From Candidatus Poribacteria bacterium (GTDB taxonomy: Bacteria > Poribacteria > DTPJ01 > WJIO01): DNA of 45,455 bases. Position numbers and translations under genes: made by a program. The stretch is taken from the NCBI GenBank assembly GCA_014730235.1, contig WJIO01000326.1, forward strand, positions 1 to 45,455, read 5' to 3'. The notes beneath the pieces were generated by a model. That model was not told the origin of the DNA. It saw nothing but the letters and a program-made list of their open reading frames with translations, and ran no database searches. This document shows positions 1 through 45,455 of the stretch, piece by piece. The number at the start of each line of letters is the position of its first letter. Within the stretch, counting starts at the first letter, position 1.

Positions 1-2
1 TC

Positions 3-77
3 ATCCCGGTCGGAATCCGGGAAGATGCGGACTTATTAAATGCAAGGCTATGGAGTCAATATCTCTCGAAACTGTAA
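3..77 (+). CDS. 3' end of an unidentified protein (partial)
   Basis: Frame 3 is open from the left edge to a TAA at 75-77 and ends in protein-like sequence (IPVGIREDADLLNARLWSQY, then LSKL). The other two + frames read less convincingly. It stops 27 bases before the next start, so the two genes could be co-transcribed. Only about 24 residues are visible, with no recognisable motif, so the product cannot be named. The reading frame itself is uncertain. Confidence 0.35.
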   Translation: MPVGIREDADLLNARLWSQYLSKL

Positions 78-104
78 TGGATTCGGTAAAAAGGAAGTTG
101 AATA

Positions 105-1058
105 ATGGATGATAATATAATCCCTGCTGACCTCAGCAAAATCACTACATACTCCATAAAAGAGCGTAAAAATAAAGTCAAAGTTTCAGAATTTGCTTCA
201 CCAATTGGTAACATAAATTCTATTAACGACTTTTTATTTAGTTTACCCAGGATACTGGCAGGTAATGATTTTCTTGGGTTGGTTGATTCAATATGCAAGG
301 CTTATAATAATTCAAAGCCATTCATAGTTATGATAGGTGGCCACGTGATTAAATGCGGTCTTGGGCCCATACTAATATCTTTGATAGAAAAGAAAATCCT
401 CACCGGCATAGCTATGAATGGCTCTGCCAGTATTCATGACTTTGAAATAGCATTAATCGGGGAAACATCCGAGGATGTAGGCACTAATTTGGTTACTGGC
501 AAATTCGGTATGTGGGAGGAAACCGGGAGTCTGATGAATCAGGCCATAAAAGAGGGATATAACAGGGGAAAAGGTATTGGAAAAGTCTTGGGACATAAAT
601 TGAAAGAACTGAAAGCCCCTTATTCTGAATACAGTGTATTATTCAACGCCTTTAACATGGATATTCCGGCAACTGTACATGTTGCTATTGGTACGGATAT
701 TATACATCAACATCCTGAAGCCAGTGGGGCAGCTATTGGCGAAACAAGTTTTATGGATTTTCGCACCTTCATTACGGAAGTATCGGAATTAGGTAATGGT
801 GGAGTTTTATTAAATATCGGCTCTGCTGTGGTAATGCCGGAGGTATTCCTAAAAGCCCTGAGCATAGCCCGGAATATGGGTAATGATGTGGTGGAATTTA
901 CAACTGCTAATATGGATATGTTTCAGCATTACCGGCCCAGGGAAAATGTGCTTAAAAGACCTACTAATACTGGTGGAAATGGATATGCAATAACAGGTCA
1001 TCATGAAATAATGGTACCGCTTTTGGCTAATGCTGTTGTGGAAAAATTATGCATATAA
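105..1058 (+). CDS. Deoxyhypusine synthase-like protein
   Basis: A 317-residue soluble protein. The start is supported by AAGGAAG seven bases upstream. The fold-level match is to the deoxyhypusine synthase (NAD/FAD-binding Rossmann) superfamily: an early glycine-rich strand (VMIGGHVIKCGLGP, about 75-88), a middle IHDFEIAL segment, a late GGVLLNIGSAVVMPE segment matching the eukaryotic IILGGGVVKH region, and a C-terminal HEIMVPLLANAVV matching DASLVFPLLVAETF. Bacteria lack eIF5A, so bacterial members probably act on small molecules such as polyamines or on unknown substrates; that part is inference. I cannot place the catalytic lysine of true deoxyhypusine synthase with confidence. A 23-bp-arm hairpin follows the stop codon. 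Family is moderately sure, function unknown. Confidence 0.55.
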   Translation: MDDNIIPADLSKITTYSIKERKNKVKVSEFASPIGNINSINDFLFSLPRILAGNDFLGLVDSICKAYNNSKPFIVMIGGHVIKCGLGPILISLIEKKILTGIAMNGSASIHDFEIALIGETSEDVGTNLVTGKFGMWEETGSLMNQAIKEGYNRGKGIGKVLGHKLKELKAPYSEYSVLFNAFNMDIPATVHVAIGTDIIHQHPEASGAAIGETSFMDFRTFITEVSELGNGGVLLNIGSAVVMPEVFLKALSIARNMGNDVVEFTTANMDMFQHYRPRENVLKRPTNTGGNGYAITGHHEIMVPLLANAVVEKLCI

Positions 1059-1060
1059 AT

Positions 1061-1106
1061 AAAACCAAAGCCCCATCCATGTATACATGGATGGGGCTTT
1101 GGTTTT
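1061..1106. terminator. Perfect bidirectional terminator hairpin
   Basis: A perfect inverted repeat with 23-base arms meeting at TATA (arm 1061-1083 begins AAAACCAAAGCCCC, arm 1084-1106 ends GGGGCTTTGGTTTT). It is GC-rich in the middle of each arm and flanked by A and T runs on both sides. It sits between the converging stops at 1058 (+) and 1128 (-), so it can end transcription in both directions. Confidence 0.9.
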
Positions 1107-1127
1107 TTGAGTGGTACGGAGTGCCTG

Positions 1128-1577
1128 TTACCTTCTTCTAAAATAATATATGGAGAAGTGTTCTATCTTATATACAAGTTCAATGTTAATAGCGGATCTT
1201 TTGTAGGAAATTATATTTATTTCCGGTTTTATCTGCTCTCCTTTTTCACCATAAAGGACAAAATTTGATGCGTCCCTAATTGATTGCCATTGTATTCTTA
1301 ATTCAGCAGGCCTTCTGAATTTTGTGCCGTCAGGTCCGAATTCGAATACAATAAATTTCTTTTCCCGCCACATATCCGCGTAAATTGGGGTGTCTGTTTT
1401 CAGGCTTTCAGGTGGAATCCAAAAAGTTACACCTCTGGCAATCTTTATTTTACCACCATCTTCTGCTGTTACCTTGCTTTCAGTAGCAGCGTAAGATAAG
1501 GAAGTAAAGAGAAAAGCAGAAATTAGGAAAATAAGAAATACTAAACCGAATTTTTGTCTCATAGCTGTCTTAAACAT
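1128..1577 (-). CDS. Small secreted ZU5-like protein
   Basis: A 149-residue protein with an N-terminal signal peptide: basic MFKTAMRQK, hydrophobic stretch about 10-26, cleavage near SYAATES at about 30. The mature part reads GGKIKIARGVTFWIPPESL, then FEFGPDGTKFRRPAELRIQW, the pattern of the ZU5-like beta domain often found in secreted or surface proteins of uncultured bacteria. No catalytic motif is visible. The start at 1577 is supported by GGGAGGG seven bases upstream; a second ATG at 1562 would also leave a signal peptide. The Shine-Dalgarno sequence lies in the loop of a small hairpin in the leader. Probably a periplasmic or surface protein of unknown role. Confidence 0.6.
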   Translation of the reverse strand: MFKTAMRQKFGLVFLIFLISAFLFTSLSYAATESKVTAEDGGKIKIARGVTFWIPPESLKTDTPIYADMWREKKFIVFEFGPDGTKFRRPAELRIQWQSIRDASNFVLYGEKGEQIKPEINIISYKRSAINIELVYKIEHFSIYYFRRR

Positions 1578-1580
1578 TAC

Positions 1581-1623
1581 TGAACCCTCCCGTTCAGGAA
1601 ATCCATCTGTACCCCCAGATGGA
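1581..1623 (-). promoter_or_regulatory. Paired leader hairpins flanking the Shine-Dalgarno of the ZU5-like gene
   Basis: On the - strand the leader carries TCCATCTG-GGGGTA-CAGATGGA (1602-1623) and then TGAAC-GGGAGG-GTTCA (1581-1596). The second places the Shine-Dalgarno GGGAGG in a six-base loop directly before the start codon. This may modulate translation, but stems of 8 and 5 bp can occur by chance. Confidence 0.35.
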
Positions 1624-1761
1624 AATAATTTATGCCAAATTAAAAAAAATGAAAATTATGCAACTCTGATATTCAGAAGAGGATGCAATCATACAAATAT
1701 ATATGCAATAAATATGCCGATGTAAAAGCTACTTCAGTTTAGTAAGATAAAATATTATATC

Positions 1762-1804
1762 TATAACCCTCAAAGCTTTTTACTAAAAAGCTTTGAGGGT
1801 TATA
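1762..1804. terminator. Perfect 20-bp-arm hairpin, terminator-like
   Basis: TATAACCCTCAAAGCTTTTT (1762-1781), loop ACT, then the exact reverse complement (1785-1804). It has the shape of an intrinsic terminator but follows no recognised gene. It could end a small unrecognised transcript, insulate the divergent genes, or be a repeat unit. Confidence 0.6.
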
Positions 1805-2036
1805 ATTGTTAACCAAATATTAACTTTTTAGGAAATACAAAAAGATATTTCATCAAACAGAAATTAAGAAATATATTCTCTGTATATTGAAATGTTTTCC
1901 TGTTTAAGATTGACTGATTTTGTCTTGTGAGATAAAATTTTGATCAGTAAAAATACAGGGAAAAAATTGCATAAAAAGTGCATTTTTTTCCGATAATTTA
2001 ATTTTAAAAAATGAAAGAATTTTTATTATAAATACT

Positions 2037-2155
2037 GGCTCTTCCGGGTTCAGTGTGGTAAAGATAAGAAACCTTTTATGCTGTCATTCCTGCTTTCGCA
2101 GGAATGACAAGCTGAGAGAATTTTCAATTATTACCACACTGAATCCGGAAGAACT
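2037..2155 (-). mobile_element. MITE-like element, copy 1 (inverted), perfect 8-bp target duplication
   Basis: The ends are GGCTCTTCCGGGTTCAGTGT and its near reverse complement ending ATCCGGAAGAACT. The centre is TGTCATTCCTGC-TTTC-GCAGGAATGACA. The inner sequence is inverted relative to the other three copies. The flanks are identical 8-mers, TAAATACT at 2029-2036 and 2156-2163, which is direct evidence of transposition. There is no room for a transposase. Confidence 0.9.
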
Positions 2156-2187
2156 TAAATACTTTTTCTATTGTTAATTATAAAATT

Positions 2188-2216
2188 TGTTATTCATGCA
2201 AAACGCAAGAATGACA
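2188..2216. repeat. Decayed hairpin core related to the MITE centre
   Basis: TGTTATTCATGC-AAAAC-GCAAGAATGACA resembles the MITE core TGTCATTCCTGC/GCAGGAATGACA with several changes. No GGCTCTTCC ends are seen around it. It may be a remnant of an older copy, or an independent occurrence of the common GTCATTCCTGC hairpin. Confidence 0.35.
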
Positions 2217-2278
2217 ATCAAGTGATATTGATTTTTTTTGGCGATTACATAATACATTTTGATACCAAGGAGTAAAAC

Positions 2279-3739
2279 ATGGAAACCCTAAGAGTAAACA
2301 TAACAAAGGCTGATACTGGTAAATCAACCTCCGCAAGGGTGCATATTAAGGATAAAAAAGGTAAATCTTATTATCCAAACAAGTGTATACGTTATGAAAA
2401 GGATAGACACTTTACTGTGGATGGAAAGTTTGAATTACAGGTTCCACCCGGAAGAATAAATATTCTGGTAGAAAAAGGAAAAGAATATCGCTCTGTATCA
2501 GGAACCCTGGAAATTGAAAAAGGGGAAGATCATAACGTAGATTGTGAACTCTATCCATGGATAGACATGACCGAAAGAGGTTGGTATTCTGGAGATCTAC
2601 ATGTCCATCGTCCATTGGAAAATATACCACATCTTATGCTGGTGGAGGACTTAAATTTTGCCCCAGTTATTACCGTATGGAATGATCGCAATGATTGGGG
2701 AAGCCGGGAAATACCCGAGGAAAAATTCGTTAAGGTGGATGAAAACCATATCTATGGTATATTAACCCAGGAAGATGAGCGCGGCGGCGGTGCGATAATG
2801 ATAATTAATCCTGATGAACCCATTAACTTCGGTGAAACGTCCAGATGGTTTCCTGCCAATTATGCTTATTGTCAGGAAGCTAAAAAGCGCAGCTACATTG
2901 TAGACCAGGAAAAGACTTTTTGGTGGGAAGCACCAGTTAATATAGCTTTGGGTGGAGTTGACACTGTTGAGATAGTTAATAACCATATGCAGAGAGAGGA
3001 GATGATGGATGATGAGGCCTGGGGACGGCCCAGGGATATTCAACGTTATCCCGGACAAATGGGTTTTGTTGAGAATGTTCTTAACCAATATTACCATTAT
3101 CTGAATCTGGGTATAAAGCTTCCTATATCAGCAGGATCCGCCTCTGGTGTGCTTAAAAATCCCTTAGGTTATAATAGATTATATGTGCATCTGGGAAGAA
3201 GATTTAACCATAATTTATGGTTGAGAGGTATGAAAGTAGGAAGGGCTTTTGCCACCAATGGTCCTATGCTATTCTTTTCTATAAACCATTCTGAGCTAGG
3301 AAAAACTATAGAAGTTCCTGCTGGTGAGAAATTTCATGGTGAAGTATCAGTAAATGCTATTTCCCAAAACATTTTGGATAAAGTTCAGATAATACATAAT
3401 GCTGAAATTATAAAGGAATTTAACGGTGGCGGAAATTCTGAAATAAATCAGGGATTTGATATTGTTATTGAGGATAGCGGTTGGTTGACTGCGCGGGTAT
3501 TTGAAAAGAATTCAGAAACAGTTCGCTTTGCCCATACTAATCCTGTTTATATAGAAATAGGCAGTCCTATGAAACCCAGGAAGGAATCAGCAAAATATTA
3601 CCTGGATTGGTGTAAAGAACTACTTTTCGCTTCTCTGGCTGATAAAAACAGGTATGCAAGCAGCAAGGAACGGGAAGAAGTGGAGAATTTTTATCGTCGT
3701 TCTACGACATTCTATAGAGATCTTTTGCTGAAAAGCTAA
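2279..3739 (+). CDS. CehA/McbA-family metallohydrolase
   Basis: 486 residues, start supported by AAGGAG eight bases upstream. Residues 1-95 form a carboxypeptidase-regulatory/Cna-B-like beta domain (GKFELQVPPGRINILVEKG). The hydrolase part starts with WYSGDLHVH (metal ligands D106, H108, H110), the signature of PHP-like CehA/McbA hydrolases. It continues with TQEDERGGG, the NHMQREEMMDDEAW segment and LPISAGSASG. A late GRAFATNGPMLFF segment is typical of this family. There is no signal peptide, so it is probably cytoplasmic. Named members hydrolyse carbaryl and related esters, but most homologues have unknown substrates. The downstream subtilase starts 30 bases after the stop and may be co-transcribed. 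Confidence 0.75.
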   Translation: METLRVNITKADTGKSTSARVHIKDKKGKSYYPNKCIRYEKDRHFTVDGKFELQVPPGRINILVEKGKEYRSVSGTLEIEKGEDHNVDCELYPWIDMTERGWYSGDLHVHRPLENIPHLMLVEDLNFAPVITVWNDRNDWGSREIPEEKFVKVDENHIYGILTQEDERGGGAIMIINPDEPINFGETSRWFPANYAYCQEAKKRSYIVDQEKTFWWEAPVNIALGGVDTVEIVNNHMQREEMMDDEAWGRPRDIQRYPGQMGFVENVLNQYYHYLNLGIKLPISAGSASGVLKNPLGYNRLYVHLGRRFNHNLWLRGMKVGRAFATNGPMLFFSINHSELGKTIEVPAGEKFHGEVSVNAISQNILDKVQIIHNAEIIKEFNGGGNSEINQGFDIVIEDSGWLTARVFEKNSETVRFAHTNPVYIEIGSPMKPRKESAKYYLDWCKELLFASLADKNRYASSKEREEVENFYRRSTTFYRDLLLKS

Positions 3740-3769
3740 TTTAGATTAACATTGATTTGGTGATAAGAT

Positions 3770-6091
3770 ATGAGTGTAAATAAATTTATTACGTTTATTA
3801 TCATCTTATTATTGTTTTTAATCTCAACCGATACTTTTTCACTTGATTCAAATAGTTTACATGTTGGCAAGCTGTTTAAACCACCGCCAGATTTTCCAGA
3901 TTATATACCGGGAGAAATACTGGTTTCATTTAAACCGGGGGTTACTGAAGATATAAAACACAGTATCCATAATCAAAAGGGTATAAAAGATTATATCGTA
4001 AGCTACAGCGGTAGATTTCAGAGGGTGTTTTTTGACAAGAATCTAGATGTGGAAGAAATGGTTGATTTATATCTGAAATCTCCTTATGTTCTCTATGCCG
4101 AACCTAATTATACTGCTTATGCCTATTTTACACCAAATGATCCATTTTATGAATTCCAGTGGCATTTTCATTCGCCAGATCAAGGTGGGGTTAATCTGGA
4201 AAAAGCCTGGGATGTTTCAACAGGTGAAGGGATCATTGTAGCTGTTGTGGATACAGGTGTAGCTTATGAAGATTTTGATGGTTATCTCCAGGCCCCGGAT
4301 CTCGCTAATACATCATTCGTAGAGGGTTATGATTTTGTGGATGATGACTTTCATCCAAATGATGGTAACGGCCATGGAACTCATGTAGCAGGAACTATTG
4401 CCCAGAATACAAATAATCGCAGAGGAACAGCCGGAGGTGCATTTAACTGCCTTATTATGCCGATAAGAGTTCTGGATGATGACGGCTTTGGTATGTATTC
4501 ATCCATAATTGATGGCTTGGATTATGCTGTTGAAAACGGCGCAAAGGTTATTAATATGAGTCTGGGTAGTGGTCAACCATCAAAAGTTTTAGAGGAATCT
4601 CTTATTAACGCCCATGAATCAGGAGTTATACTGGTAGCTGCGGCAGGTAATGAATTCTTTGCTGGATCACCAACAAGCTATCCTGCCGCCTATGATTCCT
4701 ATGCTATAACTGTAGGTGCTGTTAGATTAGATGGTCAGCGCGCACCTTATTCCAATGTAGGTGATTATATAGATATATCCGCACCAGGTGGTGATCTTAG
4801 CGTAGACCAGAACGAGGATGAATATGCCGATGGAGTTCTGCAACAGGCTTTCATGATGGATCCAGCAGATTTTCAATACTGGTTTTTCCAGGGAACTTCC
4901 ATGGCTGCACCTCATATATCAGCAGCAGCTGCTATGCTTTTGGCCAACGGCATTACTGGTGTTCATGATGTTACCCAGGCCTTGCTTTTCTCTGCCAGAG
5001 ATATGGGTAAGCCTGGTTGGGATGAGGAATATGGCTGGGGAATTCTTGATGTATGGGCTGCATTAAATTACGAATATCAAACGATTCACGATATAGGAAT
5101 TACCTCAGTAAAGGCATCAAGGGAAATTATTTCAGGTGAAACAGGGACAATTATTGTTACGGTCAGAAATCACGGCACAACACCTGAGAATGTGGAAGTA
5201 ACTGTAAAAGACTCTAAAGGAAACGAAATTTCACCACCTCAAGATGGTATTCTACAGTTAGCGTCATCTCATGATTTTACTTTTCAATGGGATACTACTG
5301 GTGTATCATTAGGTGAGAGTAAGATCACCATAAATCTACATCAACTTCCTGGCGAAGCTAATCTCGCTGATAATTCAAAAACAATAATTCTGACCGTTGT
5401 ATCAGAAGAATCACGGACAATGTTTGTCAAAGATATAAAGATAGAGACTTTCAAAGGTTTTATAGCCTGGAGTGCTGTGGCTGAAGTCACTGTGGTAAGC
5501 GGCGATGGTCATCCTGTGGAAGGAGCGTGGGTTTTTGGATGGTGGAGCGGACCTATAGGTTGGCCTGATTTTGACTTTACAAATGTTGATGGTGTAGCTG
5601 TATTTAACTCAGGTCCAATATTTGGTGAAGGAGAAGTTGATTTCACCATACACAGCATAAGTAAGCAGGGGTGGCGTTTTAATGCAGATATGATTGTGCC
5701 TGAAGAGCCAGATGAAGAATCTACTTCGGTAAACGTATCAGAAAAGCAATCTACATACTGGTCTAAGTTAAAAAGCAATTATATAGGCGCAAAACCAGGT
5801 GATACTAGATCATTCCAGAATTACCCAAACCCCTTTAATCCCGATACCTGGATACCTTATCAGTTGGCTGAATCATCCAATATGTTAATAGAAATATATA
5901 ACTCATCAGGTGAATTAATACGAATTCTGGATTTAGGATTTAAACCTGCTGGGTTTTATATTAATAAGAATTCTTCAGCCCATTGGGATGGTAAAAATAA
6001 ATATGGTGAAAAAGTATCCAGCGGATTATATTTTTACGTTGTAAAGGCTGAAGATTATATGTCAACACATAAGATGATCTTATCTGAATAG
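3770..6091 (+). CDS. Secreted subtilisin-like protease with CARDB domain and Por-like C-terminal tail
   Basis: 773 residues. Signal peptide about 1-24 (MSVNKFITFIIILLLFLIST). A fervidolysin-like propeptide follows (PGEILVSFKPG, then VLYAEPNYTAYAY ending near 115). The S8 catalytic domain carries D161 (VAVVDTGV), H202 (HGTHVAGT), oxyanion N294 (AAAGNE) and S377 (GTSMAAPHIS), so the full triad is intact. A CARDB-like beta domain spans about 441-541, and a second beta domain follows to about 650. The last ~90 residues (from 683) are a FlgD/Por-type tail with NYPNPFNPDTWIPYQL and SSGLYFYVVKAEDY, the kind used for sorting through a type IX-like system. This motif is typical, as I know it, of Poribacteria-type genomes. 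Predicted to be exported and surface-held or released. Confidence 0.9.
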   Translation: MSVNKFITFIIILLLFLISTDTFSLDSNSLHVGKLFKPPPDFPDYIPGEILVSFKPGVTEDIKHSIHNQKGIKDYIVSYSGRFQRVFFDKNLDVEEMVDLYLKSPYVLYAEPNYTAYAYFTPNDPFYEFQWHFHSPDQGGVNLEKAWDVSTGEGIIVAVVDTGVAYEDFDGYLQAPDLANTSFVEGYDFVDDDFHPNDGNGHGTHVAGTIAQNTNNRRGTAGGAFNCLIMPIRVLDDDGFGMYSSIIDGLDYAVENGAKVINMSLGSGQPSKVLEESLINAHESGVILVAAAGNEFFAGSPTSYPAAYDSYAITVGAVRLDGQRAPYSNVGDYIDISAPGGDLSVDQNEDEYADGVLQQAFMMDPADFQYWFFQGTSMAAPHISAAAAMLLANGITGVHDVTQALLFSARDMGKPGWDEEYGWGILDVWAALNYEYQTIHDIGITSVKASREIISGETGTIIVTVRNHGTTPENVEVTVKDSKGNEISPPQDGILQLASSHDFTFQWDTTGVSLGESKITINLHQLPGEANLADNSKTIILTVVSEESRTMFVKDIKIETFKGFIAWSAVAEVTVVSGDGHPVEGAWVFGWWSGPIGWPDFDFTNVDGVAVFNSGPIFGEGEVDFTIHSISKQGWRFNADMIVPEEPDEESTSVNVSEKQSTYWSKLKSNYIGAKPGDTRSFQNYPNPFNPDTWIPYQLAESSNMLIEIYNSSGELIRILDLGFKPAGFYINKNSSAHWDGKNKYGEKVSSGLYFYVVKAEDYMSTHKMILSE

Positions 6092-6172
6092 TATCATATA
6101 GCTCATGAGAGTTTTTATGATACGAATATTAAATGCAGAACAATTACTTAAAAATACCTAGGAGGAAAGAAA

Positions 6173-6610
6173 ATGGCAGATATTAAACGCAAAGCAAAAG
6201 CTGTATGGACTGGAGATTTAACTCAAGGTAAGGGTAAAATAGACACTGAAAGCGGAGTTCTCAAGCAAGTAGCTTACAAATTTACAACCCGATTTGAAGA
6301 TGAACCCGGAACTAATCCTGAAGAACTAATTGCAGCCGCTAATGCTGCCTGCTATAGCATGGCCTTTTCACTGACTCTCAAGGAAAAGGGATATGAACCT
6401 GAAATGGTGGAAACAAACGCAACCTGTGTTTTGTCGAAGGTTGGTGATGGATTCGAGATAACAAAAATGATCCTTGATGTTAAAGTTAAGGCCAAGGGAT
6501 TGGATGAGGAAAGTCTTGATGAAGCTGCAGAAGCAACAGATGAAGAATGTATTGTTTCTAATTTATTGGTCAAAGGCCTTGAGATTGAACGAAAAGCTTC
6601 TCTTGCCTGA
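6173..6610 (+). CDS. osmC: OsmC-family peroxiredoxin
   Basis: 145 residues, the usual length for OsmC, with a strong ribosome-binding site (TAGGAGGAAAG) before ATG. The two redox cysteines are C60 in NAACYSMAFS and C126 in DEECIVSNLL. The N-terminal AKAVWTGDLTQGKGKI and the PEELIAAANAAC segment are family hallmarks. It should reduce organic hydroperoxides in the cytoplasm as a homodimer. It appears to be a single-gene unit: a 25-bp-arm terminator follows 28 bases after the stop, and the subtilase ends 81 bases upstream. Confidence 0.92.
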   Translation: MADIKRKAKAVWTGDLTQGKGKIDTESGVLKQVAYKFTTRFEDEPGTNPEELIAAANAACYSMAFSLTLKEKGYEPEMVETNATCVLSKVGDGFEITKMILDVKVKAKGLDEESLDEAAEATDEECIVSNLLVKGLEIERKASLA

Positions 6611-6638
6611 TAAAACATAATATAGTTATACAAATTTA

Positions 6639-6693
6639 CATCACCCCCATCTTAATCCCTCATATTTAATGAGGGATTAAGATGGGGGTGATG
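6639..6693. terminator. Perfect 25-bp-arm terminator after osmC
   Basis: Left arm 6639-6663 (CATCACCCCCATCTTAATCC, then CTCAT), loop ATTTA, right arm 6669-6693, an exact reverse complement. It is the longest perfect hairpin in the window. A CTGTCTTTATTT tract follows on the + strand. Confidence 0.85.
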
Positions 6694-6801
6694 GCTGTCT
6701 TTATTTATAAATTGGTTTGATAAATATCTTTATTAATTTTTGTGATGCCTAATTCTGATTGCAATTACAGGTAAGTATATATTATTGATCAGGAGTAAAA
6801 A

Positions 6802-7332
6802 TTGAATAGGGAAAAAACCAAGGGTCTTATAATGTGTTTTACAGGAAAAGGAAAGGGTAAAACAACAGCGGCTTTAGGCGCTATGATGAGGGCTTATGGC
6901 AGAGGACTTAAAGTCATTATGCTCCAATTTATCAAAAAGGAAGGTGTGGAATTTGGTGAACATATATCAGCAAGAAAATTGGGATTTGAGATAATTCCCC
7001 TTGGTGCTGGTTTTACATGGAAATCAAAAGACATAGAAAAAGACCGTATTACATCCTTAAAATGCTGGGAAATGTGTAAGGATAAGATATTAAACAGCGA
7101 TTATGACTTGATTGTACTTGATGAAATAACATATCCTATTAAATATAACTGGTTGGATATTAATGAAGTGCTTGATACTCTTCAGAATAAGCCCAAATGG
7201 ATGCACATTATACTTACAGGCAGAGACGCTCATGAAAAACTTTTAAGTAAATGTGATCTTGTAACTGAAATGCTGGAAGTTAATCATCATTTCAAAAATG
7301 GAATCCGTCAGCAGATTGGCATCGAAAAATAA
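6802..7332 (+). CDS. cobO: Cob(I)yrinic acid a,c-diamide adenosyltransferase
   Basis: 176 residues. TTG start at 6802, chosen because AGGAG lies six bases upstream and it keeps the N-terminus ahead of the P-loop. P-loop TGKGKGKTT (14-22), second acidic motif LIVLDE (D107, E108), and the C-terminal LTGRDAHEKLLSKCDLVTEM and NHHFKNGIRQQIGIE segments are diagnostic of CobO/BtuR. It transfers adenosyl from ATP to cob(I)alamin or cobyrinate in the cytoplasm. No other cobalamin gene or B12 riboswitch is nearby, so it may serve salvage. No clear terminator follows. Confidence 0.92.
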   Translation: MNREKTKGLIMCFTGKGKGKTTAALGAMMRAYGRGLKVIMLQFIKKEGVEFGEHISARKLGFEIIPLGAGFTWKSKDIEKDRITSLKCWEMCKDKILNSDYDLIVLDEITYPIKYNWLDINEVLDTLQNKPKWMHIILTGRDAHEKLLSKCDLVTEMLEVNHHFKNGIRQQIGIEK

Positions 7333-7672
7333 AAAATGTTCATGTTTATAACATAATGGTTGTTCCAGTATGTAACGAAAAAAAACTGCAAACCTATCAT
7401 AATTCAGGAATTTTCAGCATTTACTAACGAAATACATTCGTTTATGATAATGTAGTATATGAATACTAAATACCTGTAAGCTCAATGATAATGGGTTTTT
7501 ATGTATTTGCTGATGTATTAATAATAAAAATCTATTATTTGTTTGACAGATTAAGGGAAAAGAGGTAGAATTTGGCCTAGTGGCATTCTGGTAGTAAACA
7601 TATCTAAAAACGAATAATGTTAAATTTAAATGGTGAGATCTAATTTATCATTAAAGATAGGATTGCATCGTA
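7333..7672. other. 340-bp intergenic region: stem-loop and promoter
   Basis: No credible gene. The stretch holds a long imperfect stem-loop at 7395-7449 (outer arms TATCATAA and TTATGATA, inner arms AACGAA and TTCGTT around ATACA). It also holds the promoter at 7543-7571 for the downstream lipoprotein. The stem-loop may be the end of the cobO transcript. Confidence 0.5.
7543..7571 (+). promoter_or_regulatory. Sigma-70 promoter for the lipoprotein gene
   Basis: TTGACA (7543-7548), 17-base spacer, TAGAAT (7566-7571). This gives a leader of about 95 bases before the ATG at 7673. It has the same architecture as the ileS and rRNA promoters in this window. Confidence 0.75.
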
Positions 7673-8464
7673 ATGAAGTATTACTCTCCCTTAATTTTCT
7701 CAATAGTGTTATTATATCTTGCAACAGGTTGCGGCGAAGATTCTCAGGAACAGGAAGCGGAAATAATATATGGAAGTATACAGGGAATTGTTACGGATAC
7801 AGAAACAAAAGAACCTATACAAGGAGCAACTATAAACATAACGGAACAGACAGTTGTAACTAATGCTGATGGTAAATATATAATTGAAGAAATAGAATTA
7901 TCAGATAACATCAATATAACGGCTTCTGCTGAAGGTTATGAAGATTATAACAACACGACCCAACTTGATCAAAAACTTTTATTTATAAATATCAATCTTT
8001 CCCCTGTTGATAGCCCTTCTTTCCAGATTATACAGGTTTTAAATTCAGTAAGCTATAATATTGAATTACTCGATACTAATAAAATATCCACAATACAATC
8101 TTATATATCCAGAGATTACGTTGCAGCAAATGATGTAACTACAATGATAGGTATTGCTGCTGGAGTTTTGCCTCCTGATTATGCTGGATTTTCAGAAGCT
8201 ATAACTAAAATGACTGAAAAATACGATCTGCTTAAATTCAGTTTTTCGGATCCCAGTTTTGAATTTGATGGAGATAATAAGGCTTTGGTAATTACAAAAT
8301 TTGAAGTCTACGCAGAAACTAAACCCAAACCTGGGGATCCGGCAAAAAAGTGGGAAATCAGTATTGATGGCAGAATTGATTTTATAAAAGAAGATGACAA
8401 CTGGAAGATGATATATTGGCAGCTAATACCGCCGTTCCACAAGTTTGTGGATAAGCCACTGTAA
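7673..8464 (+). CDS. Lipoprotein with carboxypeptidase-regulatory-like domain
   Basis: 263 residues. Lipoprotein signal peptide with lipobox LATGC (C20). Residues about 34-105 form a carboxypeptidase-regulatory-like beta domain (GSIQGIVTDTETKEPIQGATINI, TNADGKYIIEEI), common in surface and periplasmic proteins. The C-terminal half (about 115-263) looks like an NTF2/SnoaL-type fold (SISRDYVAAND near its start, KKWEISIDGRIDFIKEDDNWKMIYWQ near its end), judged from pattern only. It is probably anchored in the periplasm or outer membrane, and its ligand is unknown. It has its own promoter, and the channel-like gene starts 45 bases downstream, so the two may form an operon. Confidence 0.6.
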   Translation: MKYYSPLIFSIVLLYLATGCGEDSQEQEAEIIYGSIQGIVTDTETKEPIQGATINITEQTVVTNADGKYIIEEIELSDNINITASAEGYEDYNNTTQLDQKLLFININLSPVDSPSFQIIQVLNSVSYNIELLDTNKISTIQSYISRDYVAANDVTTMIGIAAGVLPPDYAGFSEAITKMTEKYDLLKFSFSDPSFEFDGDNKALVITKFEVYAETKPKPGDPAKKWEISIDGRIDFIKEDDNWKMIYWQLIPPFHKFVDKPL

Positions 8465-8509
8465 CCACCGTGCTTTTATACTTGCCGGGCACTTAAGGAG
8501 GTGTAAAGG

Positions 8510-9502
8510 GTGGCATTGGGTGAACAACAATCAGAAGAACAGAAGCTACAGCTAACAAGGAAGGCAAGGTTACTGGAAAAAAAAGCCAGAGAGCTCTATG
8601 AAATTGGGGAATATGACAGAGCGGGACTGCTCTATGGATGGGCAGGATATGCCCATAGCCAGGTTCAGGCATGGGAGGATTCTGGCTATGATTACGGGCA
8701 GGCTGGGGAATGTTATAGAAGAAATAAAGATTGGTCCAAAGCCGGACTCAGTTATAGTTTATCGGGTGAGACCTATGAACGGGCTGAAAAATGGCTTGGA
8801 GCTGGACTGAATTATAGTCAATCAGGTAATGCCTATGAGCAGAATATGGAATTTGAAAAAGCTGGTGAAAGCTATCGAAGGGCTGGAGAAGCTTATAAAG
8901 AAACCGGAAAATGGCGGGAAGTTGCCATAAGCTATCAATATTCAGGAGAAGCATGCCGAACCGCTAGAGCTTGGAGAGCAGCCGGCCTTAGTTATGCTCA
9001 ATCGGGAAATGCCTATAAAAACGCAGGAATGTGGACAGGAGCAGAAGAAAGCTATTGTAACGCCAAAACTGCTTATACCGAAGCAGGGGCATATGAAGAT
9101 GCAGGAAAGATGTATTATGAAGAAATGGTAATGAAAAGAATGTATATGAAAAAACATTCTGTCAAACGCTTCATTTATTATCTTTATGATCTTATCTGTG
9201 GTTATGGTGAAAAGCCAAAAAATGTTATAATTAGCTGCTTGGTAGTAATTTTTCTCTTTGCGTTTATTTATTTTACCAGTAATGGTATAGTATATAAAGG
9301 TGTTTTAAATATCCATGATGGTATTATGGCAAAAATTCTTTACTCCATATACTACAGCGTAAGTGTGTTTGCAACTCTTGGGCATGCTGAATTTGAACCT
9401 AAAGTCTATATGCGACCATTTATAATGATAGAAGCCCTTATTGGCATATTCATGATCGTACTTTTTGTTCTGGTTTTTGGAAGGAAGATGATGCGAAGAT
9501 AA
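8510..9502 (+). CDS. 20-residue tandem-repeat protein fused to a two-helix pore domain
   Basis: 330 residues. GTG start at 8510 with AAGGAGG eight bases upstream. Residues 35-214 are nine consecutive repeats of exactly 20 residues, consensus (W/Y/F)xxAGxSYxxSGxAYxxxxx, for example WSKAGLSYSLSGETYERAEK. This is a helical TPR/alpha-SNAP-like array. The C-terminus has a first transmembrane helix (about 239-256), a pore-helix-like segment (YSIYYSVSVFATLGHAEFEP, 278-297) and a second helix (303-323), the layout of an Ion_trans_2 potassium-channel pore. The selectivity filter is unusual: TLGHAE instead of TVGYGD. Expected in the inner membrane with the repeats in the cytoplasm. It may be a ligand- or protein-gated channel or a diverged non-conducting sensor. 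Confidence 0.6.
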   Translation: MALGEQQSEEQKLQLTRKARLLEKKARELYEIGEYDRAGLLYGWAGYAHSQVQAWEDSGYDYGQAGECYRRNKDWSKAGLSYSLSGETYERAEKWLGAGLNYSQSGNAYEQNMEFEKAGESYRRAGEAYKETGKWREVAISYQYSGEACRTARAWRAAGLSYAQSGNAYKNAGMWTGAEESYCNAKTAYTEAGAYEDAGKMYYEEMVMKRMYMKKHSVKRFIYYLYDLICGYGEKPKNVIISCLVVIFLFAFIYFTSNGIVYKGVLNIHDGIMAKILYSIYYSVSVFATLGHAEFEPKVYMRPFIMIEALIGIFMIVLFVLVFGRKMMRR

Positions 9503-9536
9503 ATAAAATTAATTTTTCGTATTGAAAAATATAATT

Positions 9537-9656
9537 GGCTCTTCCGGGTTTAGTGTGGTAATAATTGAAAATGCTCTCAGCTTGTCATTCCTGCAAAAGC
9601 AGGAATGACAGCATAAAGAACTTTCTTATCTTCACCACACTAAACCCGGAAGAGCC
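9537..9656 (+). mobile_element. MITE-like element, copy 2, perfect 8-bp target duplication
   Basis: 120 bases with near-perfect terminal inverted repeats (GGCTCTTCCGGGTTTAGTGT at the left, its reverse complement at the right). The centre is TGTCATTCCTGC-AAAA-GCAGGAATGACA. It is flanked by identical ATATAATT at 9529-9536 and 9657-9664. It lies between converging genes. Confidence 0.92.
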
Positions 9657-9683
9657 ATATAATTTAATATAAGCATTTTCAGC

Positions 9684-9715
9684 TTGTAGTGACACGGTTT
9701 ACCGTGTCACTACAA
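9684..9715. terminator. Terminator hairpin after the AlaC-like gene
   Basis: TTGTAGTGACACGGT (9684-9698), two bases, then the exact reverse complement (9701-9715). It lies seven bases beyond the stop of the - strand aminotransferase and could also end + strand transcription. The U-tract is weak. Confidence 0.65.
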
Positions 9716-9722
9716 ACAAACT

Positions 9723-10934
9723 TTACTCAGAAATTTCCTGAACAACCTCGTTTGTTTCAAAGGCATTAAAAACTCTCCGCATTTGCCTTATTGCCTGTTT
9801 AATTCTTTGTTCATTTTCTACCAGAGCCAGCCTAACGTATCCTTCACCTTTATCACCGAATCCAACACCTGGAGACATGCAGACTTCGGCTTCTTCCAGC
9901 ATTTTCATGGCGAAATCCATTGATCCCATATGCCTGAATTTTTCGGGTATTGGTGCCCACACAAACATGGTGGCGGGTGGTTTTTGGACTTCCCAGCCGA
10001 TTCTGTTTAAACCTTCTACCAAGGTATCCCTTCTGTTCTGATATACCAGAGCATTTTCTTTTGCGCAGTCTTCACAATGCCTAAGAGCAAGTATTGATGC
10101 AATCTGAATAGGAGCAAATATACCGTAGTCATAGTATCCTTTGATTTTAGCCAGAGCATCTATTAGTTCCCTGTTTCCGACGGCAAAGCCGCACCTCCAT
10201 CCTGCCATATTATAAGATTTTGACAGGGATATAAACTCAATTCCTATATCTTTTGCACCTTTTGCTTGTAAAAAGCTGGGAGCCTGGTAACCGTCAAATA
10301 CGATATCCACATAAGCCAGATCGTGCACTATAATAATATCATGCTTTTTTGCAAAGGCGACTATGTCATCGAAAAAAGCCATCTCAGCAGTAACTGTAGT
10401 GGGATTATGGGGGAAATTTATGATCAGGACTTTGGGTTTTGGCCATAGTTCCTTTGTTATTTCGGTAAGATCAGGTAAAAAGCTGTCCATATCCCGTAGG
10501 GGAACGCTAACCACGTTACCTCCGGCAATGACAATGCTATATATATGTATAGGGAAAGTGGGATTAGGTACCAGAGCCATATCACCTTCGTCTATTAAGG
10601 CCAAGGCAAGATGAGACAAACCTTCTTTTGTTCCTATAACTGCCACAACCTCTGTTTCAGGATCCAATTGCACGCCAAAACGCCGGTCATAATACCAGGC
10701 TACTTCCCTTCTTAAATTATATATACCTCTGGATGCCGAATATCTATGATTCCGGGGATCGCAGGCTGCTTCACAGAGCTTATTGACTATATTATCCGGT
10801 GTGGCCCTATCAGGATTTCCCATACTCAAGTCAATTATATCATAACCTGAACGCCTTCTCTCATGAGTTAAACGTTTTAGACGACCAAAGAGATATGGTG
10901 GAAGCCTTTCAAGTCTTTTACTGTTAATTAGCAT
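9723..10934 (-). CDS. alaC: PLP-dependent aminotransferase, AlaC-like
   Basis: 403 residues, fold type I class I/II aminotransferase. PLP-binding lysine K239 in SLSKSYNMAGWR, with N177 (FPHNPT), D205 (HDLAY) and R247 nearby. The N-terminal PPYLFGRLKRLTHERRRSG followed by IIDLSMGNPDRATP matches the AlaC/YfdZ alanine transaminase branch closely; related enzymes act as aspartate or LL-diaminopimelate aminotransferases, so the substrate is not certain. Cytoplasmic. AGGAGG is found about 12 bases before the ATG, a long spacing. It is divergent from the CheR-PAS gene and ends in a hairpin. Confidence 0.75.
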   Translation of the reverse strand: MLINSKRLERLPPYLFGRLKRLTHERRRSGYDIIDLSMGNPDRATPDNIVNKLCEAACDPRNHRYSASRGIYNLRREVAWYYDRRFGVQLDPETEVVAVIGTKEGLSHLALALIDEGDMALVPNPTFPIHIYSIVIAGGNVVSVPLRDMDSFLPDLTEITKELWPKPKVLIINFPHNPTTVTAEMAFFDDIVAFAKKHDIIIVHDLAYVDIVFDGYQAPSFLQAKGAKDIGIEFISLSKSYNMAGWRCGFAVGNRELIDALAKIKGYYDYGIFAPIQIASILALRHCEDCAKENALVYQNRRDTLVEGLNRIGWEVQKPPATMFVWAPIPEKFRHMGSMDFAMKMLEEAEVCMSPGVGFGDKGEGYVRLALVENEQRIKQAIRQMRRVFNAFETNEVVQEISE

Positions 10935-11150
10935 TTAGTTCTTACTCCTCCTGCAAAATGATAAAAATAATATATAATATGTGATGATTTCTAATTTATG
11001 GATGAATGATAACACTGACAGTGGTAAAAGTCAAGTATCACATGAAGGCATGTTTATTGCAGTGCATATCTGCAAAATAATTTCCAGAATATGATAATTT
11101 AGGTGGAAAGGTGCTTAAATTAACAAACCTTCGGTAGTTGCTAAAATTCC

Positions 11151-11179
11151 TTGAAATAAAAGAATACTAATGATATATT
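11151..11179 (+). promoter_or_regulatory. Candidate promoter for the CheR-PAS gene
   Basis: TTGAAA (11151-11156), 17-base spacer, TATATT (11174-11179), about 60 bases before the preferred ATG at 11244. The rest of the 309-base gap from 10935 to 11243 shows no gene. It holds a short palindrome CACTGACAGTG near 11014-11024, which may be chance. Confidence 0.5.
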
Positions 11180-11243
11180 TAGAATAAACAATTAACAGAC
11201 CATTGTTGTGCGCGTATTATCAAAATCTGAGGAAAGCTTGAGT

Positions 11244-13112
11244 ATGGATGATAAGGAAATACGCAGAAGGAAATCCGGTGAAATACTACAAAGTATTTTC
11301 AACAGACGTGGATTTGACTTTCGTGTATATAACCTGGCAGATATACAAAAGATAATAAGTAGTCGGATGGAAATACTTCAGATAACTGATTTGGATGATT
11401 ACCAGCAATATTTAGAAATCCATTCTGATGAATATGGTTATCTATTTAATTCTATTTTGGTTAATGTAACACAGTTTTTTCGGGATCCTGATATATGGGA
11501 ATATGTCAAGTCCAACATCATTCCAGAAATACTCAAGAGTAAGGATGAAATTAAAATCTGGACAATAGGTTGTGCCAGTGGAGAAGAAGCATATTCTCTG
11601 GCTATTGCATTATCTGAAATTCTGGATGACAAAATTTTGGATTACAATATAAATATATACGCTACAGATATTGATGAACCTGCACTAAAAATCGCAAAGA
11701 GCGGAAATTATGACATCGAGCAGTTGGCGGGTTTGGATGAATATCTGAAAAATAAATATTTTATAAGGTATGATGATACATATACTATTGATAATAGAAT
11801 TAAGAGTTTGATTACTTTTACGCGCCATAACCTGGTTTCAGATCCTCCGCTTTCCAGAATAGACCTTTTATTATGTCGCAATGTTTTGATTTACTTTGAT
11901 AGATTTCTACGAAGCGGAATAATATCAAAGCTGCAATATGCACTCAGGGAAAATGGCTACCTTTGGCTTGGTAAAGCTGAAATAATTGATACTGACAACA
12001 CAAGCCTTAAGCTGTTGGATTCAGAGAAACGCATATTCAAAAAGATTTCTCTCTCTGTTCCCCAGGAAAGCAACAATTTATTTTCCCCATCTGAATTACT
12101 ATTTTCCAATAAAGAAGTGGATGAATTATTCAGGGATATTATAGGTAATTTACAAATAGCTTTTATTTTTGTCAATAAAAAAGGTATGATATTGATTTGT
12201 AATAAAGCGATAGAATCAATATGGAAGGTAAAACCGGATGAAATTATAGGCAAAAATCTTTTTGAAATCCATATAAGTCATAGTCCACTGGATTTAAAAA
12301 AAAGAATAAAAGAAGTTCTAAGCAATAATAAACCACTTTTTATTAATAAAATAGAACATTGGCCTACAGAGGATAAGCGCTTGTATCTGGATATGCGAAT
12401 TGTCCCAATACAATCCGGAATTGTAATATTTGCCAGTGATTTGACTGAGACTTATGAAACATGGGAAGAGATAAAAATTGTTAATGAGACGCTGGAGATT
12501 GAGAATGAAAAGAAGGTGGTTGAACGTCAACAGCTTATGGGAAAGATTGCAGAATTAAGATCAATAAACGCACAACTTATGTCAGAAAATGAAGAGCTGG
12601 AATTTGCCAACGATGGTTTAATATCAACTAAAGAAGAACTGAATAATCGTATTGCAGTATTAATTAAAGCTAAAAATTATTATGAAATTTTGATAGAAGA
12701 AATGGATACGGGGGTAATAATTCTGGATAACCAGATGACTATAAAAAGCTGTAATCAGGCTGCATATAATATAATGGATGTTTATGAGGAAATTCTGGGA
12801 AACAATTTAAAAGATTTTAATGCTGAAGTTCCTCTGAAGCAATTAGAAGATGATATATCAATAGTAATAAAACAACGCAACCCGGTAAAAAAAACTATGG
12901 AATTTATTTCACCCGATGGTCAAAAGAAACTGGTTGATGTATCAATTAAACTCGTGAAAGTAGATAATCCGGATACTAACGAACCGGTTATTTTAATTAA
13001 TATCAATTCAGAAATTTCTACTCATAATGTAAAAGGAGCAAGAATCAGACTTGCTCCTTCAGGTATTAATATGGTAAAAAATTCATACGATATTTCTCAG
13101 GATACAAAATAA
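11244..13112 (+). CDS. CheR-type methyltransferase fused to PAS domains
   Basis: 622 residues from the ATG at 11244, which has GAGGAAAG seven bases upstream; a GTG at 11208 extends the frame by 12 residues but has no such site. Residues about 15-270 form a CheR domain: TQFFRD (76-81), SAM-binding IGCASGEEAYSLA (108-120), CRNVLIYF (about 211), LWLGKAE. A PAS domain (about 300-410), a coiled coil (about 415-480) and a second PAS domain (about 485-595) follow. The layout is the right half of CheB-CheR-PAS hybrids. The methylated target is normally a glutamate of a chemoreceptor, but no chemoreceptor or other che gene lies in the window, so it may signal in a non-chemotactic pathway. Probably cytoplasmic. 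Confidence 0.82.
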   Translation: MDDKEIRRRKSGEILQSIFNRRGFDFRVYNLADIQKIISSRMEILQITDLDDYQQYLEIHSDEYGYLFNSILVNVTQFFRDPDIWEYVKSNIIPEILKSKDEIKIWTIGCASGEEAYSLAIALSEILDDKILDYNINIYATDIDEPALKIAKSGNYDIEQLAGLDEYLKNKYFIRYDDTYTIDNRIKSLITFTRHNLVSDPPLSRIDLLLCRNVLIYFDRFLRSGIISKLQYALRENGYLWLGKAEIIDTDNTSLKLLDSEKRIFKKISLSVPQESNNLFSPSELLFSNKEVDELFRDIIGNLQIAFIFVNKKGMILICNKAIESIWKVKPDEIIGKNLFEIHISHSPLDLKKRIKEVLSNNKPLFINKIEHWPTEDKRLYLDMRIVPIQSGIVIFASDLTETYETWEEIKIVNETLEIENEKKVVERQQLMGKIAELRSINAQLMSENEELEFANDGLISTKEELNNRIAVLIKAKNYYEILIEEMDTGVIILDNQMTIKSCNQAAYNIMDVYEEILGNNLKDFNAEVPLKQLEDDISIVIKQRNPVKKTMEFISPDGQKKLVDVSIKLVKVDNPDTNEPVILININSEISTHNVKGARIRLAPSGINMVKNSYDISQDTK

Positions 13113-13117
13113 ATCAT

Positions 13118-14626
13118 TTATTTACCATGCAGCATTTTGTTTATTGCATTTACGTAGGCTTTAGCGCTTGATTCAATTACATCTGTACTTGCACCATGAC
13201 CAATAATTATCCTGTCACCGTCTTTAATTCGGATCAAAGCCTCCCCCATTGCATCTTTACCTTTTGTAACTGCGTTGATATTATAATCCATAAGTTCGAC
13301 TTTTACACCGGTAATTTTATCTATGGCCCTATAAGCAGCATCCACAGGTCCGTCACCGGTTTCTTCTTCCTTAAATAATTCATCACCTTTTTTCAATCCA
13401 ATAACTGCCCTGGGATTGATACCTGTTCCCCCATTGATTTCGATGTGTTCCAGGATATATACCTGGGGAACATAAGGTAATTCATCCTCTACAATGGCGA
13501 TTAAATCCTGATCGAAAACCTCTTTTTTCTTGTCTGCAACTTTCAGGAATCGTTCATAAGCCCTTTCCACCTGTTCATCTGATAGTTGATAACCCAGTTC
13601 AGAAAGTCTGTGCCGCAGGGCGTGACGACCAGACCTTGAAGTAAGTATTAACTCGCTTTGCTGAACTCCTACATCCCTGGGATCCATGATTTCGTATGTT
13701 TCCCGGCTTTTCAGTATGCCGTCCTGATGTACACCGGAACTGTGTGCAAAGGCGTTTCTGCCCACAATCGGCTTATTGGGCGGCACTATAAAACCAGTAA
13801 GACGGCTGACGAGTTTGCTGGTATTTATGATCTCTTTTGTATTGATATCGGTATAGGCATCGAAGTAGTCCTTCCGGGTCTTGATGGCCATTACCACCTC
13901 TTCCATAGGCGTATTTCCTGCTCTTTCCCCCATACCGTTTATGGTACATTCGATCTGATTGGCTCCGGCTTTTACAGCCGCCAGGGAATTGGATGTGGCC
14001 ATTCCAAGATCGTCATGACAGTGTATGCTAAGTCTGACATCATTTACAGCCGGAACATTTTTTATTATATCTTTAACAAGTGAGGCAAACTGGTCAGGAA
14101 CAGCATATCCCACAGTATCGGGTATATTTATGGCGGTTGCTCCCATTTCAATAGTCGCCTGGACTATTTCATATAAAAATTCCGTTTCAGCCCGGGCAGC
14201 ATCCATAGGTGAAAATTCCACCTCATGACATATAGACTTGGCCAGCTTTACCGATGATATGGCCATCTCCATTACCTGATCAGGTGTCTTTCTAAGTTGA
14301 CCAGCCATGTGTATAGGTGAAACGCCGATATACACATGTATCATGGGTTTCTGAGCCTTTTCGATGGCCTTTCCTGCCTGTATTACGTCTTTTTCAACGG
14401 AACGGGCCAGGGCGCATATGATAGGCCCCTCAACTTCCCGGGCAATGGCTGAAACTGCGTCAAAGTCCTCCTGAGATGAGATGGGATTTCCTGCTTCTAT
14501 GGCATCCACCTTGAGTTTTGCCAGTTGCTTTGCGATTTCCATTTTTTCCGCTGCATCCAGAGAAGCTCCGGGAGATTGTTCACCATCCCTCAGTGTGGTA
14601 TCAAATATAAATATTTTGCGTGGCAT
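13118..14626 (-). CDS. leuA: 2-isopropylmalate synthase
   Basis: 502 residues from the ATG at 14626, preceded by AGGAGGG with seven-base spacing. First enzyme of leucine biosynthesis: condenses acetyl-CoA with 2-oxoisovalerate. The N-terminus carries FDTTLRDGEQSPGASL (catalytic Arg/Asp and metal ligand), then SIHCHDDLGMATSNSLAAV with the HxH-type metal site, and GERAGNTPMEEVVMA. The C-terminal leucine-binding regulatory domain is present (YNINAVTKGKDAMGEALIRI, then GHGASTDVIESSAKAYVNAI), so feedback inhibition is likely. The frame stays open upstream, and a second well-formed start (ATG 14728 with AGGAGG) would add 34 residues. Last gene of the ileS operon. Confidence 0.93.
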   Translation of the reverse strand: MPRKIFIFDTTLRDGEQSPGASLDAAEKMEIAKQLAKLKVDAIEAGNPISSQEDFDAVSAIAREVEGPIICALARSVEKDVIQAGKAIEKAQKPMIHVYIGVSPIHMAGQLRKTPDQVMEMAISSVKLAKSICHEVEFSPMDAARAETEFLYEIVQATIEMGATAINIPDTVGYAVPDQFASLVKDIIKNVPAVNDVRLSIHCHDDLGMATSNSLAAVKAGANQIECTINGMGERAGNTPMEEVVMAIKTRKDYFDAYTDINTKEIINTSKLVSRLTGFIVPPNKPIVGRNAFAHSSGVHQDGILKSRETYEIMDPRDVGVQQSELILTSRSGRHALRHRLSELGYQLSDEQVERAYERFLKVADKKKEVFDQDLIAIVEDELPYVPQVYILEHIEINGGTGINPRAVIGLKKGDELFKEEETGDGPVDAAYRAIDKITGVKVELMDYNINAVTKGKDAMGEALIRIKDGDRIIIGHGASTDVIESSAKAYVNAINKMLHGK

Positions 14627-14747
14627 CTTATTGCCCTCCTTGATATTTTTATGATTATCTGAATTTTTAAGGTGTGGAAGATCACCCGGATCATTAAGTG
14701 AATCCACTCTGGTTTGATTCAACCCCATCCTCATCACCTCCTCGTGC

Positions 14748-15770
14748 TTAAATATACATATCTCTGTCAACAGCTTTGGCTATTCTTTGAAGTTCTTTCA
14801 TAAGCTTTTCAAACTGATCCGGCAGCAGTGACTGCACCCCATCGCCAGTCAGGGAGTTTTCAGGTTCGTGATGAACCTCAATAATAAGCCCATCAGCACC
14901 GGCTGCCACAGCGGCTTTTGCCATAGGCGCTACAAGTTCTCGTCTGCCTGTGGCGTGGCTTGGATCAACTATAACCGGCAGATGTGATAAATTCTTCAAT
15001 ACCGGAACAGCGTTTATATCAAGGGTGTTACGGGTGTAAGTTTCAAAAGTCCTTATCCCCCGCTCGCATAGCATGACGTTATGATTTCCATAGGATAAAA
15101 TATATTCTGCTGCCAATAAAAATTCCTCTATAGTGGCTGACATTCCCCGCTTCAGCATTACTGGTGTATTAGTTTGTCCCAGAGCTTTCAACAGGGTAAA
15201 ATTCTGCATGTTCCTGGCTCCGACCTGAAAGATGTCCGTATAGCTGGCTACAAGATCAACTTCCTCTGTTCCCATTATCTCTGTAATTACCGAAAGCCCG
15301 GTTTCTGTTTTTGCCTCAGCCAGCATGTCCAGACCTTTATCCCCTAACCCCTGGAAGCTGTAGGGGCCGGTTCTGGGTTTAAATGCACCTCCCCGAAGTA
15401 TCACCCCGCCGCCTTGCTTAACGGCTTTTGCTATTGTCGTTATCTGCCCCTGGCTTTCCACAGCGCATGGACCAGCCATGACAGCTATCTTTTTTCCACC
15501 GATTTTAATTCCATTAACATCAATTAACGTATCCTCAGAGTTAAACTCACGACTTGCTAGCTTATACGGTGATACTACAGCCATCACCTTTTCAACCCCT
15601 GGGGCGGCATTGATAGGAATTGTACGAAGAACGCGCTCATCACCGATAGCACCAATTAATGTGCGCTCTTCCCCTCTTGATATATGCTCTTTTAAGCCGA
15701 AATTGCGAAGACGATCAACTACATGCTGTATTTGTCCCTCCGTTGCTCCGGCTTTCATTACAATAACCAA
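14748..15770 (-). CDS. aroF: 3-deoxy-7-phosphoheptulonate (DAHP) synthase with ferredoxin-like domain
   Basis: 340 residues. TTG start, chosen because AGAAGGAG lies nine bases upstream and because [17 protein letters not shown] is the conserved beginning of the N-terminal ferredoxin-like regulatory domain (1-68). The barrel follows: [56 protein letters not shown] (metal-binding D and H). It condenses PEP and erythrose 4-phosphate, the entry to the shikimate pathway. This architecture is that of the Thermotoga-type enzyme, in which the N-terminal domain mediates aromatic feedback. It is 30 bases downstream of the methyltransferase gene. Confidence 0.93.
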
Positions 15771-15800
15771 TTTATAAAACTCCTTCTGATAATATTAAAC

Positions 15801-16568
15801 TTATTTAACAGCAACAAATATCAATCTCTTGGCTGAATTCTTAGCTTCTTCTTGGGATATAAACTCACCATAACATTTTATATTACTAAAACCTGCTTCG
15901 CTAATTAATTTATACATCTCATTATAATTAATCATCCTGAATTTATGGGTTTCATGATAATATATTTCCTTATCATTATCCCGGATTATGCCGAATTCCT
16001 TATGAGTCCATATAGCCTTAACGTTGTCTATATAGTGTCTGATAGCCCTTTCAAAGCTGATACAATTTTTTGTATATTCTTCTACAACGTTTTCCTTGTA
16101 TCTGCCCAGTAGTGAAAGGAAATTCATCAAATCTAGAACCAATACCCCGCCGGTTTCAAGTGCTATATGAAAGGCCTTCAGGGTATTTAATATCTCTTCA
16201 TCCGTCAGCAGATATTGAAAGGCGGAATTCATGGATATTACCGCATGGAACTCACAATCAAAATCTATATCCCGCATGTCTTTATTGACTGTATGAATAT
16301 CATATTCAGAATCTTCAACCTTTTCTTCCAGGACTTTAAGCATATTTATGCTTTGATCCAGTCCAGCCGTTGAATAACCAATTTGAGCCAGCTTTATGGT
16401 ATGCCTTCCTGTTCCGCATCCTGCATCCAGAATCTTTTTTACCTGAATTCCGCTGAATTCCTGAAATACATATTCCAGGAATTCTATCTCCTGATCCACA
16501 TTTTGAATAAGACTTTCTGTCCGAATATCATAATATTCCGCGAAAGGTTTTGTGTAGGCTTTATCCAT
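15801..16568 (-). CDS. Class I SAM-dependent methyltransferase
   Basis: 255 residues. Motif I KILDAGCGTGRHT (45-57), acidic TAGLDQS, motif post-I and VISMNSAFQYL as in small-molecule methyltransferases of the Methyltransf_25/31 type. The start overlaps the ileS stop by 8 bases (ATGGATAA), and GGAG lies seven bases upstream inside ileS, so translational coupling is likely. Substrate unknown. A gene inserted between ileS and aroF could act on a translation component or a metabolite; nothing in the sequence decides. Confidence 0.8.
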   Translation of the reverse strand: MDKAYTKPFAEYYDIRTESLIQNVDQEIEFLEYVFQEFSGIQVKKILDAGCGTGRHTIKLAQIGYSTAGLDQSINMLKVLEEKVEDSEYDIHTVNKDMRDIDFDCEFHAVISMNSAFQYLLTDEEILNTLKAFHIALETGGVLVLDLMNFLSLLGRYKENVVEEYTKNCISFERAIRHYIDNVKAIWTHKEFGIIRDNDKEIYYHETHKFRMINYNEMYKLISEAGFSNIKCYGEFISQEEAKNSAKRLIFVAVK

Positions 16569-19500
16569 TTATCTGCTCCACACCGATGGTAGCTTTTTCA
16601 CCATTTATATTCCATTCTTTGACATAGGTGGATTCTGTAGGTTCTTCCAACATTTTTTTAGTTAGGGTTTCACTCATGATATAATCCATGAAATTTTCCA
16701 TCGTATCATAGATTGCGTCTGTTGACTTTATATAAAGCCTGATTCTGTCGGTTACGTTAAAATCAGCCTCTTTTCGCATAAACTGGATTTTGTTTATTAT
16801 TTCTCTGGCAAAACCCTCCTGAATTAGCTCTGGTGTAAGTTCTGTTAGCAATGAAGCGAAAAGATCATCTTCGGTTTCGGTTACATAACCTTCTCTGTCC
16901 TGGACCGATATTTCAACTTCTTCCGAAAGAAGCTCTATAATCTGATCTTCCACCTCCAGTTTAAGGACATCGTTGTTTTCCAGATCAGATTTTGCCTTTG
17001 AGCCATCTATCTCTGAAAGTTTACTGGCGATTTTTGGAACAAGCTTGCCGTATTTCCTGCCGATCATGCTGAATACAGGCTTTATATTATAATCAACCAA
17101 TTCACTAACATCCTTGGCAAAGTCTACGGACTTTACGTTTATTTCATCAACAATCAGGTCTTTAAAACGCTCTACTGCGTCTTTTTGAGCATCTGTCCTT
17201 GCACTGACGATCATTTCAGCTAAGGGCTGTCGAGTTTTGATGGCCACCCGATTTCTGGCAGCCCTGGCGAGTATCACCAGTTCTCTTATGTAGGCCATGT
17301 CCTCTTCAAGCTTTGAGTCAATGGCCTCAGCATTAGAGACTGGGTAATCGCAAAGATGTATGCTTTCCGGAGCGTTGGGATCTATTGAGCGCACCAGGTT
17401 TTGATAAATTTCCTCGGCCATAAAGGGCATAAATGGACTCACCAGCTTTGCGACTCCTACCAGAACCTCATATAAGGTTTTATAGGCGGCGATCTTATCG
17501 TCATCCATCTCCGAACCCCAGTATCGATCTCTACTGCGTCTTACATACCAGTTACTAAGGTCATCCACAAAATCATTGATAGCCCGAGTTGACCTGCTTA
17601 CATTGTATTCATCCATATTTTCCCGGACTGTCTTTACCAGGTTATTATAAAGGGATAATATCCATTTATCAATTACACTTCTTTTGCCGAAGGGCATGTT
17701 ATAGTCCAGGGGATTTATCTGGTCAATATTGGCATATAGCACAAAAAAGCTGTATACGTTATGTAAAGTTCCCATGAATTTTTTTATGACTTCCTCAACA
17801 GCTTCCTTGCTTAATGGTCGTCTGGTCCAGGGAGGACTTGAGCAAAAATACCATCTTAAAGCATCGGCTCCATGAACATCCAGTATTTCCTCTGGATTTA
17901 TCCTGTTGCCTTTACTTTTACTCATCTTCTTTCCGTCGGGCCCCAATACGTGTTCTACCACCAGACAGTTTTTGTATGAGGTTTCCCCGTAAAGAAAAAC
18001 CGAGGTAGCAAGAAGGCTGTAGAACCAACCCCTGGTTTGGTCAATGGCTTCGCAGATATAGTCACCGGGGAAGCTGTGTTTGAATTTATACTCATTTTCA
18101 TGGGGGTAATGCCATTGGGCTGTGTGCATCATTCCGGCATCAAACCAGCAGTCAATAACCTCCGGAACCCGGAGCATATCTCCACCACAGGCCTCGCAGG
18201 GAAATACCGCATCGTCAATATAAGGTTTATGTAATTCTATATCCTCCGGCACATCCGGACTTAGTTTCCTGAGTTCTGCTATACTTCCTACGCTATGTTG
18301 TTGGTTACATTCCTGGCAAATCCATATATTCAGTGGGGTTCCCCAGTATCTATCCCTGCTGATTGCCCAGTCCACGTTATTCTCAAGCCAGTTGCCGAAT
18401 ATACCCTCTTTTATATGCTCTGGATACCAGTTGATCTTCCTGTTTTGCTCTATCATCTTGTTTTTGTAGGTGGTGGTTTTTATAAACCATGAAGATCTGG
18501 CATAATATAAAAGGGGTGAATCACATCGCCAGCAGAAGGGGTAATCATGGGTATAAATTTCTTCCTTGAATAACAGACCTCGTTCTTTCAGGTTCTCTAT
18601 AATACCTGGATCCGCATCTTTAACGAATTTCTCAGCCCAGGGTTCTACCACTTCAGTGAATCTTCCATCCAGATCAACGGGTTGTATTACCGGCAGATCA
18701 TGCTTTCGACTCATTTCGTAATCGTCCTGACCAAAGGCCGGGGCCATGTGGACTATACCAGTACCTTCCTTCAGGGTGACAAAATCCCCTGCAACGGCAT
18801 AATAAGCCTTTTTCTCCGGCTTTACGAAATCAAACAATGGTTTGTAGGTTTCCCCCACTAATTCTAAGCCTTTCATCTTCTGGATTACTTCCGGCGATGT
18901 ATCAAATACTTCGTTTAAAAGCTCTTCAGCCAGGATTAGTTTTTCACCATTCCACTCAACCATCACGTAATCATAATCTTCACCCACAGCCACAGCGACA
19001 TTGGATGGAAGCGTCCAGGGAGTAGTAGTCCATACCAGAAGAGATGTGTTTTCCTCGTCCACCAGGCGCATCTTCACAAATACCGATGGGTCTTTTACTG
19101 CCGTATAACCCTGGGCCACCTCATGGCTTGAGAGTGGCGTTCCGCATCGGGCGCAGTATGGAACAACCTTATAGGCCTGATACAGCATATCCTCTTCCCA
19201 GAAACGCTTTAACGCCCACCATACACTTTCGATATAGTCATTGGTGAGGGTTATATAAGGATGATCAAGATCAAGCCAGTATCCTATCCTCTGTGTTAGA
19301 TCATTCCATTCATTCACATATTTGAATACGCTGTCTTTACATTTCTGATTGAATTTCTCAACACCATAGTCCTCGATTTGCCGTTTTCCGCTTATACCCA
19401 GTTCCTTTTCTACTTCAAGCTCCACCGGTAGACCATGAGTATCCCAACCGGCTTTTCTTCCCACGTAATGACCTGTCATTGTCTTGTATCTGCAGATCAG

Positions 19501-19698
19501 GTCTTTCATGGTTCGGGTGATAGTATGGGCGATAGTGGGCATACCGTTGGCTGTAGGAGGCCCTTCATAAAAAACAAAATCCGGACATCCCTCTCGGTTT
19601 GATATGGTTTTCTGGAAAATATCGTTGTTATTCCAGAAATCTATAGTCTTTATTTCCCGCTGAGGAAAATTCAAATCTGTTGATACTTCCTTAAACAT
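16561..19698 (-). CDS. ileS: Isoleucyl-tRNA synthetase
   Basis: 1045 residues, normal length for the Thermus/eukaryote-like IleRS type. GPPTANG (46-52), KAGWDTHGLPVELEVEK (82-98), CP1 editing domain, zinc-type CARCG (about 180), KMSKS (591-595, in DGKKMSKSKGN) and the anticodon-binding C-terminal domains are all present. One striking change: the HIGH signature is TIAH (T55 to H58) instead of HxGH. CAGGAGGC precedes the ATG. First gene of a four-gene operon whose leader carries a promoter, an Ile/Leu-rich leader reading frame and a terminator/antiterminator pair. Charges tRNA-Ile in the cytoplasm. Confidence 0.95.
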   Translation of the reverse strand: MFKEVSTDLNFPQREIKTIDFWNNNDIFQKTISNREGCPDFVFYEGPPTANGMPTIAHTITRTMKDLICRYKTMTGHYVGRKAGWDTHGLPVELEVEKELGISGKRQIEDYGVEKFNQKCKDSVFKYVNEWNDLTQRIGYWLDLDHPYITLTNDYIESVWWALKRFWEEDMLYQAYKVVPYCARCGTPLSSHEVAQGYTAVKDPSVFVKMRLVDEENTSLLVWTTTPWTLPSNVAVAVGEDYDYVMVEWNGEKLILAEELLNEVFDTSPEVIQKMKGLELVGETYKPLFDFVKPEKKAYYAVAGDFVTLKEGTGIVHMAPAFGQDDYEMSRKHDLPVIQPVDLDGRFTEVVEPWAEKFVKDADPGIIENLKERGLLFKEEIYTHDYPFCWRCDSPLLYYARSSWFIKTTTYKNKMIEQNRKINWYPEHIKEGIFGNWLENNVDWAISRDRYWGTPLNIWICQECNQQHSVGSIAELRKLSPDVPEDIELHKPYIDDAVFPCEACGGDMLRVPEVIDCWFDAGMMHTAQWHYPHENEYKFKHSFPGDYICEAIDQTRGWFYSLLATSVFLYGETSYKNCLVVEHVLGPDGKKMSKSKGNRINPEEILDVHGADALRWYFCSSPPWTRRPLSKEAVEEVIKKFMGTLHNVYSFFVLYANIDQINPLDYNMPFGKRSVIDKWILSLYNNLVKTVRENMDEYNVSRSTRAINDFVDDLSNWYVRRSRDRYWGSEMDDDKIAAYKTLYEVLVGVAKLVSPFMPFMAEEIYQNLVRSIDPNAPESIHLCDYPVSNAEAIDSKLEEDMAYIRELVILARAARNRVAIKTRQPLAEMIVSARTDAQKDAVERFKDLIVDEINVKSVDFAKDVSELVDYNIKPVFSMIGRKYGKLVPKIASKLSEIDGSKAKSDLENNDVLKLEVEDQIIELLSEEVEISVQDREGYVTETEDDLFASLLTELTPELIQEGFAREIINKIQFMRKEADFNVTDRIRLYIKSTDAIYDTMENFMDYIMSETLTKKMLEEPTESTYVKEWNINGEKATIGVEQING

Positions 19699-19732
19699 TT
19701 AAGCTGCCTCCTGAACAATGTTATAAAAATTA

Positions 19733-19770
19733 AAAAGCCCATCATTGAATTTATTCAATGATGGGCTTTT
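19733..19770 (-). terminator. Intrinsic terminator in the ileS leader (attenuator stem 3:4)
   Basis: On the - strand, 18-base arms AAAAGCCCATCATTGAAT and its exact reverse complement with two bases between, followed by UUUUUAAUUUUUAU. It ends 34 bases before the ileS ATG, so read-through is required for ileS expression. The left arm (19756-19766) can alternatively pair with 19812-19822. Confidence 0.85.
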
Positions 19771-19793
19771 GAAATTTCTAAATTTATCTATTT

Positions 19794-19949
19794 TTAACTG
19801 GAAATCTCAGCACCCACCATTGTCTGCAAAAGTCGTATGATGATAATATCGTCATTTAGAGCTAGAAGCAGATCAATAGCAGGTAACCTTGAATCAAAGG
19901 TTGAATTTCCAACATGTTCAAAAAATTTTATTTTTCCTGCATAATACAT
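19794..19949 (-). CDS. Ile/Leu-rich leader peptide of the ileS operon (51 residues)
   Basis: ATG at 19949 with AGGTG six bases upstream, stop TAA at 19794-19796. It lies between a strong promoter and the ileS terminator. The translation begins MYYAGKIKFFEHVGNS and contains AIDLLLALNDDIIIIRLLQT. Four Ile codons are consecutive (ATT ATC ATC ATA, 19836-19847), and 14 of 51 residues are Ile or Leu (7 each). The first base of the antiterminator segment lies 14 bases past the last Ile codon. This is the layout of transcription attenuation by ribosome stalling. It could instead be a small functional protein, but the genomic setting favours a leader peptide. Confidence 0.65.
   Translation of the reverse strand: MYYAGKIKFFEHVGNSTFDSRLPAIDLLLALNDDIIIIRLLQTMVGAEISS
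19812..19822 (-). promoter_or_regulatory. Antiterminator segment of the ileS attenuator
   Basis: On the - strand CAAUGGUGGGU pairs over all 11 positions with GCCCAUCAUUG (19756-19766), the left arm of the terminator: nine Watson-Crick pairs and two G-U pairs. A ribosome stalled at the Ile codons would leave it free. A ribosome reading through to the stop codon would pass over it and allow the terminator to form. Confidence 0.6.
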
Positions 19950-19984
19950 GGTAAACACCTGTTAGTATACGCCTATTTGAGGAA

Positions 19985-20013
19985 ATTCTATCATAAATAA
20001 TAGAGTGTGTCAA
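19985..20013 (-). promoter_or_regulatory. Sigma-70 promoter of the ileS operon
   Basis: On the - strand TTGACA (20013-20008), 17-base spacer, TAGAAT (19990-19985). Transcription would start near 19978 and give a leader of about 280 bases. Confidence 0.85.
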
Positions 20014-20147
20014 GTTAAAATGCTGGTTCGGCTTTTCTTTAATTTGAAGCTTTAGTTTAGGGGGCATTTTACGAAGCACCTCTATATAGACTTTATGGGC
20101 GTTTTTATCTCTGGCTTTTGTATTGAAGTGTATTTATCCTCCTAAAA
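19994..20147 (-). pseudogene. Possible small-gene remnant upstream of the ileS promoter
   Basis: On the - strand a frame without ATG reads IHFNTKARDKNAHKVYIEVL, then RKMPPKLKLQIKEKPNQHFN. This is much more protein-like than the surrounding AT-rich DNA. It is preceded by AGGAGG (near 20145) but starts at ATA. The pattern resembles a family of small hypothetical proteins (KVYIEMLKKM-type). The ileS promoter lies inside its 3' part, which suggests decay and re-use of the sequence. Weakly supported. Confidence 0.3.
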
Positions 20148-20152
20148 ATCCA

Positions 20153-20272
20153 TGCTCTTCCCGGTTCAGTTTGGTTATAATTGAAAATTCTCTCAGCCTG
20201 TCATTCCTGCTTTTGCAGGAATGACAGCATATAGAAGTTTCTTATCTTTAACACACTGAACCCGGAAGAACC
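20153..20272 (+). mobile_element. MITE-like element, copy 3, 8-bp target duplication with one mismatch
   Basis: Ends TGCTCTTCCCGGTTCAG and CTGAACCCGGAAGAACC, centre TGTCATTCCTGC-TTTT-GCAGGAATGACA. The flanks AAAATCCA (20145-20152) and AAAATACA (20273-20280) agree at 7 of 8 positions. Same orientation as copies 2 and 4. It is inserted about 140 bases upstream of the ileS promoter. Confidence 0.88.
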
Positions 20273-20287
20273 AAAATACATTTAGAC

Positions 20288-20321
20288 GATTTGAACGGAT
20301 ATATTTATATCTATTCAAATC
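20288..20321. terminator. Hairpin downstream of the GH106-like gene
   Basis: GATTTGAA and TTCAAATC enclose GATATA/TATATC with small mismatches. It lies 16 bases beyond the - strand stop at 20337. AT-rich, moderate terminator candidate. Confidence 0.45.
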
Positions 20322-20336
20322 AGCAGTTATTGATTT

Positions 20337-23300
20337 TTATTCCCGTATAGACAGAGCTGGTGATTCCATAAGACCATAAGGTATATTAACATATTCATCA
20401 GTCCATTGATCACCATTTGTTACATATTGTCCCGGGCCTGTCCACGTAGGATAGACTTCCGTCAAATGCAAAGGTCCCAGAAGGTTGCGACGGCTGCTCA
20501 TGACTTCGATTTCAAGACGGTTTTTACCCGGTTTTAGAGCATCAGTAATATCAATTTCATAGGGCGGCCAGGCTACTGTACCTGCGCTCTTTCCGTTTAA
20601 CCTTATTTTAACCAGAACACCTTTCCAGTTTGGTATTTCCAGGAATGCTCTTTGACCGTTATTAACGGATGCTTCCATTTTGGCGACATAGGTAATGGCG
20701 CTGGAATAGCATGCAAATCCCTGGTCAACCCAGTTGCCCAGTTTCAGAGTTTTGGGAACCTGAGTTACAACAGGTTTGGTTCCATCCCATCGGAAACCGA
20801 ATTCACCTGTAAGGTAAAGCGCTTCAAAGCCGTGGGTCGAGTTGTATTCAGTCTTAAGGATAAGCTCATTTTCTCCCTCTTTCAGCATCCAGGGGATGAC
20901 ACGAATTCGCTTGAAAGAGTTATCAATCCACCAGCCTTCATCCTCGTCGACCTTTAGCTCTATATCATTGAGTAGTATCTGATATTTTTCCGGTTCTTCC
21001 ATTACAAGATGGCATGGACCATCAGGCAAGTTTTCTACAGTGAATCTATATTTCAAAGCTACTGGCAATATTTTTGCTTCCGGTGGCGTTGTCTGAGCCC
21101 ATGGTTGAACCATCTGACCGCCGCGATGCCTGAGTCCGGCAGCGTCACGAACTGCCCGGTCAAGCTTAAGTATCTCCATAGATCCTTGCCAATCACCGCC
21201 ATCAATGGAGTATTCTGCCACATCCAGGGGGAAAGCATTGGGTTCATCCCGCATTATAGGCCATTTATCCTGCTTTATCTCTATCTTGCTGACTTCCCTA
21301 TATTCTTTTCTGGGCTTAAGACTTTCATCAGGCTCTGGATCTATTATGAATATTCGACTTCCATATCCGGGCATATCCGTCTTTATAGCCATGCCGTCCT
21401 GGGTTTCTTCAGCATCAGCCAGGAAGATTTCACCTGTCTGGGCATCCCATTCCTGGGCCTGTCCTTTACCGGGCATGGTAACAAGTAATTTACCCGATGG
21501 ATGATCCTGTTTAGTATGACAGATAAACACCAGATACCTATCATTTTCCTCATCATAGCGAAGCATATACAGGGCATCGTTAAATCCTTTGCCGTCCTCT
21601 GTAGTTATGTCTAAACGAGTTAGATCATCAACAGCAGAAAGAGCTTTAACCAATGCGCTCCGATCCAGCGGAATCTGAACAGCTTTTTCCGCCAGATTTT
21701 TGACTTCGTCACTTTGCTTAGCATTTACAAAGCCAGGAATTTGATCCACAAATATCACACATCCACCGGCTTTCATGAATTCAGCCAGCATTTTTGCTGT
21801 GTTTTCTCTTATGGTGATTATGGGAGGAACTATTACAACCTTATAACTGGCTTTGGCGACTTTAAATTGACCTTCTTCAACGGAACCATGACGCTCTAAA
21901 ATATCCTCGTCTACATAGTCAAAGTCAAAGTGTTCTTCCAGAAGCATATCCTGAATCTTAGTAAAATCTTGGTGCAGTTTTTCCATAGGTTCTCTTACCC
22001 CAGCGTAGGATATACCCCATGCGCTTTCAATAGGATGGATAACCGCCACGTCCCGAACTGACTTGCCCTGAGTCATCATCAGGTTTACCCTGGCGAAGTA
22101 ATCTTCAACAATTGGATAATCCCGCCACCAGGGAGACTGGAAAGATATAGACGCAGGATAATCCCGCTTTGCCTCACCCAGCATGGTATACCATGATAGA
22201 TGCTGACATCGCAGATTAACGCCTAATGCTGCCTGCCAGTCACCTACGGCTTTGTGTTCGGCAAAGGTGAAATGCCAGCCGGTGCATCCATAAAGCTCGC
22301 TCAACATCCACTTATATCCAAACTGATCCAGAACCGATGAGCATTGTTTTGCTGTCAGATATTCAGGTGGTGTTCCTCCATCTCTGGTAAGGATTTCACC
22401 CCGCAGAATATCAATTCCCGGGGCCTGCATGAATTCGTAGAAACGCATAGCGCTACCTACAACAGATGTCTGACTGGCGAGGGTTTCCTCTGCTAATACA
22501 TGGCCTGTGGAAGCGATTCCATATTTTTCACAGCAGTCATAAACCAGCTTGCCAAAGTGATGGGTAAACATATAGGTTATACAATCGTAATAATCCCGAC
22601 GCACTTTGGAAAAGTCCGAATAACCTATCTTAAAGAATATTTCCGGTAAATGCTGGAGTAAATTATATCCATAGCGTTCTTGGAAAATTTCAGGCAAAAC
22701 ATCTGTCCACTGGGTATTTCCGCCTTCTGTTCCCATTCTTTTGTGACCATAATTGGGTTCATCGGTAAATATACCGGGGATTATTTTTCCAAAATACTCG
22801 CTTACATTTTCAGCATAAGCTTCGTGGGTAACTTCAACGAACTTTTCCACAGCCGCTTTGGATATAGTATCCAGATACGTCTGGTCATTATACCAGGGTG
22901 AAGGACTGGCTAAAACTCGTTTAAAAGCAAGTACCTTCTCGCCATCTTTTGCTTCAGCTATTTCATCCTCTTTTACTTTACGATAAACCTCGCAGGTATT
23001 TCCGTCCAATGATGCCAGAAATATTGCTATCTCGTCTCCGTCGGCGTTGAAGTCATCAGGATCAGATAAGGACATATTCAGGAACTTCTGGCGATATTCA
23101 GGCTCTTTGGTAACTATTCCACCGGCTGCACCTGAGGGCCATCGGTCTTCATCATACAGCCATGCTTCCATGTCGTTTTTTTCAGCTTCGTTAGCGCATG
23201 CTCTTATAAGGTCAAACCATTCTTCTGACAGATAAGGTGTGGCTAATCCAACTCTGGAGTGCATGAATCCACCGCCCAGGCCCATGTCTTTAAAAACTCT

Positions 23301-23405
23301 GATCTGGCGGCGGAGTTCTTCCTCTTTCAGGGGGCCGTTCCAGGCCCAGAAGGGCTTACCTCTGTATACAGAAGAAGGTGAAATAAATTGCTGTTTAAGT
23401 TCCAT
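20337..23405 (-). CDS. GH106-like glycoside hydrolase (putative alpha-L-rhamnosidase type)
   Basis: 1022 residues. The opening PFWAWNGPLKEEELRRQI (18-35), GLGGGFMHSRVGL and AWLYDEDRWPSGAAGG (81-96) match the N-terminal barrel of proteins related to Glyco_hydro_106. The central part has GIFTDEPNYGH (likely catalytic acidic residues) and TGHVLAEETLASQ. A glutamine-amidotransferase-like segment lies around 520-580 (VVIVPPIITIRENTAKMLAEF). The C-terminal third is beta-sandwich, jelly-roll-like (MLKEGENELILKTEYNSTHG, LKPGKNRLEIEVMSSRRNL). No signal peptide is seen, so it is probably cytoplasmic and acts on imported oligosaccharides. GGAGG lies eight bases before the ATG. The GNAT gene ends 33 bases upstream, so both may share its promoter. 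The exact sugar specificity is unknown. Confidence 0.65.
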   Translation of the reverse strand: MELKQQFISPSSVYRGKPFWAWNGPLKEEELRRQIRVFKDMGLGGGFMHSRVGLATPYLSEEWFDLIRACANEAEKNDMEAWLYDEDRWPSGAAGGIVTKEPEYRQKFLNMSLSDPDDFNADGDEIAIFLASLDGNTCEVYRKVKEDEIAEAKDGEKVLAFKRVLASPSPWYNDQTYLDTISKAAVEKFVEVTHEAYAENVSEYFGKIIPGIFTDEPNYGHKRMGTEGGNTQWTDVLPEIFQERYGYNLLQHLPEIFFKIGYSDFSKVRRDYYDCITYMFTHHFGKLVYDCCEKYGIASTGHVLAEETLASQTSVVGSAMRFYEFMQAPGIDILRGEILTRDGGTPPEYLTAKQCSSVLDQFGYKWMLSELYGCTGWHFTFAEHKAVGDWQAALGVNLRCQHLSWYTMLGEAKRDYPASISFQSPWWRDYPIVEDYFARVNLMMTQGKSVRDVAVIHPIESAWGISYAGVREPMEKLHQDFTKIQDMLLEEHFDFDYVDEDILERHGSVEEGQFKVAKASYKVVIVPPIITIRENTAKMLAEFMKAGGCVIFVDQIPGFVNAKQSDEVKNLAEKAVQIPLDRSALVKALSAVDDLTRLDITTEDGKGFNDALYMLRYDEENDRYLVFICHTKQDHPSGKLLVTMPGKGQAQEWDAQTGEIFLADAEETQDGMAIKTDMPGYGSRIFIIDPEPDESLKPRKEYREVSKIEIKQDKWPIMRDEPNAFPLDVAEYSIDGGDWQGSMEILKLDRAVRDAAGLRHRGGQMVQPWAQTTPPEAKILPVALKYRFTVENLPDGPCHLVMEEPEKYQILLNDIELKVDEDEGWWIDNSFKRIRVIPWMLKEGENELILKTEYNSTHGFEALYLTGEFGFRWDGTKPVVTQVPKTLKLGNWVDQGFACYSSAITYVAKMEASVNNGQRAFLEIPNWKGVLVKIRLNGKSAGTVAWPPYEIDITDALKPGKNRLEIEVMSSRRNLLGPLHLTEVYPTWTGPGQYVTNGDQWTDEYVNIPYGLMESPALSIRE

Positions 23406-23438
23406 TGCTGTTTTCCTCCATTTAAGTTATTCTGTCTC

Positions 23439-23993
23439 TTATTCTAAAGGTCTATAGACATAAATGTGAACCAGTGAATGATTTTCATCGTCCCGTCGGT
23501 GGCTGGAAACGTGTTTAAAACCGACTTTGCGATACAGGTGTATAGCAGGTTTAAGATGATCAAAGACGGATAATACAATTTCAGTAGCTCCACTTTCCTC
23601 AGCCTTTTTTAAAGCCAGACGCAGCAATTTTTCGCCGATCCCCAGCCCTCTGTATTCCTGGTATACATAAAAACTGCTGAAGGCCCAGTGGTTTGGGTTT
23701 TCGCGTTTGGGATATAAGGTAATTGCGCTTTTGCCTATTATTCTACCATTAGTTTTAGCCATGAAAAAGAATTCTTTGTCCTTCGAGTCTTTTAGTTCCT
23801 GAGTTAGTTGTTCTTTAGTTTTATTTTTTTCAGGACCTTTTTTATACGGAAAATGCTGTAATATATCCTCTGCGTCTTCAGGAGTAGCAATATGATAATA
23901 GACCATTCTGTTGATTACAAGCTTTCCCAGAGAACGAAAAAGTTTATATCTTTTCAGATATAAAATAATCCTGAGAAATATATTATTAATCAT
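23439..23993 (-). CDS. GNAT-family N-acetyltransferase
   Basis: 184 residues. Acetyl-CoA-binding motif A is clear: FSSFYVYQEYRGLGIGEKLL (QxxGxG type RGLGIG, about 114-119), followed by LALKKAEESGATEIVLSV and LYRKVGFKHVSS, the usual motif B. The first ~29 residues are hydrophobic and basic and precede the GNAT fold; a later ATG (residue 30) is an alternative start, and neither has a strong ribosome-binding site. Substrate unknown. Upstream gene of a likely two-gene unit with the GH106-like hydrolase. Confidence 0.8.
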   Translation of the reverse strand: MINNIFLRIILYLKRYKLFRSLGKLVINRMVYYHIATPEDAEDILQHFPYKKGPEKNKTKEQLTQELKDSKDKEFFFMAKTNGRIIGKSAITLYPKRENPNHWAFSSFYVYQEYRGLGIGEKLLRLALKKAEESGATEIVLSVFDHLKPAIHLYRKVGFKHVSSHRRDDENHSLVHIYVYRPLE

Positions 23994-24081
23994 TGGGATA
24001 AACCTATTGGTTTTTTTGGGAAATTTCTATAACATTGATAATATTTTAATGATTTGGTATTTATCTTTTTATATCTGATAC

Positions 24082-24110
24082 ATTTTATATTATGAATAAA
24101 TATAAGTCAA
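24082..24110 (-). promoter_or_regulatory. Promoter for the GNAT/GH106-like unit
   Basis: On the - strand TTGACT (24110-24105), 17-base spacer, TAAAAT (24087-24082). It faces away from the + strand promoter at 24141, forming a compact divergent control region. Confidence 0.55.
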
Positions 24111-24140
24111 AGAAAAACTCAATTTTATGATTAATATAGC

Positions 24141-24169
24141 TTGACTTTTGTACAACATGGTGGTATATA
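24141..24169 (+). promoter_or_regulatory. Promoter for the giant surface protein
   Basis: TTGACT (24141-24146), 17-base spacer, TATATA (24164-24169), 83 bases before the chosen ATG. The following stretch to 24240 is very AT-rich. Confidence 0.55.
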
Positions 24170-24252
24170 TATATTGTATATAAAATACATAAAGTATAAT
24201 ATATATTGTTGCGCAATAATTCCATATCATGTTATTATACGGAGGCAAGAAA

Positions 24253-27200
24253 ATGATAAATTTTCGGCGGCAATTGTTTTTGATTATACTATACTATATT
24301 ATAGCACAATTTGCTTTTGCTGATAGTTACTGGTATCCTGCTGATGTTTCTTCCAATAGCTGGGGTAACGTTAATTTTAACGATGTTTATTCAGTTGGCG
24401 AACATATATGGGTAGTAGGTGATAAAGGCACTATTATTCATACTGAAAATGGAATAGACTGGGAAGTCCAAAACAGTAAGGTGTATGGCAGGTTAAATGC
24501 TGTTTATTTTGATGAAAGCGCATCCCGGGGTTGGGTCGTGGGTGATTTTGGTGTTGTTCTTCATACTAGTGATGGCGGAAACGAATGGGAAGTAATGGAT
24601 ATTACCCCGCATAGGCATTTATATGATATAGATTTTGTAAGTATTAACAGGGGTTGGATCGTGGGTGAAGGTGGTATTATATTTCATACCGGTGATGGTG
24701 GAGAAAGCTGGACATCGGAGGAAATTGAAACCAAAGACCTTTATGCCGTACATTTTCTCTACAGTTACTATGGATGGGCTATGGGTAAGGAAGGAACTAT
24801 TCTACTTTGGAACGGTAGCACATGGGAGTTGCAGGAAAGCCCGACCGTTGAGGATATATATGATCTGGATTTTGCCGGCAGCAACGGATGGGCCGTTGGA
24901 GCCAGGGGAACTATACTCCGATTTACACTTACATTGAGTCAGAAATGGAAGGTATGGGAGGAAAAACCTACTTTTAGCGATCTTAATTCTATAAATTTTT
25001 CCGATGAATTACATGGGTGGATAGTTGGATCTTTTGGCACAATCCTCAATAATAACAAGGAAACTGTTTTTACTCCTGATAGCTGGAAAACCCAGGGTTG
25101 GTCTGGAAGCGACAGATTGAATGCTGTCAGGGCTTTAAATCCAAATAACATCTGGGCTTTCGGTGAAAAAGGTACAATAATACGTTCCACCGGCAGAAAA
25201 ATCGAGCAGACCCGAATTGACCTATTATCTCCTGCCTCTTATATACCTTCAAACATGCCGCTATTCAAATGGGATTGCAATAACAAAGACCTGGAATTCA
25301 TAGAATATATACTCTACATTGATAATGACAAAGATCCTTATAATGAGCCAAAAGTTGTTGTAGATACCATCGGTAGAAATCTGACTTATCAGCTTCAGCC
25401 GCCGGCCTTATCCGAGGGTAAATATTACTGGGGTATTATGATTAAAGATGGTTCTGCCAGAGCCACACCTAAAGAGTTTATTGTAGACCTTTCACCTCCT
25501 TCAGGAAGTATCCAGATTAACGATGACAAAGAATATACTAACTCTTTGTCTGTAAATCTTAAGTTATCTGCCTCAGATTTATTGCCTGACGGTGGAAATG
25601 GTATTGGTCTTTCAAAGATGAGGTTCAGCAATGACGGGCAAACCTGGTCCGATTGGGAACCATTCAATACACGCAGGGAAGAATGGCATCTGGCCCAATA
25701 TGGAGGAGATACAGAGGACGGTGAAAAAGGTGTTTATGTCCAGTTCCAGGACGGTCTGGAACATATCATGGAACAACCTGCCAGAGATACTATTATACTT
25801 GATACTGTTTCACCTACAGGTTCAGTGATAATAAATAATAACGCAGAATTCACCAGTTCCACAAAAGTTACACTATCTTTGTCTTCAACCGATGACAAGA
25901 GCGGCATGGAAAACGGTGAAATGCGTTTCAGCAATAACGGCGAGATATGGTCAGATACAGAACCTTTCGGAACAACGCGAAATCTCGATCTGGCTTTGTA
26001 TGGGGGTAATTCGGCTGAGGGAAATAAAACTGTATATGTAAAGTTTAGGGACTCAGCAGGCAACTGGATGAGTGAAACGGTAACGGATGAAATTATCCTG
26101 GATAAGACAGGGCCTTCGGGTACAATGGTAATTAACGATGGTGCAGAGGTTACCAAATCTCTTCTGGTTGATCTGAATATTTCTGCTTCCGATCAGAGTG
26201 GCGTTATTTCTATGGAATTTACTAATGGTAACGACCAGTGGTCTGTACGGGAGCCATACAGCACAGAAAAGAAAAATTGGGATCTTTCCAAATACGGTGG
26301 GAATTCGGAAAACGGCGTAAAAACTGTCTACGTCAGGTTTATTGATTCCGTCGGTAATATTACAAAGCCGACTGTAAGCGCAAATGTTGAATATAAATCC
26401 CAGGTGATAATATCTGCTCAAATATCATCCGCATTTGGAAAAGACAAGATCAAAAACGGTGATGCGGTCAATGTAAATGGCAACACTGAAAAGGATTTGG
26501 TTTCTATAGATTTTGCTGTATTGGATGAAAATGGGGATACGGTTTCTGCTGATGTGAATAATATTCAGTATGAGCCTGAAAACGGTGAAATAAGCGGTTC
26601 TTTTTTTCTGGGTGAAGTTGATGCTGGCTTAGTAAGCCTGAAAGTAAATGCTCTGGATTCCCTTGGAAACGAGGGAGAAGTGATTTCTAATTCCATACCA
26701 GTAGATAATGAACCGCCTTATGATATGGAGATGTCTATTGATCAGGGAGAAATTACCAATTCCAGAGCTGTTGACCTTACTATATCGGCATTAGATGCTG
26801 TTGAGATGTATCTGCATATTGATGTTGTTGATCAGGGGAATTGGATTCCCTATGAAACCAAATTACAGGATGTTGAACTTACAGAAGGCGATGGTATTAA
26901 GGAAATACGCGTAAAATTTCGGGATGATATTGGCAACGAATCGGCTTCTATAGGTTCCCAGATAATTCTGGATACTACCATTCCAAAAGGCTTTGTAACG
27001 ATAAATAATGACGATGAAATCACCAAAAATCCCTGGGTAATGTTAAACCTGACAGCAATAGATGAAAATGGTGTTGAAAGCTATCGCATCAGCAGTGATG
27101 GAGAGAGATGGACGGAATGGATGGGTATTCCCGATCCTGATTCATGGGAATATTCTTGGGATTTTGAGCTTGAGCAGTATGGCGGCGATCCCAGCGAAGG

Positions 27201-30200
27201 ATTGAAGACAGTATATGTTGAATATATGGACAAAGCTGGAAACATAAGTGAAAGGGCCACTGATGATATATACATAAATCTTAAAGCACCTACTATTTCC
27301 CGCATATTCCCTAAAGAGGGGGAAATCAAGGAAGCTATGAATCCCATCGGTGTTACCGTCCTTGTAAAAAGTACTCGACTTATAATTGATATAAACCTTT
27401 TTTATCGCATTAAAGGTCAGATTGAATATAAAAAACTTCCTATGATAAGATTACAGGAGGATTTTTTCAGTGCGGAAATTCCGGCCAGTGATGTTACTGT
27501 TGCTGGGGTTGAATATTATGTAAGGGCCACTGATGGTTTATGGACTGTTACAAATCCTGTTTTGGATGCTCCAGCTCTTCCCCATTCAGTAAAAGTAAGT
27601 GATACTCTTGATCCGATTATTGAACATAAGTCTTTAAAAAGAACACCTGTTTCTGAGTCACCGCAAATTTCTGCCATTGCTACAGATGCCGTAGGTGTTA
27701 AGTTTGTAAATCTATTTTATAGACTCCCGGGAGGTCTGGATTTTATAAAATCTGAAATGCTTCCTGACGAAACTGTTAGTAATACATATAAAGCTAGTAT
27801 ACCGGCCCTGGATGTTATGGGTAAGGTGGAGTATTATATAAGGGCAGAGGATGTATCGGGAAACAGCAAAACATCCCCTACAAGAGGTGCTAACCAACCT
27901 TATGTTATTGAGTTTGTGGATGTTGATCCTCCGGTAATACTCCATACAGAAATAGCTGATAACCAGGAAGCAGGCAATTCTGTTATTATTGGTGCAACCA
28001 TTACCGATAATATGATTGTTAGCTCTGTCTTATTGAAATATAAATCTTCCGGAAAAGATGAATCCGTTGAGTTAGAAATGACCAGCATAGGCGATTATTA
28101 TCGGGGGGAGGTACCTGCCGAAGCAGTAAAACCCGGGGAAATTGAATATTCTATCATTGCTTCCGACGAATCTCCTCAGTCTGATAATGCTATAGTAACA
28201 CATGTCTTTACAGTTGTGGATACAACGCCACCGAGTATTGAGGTTACCTTTGTTCCCTCCCAGGTAAATATTGGTGAAAGCATGGATATTTCCGCCACTG
28301 TTACAGACAAGGTTAAGGTTCAGTCTGTGAAAATTTATTATACGGCTGTGGATGGTAATCAATTTATACCTGTGGAAATGTCCGGCGAAGGAAATAATTA
28401 TTCTGCATCCATACCCGGACAATCGGATACCGGAGAGGTTAAGCTTTATATATATGCCGAAGACTCCCAGGGTGTATCATCTACCAATCCATTACTAAAT
28501 CCCGAAAATTCCCCCTTTGTGATAACCATACTGGATGTTTCCGCTCCGGTTATCCAGCATGCACCGGTTACTGGAGTCAGGGAAGCTGGTATATCTGTTG
28601 CTATTGTAGCTGATGTAACTGATGACTTGGCTGTAGTTGACGTATCTCTCCATTATCGCGTGGCTGGACAGATAGGTTTTAAGACCACTTCCATGCTGAA
28701 TACAGGTGCAGGTAATTCCTATGTGGGAAGCATACCGGATACAAGCGTTATAATTCCCGGTGTTGAATATTACATCAAAGCTGTTGATGATTCTTCGAAT
28801 CAGACCACACATCCCTTTGCCAATCATGATACTTTGCCCCATTCCTTTAGCGTTGAGGATACAGTTTCACCGGAAATTATATACAATCCAGATGATATGG
28901 AAACTGTCTTGATTACTGAGCCAATTGTTTTAAATCTGGAAGCGTCGGATCTGACTGGTATAAAAGAAGTAAGAGTTTATTACAGAAGATCCGGTCAGGA
29001 TAGCTTTACATCCCTTATATTCGATCATGTAGATAACAATGAATATTCTATTATGATCCCTTCACCATCTCTGGAAACTGAGGTTATGTATTATATACAG
29101 GCTTATGATAATTCGGGAAATATAACCACTATTCCCGCTGGCGCTCCTGATGTTTCTGAACCCTATTTAATAGAAGTTGAAGATCCATTTCCACCCGACC
29201 CGCCTACACGTCTTGCGGCTGGTGCCGCTCCCGATGGAATAATTATCCTTAGCTGGTATTTATCCGCATCCACAGATGTTTACAGGTATAACATATATAC
29301 TGATAACGGCAGTGGAAATGTTGATTTTTCCAGCATATATGACTTTGTGGATAAAAATACAAACAACTGGGAATCACCATCCTTAGGCGCGGGAGTTTAT
29401 AAGTTCGCTGTCAGGGCTGTTGATGAATCAGGTAATGAGGAGACGAATACTGTTACGGTGTCGGAAACTGCCGATTCCAATCCACCAAAATCAGTCACTG
29501 AGCTAACAGCTACGAGTCTGCCCAATGGACGTATAAGGCTTGATTGGGTGCTTTCATCCTCTAATGATGCAGCCGCTTATAACATATACTGGGATAACGC
29601 CCAGGTTAATGTTGATTACTCAAAATCCCTGGCCCGAGTAAATGATCCTGTAAAATCCTGGACATCTGAAGAGCTACGAGATGGTATCATGTATCGCTTT
29701 GTGGTGCGCTGTCAGGATTACGCCGGAAATGAGGAACAAAATACCACTTTTGTCAGTGCAAAAGCCGATGCTTCCCCGCCAGAAAGCGTCGTAGGATTGC
29801 ACAGCACTACTCATCAGATTGGTGAATGGTTAAACGAAACCCGGATAACGGTAAAATGGCTTCCGGCCGAAGATTCCGGAACTGGTTTGGCTGGATATTC
29901 TGTTTTATGGGACAATTCCCAGAGGACGCTGCCGGATAATACTATAGATGTGGAAAATGTAGTTACTCTCGGAAGAGTGCTTGACGGAGATTTGCCTGAT
30001 GGACATTATTTCCATATAAGGCCTGTGGATATTGCCGGAAATTGGAGCATAGATGCGGCTCATTTGGGGCCTTTCTTCATTGATACACAACCACCCAACC
30101 CACCAACTGGTTTAAAAGCTATAGCCCAGGCCAATGGAAAAGTAAATGTTTTCTGGACAGCCTCAATTTCTGAAGATGTGATTAAATATAATATATATTG

Positions 30201-31644
30201 GGACAGCGGAACCGGCAGTATTGACTATTCCATTCCCTTTGATTCCATAACTTCTGCTGATAATGTATGGATTTCTCCGGAACTGGTGGATGGTAAGTCC
30301 TATCAATTCAATGTCCGGGCCCAGGATCGGGCTGGTAATGAAGAAGAAAACACCCAAAAAACGGCTGCGGTTGCTGATAACCAACCACCTTCTATAGTCC
30401 ATGAGCCTATTCTGGGTATGCTGGAACAAGAGATCGTGGATGTTATGGTTCAGGCTGATGTCAGCGATTCATCAGGATTGGATAACGTTGTCTTGCATTA
30501 TCGTAGTCGCGGGCAGACCAATTACACCCAGGTCAATATGTCTGCAACAACCGGGGATACATATCAAAGCCAGATACCGGCCTCGGCTTTTTCTTCAACG
30601 GGTCTGGATTACTACATTTCCGCTGTTGATATTGCCGGAAATCTGGCTGAGATATCCGTAATGACTATAACCGTTAGTTCTTCTATAAGAATACCTGTGG
30701 TTTCCGATGGTGAAACTGAAATACTAGTTGGTGACAGCACCTATCTTTATTTCCCGACCGACTCCCTCGATGATACTGCTGAACTTATTGTTACCGTTCC
30801 CCGTTTTATACCGGAAGTGCAACCAGGACTTGGGGACCATATTTTAACCCGAGAATTTACATTAAGTTCCAGGGTAAACAAACTTATAACTTTTAGACTT
30901 AATTATAGCAACGACAAGCTGGTTGATGAGGATGAAAATCGGTTAGGGTTATATCTGTGGGATGGCACACAATGGGATTTTCTGACAAAGGTTAATCCCT
31001 CTTCAAATTCTGCCGAAATCCGGATAATGAAGTTTGGTATATTGAGCATAATTGGAGATTATGAACCACCCGATATATCCCAGGTAAGGCCTGTAGGATA
31101 TGCCCAGTCTGATACCACAATAACTGCATGGATAGAGGAAAACGGCAGTGGCATTGCTCCTGATGGTGTGGAAGTAACTTTAAATAACCAGTCTGTTAAT
31201 GTACCTGATACAGCCTTAAAAGAGGATAATTTGGTTCTGAAACTTCCTGATCTGTTGAATCCGGGTAGCTATTCACTGAGAATTACCGTAACGGACAAAG
31301 CCGGAAATCAAAGTTCTGCTACCGCTGGTTTTCAGGTAGAGGGTGAATTAGCTCTAAAAGATATATATTGTTATCCCAATCCCTTTGACCCCTCAAAGGT
31401 CGTCAATTTTTCCTATACTTTAACAGAACCCGTAAAAAAAGTGATACTAAGAGTATTTGGTATGGACGGTAAAAAGATAATTGAAAAAGAGGGAACAACG
31501 GATGTAGGCAAAAATATATTGCAATGGGATTGCAAAGATGAGATGGGTGACCAGATACTTAGCAGCGTTTATATTTGTTATATTGAAGTGGAAGGATCTG
31601 AAGAGACTGTGACCGAAACCATAAAGATAGCTGGTTGGAAATAA
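24253..31644 (+). CDS. Giant multidomain surface protein with Ycf48-like propeller, Ig-like and FN3 repeats, and Por-like tail
   Basis: 2463 residues from the ATG at 24253, chosen for GGAGG eight bases upstream; an ATG at 24229 has none. Signal peptide about 1-23. Residues about 24-316 are Ycf48/BNR-like propeller repeats (GWVVGDFGVVLHTSDGG, GWIVGEGGIIFHTGDGG). Then come three or more modules of the SGSIQINDDAExTxS...MRFSNDGQTWSDWEPF type (from about 413) and six modules of the PPVIxHxxV...YYIRAxDxSGN type (about 1011-1640). FN3-like repeats (PPDPPTRLAAGAAPDGxIxLSW) lie about 1648-2045, followed by one more module and a beta domain. From about 2366 to the end is a FlgD/Por-type tail with CYPNPFDPSKVVNFSYTL. 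Predicted adhesin- or matrix-like cell-surface protein. The PorV/PorQ-like gene follows 26 bases later. Confidence 0.75.
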   Translation: MINFRRQLFLIILYYIIAQFAFADSYWYPADVSSNSWGNVNFNDVYSVGEHIWVVGDKGTIIHTENGIDWEVQNSKVYGRLNAVYFDESASRGWVVGDFGVVLHTSDGGNEWEVMDITPHRHLYDIDFVSINRGWIVGEGGIIFHTGDGGESWTSEEIETKDLYAVHFLYSYYGWAMGKEGTILLWNGSTWELQESPTVEDIYDLDFAGSNGWAVGARGTILRFTLTLSQKWKVWEEKPTFSDLNSINFSDELHGWIVGSFGTILNNNKETVFTPDSWKTQGWSGSDRLNAVRALNPNNIWAFGEKGTIIRSTGRKIEQTRIDLLSPASYIPSNMPLFKWDCNNKDLEFIEYILYIDNDKDPYNEPKVVVDTIGRNLTYQLQPPALSEGKYYWGIMIKDGSARATPKEFIVDLSPPSGSIQINDDKEYTNSLSVNLKLSASDLLPDGGNGIGLSKMRFSNDGQTWSDWEPFNTRREEWHLAQYGGDTEDGEKGVYVQFQDGLEHIMEQPARDTIILDTVSPTGSVIINNNAEFTSSTKVTLSLSSTDDKSGMENGEMRFSNNGEIWSDTEPFGTTRNLDLALYGGNSAEGNKTVYVKFRDSAGNWMSETVTDEIILDKTGPSGTMVINDGAEVTKSLLVDLNISASDQSGVISMEFTNGNDQWSVREPYSTEKKNWDLSKYGGNSENGVKTVYVRFIDSVGNITKPTVSANVEYKSQVIISAQISSAFGKDKIKNGDAVNVNGNTEKDLVSIDFAVLDENGDTVSADVNNIQYEPENGEISGSFFLGEVDAGLVSLKVNALDSLGNEGEVISNSIPVDNEPPYDMEMSIDQGEITNSRAVDLTISALDAVEMYLHIDVVDQGNWIPYETKLQDVELTEGDGIKEIRVKFRDDIGNESASIGSQIILDTTIPKGFVTINNDDEITKNPWVMLNLTAIDENGVESYRISSDGERWTEWMGIPDPDSWEYSWDFELEQYGGDPSEGLKTVYVEYMDKAGNISERATDDIYINLKAPTISRIFPKEGEIKEAMNPIGVTVLVKSTRLIIDINLFYRIKGQIEYKKLPMIRLQEDFFSAEIPASDVTVAGVEYYVRATDGLWTVTNPVLDAPALPHSVKVSDTLDPIIEHKSLKRTPVSESPQISAIATDAVGVKFVNLFYRLPGGLDFIKSEMLPDETVSNTYKASIPALDVMGKVEYYIRAEDVSGNSKTSPTRGANQPYVIEFVDVDPPVILHTEIADNQEAGNSVIIGATITDNMIVSSVLLKYKSSGKDESVELEMTSIGDYYRGEVPAEAVKPGEIEYSIIASDESPQSDNAIVTHVFTVVDTTPPSIEVTFVPSQVNIGESMDISATVTDKVKVQSVKIYYTAVDGNQFIPVEMSGEGNNYSASIPGQSDTGEVKLYIYAEDSQGVSSTNPLLNPENSPFVITILDVSAPVIQHAPVTGVREAGISVAIVADVTDDLAVVDVSLHYRVAGQIGFKTTSMLNTGAGNSYVGSIPDTSVIIPGVEYYIKAVDDSSNQTTHPFANHDTLPHSFSVEDTVSPEIIYNPDDMETVLITEPIVLNLEASDLTGIKEVRVYYRRSGQDSFTSLIFDHVDNNEYSIMIPSPSLETEVMYYIQAYDNSGNITTIPAGAPDVSEPYLIEVEDPFPPDPPTRLAAGAAPDGIIILSWYLSASTDVYRYNIYTDNGSGNVDFSSIYDFVDKNTNNWESPSLGAGVYKFAVRAVDESGNEETNTVTVSETADSNPPKSVTELTATSLPNGRIRLDWVLSSSNDAAAYNIYWDNAQVNVDYSKSLARVNDPVKSWTSEELRDGIMYRFVVRCQDYAGNEEQNTTFVSAKADASPPESVVGLHSTTHQIGEWLNETRITVKWLPAEDSGTGLAGYSVLWDNSQRTLPDNTIDVENVVTLGRVLDGDLPDGHYFHIRPVDIAGNWSIDAAHLGPFFIDTQPPNPPTGLKAIAQANGKVNVFWTASISEDVIKYNIYWDSGTGSIDYSIPFDSITSADNVWISPELVDGKSYQFNVRAQDRAGNEEENTQKTAAVADNQPPSIVHEPILGMLEQEIVDVMVQADVSDSSGLDNVVLHYRSRGQTNYTQVNMSATTGDTYQSQIPASAFSSTGLDYYISAVDIAGNLAEISVMTITVSSSIRIPVVSDGETEILVGDSTYLYFPTDSLDDTAELIVTVPRFIPEVQPGLGDHILTREFTLSSRVNKLITFRLNYSNDKLVDEDENRLGLYLWDGTQWDFLTKVNPSSNSAEIRIMKFGILSIIGDYEPPDISQVRPVGYAQSDTTITAWIEENGSGIAPDGVEVTLNNQSVNVPDTALKEDNLVLKLPDLLNPGSYSLRITVTDKAGNQSSATAGFQVEGELALKDIYCYPNPFDPSKVVNFSYTLTEPVKKVILRVFGMDGKKIIEKEGTTDVGKNILQWDCKDEMGDQILSSVYICYIEVEGSEETVTETIKIAGWK

Positions 31645-31670
31645 ATAGACGTTAAGCTGGAGGTTGTAAT

Positions 31671-32846
31671 ATGTCCGGGTGTTATTTTAATAATAAAGAA
31701 TCATGTAATTTTACTTATCCTTTTTCTGAAATGAAATTAAGTAATTCCCTCTTTTCTAAAAGTCAAATCTTTATTTCCCCATTTCGTAAAGGGGGATTAA
31801 GGGGGATTTTTAATGCTTTCTCAATAACCATCTGCATATTGCTTTTCTGCTCAATAAACTTAAATGCAGCTACTCTGGAACCAAAAACAGGTGCTAGACC
31901 CCTCGGTATGGCTGCCTATTCTGCCGTTTCTGATGATATAAATGCCATGTGTTACAATCCAGCCGGTTTATCTCTCATTCAAACACATGAGCTATCAAGC
32001 GCCTATGCACCTTTATATGGATTTGATTCTGAAATCCTCCAGAGCTATCTGGCCTATGCCTATCCTGCTGGAAGATGGGGAACATTTGGGATAAATTTTT
32101 CTTATCTTGATTACGGTGATATGGATTGGCGCGATAATTCAGGAGAAGCCTTGGGTACTTTCAGCCGCACTGATTATTCCTTTTACGCATCTTATGGACT
32201 ACGGGTTATTGAATCCATTGCCTTTGGTTTATCTGCTGGCTATAACTCAGTTGGTATGGATGCTGTTGATGAGTTCGCTGGCGGCGTTGGTTTTGATGCG
32301 GGTTTGTTATACACCATCGCCAGCAAAATATCCTTGGGATTAAACGTGGAGAATTTAGGAGGAGTAAGTGCCGCAGATATGGAAATTGCGCGTCAGAAAA
32401 TAAGAACAGGTGTGGCCGTATCTGCTCTGGATAGGGGTGATATGGGGTTAATAATCGCTATGGATCTTGAAGAGCAGCAGGGAAAGACGGACTCTCTTTA
32501 TACAGGTTTTGAATATTCAATTTTCAGTCCATCAAGTTTCTTTATAAAACGTAAAATTCAGGAGAGATACATCAATCTCTCCAAAAAACATGGTCAAATA
32601 GTTGATTACTCAGAGGGTGTTCCTGAACAAAACAGCAGGATCAGCCTTTGCCTTAGAGGTGGTTTAAGAAAGCGTTTTGCCGTAAGTGAACCAATTTCCC
32701 TCTCTGGCGGAGTCAGCATAAAGTATATAGCTATACCCGGTTCTTTGACAATAAAGCTAGACCATGCCTTTTCGTGGCATCGCTATATGGATTCAACCCA
32801 GAGGTTTTCGTTAGGGCTTGAAATGGGCGATTCAGCGTATAATTGA
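31671..32846 (+). CDS. PorV/PorQ-family outer-membrane beta-barrel protein
   Basis: 391 residues, start supported by GGAGG eight bases upstream. The mature protein begins near ATLEPKTGARPLGMAAYSAVSDDINAMCYNPAGLSLI (about 67 on), the N-terminal signature of PorV/PorQ (UPF0164-like) barrels. Long-chain-fatty-acid-transporter-like strands follow (WGTFGINFSYLDYGDMDW, KISLGLNVENLGG). PorV shuttles substrates in type IX secretion. The position right behind a protein with a Por-like tail supports such a role here. Odd feature: the hydrophobic core of the signal peptide (AFSITICILLFCSINLNA, about 49-66) is preceded by ~48 residues, including FISPFRKGGLRGIF, encoded by an inserted repeat. Outer membrane. 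Confidence 0.75.
   Translation: MSGCYFNNKESCNFTYPFSEMKLSNSLFSKSQIFISPFRKGGLRGIFNAFSITICILLFCSINLNAATLEPKTGARPLGMAAYSAVSDDINAMCYNPAGLSLIQTHELSSAYAPLYGFDSEILQSYLAYAYPAGRWGTFGINFSYLDYGDMDWRDNSGEALGTFSRTDYSFYASYGLRVIESIAFGLSAGYNSVGMDAVDEFAGGVGFDAGLLYTIASKISLGLNVENLGGVSAADMEIARQKIRTGVAVSALDRGDMGLIIAMDLEEQQGKTDSLYTGFEYSIFSPSSFFIKRKIQERYINLSKKHGQIVDYSEGVPEQNSRISLCLRGGLRKRFAVSEPISLSGGVSIKYIAIPGSLTIKLDHAFSWHRYMDSTQRFSLGLEMGDSAYN
31779..31814 (+). repeat. Repeat insertion (CCCATTTCGTAAAGGGGGATTAAGGGGGAT type) inside a coding sequence
   Basis: The stretch is an imperfect hairpin with C-run/G-run arms, of the kind that encodes peptides such as SPFRKGGLRGIF in many bacterial genomes. Here it is in frame in the n-region of the PorV/PorQ-like signal peptide. 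I recognise it from the encoded peptide and the motif; no second copy is in the window. Confidence 0.5.
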
Positions 32847-32888
32847 TGGCGTTTTTCGTTTGAGTAAAATCCAGTATTTCATTTTACC

Positions 32889-32917
32889 TTGACATTATCA
32901 GAACTATATGATATACT
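32889..32917 (+). promoter_or_regulatory. Sigma-70 promoter for the 30-residue membrane peptide
   Basis: TTGACA (32889-32894), 17-base spacer, TATACT (32912-32917), about 60 bases before the ATG at 32980. It starts 42 bases after the PorV/PorQ-like stop. Confidence 0.8.
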
Positions 32918-32979
32918 TAACATATAATAAGTGGTTCTGGTATATATGTCTATTTTATAGCTGGCAAGGAGGTAACGAC

Positions 32980-33072
32980 ATGCTGGATTATATACTTGCA
33001 TCTGTGGTCATGTTTTCCTCACTGGCCCTTTTTCTGATGATAATTTTAGCTAACCAATGGAAAAACGTCTAG
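32980..33072 (+). CDS. 30-residue single-pass membrane peptide
   Basis: ATG at 32980 with AAGGAGG seven bases upstream, stop TAG at 33070-33072. The product opens MLDYILASVVMFSSLALFLM and ends IILANQWKNV: one hydrophobic helix of about 20 residues (4-24) and a short basic tail. It has its own canonical promoter and a terminator 30 bases downstream, so it is a complete transcription unit. No family is recognised. The size and shape resemble small regulators or accessory subunits of membrane complexes, and small type I toxins must also be considered. Confidence 0.65.
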   Translation: MLDYILASVVMFSSLALFLMIILANQWKNV

Positions 33073-33101
33073 CCAATTAATCCGCTCTTATTATATAAAA
33101 T

Positions 33102-33125
33102 AAGGGTATGTATCTACATACCCTT
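33102..33125 (+). terminator. Terminator of the small peptide unit
   Basis: AAGGGTATGTA-TC-TACATACCCTT (11-bp arms) followed by TATACTTTTT on the + strand. Confidence 0.8.
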
Positions 33126-33176
33126 TATACTTTTTCCAACCTGAAAAAACCTCATTTTGAATCTATAAAAAAATAA

Positions 33177-33296
33177 AGTTCTTCCGGATTTAGTGTGGTT
33201 ATAGTTGAAAATTCTCTCAGCTTGTCATTCCTGCAAAAGCAGGAATGACAGCATAAAAAAGTTTCTTATCTTTATCACACTAAACCCGGAAGAGCC
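33177..33296 (+). mobile_element. MITE-like element, copy 4, worn ends
   Basis: AGTTCTTCCGGATTTAGTGT at the left and ACTAAACCCGGAAGAGCC at the right, centre TGTCATTCCTGC-AAAA-GCAGGAATGACA. The left tip has lost the GGC start, and no clean 8-bp flanking duplication remains, so it looks older than copies 1 and 2. Confidence 0.85.
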
Positions 33297-33315
33297 AATA
33301 TAATTTGTGAAGTTT

Positions 33316-33389
33316 GAGATTACTTCGTTTTGCTCGGAACGATATATATGCACTTATCATTGCAAGGAACAGAACAACGAAACAATCTC
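33316..33389. repeat. Degenerate inverted repeat GAGATT...CAATCTC
   Basis: GAGATTACTTCGTTTTGCTC at the left and AACGAAACAATCTC at the right, with CATTGCAAGGAAC between. The arms agree at most positions. The sequence resembles the widespread GAGATTGCTTCGTC...GCAATGAC...GACGAAGCAATCTC intergenic repeat of many bacteria (from memory), decayed here. Confidence 0.5.
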
Positions 33390-33474
33390 CATTTTGCTAA
33401 TTTACCTAACTCAAGTCGGGAGAACTAAAAATAATAAATATAAGAACCAAATTCATAAAAAACAGGAGGTAACT

Positions 33475-34383
33475 TTGAAACCCGGAATTATGACTTACTG
33501 CCTTAAGAATGCCCTGCCTGAGTCAGATCGCAGCATGGATAAAATGATAAAGATTGCAGGTGAAGAGGGCTATGATCTGGAAGTCTATTCTCCAGACCTT
33601 TGGCGAGAGGGTAAGAATATACAAAAGCTGGCAAATTCAGCCCGTAAGACGGCTGATAAAAATAACGTAAAATTATTTTCCTTTGGTACTGGCGCTCGTG
33701 TAGGGGAAGTTAAACCTGATCGATCATTAAAAAATATTAAAGAATTGAAAGATGCCATAGATGTGGCGGAGATACTTGGCGCGGAGGTTATATGTCCTGC
33801 TGCCATAGATTATCAACCTGTCGCGGCGGATCAAACTGATCCTGCGTTTGGTATGGTCTTTGACAGGGCTTTGCCCTATATTATCGATCAGATGCAGGAA
33901 CTCGCTGATTATGCCTCTGATAAAAATATCAGCATTGCCCTGGTGAACCACTGCTATCTTGTATATCTTGGTATACATCAATACTGGATTGCAGAATTAT
34001 CCGAAAGACCAAACGCTGGAGCATGCATAGATCCGGGTAATTATGTTTATTATACCTACGGAAGCGAAGATCCAGTTAGGGAAACAGTAATGGTTGCAGA
34101 ATATGCGAAGTTGGTTCGGGCCGGAGATTGGGTTGTTCCATCGGATTCTGAAACCCTGGAGAAATTTAAATCCGCACCAAAAGGTCAGGGAAGCCTTTTT
34201 AACTGCTCTGGAACTATCTTTGGACAGGGTGATGTTGACCACGAGTCATGCTTTAAAATCATTGCGGAAACAGGATATGACGGTTATGTATCCCTGAAAG
34301 TAGCTGGTAGCTCTGAAGAAGGACCTATGGAAGCTGTCAGAACTTCTATGAAAAATTTAACTACTATGCTTGAAGGTATATAA
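33475..34383 (+). CDS. Sugar phosphate isomerase/epimerase (xylose isomerase-like TIM barrel)
   Basis: 302 residues from a TTG at 33475 with AGGAGG five bases upstream; the longer frame from 33307 starts inside a repeat. MKPGIMTYCLKN and EEGYDLEVYSPDLW form the first barrel strands, and AEILGAEVICPAA, ISIALVNHC and GACIDPGNYVYYT follow the AP_endonuc_2/xylose-isomerase-like pattern. EGDxD-type ligands are seen as NH in LVNHC and D in CIDPGN, and the last strand is DGYVSLKVAG. Probably a cytoplasmic isomerase or epimerase in sugar or polyol catabolism, substrate unknown. First gene of the nine-gene run; the other likely sugar genes sit at its far end. Confidence 0.75.
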   Translation: MKPGIMTYCLKNALPESDRSMDKMIKIAGEEGYDLEVYSPDLWREGKNIQKLANSARKTADKNNVKLFSFGTGARVGEVKPDRSLKNIKELKDAIDVAEILGAEVICPAAIDYQPVAADQTDPAFGMVFDRALPYIIDQMQELADYASDKNISIALVNHCYLVYLGIHQYWIAELSERPNAGACIDPGNYVYYTYGSEDPVRETVMVAEYAKLVRAGDWVVPSDSETLEKFKSAPKGQGSLFNCSGTIFGQGDVDHESCFKIIAETGYDGYVSLKVAGSSEEGPMEAVRTSMKNLTTMLEGI

Positions 34384-34408
34384 TTATAACAAATACAGGA
34401 GTAAACTT

Positions 34409-34654
34409 ATGAGTGCATACAGATGTCTTAATACTTGGGTAAATCAGATAGAAAAATGTGAACGGAATAATAATGTAATTATCCAACGTTATGTTGATGT
34501 ATTTCGGTTTACTGGATTAATCAAAGGTACACCGGATGTTCGCAAACAGAAAGTTGAAAGAATAAAGAAGCTTATTAAATCTGGTGAATATAATATACCT
34601 TCAGGACAGGTTGCCAGAAGTATGATAAAAATACACAAAGATTTAGTAGTATGA
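34409..34654 (+). CDS. FlgM-like putative anti-sigma factor
   Basis: 81 residues from the ATG at 34409, which has AGGAG seven bases upstream. The C-terminal half (DVRKQKVERIKKLIKSGEYN, then IPSGQVARSMIKIHKDLV) fits the FlgM C-terminal pattern RxxKVxxIKxxIxxGxYxxxxxxxAxxMI. The N-terminal half is diverged. FlgM binds and inhibits sigma-28 (FliA). No flagellar gene is in the window; instead it lies 25 bases after the isomerase gene and 15 bases before the LolA-like gene. Could be an orphan FlgM or a relative that regulates another sigma factor. Confidence 0.55.
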   Translation: MSAYRCLNTWVNQIEKCERNNNVIIQRYVDVFRFTGLIKGTPDVRKQKVERIKKLIKSGEYNIPSGQVARSMIKIHKDLVV

Positions 34655-34669
34655 TGTGAGGTAGTTAAT

Positions 34670-35431
34670 ATGCGATATTTTGCGTTAAATATCTGTGTCC
34701 TTTTTGTTTTTATTATATCCACTTTCCATATCTCAGCCAATCAGGATATGGATGTAAAGAATATAGTAAAAAATGTTAATGAATTATACAGGAGTAAGTC
34801 CAGTTATGCCCGAATGGAGATGAAGATCATTAATCCCAATTGGGAAAGAACGCTGGCTCTGGAGGTATGGACAAAGGGCATGGAAAAAACCTTTATTTTG
34901 ATAAATTCACCTAAAAAGGAAAAAGGTATTGCAACTTTGCGTATTGAGGACGAAATGTGGAACTACTTACCCAAGGTCAATAAGGTTATGAAAATTCCTC
35001 CTTCTATGATGATGGGGTCATGGATGGGTTCGGATTTTAAAAATGACGACCTGGTTCGGGAATTTTCTATGGTTGATGATTATCATTACAAATTGATTGA
35101 GCTGGAAGATTCAAAGCCGGATCAGCTTTATATAGAATTTATCCCAAAAGAGAATATCCCCGTTGTATGGGGTAAGATTATTGCTGCCATAAAAAGGGAT
35201 AAATATATACCAGTCTGGTATAAATACTACGATGAGTCAGATAAACTGATGCGAGTGATGAATTTCCGGGAAGTTAAAAAGATGGGTGATCGGGAAATTC
35301 CGGTCATAATGGAAGTAGTGCCGAAGAATAAAGAAGGCCATAAAACTGTCGTTAAATATCTTGAAGCTGAATTTAACGCTGATGTTGATGATTCAATATT
35401 CACCCTGCGAAATCTGAGGAAGAAAAGATAA
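34670..35431 (+). CDS. Outer-membrane lipoprotein-sorting (LolA-like) protein
   Basis: 253 residues with a signal peptide (about 1-23). The mature part carries YARMEMKI, GIATLRIEDEMWNYLPKVNK and MMMGSWMGSDFKNDDLVREF, a signature of the LolA-like "outer membrane lipoprotein-sorting protein" family found beside FtsX-type permeases or RND exporters. It is periplasmic and expected to carry lipid or lipoprotein cargo. Eighteen bases separate it from the first permease gene, so it is probably the periplasmic chaperone of that transporter. Confidence 0.75.
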   Translation: MRYFALNICVLFVFIISTFHISANQDMDVKNIVKNVNELYRSKSSYARMEMKIINPNWERTLALEVWTKGMEKTFILINSPKKEKGIATLRIEDEMWNYLPKVNKVMKIPPSMMMGSWMGSDFKNDDLVREFSMVDDYHYKLIELEDSKPDQLYIEFIPKENIPVVWGKIIAAIKRDKYIPVWYKYYDESDKLMRVMNFREVKKMGDREIPVIMEVVPKNKEGHKTVVKYLEAEFNADVDDSIFTLRNLRKKR

Positions 35432-35449
35432 ATATATTAGTATCTACAA

Positions 35450-36667
35450 ATGGTAACACTAAAAATAGCATTTCGCAATACTCTCCGTCAGAAACGAAGG
35501 ACAATACTTACCGCTCTTACCATGTTGGTGGGTTTTATCCTTGCGTCAGTATCCATCGGCTGGGCCGGGGGAACATATTCCCATGTTATTGATATGTTTA
35601 CCCGTAACCGCATAGGCCACATCCAGATCCACGCCAAAGGTTACATGGGCAAACCTTCTCTCCATAAATCCATATCCCAGGATAGGCCTGTATTTGAAAA
35701 AATTAAAAATCAAAAAGGCATAGAATCGTGGACTTCAAGAGTCTATTCAGTCGGTTTGGCTTCTTTAAAAGAAAAAACGGGCGGTATACAAATAACCGGC
35801 ATAGATGTTGATAAAGAGGTAAAAACCACAAATTTTGATAAAAAAATCACTCAAGGTAGAAATCTTTCTAAAGATTCATACAAGGAAGCCCTAATTGGCA
35901 AAGGCCTTAGCAAAATCCTCCTGGCAGATGTTGGTGATGATGTAATTGTAATATCTCAGGGAGCTGATGGTTCAATAGCCAATGATATATATACTGTAGT
36001 GGGTATAACGGACAGTGGGAATGAAGAAGCTGACAGGACTGGTTTTTATATAGATCTTTCTGATGCTCAAAATCTGCTGGTCTTGGGTAAAAGAATACAT
36101 GAAATAGTTATTGTCTGCACAGATCTTGATAAGGTAAAAAAAATTACTAATACTTTAAAATCAGAACTTGCCGAATACGATTTAGAAGTTTCTCCCTGGC
36201 AGGAAACTGCAAAATCTTTTTACAACGCCATGCAGGCCGACTTACAGGGAATGTGGTTGATGATTTTCGTTATTGTGCTCATAATTGCTGTGCAGGTGCT
36301 AAATTCTGTTCTCATGTCGGTACTCGAAAGAACCAGGGAATATGGAGTCCTAAAAGCTGTCGGAACAAGACCCTTTCAGGTGTTTAAGCTGGTAATATTT
36401 GAAGTTTCAATTATCGCTGTTGCCAGTGTCTTGATTGGAAGTTTATTAAGCACGTTTATCAATCATTTATTGTCCGTATATGGTATAAATTTATCTGAAC
36501 CTTTTTCTTATGGTGGTATAGAGTTTAACAAGCTTAGTTCCCAGGTTAGCGCGAGAAGCGTTTATTTACCTGCGATTATTGTAATTCTATCTTCTGCTGG
36601 CATAAGCGTTATACCGGCTATCAGGGCTGCTCGAACAGTAGCCGCAAAGGCAATGAGAAGTATTTAA
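35450..36667 (+). CDS. FtsX-type ABC transporter permease 1
   Basis: 405 residues. The N-terminal IAFRNTLRQKRRTILTALTMLVGF is the standard start of LolC/E/MacB permeases: a basic patch and a first helix (about 17-38). A large periplasmic MacB_PCD-like domain follows (about 40-265). The FtsX core comes last, with helices near 268-285 (MIFVIVLIIAVQVLNSVL), 318-345 and 375-392, and with VLERTREYGVLKAVGTRP between them. Inner membrane. Works with permease 2 and the ATPase as a mechanotransmission-type exporter. No strong ribosome-binding site is seen. Confidence 0.88.
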   Translation: MVTLKIAFRNTLRQKRRTILTALTMLVGFILASVSIGWAGGTYSHVIDMFTRNRIGHIQIHAKGYMGKPSLHKSISQDRPVFEKIKNQKGIESWTSRVYSVGLASLKEKTGGIQITGIDVDKEVKTTNFDKKITQGRNLSKDSYKEALIGKGLSKILLADVGDDVIVISQGADGSIANDIYTVVGITDSGNEEADRTGFYIDLSDAQNLLVLGKRIHEIVIVCTDLDKVKKITNTLKSELAEYDLEVSPWQETAKSFYNAMQADLQGMWLMIFVIVLIIAVQVLNSVLMSVLERTREYGVLKAVGTRPFQVFKLVIFEVSIIAVASVLIGSLLSTFINHLLSVYGINLSEPFSYGGIEFNKLSSQVSARSVYLPAIIVILSSAGISVIPAIRAARTVAAKAMRSI

Positions 36668-36676
36668 TCTTAAAAA

Positions 36677-37903
36677 ATGTGGATATACATAAAATTAGCC
36701 TGGAGAAATATCTTTCGCAATAAACGCCGCACTATAATAGCTGCTACTGCCATATCCATTGGTCTGGCTGCTCTGATTTTTACCGATGCCCTTGTTAGGG
36801 GGATGGAGGAGAACATGGTTCATTCCGCCACTGCGTCATTTTTAGGCGAAGGGCAGATTCATGCCGAAGGATTCCGAATAACTCATGAAGCAGAACTGAC
36901 CATAAATAATCTTGATAGCGTCCTTTCTAAGCTTAAAGATGATAAGGACGTTAAATATTTCACACCTCGCACTATGACTTTTGGCATGATTACATCCGCT
37001 GCAAATCTAAGCTCTGTAAATGTGGTCGGGATTTTACCTGATACTGAAAAGCATCTTTCCCAGATAGATGATGCCATGACTGAGGGTGAGTATTTAAGCA
37101 ATGATAACAAAAATTCTGTGGTAATAGGCAGTAAATTGGCCGAAATATTGGAAGTTGGTCTTGGTGATCGGGTTGTTTTGACCGTATCACAGGCCGAAAC
37201 GAGTGATTTGTCCCAGAATATGTTTCGGGTCGGTGGTATATATCATTTCAATATAAAAGAGATGGACAGCGGCATGGTTTTTGTACATATTAGTAAGGCC
37301 CAGGAAATGCTCGCGCTGGATGGGGGAATTCATGAGATTGCCGTCAGGTTTAATGAACCCGGTTACGGTCGGAATGAAAAATCACCTTTCTGGGATAAAT
37401 ATTCGCAAAATAAAAATAAGGCTGTTAGCTGGACTCAGATTTTGCCACAGTTAGAAGGTGCTTTTCGTATGTTTCGCCTCAGCACTTATATTACCGGAAT
37501 TATATTATTTGCCGCTGTAGCTTTTGGTATTGTAAATACTTTATTCATGTCAATATATGAGCGTATGTTTGAGTTTGGGGTACTTCGGGCCGTAGGCACA
37601 AGGCGCACCCGATTGGGATCGCTGATTGTGTTTGAAGCCGCCTTTTTGTCCATTATAAGCATTATTCTCGGCTCTCTACTTGGTTTAATTGTTACATATA
37701 TAACAACCAAAACCGGTATAGACTACCGGGGAATTGAGATAACCGGGGTTACAGTGCGGGAATTACTGTATCCTGTCCTGAATACCCGGCAGTTTACTTT
37801 ATATCCCTTTTGGGTTTTTGTTTTTACAACTTTGACAGGAATATACCCGGCCTGGCACGCCGCTAAAATGCGTCCAGCAGAATCTATGCGCAGGAGTTTT
37901 TAA
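36677..37903 (+). CDS. FtsX-type ABC transporter permease 2
   Basis: 408 residues with the same layout as the preceding permease: LAWRNIFRNKRRTIIAATAI at the start, a periplasmic domain (about 40-265), then helices with IYERMFEFGVLRAVGTRRTRLG at about 290-315. It starts nine bases after permease 1 and ends three bases before the ATPase start. The two permeases share architecture but are well diverged from each other, so a LolC/LolE-like heterodimer is likely. Confidence 0.88.
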   Translation: MWIYIKLAWRNIFRNKRRTIIAATAISIGLAALIFTDALVRGMEENMVHSATASFLGEGQIHAEGFRITHEAELTINNLDSVLSKLKDDKDVKYFTPRTMTFGMITSAANLSSVNVVGILPDTEKHLSQIDDAMTEGEYLSNDNKNSVVIGSKLAEILEVGLGDRVVLTVSQAETSDLSQNMFRVGGIYHFNIKEMDSGMVFVHISKAQEMLALDGGIHEIAVRFNEPGYGRNEKSPFWDKYSQNKNKAVSWTQILPQLEGAFRMFRLSTYITGIILFAAVAFGIVNTLFMSIYERMFEFGVLRAVGTRRTRLGSLIVFEAAFLSIISIILGSLLGLIVTYITTKTGIDYRGIEITGVTVRELLYPVLNTRQFTLYPFWVFVFTTLTGIYPAWHAAKMRPAESMRRSF

Positions 37904-37906
37904 TAA

Positions 37907-38611
37907 ATGGAAGAAAATTCAAATAATGACATAATAGTAACAGAGAATGTAAAAAAGGTATATTCAGAAAACGGCGTTCCTGTTCATGCTGTTAAAGGTA
38001 TTGATTTAACTATAAGTTCTGGTGAATTTACGGCAATTGTAGGTCCCTCTGGTTCTGGGAAGACCACGTTTCTTAATATCATCTCAGGTCTGGATGACGT
38101 TACCGAAGGGAAAGTGTGGCTTAACGGAAAACTTATATCTAGCATGAAAAGCCGGGAACTTTCGGATTTTCGCAGAGATAATATCGGTTTCATCTTTCAA
38201 GCCTATAACCTTATCCCTGTGCTTACTGCGGAGGAAAATATTGAATACATAATGTTATTACAGGGTGTTCCCAAAGAAGAACGTCATGAACGGGTGGTAA
38301 AAATGCTGGAGGAAGTAGGGTTAAAAGGTATGGAAAATCGCATACCCACAAAGCTTTCAGGTGGTCAACAGCAAAGAGTCGCAATAGCCAGAGCTATGGT
38401 TTCAAGACCTACAATAATACTCGCTGATGAACCTACAGCCAATCTGGATTCCAAAACAGGCGCTGAACTGCTGGATATGATGAGACATTTAAACGAAAGA
38501 ACCGGCATGACTTTTGTATTTTCAACCCATGACAATATGGTAATGGAAAGAGCCAGACGTCTTATTACTTTAAAGGATGGTCAGGTTGAAAGCGATGAAA
38601 TGAGAAATTGA
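37907..38611 (+). CDS. ABC transporter ATPase (LolD/MacB type)
   Basis: 234 residues, the usual size of LolD. Walker A GPSGSGKTT (46-54), Q-loop FIFQAYNLIPVLTAEEN, signature LSGGQQQRVAIARA (150-163), Walker B IILADEPT (169-176), D-loop and H-loop (STHD). QAYNLIPxLTAxEN is characteristic of the LolD/MacB branch. Cytoplasmic; powers the two preceding permeases. The barrel-protein gene begins about 30 bases downstream. Confidence 0.92.
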   Translation: MEENSNNDIIVTENVKKVYSENGVPVHAVKGIDLTISSGEFTAIVGPSGSGKTTFLNIISGLDDVTEGKVWLNGKLISSMKSRELSDFRRDNIGFIFQAYNLIPVLTAEENIEYIMLLQGVPKEERHERVVKMLEEVGLKGMENRIPTKLSGGQQQRVAIARAMVSRPTIILADEPTANLDSKTGAELLDMMRHLNERTGMTFVFSTHDNMVMERARRLITLKDGQVESDEMRN

Positions 38612-38640
38612 CTTTTTGTGGGATTAAGGAAATTTTCAGC

Positions 38641-39885
38641 ATGTCTAAAATATTTTTACTATTCTTTATCTTTATCCTTTTCCTTCCAAATTTAAGTCTA
38701 TCCGCGGAACTACCATCCATCGAAGGCAACTACAAAAGCTTTTTCAGCATAATAGATAATCCCGACCTGGCTTTAAAGGGAAATCCCGTTAAAGGTTCTG
38801 TCAGCAATAGACTGCGATTAAAATCCTCTTATACTCCATTTGATTGGCTATACCTTCAATTGGCCTATGATCTTTCCTTTGAAGTTGAGGATACAACCGG
38901 GACAAATTCTCCATTTTCAAATCTTCTATCAGGACAAAGATACAGGATAGACGATTTAAATTCCCGTATTTTCCCCTCCAGGGATGATGATTATGCTAAT
39001 TTTGGTATATATCAAAACCTGGATCGACTTTCTGCCACTTTCAGGGTACCTTTTGCTGATATAACGGTTGGCAGGCAGGTGGTGGCTTGGGGAAACGCCC
39101 GGGTTGTTAATCCTACGGATATTATATCACCCTTTACTTTTGACTCCCTGGATACAGAGGAGCGACCCGGAGTGGATGCTCTTCGTTTATTATTTCCCAT
39201 TGGTTTTATGGGAGAGCTTGATGGCGGTATAGTGTTTGGTAAAGAGGCGGAGTTTGATAAAAATACCCTTTATCTAAGAGGAAAATACTATATATTTGAG
39301 TCGGATATTTCTCTCTTGATTATGGACTTCCAGAAGAATTTACTGTTGGGGTTTAACTTTGCCCGATCTATTGCTGAAGCAGGTTTCTGGTGTGAATCGG
39401 CTTATGTTTTTTCCGGTCTTTTTGTAAATGAAGAAGTTTATGAAGATTATTTCCGGTTTTCTATTGGTTCCGACTATTCTTTTACTGAAAATACTTACAG
39501 CTTTCTGGAATATCACTGGAATCAAGCCGGAATTAATGAACCTGAGGATTATCTTAACCAAATTGCAAAAGCTGCGTATACTGACGGTTCTGTATATTTT
39601 CTGGGTCAGCATTACCTGATTCCGGGAATTTCCTACCAGGTCACCCCCCTTATAAATGCTGAATTACGAATCCTCGCGAATCTCTCGGATTTTTCGGTAT
39701 TGATTTATCCCTTCATTGAGTATAATATAGCTACGGATATTTATCTTTCCCTTGGTGGATTTATAGGGATAGGAAAAAAACCAGATTTAAAAAGTACGAC
39801 TTTTAATGTACCGGATATAAGATTAAGATCCGAATTCGGTGGATATCCTGATGTCTATTTCTCATCTTTTCGTCTATATTTCTAA
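38641..39885 (+). CDS. Outer-membrane beta-barrel protein of the export module
   Basis: 414 residues from the ATG at 38641; an overlapping TTG at 38608 would add 11 residues ahead of the signal peptide and seems less likely. Signal peptide MSKIFLLFFIFILFLPNLSLSA. The segment ADITVGRQVVAWGNARVVNPTDIISPF resembles DUF1302-type porins. Alternating-hydrophobic strands fill the rest, and the protein ends with aromatic RLYF, as is common for barrels inserted by BamA. The place directly after the LolA-like/ABC genes suggests it is the outer-membrane partner or cargo of that transporter. Substrate unknown. Confidence 0.65.
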   Translation: MSKIFLLFFIFILFLPNLSLSAELPSIEGNYKSFFSIIDNPDLALKGNPVKGSVSNRLRLKSSYTPFDWLYLQLAYDLSFEVEDTTGTNSPFSNLLSGQRYRIDDLNSRIFPSRDDDYANFGIYQNLDRLSATFRVPFADITVGRQVVAWGNARVVNPTDIISPFTFDSLDTEERPGVDALRLLFPIGFMGELDGGIVFGKEAEFDKNTLYLRGKYYIFESDISLLIMDFQKNLLLGFNFARSIAEAGFWCESAYVFSGLFVNEEVYEDYFRFSIGSDYSFTENTYSFLEYHWNQAGINEPEDYLNQIAKAAYTDGSVYFLGQHYLIPGISYQVTPLINAELRILANLSDFSVLIYPFIEYNIATDIYLSLGGFIGIGKKPDLKSTTFNVPDIRLRSEFGGYPDVYFSSFRLYF

Positions 39886-39901
39886 ACATAAGGAGTAAAT
39901 T

Positions 39902-41062
39902 ATGAAAGGTAATCTTAAGGTTGGTATAGTAGGCGCTCCGCGTGGTTCTGGTTTTGTTAGGGCTATACAGACTGTAAAAGAGACAGAATTAACCGCTATA
40001 TGTGATATAAACCCTGATATTTTAAAGGAAAGATCGGATCAATTCGGTGTGGAAAACCGTTATGTAGAATTCGCGGAAATGGCTGAATCTGATCTGGATA
40101 TAATAGTTGTGGCAACGCCCATGCCCCTGCACGTTCCCCAGGCTGTCATGGCTCTTAACAACGGTAAGCATGTTATTACGGAAGTTCCCGCAGCTACCGA
40201 TCTTGAGCAGTGCTGGCAGCTTGTGCAGGCTGTGGAAAACAGCGGATGCAAGTACATGATGGCCGAAAATTACACATATATGAAACCCAATGTCCTGGTT
40301 AGAGCTATGGCGGAAAATGGCGTATTTGGCGAGGTGTATTTTGGTGAAGGGGAATATATACACGAGTTAAAGGGATTAAATGAAATTACCGTTTGGAGGC
40401 GTAAATGGCAGACCGGGCGCAACGGTTGCACATACCCTACCCACAGCCTGGGGCCTGTTATACAGTGGTTCCAGGATCGGGTTATCAGCGTATGCTGTAT
40501 GGGCAGTGGTCATCACTACGTTGATCCCCGAGGCGATGAATACGAAAACGAGGACAGCATAAGCATGATGTGCAAGATGAGCAAGGGTGGACAAATTAAC
40601 ATCAGAGTTGATATGCTCTCTAATCGACCCCATAACATGACATATTATTCTCTTCAGGGAACTCAAGGTTGTTACGAATCGGCCCGGGGATTTGGTGATA
40701 GTCCTAAGATTTGGCTGAAAGGTTTCCATGATAAGATAGAATGGCATTCTTTGTGGGAATTTGAGGAAGAATTCATGCCGGATATGTGGCGAAATCCGCC
40801 GGAGGAAGCCCTACAAGCAGGTCACGGCGGTGGAGATTACTTCGAGATACGGGAGTTTGTGGACTGCATAGTCAACGATACAAAACCACCGGTGGATGTC
40901 TATGAAGCCCTGGATATGACGGTTCCTGGCCTTGTTTCGGAAGTATCGGTCAATAAGGGGAGTATTCCAATACCAGTGCCGGATTTTCGGGAGATAAAGA
41001 GCTTTCCCGATGACCTATCGGATGAGTTGCGAGATAGTGAGATTATTTCCGTTAGGCTTTAA
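39902..41062 (+). CDS. Gfo/Idh/MocA-family oxidoreductase
   Basis: 386 residues, AAGGAG before the ATG. The N-terminal Rossmann fold (KVGIVGAPRGSGFVRAI, 6-22) binds NAD(P). VVATPMPLHVPQAVMALNNG and HVITEVPAATD follow; the usual EKP motif reads EVP (94-96), so the conserved lysine is missing. ENYTYM and the C-terminal Gfo/Idh sheet (HGGGDYFEIREFVDCI) are normal. Probable sugar or inositol dehydrogenase or a non-redox relative. Placed between the barrel gene and a carbohydrate-enzyme-like gene. Confidence 0.8.
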   Translation: MKGNLKVGIVGAPRGSGFVRAIQTVKETELTAICDINPDILKERSDQFGVENRYVEFAEMAESDLDIIVVATPMPLHVPQAVMALNNGKHVITEVPAATDLEQCWQLVQAVENSGCKYMMAENYTYMKPNVLVRAMAENGVFGEVYFGEGEYIHELKGLNEITVWRRKWQTGRNGCTYPTHSLGPVIQWFQDRVISVCCMGSGHHYVDPRGDEYENEDSISMMCKMSKGGQINIRVDMLSNRPHNMTYYSLQGTQGCYESARGFGDSPKIWLKGFHDKIEWHSLWEFEEEFMPDMWRNPPEEALQAGHGGGDYFEIREFVDCIVNDTKPPVDVYEALDMTVPGLVSEVSVNKGSIPIPVPDFREIKSFPDDLSDELRDSEIISVRL

Positions 41063-41085
41063 TCATATTATAGGAATATTGAATT

Positions 41086-43359
41086 ATGCTAAATTCAACT
41101 TTATATTTAAGCACCAACTATTTTCTTATCGCCCTCAATTCTGCGGGATGTATAACAAGTATTTACGATAACACCCGGCAGGTTGAATATTTCTTTCCTG
41201 AGCAAAACGTCTATTTACTCCGAATAGGTATTAATGGAGAAATACAAAATCCTTCATCAGTAAGTTATGTTACAGATAAAAAAATCTTGGAAGTTACATT
41301 TGGTTCTTCCGGGTCTGCTTATATACAGGTTGGCGAAAAGCCTTCCCATATAACATTTGAGCTTAAATCTGCTAATGTAGATGGTGCTGATGTGGTAATG
41401 TGGGGGCCGTATCCGGTTATCATAACAAATACCATAGGCGAGACTGTAGGCGTAGTGAGGAACGATGATTTTGCCTTTGGCATACAAGCTCTTAATATAC
41501 AAACAACCGGCGGTAGACCCGGAGAATATCCGGAACTTGGGCTGGGTAGTGATAATAACGCCGCTGCAGAAACAGAATTCGGCAGCATTGTCCAGGCCTA
41601 CTCAAGAGAAAGGGATGGTGGATTAACAGGATCAAAAATAGGCCTATTCGGATGTCCTGCTGATAAAGCCCTGGAAATCATAGAACGGATAGAAATATCC
41701 GAAGGGCTTCCACATCCTATACTGGATGGCGAATGGGGTAAGACTTCCCAAACTGCCAGATTATCATACATGATTACAGGTTTTGGTGAAAGCAACGTGG
41801 ATGAGGTTCTGAAATATGTAGAGAAAGCCGGATTTAAGTATGTGTACCATCCGGGTCCGTTTCAGAACTGGGGGCATTTCCAGCTTTCTCCGGGCGATTT
41901 TCCCGAAGGTGATGAAAGCCTTAAACGCTGTGCTCAAAAAGCTGAAGTCAAGGGAATACGTGTTGGTGTCCACACTCTCAGCAACTTTATAACCACAAAT
42001 GACCCCTATGTTTCACCTGTTCCAGATTCAAGGCTTATGAAAAGCGGTTCAACTATTATCAAAAAGGATATAGATGAAAATACCAGAGATATCCATATTG
42101 CCGATCCTGAACCTTTCAGGGATCAGGGAACTCTGTCAGCCGCTGTTATAGATAGAGAAATTATCCAGTACCGTTCTATTTCTGATTCAGAACCCTATAT
42201 ACTGTCAGGTTGTAAGCGCGGGGCTTTTGGAACAAAAGCTATTCAGCATGGTAAAAATTCCAGCATCGGTAAACTGATCGATCATCCATACCGGGTGTTT
42301 TTCCCCGATCTGGAGATGCAGGATGAGATGGCAGATCGCCTTGTGGAATTATTTAATAAAACAGGCTTGAGGCAAATCTCCTTTGATGGTCTGGAAGGTT
42401 GCGAAAGAACGGGTCACGGTGTATATGCCCATAACCGATTCGTCCAGAGGTGTTTTGATAGCTGGAATATGGAGGTAATCAACGATGCCAGCCGATTGCT
42501 TCATTACCTGTGGCATATTCACACTAGGATGAACTGGGGAGAACCCTGGGGTAAGGCCACCCGGGAGGGTATGCCGGAATACAGGTTTAAGAATCAGGAT
42601 TATTTCAATCGCAACCTATTCCCCCGAATGCTGGGTTGGTTTCAACTAAGGTTGGCTTCCGGTGATGTTGAAGCAACATGCCTGAGCGATATAGAATGGG
42701 TGCTTTCAAAAGGCGCAGGTTTCGATGCGGGGTTTGCCCTATCCACAGGCCTCTCTGACCTTAAAATCAACGGTCAGGCTGAGGATATACTGAATGCTAT
42801 TAAAATATGGGAAGAAGCGAGGCTAATGAATGTTTTTTCTGAGGAACAGAAAAAGCGATTAAAAGACCCGGAAGGTGAATTTCATCTGGAAAAAATAGAG
42901 AATGAAGGCTGGAATCTCTATCCAGTAGCTTATTCAGAGACATTTGTATACACAAACCAGGAAAAACAACCCGGAGAACCTGTTGATGTGGAATGGAGAT
43001 TTGAGAATCCCTTTCACGAACAGCCATTCCAATTTATTTTACGGGTAATACCCGATGCTGGCGTTTCACCTCAGGATGTATTTGTAAGCCCATGCTTTGA
43101 GATAGGTTTTCAACAGGTTAAATTTCCAGTCCATATACCACCTAATCACTACCTTATATGTGATGGAGATAAACAGGTATTGGTAATGGATGCTAACTGG
43201 AATATAGTAAAGAATATTACTATTACACAGGATTTACCAGAAATTATGAAAGGTCAGGAGAATGTTCGATTTAGTTGTGATCCAGTATCAAAGCATTCTG
43301 TGGAAATAAAGTTCAGAACCATGGGAAAACCTGAATTCATATGCCTTGATAGTTATTAG
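41086..43359 (+). CDS. Putative carbohydrate-active enzyme, unassigned family
   Basis: 757 residues without a signal peptide. The first ~210 residues look like a beta-sandwich (LNSAGCITSIYDNTRQVEYF). A TIM-barrel-like centre follows from about 225 (SYMITGFGESNVDEVLKYVE, FKYVYHPGPFQNWGHF, IRVGVHTLSNFIT, LRQISFDGLEGCERTGHG). The C-terminus is another beta domain (GEPVDVEWRFENPFHEQPF). The order of beta-sandwich, barrel and beta domain resembles GH36-like or related hydrolases, with D in ISFDGLEG as a candidate catalytic residue; I cannot assign a family. Last gene of the run, 23 bases after the oxidoreductase gene, with a weak hairpin just past the stop (43369-43390). Confidence 0.4.
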   Translation: MLNSTLYLSTNYFLIALNSAGCITSIYDNTRQVEYFFPEQNVYLLRIGINGEIQNPSSVSYVTDKKILEVTFGSSGSAYIQVGEKPSHITFELKSANVDGADVVMWGPYPVIITNTIGETVGVVRNDDFAFGIQALNIQTTGGRPGEYPELGLGSDNNAAAETEFGSIVQAYSRERDGGLTGSKIGLFGCPADKALEIIERIEISEGLPHPILDGEWGKTSQTARLSYMITGFGESNVDEVLKYVEKAGFKYVYHPGPFQNWGHFQLSPGDFPEGDESLKRCAQKAEVKGIRVGVHTLSNFITTNDPYVSPVPDSRLMKSGSTIIKKDIDENTRDIHIADPEPFRDQGTLSAAVIDREIIQYRSISDSEPYILSGCKRGAFGTKAIQHGKNSSIGKLIDHPYRVFFPDLEMQDEMADRLVELFNKTGLRQISFDGLEGCERTGHGVYAHNRFVQRCFDSWNMEVINDASRLLHYLWHIHTRMNWGEPWGKATREGMPEYRFKNQDYFNRNLFPRMLGWFQLRLASGDVEATCLSDIEWVLSKGAGFDAGFALSTGLSDLKINGQAEDILNAIKIWEEARLMNVFSEEQKKRLKDPEGEFHLEKIENEGWNLYPVAYSETFVYTNQEKQPGEPVDVEWRFENPFHEQPFQFILRVIPDAGVSPQDVFVSPCFEIGFQQVKFPVHIPPNHYLICDGDKQVLVMDANWNIVKNITITQDLPEIMKGQENVRFSCDPVSKHSVEIKFRTMGKPEFICLDSY

Positions 43360-43368
43360 GAATGCTAA

Positions 43369-43390
43369 AATTTCAATAAAAATTGAAATT
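43369..43390 (+). terminator. AT-rich hairpin after the last gene of the run
   Basis: AATTTCAAT-AAAA-ATTGAAATT, nine-base arms. No good U-tract follows, so it is a weak terminator candidate. Confidence 0.35.
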
Positions 43391-43426
43391 CTTGCTAGTA
43401 ATTGTGAAAAATCTTCAAAATGTACC

Positions 43427-43455
43427 TTGACACTGCTGGAGTTTGATGCTATACT
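43427..43455 (+). promoter_or_regulatory. rRNA promoter P1
   Basis: TTGACA (43427-43432), 17-base spacer, TATACT (43450-43455). Followed by TACTGTCGCTG, which is nearly repeated after P2. Confidence 0.88.
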
Positions 43456-43528
43456 TACTGTCGCTGTCGAAAAATAGCTTCTCAAACATCGTTTGGGGAT
43501 TGATTTGAGAGATTTATAAAAGACAGTA

Positions 43529-43540
43529 GTTCTTTGATAA
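43529..43540 (+). promoter_or_regulatory. boxA-like element 1
   Basis: GTTCTTTGATAA, identical to 43776-43787. It resembles the boxA antitermination signal of rRNA leaders. It lies on the P1 transcript only. Confidence 0.5.
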
Positions 43541-43558
43541 AAAATTGAAAAAAAACAC

Positions 43559-43587
43559 TTGACAGTAATTAGTCTTTAGGCTATACT
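43559..43587 (+). promoter_or_regulatory. rRNA promoter P2
   Basis: TTGACA (43559-43564), 17-base spacer, TATACT (43582-43587), followed by TACTGTCGTTG. Confidence 0.88.
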
Positions 43588-43671
43588 TACTGTCGTTGCC
43601 CAAAGAGATTAACCACTGATTATGAAAAGGTTAATGGGCAGTAAAAAATGCCAAATTTTGAAAAGATTCAC

Positions 43672-43700
43672 TTGACATGGAACTGATAATATGATATAAT
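43672..43700 (+). promoter_or_regulatory. rRNA promoter P3
   Basis: TTGACA (43672-43677), 17-base spacer, TATAAT (43695-43700): a perfect consensus promoter and the one nearest to 16S. Confidence 0.92.
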
Positions 43701-43775
43701 TAAAGTTACCAGTCAATTGAAAATAACTAAGAAAATTAAAGGCATTGAGTTAGATTCTTTGCCTGTTTTTTTCTT

Positions 43776-43787
43776 GTTCTTTGATAA
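43776..43787 (+). promoter_or_regulatory. boxA-like element 2
   Basis: GTTCTTTGATAA after a T-run in the common leader of all three promoters, about 150 bases before 16S. Likely binding site for the Nus antitermination complex. Confidence 0.55.
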
Positions 43788-43938
43788 CTGAATATTGCGT
43801 TGTCATGCAAATCGGATAATGTTTGAGCATGTATAATAACCTGGTTCTAACCCAGGGAGTGTATATGCACCATTACCTGTCAATTAAGACAATAACTGCA
43901 TTGAGATAAATCTCAAAAAGCAGTATAGATAAAAATAT

Positions 43939-45455
<1,517 letters not shown>

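Follow-up and report, generated by a model that had tools for sequence, protein, structure and literature searches.

Analysis of the region upstream of the isoleucyl-tRNA synthetase gene ileS in a 45,455-nucleotide stretch of Candidatus Poribacteria DNA (contig WJIO01000326.1, here called the window) leads us to conclude, with a probability of about 0.9, that it specifies a ribosome-mediated transcription attenuator. The element appears to belong to a phylum-wide family of homologous leaders in which the core GGTGGG...GCCCATC is kept and the regulatory codons differ from operon to operon. The original prediction, of a leader-peptide attenuator controlling ileS together with aroF and leuA, is supported by the comparative tests; its scope was too narrow, as the module occurs throughout the phylum and is not confined to ileS. 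The parts of the element, their conservation and co-variation, and the matching of leader codons to downstream genes are evident from comparison of the genomes. The features of the locus are as follows, with the evidence in brackets.

19985–20013, minus strand: predicted leader promoter, TTGACA-17-TAGAAT with TG before the −10 (consensus scan, 11 of 12 positions)
19956–19960, minus strand: AGGTG, candidate Shine–Dalgarno sequence of the leader ORF, 6 nt 5′ of the ATG (sequence)
19794–19949, minus strand: leader ORF, 51 codons plus stop, ATG at 19949 and stop at 19794 (counterparts at 52 inspected ileS loci in the phylum)
19868–19884, minus strand: segment 1, 17 nt, holding Ile and Leu codons and pairing with segment 2 (hairpin of −26.8 kcal/mol; duplex better than in 300 of 300 shuffles)
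19836–19847, minus strand: putative regulatory codons ATT ATC ATC ATA, four Ile (leader ORF reading, folding)
19812–19822, minus strand: segment 2, antiterminator 5′ arm, CAATGGTGGGT (pairing, folding, covariation)
19801–19809, minus strand: 5′ arm of the inner antiterminator helix, inside the last ORF codons (fold with a ribosome placed on the Ile codons)
19770–19778, minus strand: 3′ arm of the inner antiterminator helix (folding)
19754–19770, minus strand: segment 3, terminator 5′ arm, of which 19756–19766 is the antiterminator 3′ arm (hairpin scan, folding)
19733–19749, minus strand: segment 4, 3′ arm of the terminator, with a U-rich tract after it (hairpin scan, folding)
16561–19698, minus strand: ileS, isoleucyl-tRNA synthetase, 1045 aa (TIGR00392, 982 bits)
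15801–16568, minus strand: SAM-dependent methyltransferase gene, overlapping ileS (PF13649)
14748–15770, minus strand: aroF, DAHP synthase (TIGR01361)
13118–14770, minus strand: leuA, 2-isopropylmalate synthase, overlapping aroF (TIGR00973)

The consensus scan placed its top-scoring promoter 5′ of the leader; the terminator lies some 35 nt 5′ of ileS. Between this promoter and ileS is a short ORF with a candidate ribosome-binding site, whose translation is MYYAGKIKFFEHVGNSTFDSRLPAIDLLLALNDDIIIIRLLQTMVGAEISS and which has GTG at 19958 as an alternative start; between the ORF and ileS is an intrinsic terminator. The promoter, the leader ORF with its own Shine–Dalgarno sequence, the run of four Ile codons accompanied by seven Leu codons, and the terminator with its U-tract before ileS match what had been predicted almost to the base. 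The ileS, methyltransferase, aroF and leuA genes are all co-directional, with two overlaps. When the 280-nt leader was compared with 2,000 dinucleotide shuffles, an IIII run arose in 34, an equal segment 2 in 7 and an equal terminator in none; no shuffle combined all three features, and a chance origin was therefore rejected. The fold of the leader has a z-score of −6.6. With regard to the synthetase itself, the MupA/MupB models of mupirocin-resistant enzymes give 993 bits, below their cut-offs, against 982 for the ileS model, which suggests a type-2 IleRS. Elsewhere in the window, positions 24229–31644 encode a 2471-aa protein with YCF48-like repeats and fibronectin III and Ig-like domains, and a 16S rRNA gene occupies 43939–45455, at the contig's right edge.

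The predicted terminator (19770–19733) consists of 17 contiguous base pairs and a 4-nt loop with a U-rich tail, and has a folding energy of −24.2 kcal/mol; it had been correctly foreseen save for the arm length, which had been put at 18 bp. Segment 2 starts 13 nt past the last Ile codon. Both pairing and folding recovered the complementarity proposed between this segment and the left arm of the terminator, 19822–19812 (CAAUGGUGGGU) pairing with 19766–19756 (GCCCAUCAUUG) over 11 positions, two of which are G–U. The resulting antiterminator, lengthened by a 9-bp inner helix (19809–19801 with 19778–19770), lies just 3′ of the regulatory codons and is mutually exclusive with the terminator. Segment 1 and the inner helix are new relative to the original prediction.

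We then placed a ribosome on one codon after another and folded the RNA 3′ of it, assuming that the ribosome edge lies 13 nt past the first base of the A-site codon. For a ribosome on Ile codon 1 or 4, and a transcript that includes segment 3 and stops short of segment 4, the most stable fold (−24.0 kcal/mol) is the 2:3 pairing plus inner helix; the 2:3 antiterminator is the best fold with the ribosome on any of the Ile codons once segment 3 exists. With the ribosome past segment 2, the terminator has no stable competitor. Folding with and without the ribosome-covered part, as had been suggested, favours the antiterminator at an Ile stall and the terminator past segment 2. When segment 4 is included, the terminator is part of the best fold at all ribosome positions tried, so that the mechanism would depend on the order of synthesis, as in classical attenuation. 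For the window leader free of ribosomes and transcribed as far as segment 3, with segment 4 still unmade, the 2:3 pairing is likewise predicted. The 1:2 hairpin, which in the window leader carries the Ile codons in its loop, is strong here and in some relatives and is not significant in several genomes of families f3, f6 and f8; a universal 1:2 hairpin was rejected because it is not conserved across families.

From these features we infer a mechanism in which transcription would start near 19978 and a ribosome would trail RNA polymerase along the leader ORF. If Ile-tRNA or, further upstream, Leu-tRNA were short, the ribosome would stall on the Ile or Leu codons and segment 1 would be covered or separated, leaving segment 2 to pair with segment 3, with the inner helix, ahead of the synthesis of segment 4. 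Polymerase would then enter the ileS–methyltransferase–aroF–leuA operon. If the tRNAs were charged, the translating ribosome would pass segment 2 to the stop codon and cover the inner helix; segment 1 could pair with segment 2 and segment 3 with segment 4, and transcription would stop.

Conservation was assessed in a sample of 85 genomes from the phylum, the window genome being G000. Relatives of ileS are present in 59 of 59 sampled genomes, a few of the matches being partial or weak. Of the 52 ileS leaders inspected, 49 have a simple segment 2 plus segment 3 pattern, and three, from family f4, have a diverged version. A covariance model of the module found matches at E ≤ 1e-5 in 78 of the 85 genomes, a count that takes in matches before any gene and not ileS alone, and in 55 of 56 good-quality genomes; the majority of matches precede ileS. 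The module is absent from the inspected ileS upstream regions of G036 and G044, G004 has a terminator-like hairpin only, the Ile-rich frame of G068 has no ordinary start codon, and the G007 leader has just two or three Ile codons. G051 has two copies of ileS (L010, L069), each with its own Ile-codon leader. The motif ACGATGCGACGCCGCGTG, which may be a Poribacteria primer, is exact in eight of nine genomes examined. Outside the phylum, a hairpin scan of the regions upstream of 23 named ileS loci found the same module in none. Just 5′ of ileS in an Acetothermia locus (L034) is a short ORF, MRVKLTWTRPTSIIILPL-stop, followed by a GC hairpin that has no clear U-tract; this may be an Ile leader peptide of independent origin in a different phylum.

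Related ileS leaders keep all three features that the original prediction expected to recur in them: a small frame, a run of Ile codons and the alternative pairing. Most leaders have four to eight in-frame Ile codons, and the length of the run changes by whole codons. Over the last 20 codons of the 49 leaders, the best frame contains a mean of 5.0 Ile, compared with 0.94 and 0.04 in the other two. A typical f3 leader peptide ends ...RAISIIIAIRRAVVG-stop, with the stop codon immediately 3′ of segment 2; an f5 peptide contains ...SIGIISIIIGIPRDGG... and an f9 peptide ...LLGIIIGLLRAGGG... Aside from the regulatory codons the peptides are barely conserved, and the RNA module is kept between families. 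The stop codon ranges from 16 nt before the end of segment 2 to 20 nt after it, and the basis of the default terminated state may accordingly differ between families.

The arms of the antiterminator co-vary between families; in G041, for example, GTTGGGCTGAGGATGGG pairs with CCCATCATCAGCCCAAT. Among 11 representatives of eight families, the pairing of segment 2 is better with the segment 3 of the same leader than with a foreign one (permutation p = 8e-5). Across 29 segment pairs, selected by hand or by pattern and hence biased towards pairing, 83% of cells pair, a level reached in 0 of 500 shuffles, and the covariation score was equalled by 2 of 500; slid registers score far below the true one. 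The core GGTGGG/CCCATC is nearly invariant, so that the statistical support for the pairing comes from the outer pairs.

Leader codons follow operon content. Near segment 2, leaders of lone ileS genes have 26% Ile, 4% Leu and about 1% aromatic codons, and leaders of ileS operons that also hold aroF–leuA add Leu or Leu plus Phe/Tyr/Trp codons. The genes after ileS were read in 11 genomes, the remaining lone-ileS cases being assumed from their family. In G016 (ileS–aroF–leuA) the leader contains ...ARIYIFLFWLSYFYALGLFRVVG..., and the leader of G059, which lay outside model building, is of the same type, as known from the leader alone and not from a reading of the operon. Ile and Leu codons occur together in G000, with its ileS–methyltransferase–aroF–leuA operon, and in G041 and G003, where leuA is downstream of ileS. 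This difference from the Ile-only leaders of lone ileS genes supports the earlier suggestion that Leu may be sensed because leuA is in the operon, and falls short of indicating that each codon type acts.

The ileS covariance model also matches upstream of other genes, with leader codons to suit. Leaders before tyrS include ...FLYLFYWCYSDGL... (G030) and ...NFYYYYCG-stop (G001); those before aroF–leuA or aroG–leuA in several genomes contain ...YYRSFYAWALYAFLLYLRSDGG..., with Phe/Tyr/Trp/Leu codons; the cimA leader of G016 ends ...VIAIIIIIRIAAPCVVGGG-stop (Ile); the metG leader of G024 contains ...IIMIFMMV... (Met); and leuS is preceded by the module in G029, G030 and G058 (Leu/Ile). The window genome has a second attenuator-like leader, with six Tyr codons, before tyrS (C138, L203; MKKTEISMKNIFTTESQPYFYYTYQYVYSLLSMVGNGIFS-stop), and a further one with Leu and Ile codons before a GNAT–GNAT–cimA–leuB–leuS operon (C311, L217). 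Its leader MMIMMAMSMSHRLWGETMLM-stop, followed by a terminator, precedes the HcyBio homocysteine-biosynthesis gene (PF01837; C233, L138) and is possibly a methionine leader peptide. The trpS leader of G001 (...IWRWWC...) has a strong alternative pairing and the same architecture, without the core sequence; it and the G000 tyrS leader came from a hairpin scan, not from the covariance model. In nine genomes that scan found no attenuators at valS, at most trpS genes or at most metG genes. A model match before a threonine-synthase-like gene in G036 (L177) was dropped for want of a convincing segment 2. In genus g6 (L121–L123, L125, L146–L148) an ileS-type module stands before a DUF5916/CBM9-like gene, and this leader has lost the Ile run (...VLIGIAMCRAVVGE-stop).

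Of 14 matches in genomes outside model building, 12 are translatable leaders with the codons expected from the gene; the other two, both in G068, are the ileS leader already described, with Ile codons and no usual start, and an apparent wrong-strand match near an aroF-type gene (L227). For 31 leaders, extracted by hand and not blind, none of 20,000 label shuffles gave as good a cognate-codon content. The regulatory codon run is related to the operon, both in the Ile run of the window and in the codon–gene matching of the 31 leaders. On balance, we lean towards the view that a single ancestral core was duplicated to, or retained at, numerous operons and retuned by codon exchange, giving a modular leader-peptide regulon for Ile, Leu, Tyr, Met and aromatic/Leu. 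This regulon would include sensors of several amino acids matched to operon content, and a Met leader before HcyBio, with ilv (Val) and pheST (Phe) remaining under T-boxes.

It is very unlikely that the terminator merely ends an upstream transcript, or that the ORF is a genuine small protein gene, with ileS served by its own later promoter. A small gene followed by a terminator would look similar at first sight; however, the best promoter found is 5′ of the leader, the terminator closely precedes ileS, the complementarity of segment 2 would be useless to a plain terminator, and the module bears other codons ahead of other synthetase genes. Nor does the ORF behave as a conserved protein found away from ileS, the finding that would have told against the original prediction: it adjoins ileS, the N-terminal part has a pN/pS of 0.83, and constraint is limited to the last 16 codons (0.22, with halved pS). 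With pN/pS near neutral save at the 3′ end, and with the RNA rather than the peptide conserved between families, the small-protein reading was rejected. We regard as slightly less probable still an action through nascent-peptide arrest (IIIAIRRAVVG in the exit tunnel) or translational control in place of uncharged tRNA at the codons. The near invariance of the C-terminal IRRAVVG in family f3 would favour arrest, but beyond f3 the sequence gives way to IPRDGG, IRLLQTMVG and GLLRAGGG, and VVG, MVG and DGG arise because the RNA segment GGTGGG is read in different frames. The tracking of downstream genes by codon content and the U-tract terminator of nearly all leaders also speak against this explanation.

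The least credible possibility, to which we give next to no weight, is that a T-box, or some other known RNA that senses tRNA or a metabolite, controls ileS. In other phyla ileS is under T-box control, Chloroflexota loci have a T-box-like GGGTGGTACCGCGG upstream of ileS, and the genomes of this phylum do possess T-boxes, in 57 of 59. However, the 15 T-boxes inspected, from 10 genomes, lie upstream of pheS, ilvD or ilv-synthase genes, with gene names assigned by us from the sequences; behind one T-box, in G041, the first long ORF listed is pheT-like. In G000 the specifiers, read by eye, are GUC (Val) before ilvD–ilvB and UUC (Phe) before pheST. Neither the window leader nor the ileS loci of 20 relatives gave a match at gathering score to the T-box family RF00230 or to the Rfam leader families (Trp, Leu, His, Thr, Phe and others), and a known Rfam element at ileS was rejected on these grounds. 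Overall, ribosome-mediated attenuation remains the reading that we prefer.

If correct, this reading would extend classical attenuation to a whole phylum and to ileS, tyrS, metG and HcyBio, and would give a function to unannotated leader ORFs in some 85 genomes. Since the core is homologous and the codons vary, the phylum would offer a natural series on the exchange of regulatory codons as operons gain or lose genes; the ileS–aroF–leuA leaders, for instance, bear codons missing from lone-ileS leaders. In the open literature searched we found no description of attenuation in this phylum and no leader-peptide attenuator for ileS, tyrS, metG or HcyBio, priority being uncertain as the survey of Lopatovskaya et al. 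(2010) lay outside the search.

The trp, ilv and pheST operons of Escherichia coli are the classic targets of leader-peptide attenuators. The elements described here resemble them in the short ORF with its regulatory codon run, the alternative 2:3 and 3:4 pairings, to which the window leader and some relatives add a strong 1:2 hairpin, and the intrinsic terminator. They differ in their targets, namely ileS, tyrS, leuS, metG, aroF–leuA, cimA and HcyBio, and in the reuse of one homologous core before many operons. The allocation is moreover reversed, pheST and ilv being under T-boxes in this phylum and under leader peptides in E. coli. T-box control of ileS, known from Firmicutes, Actinobacteria and Chloroflexota, is alike in function, sensing uncharged tRNA-Ile before ileS; there, however, the RNA binds the tRNA directly and has no leader ORF, and a search for a T-box here found none in the window leader or at the ileS loci of 20 relatives. 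From comparative genomics, leuS and trpS of Streptomyces were predicted to have attenuators, and ilvB of Actinobacteria to have such leaders; in several of these Actinobacteria ileS has translational T-boxes (PMC1262725). These too place leader peptides before synthetase genes, but in another phylum, and no core common to several operons was described there. The His leader peptides of hisZ/hisS* in Bacillus (PMC2965389) likewise stand in place of a T-box before a synthetase gene; they concern one amino acid and one gene family, whereas the present leaders cover Ile, Leu, Tyr, Trp, Met and aromatic combinations. Judged from the sequences, the Poribacteria system would be classical attenuation by mechanism, and new in target, in lineage and in its modular reuse.
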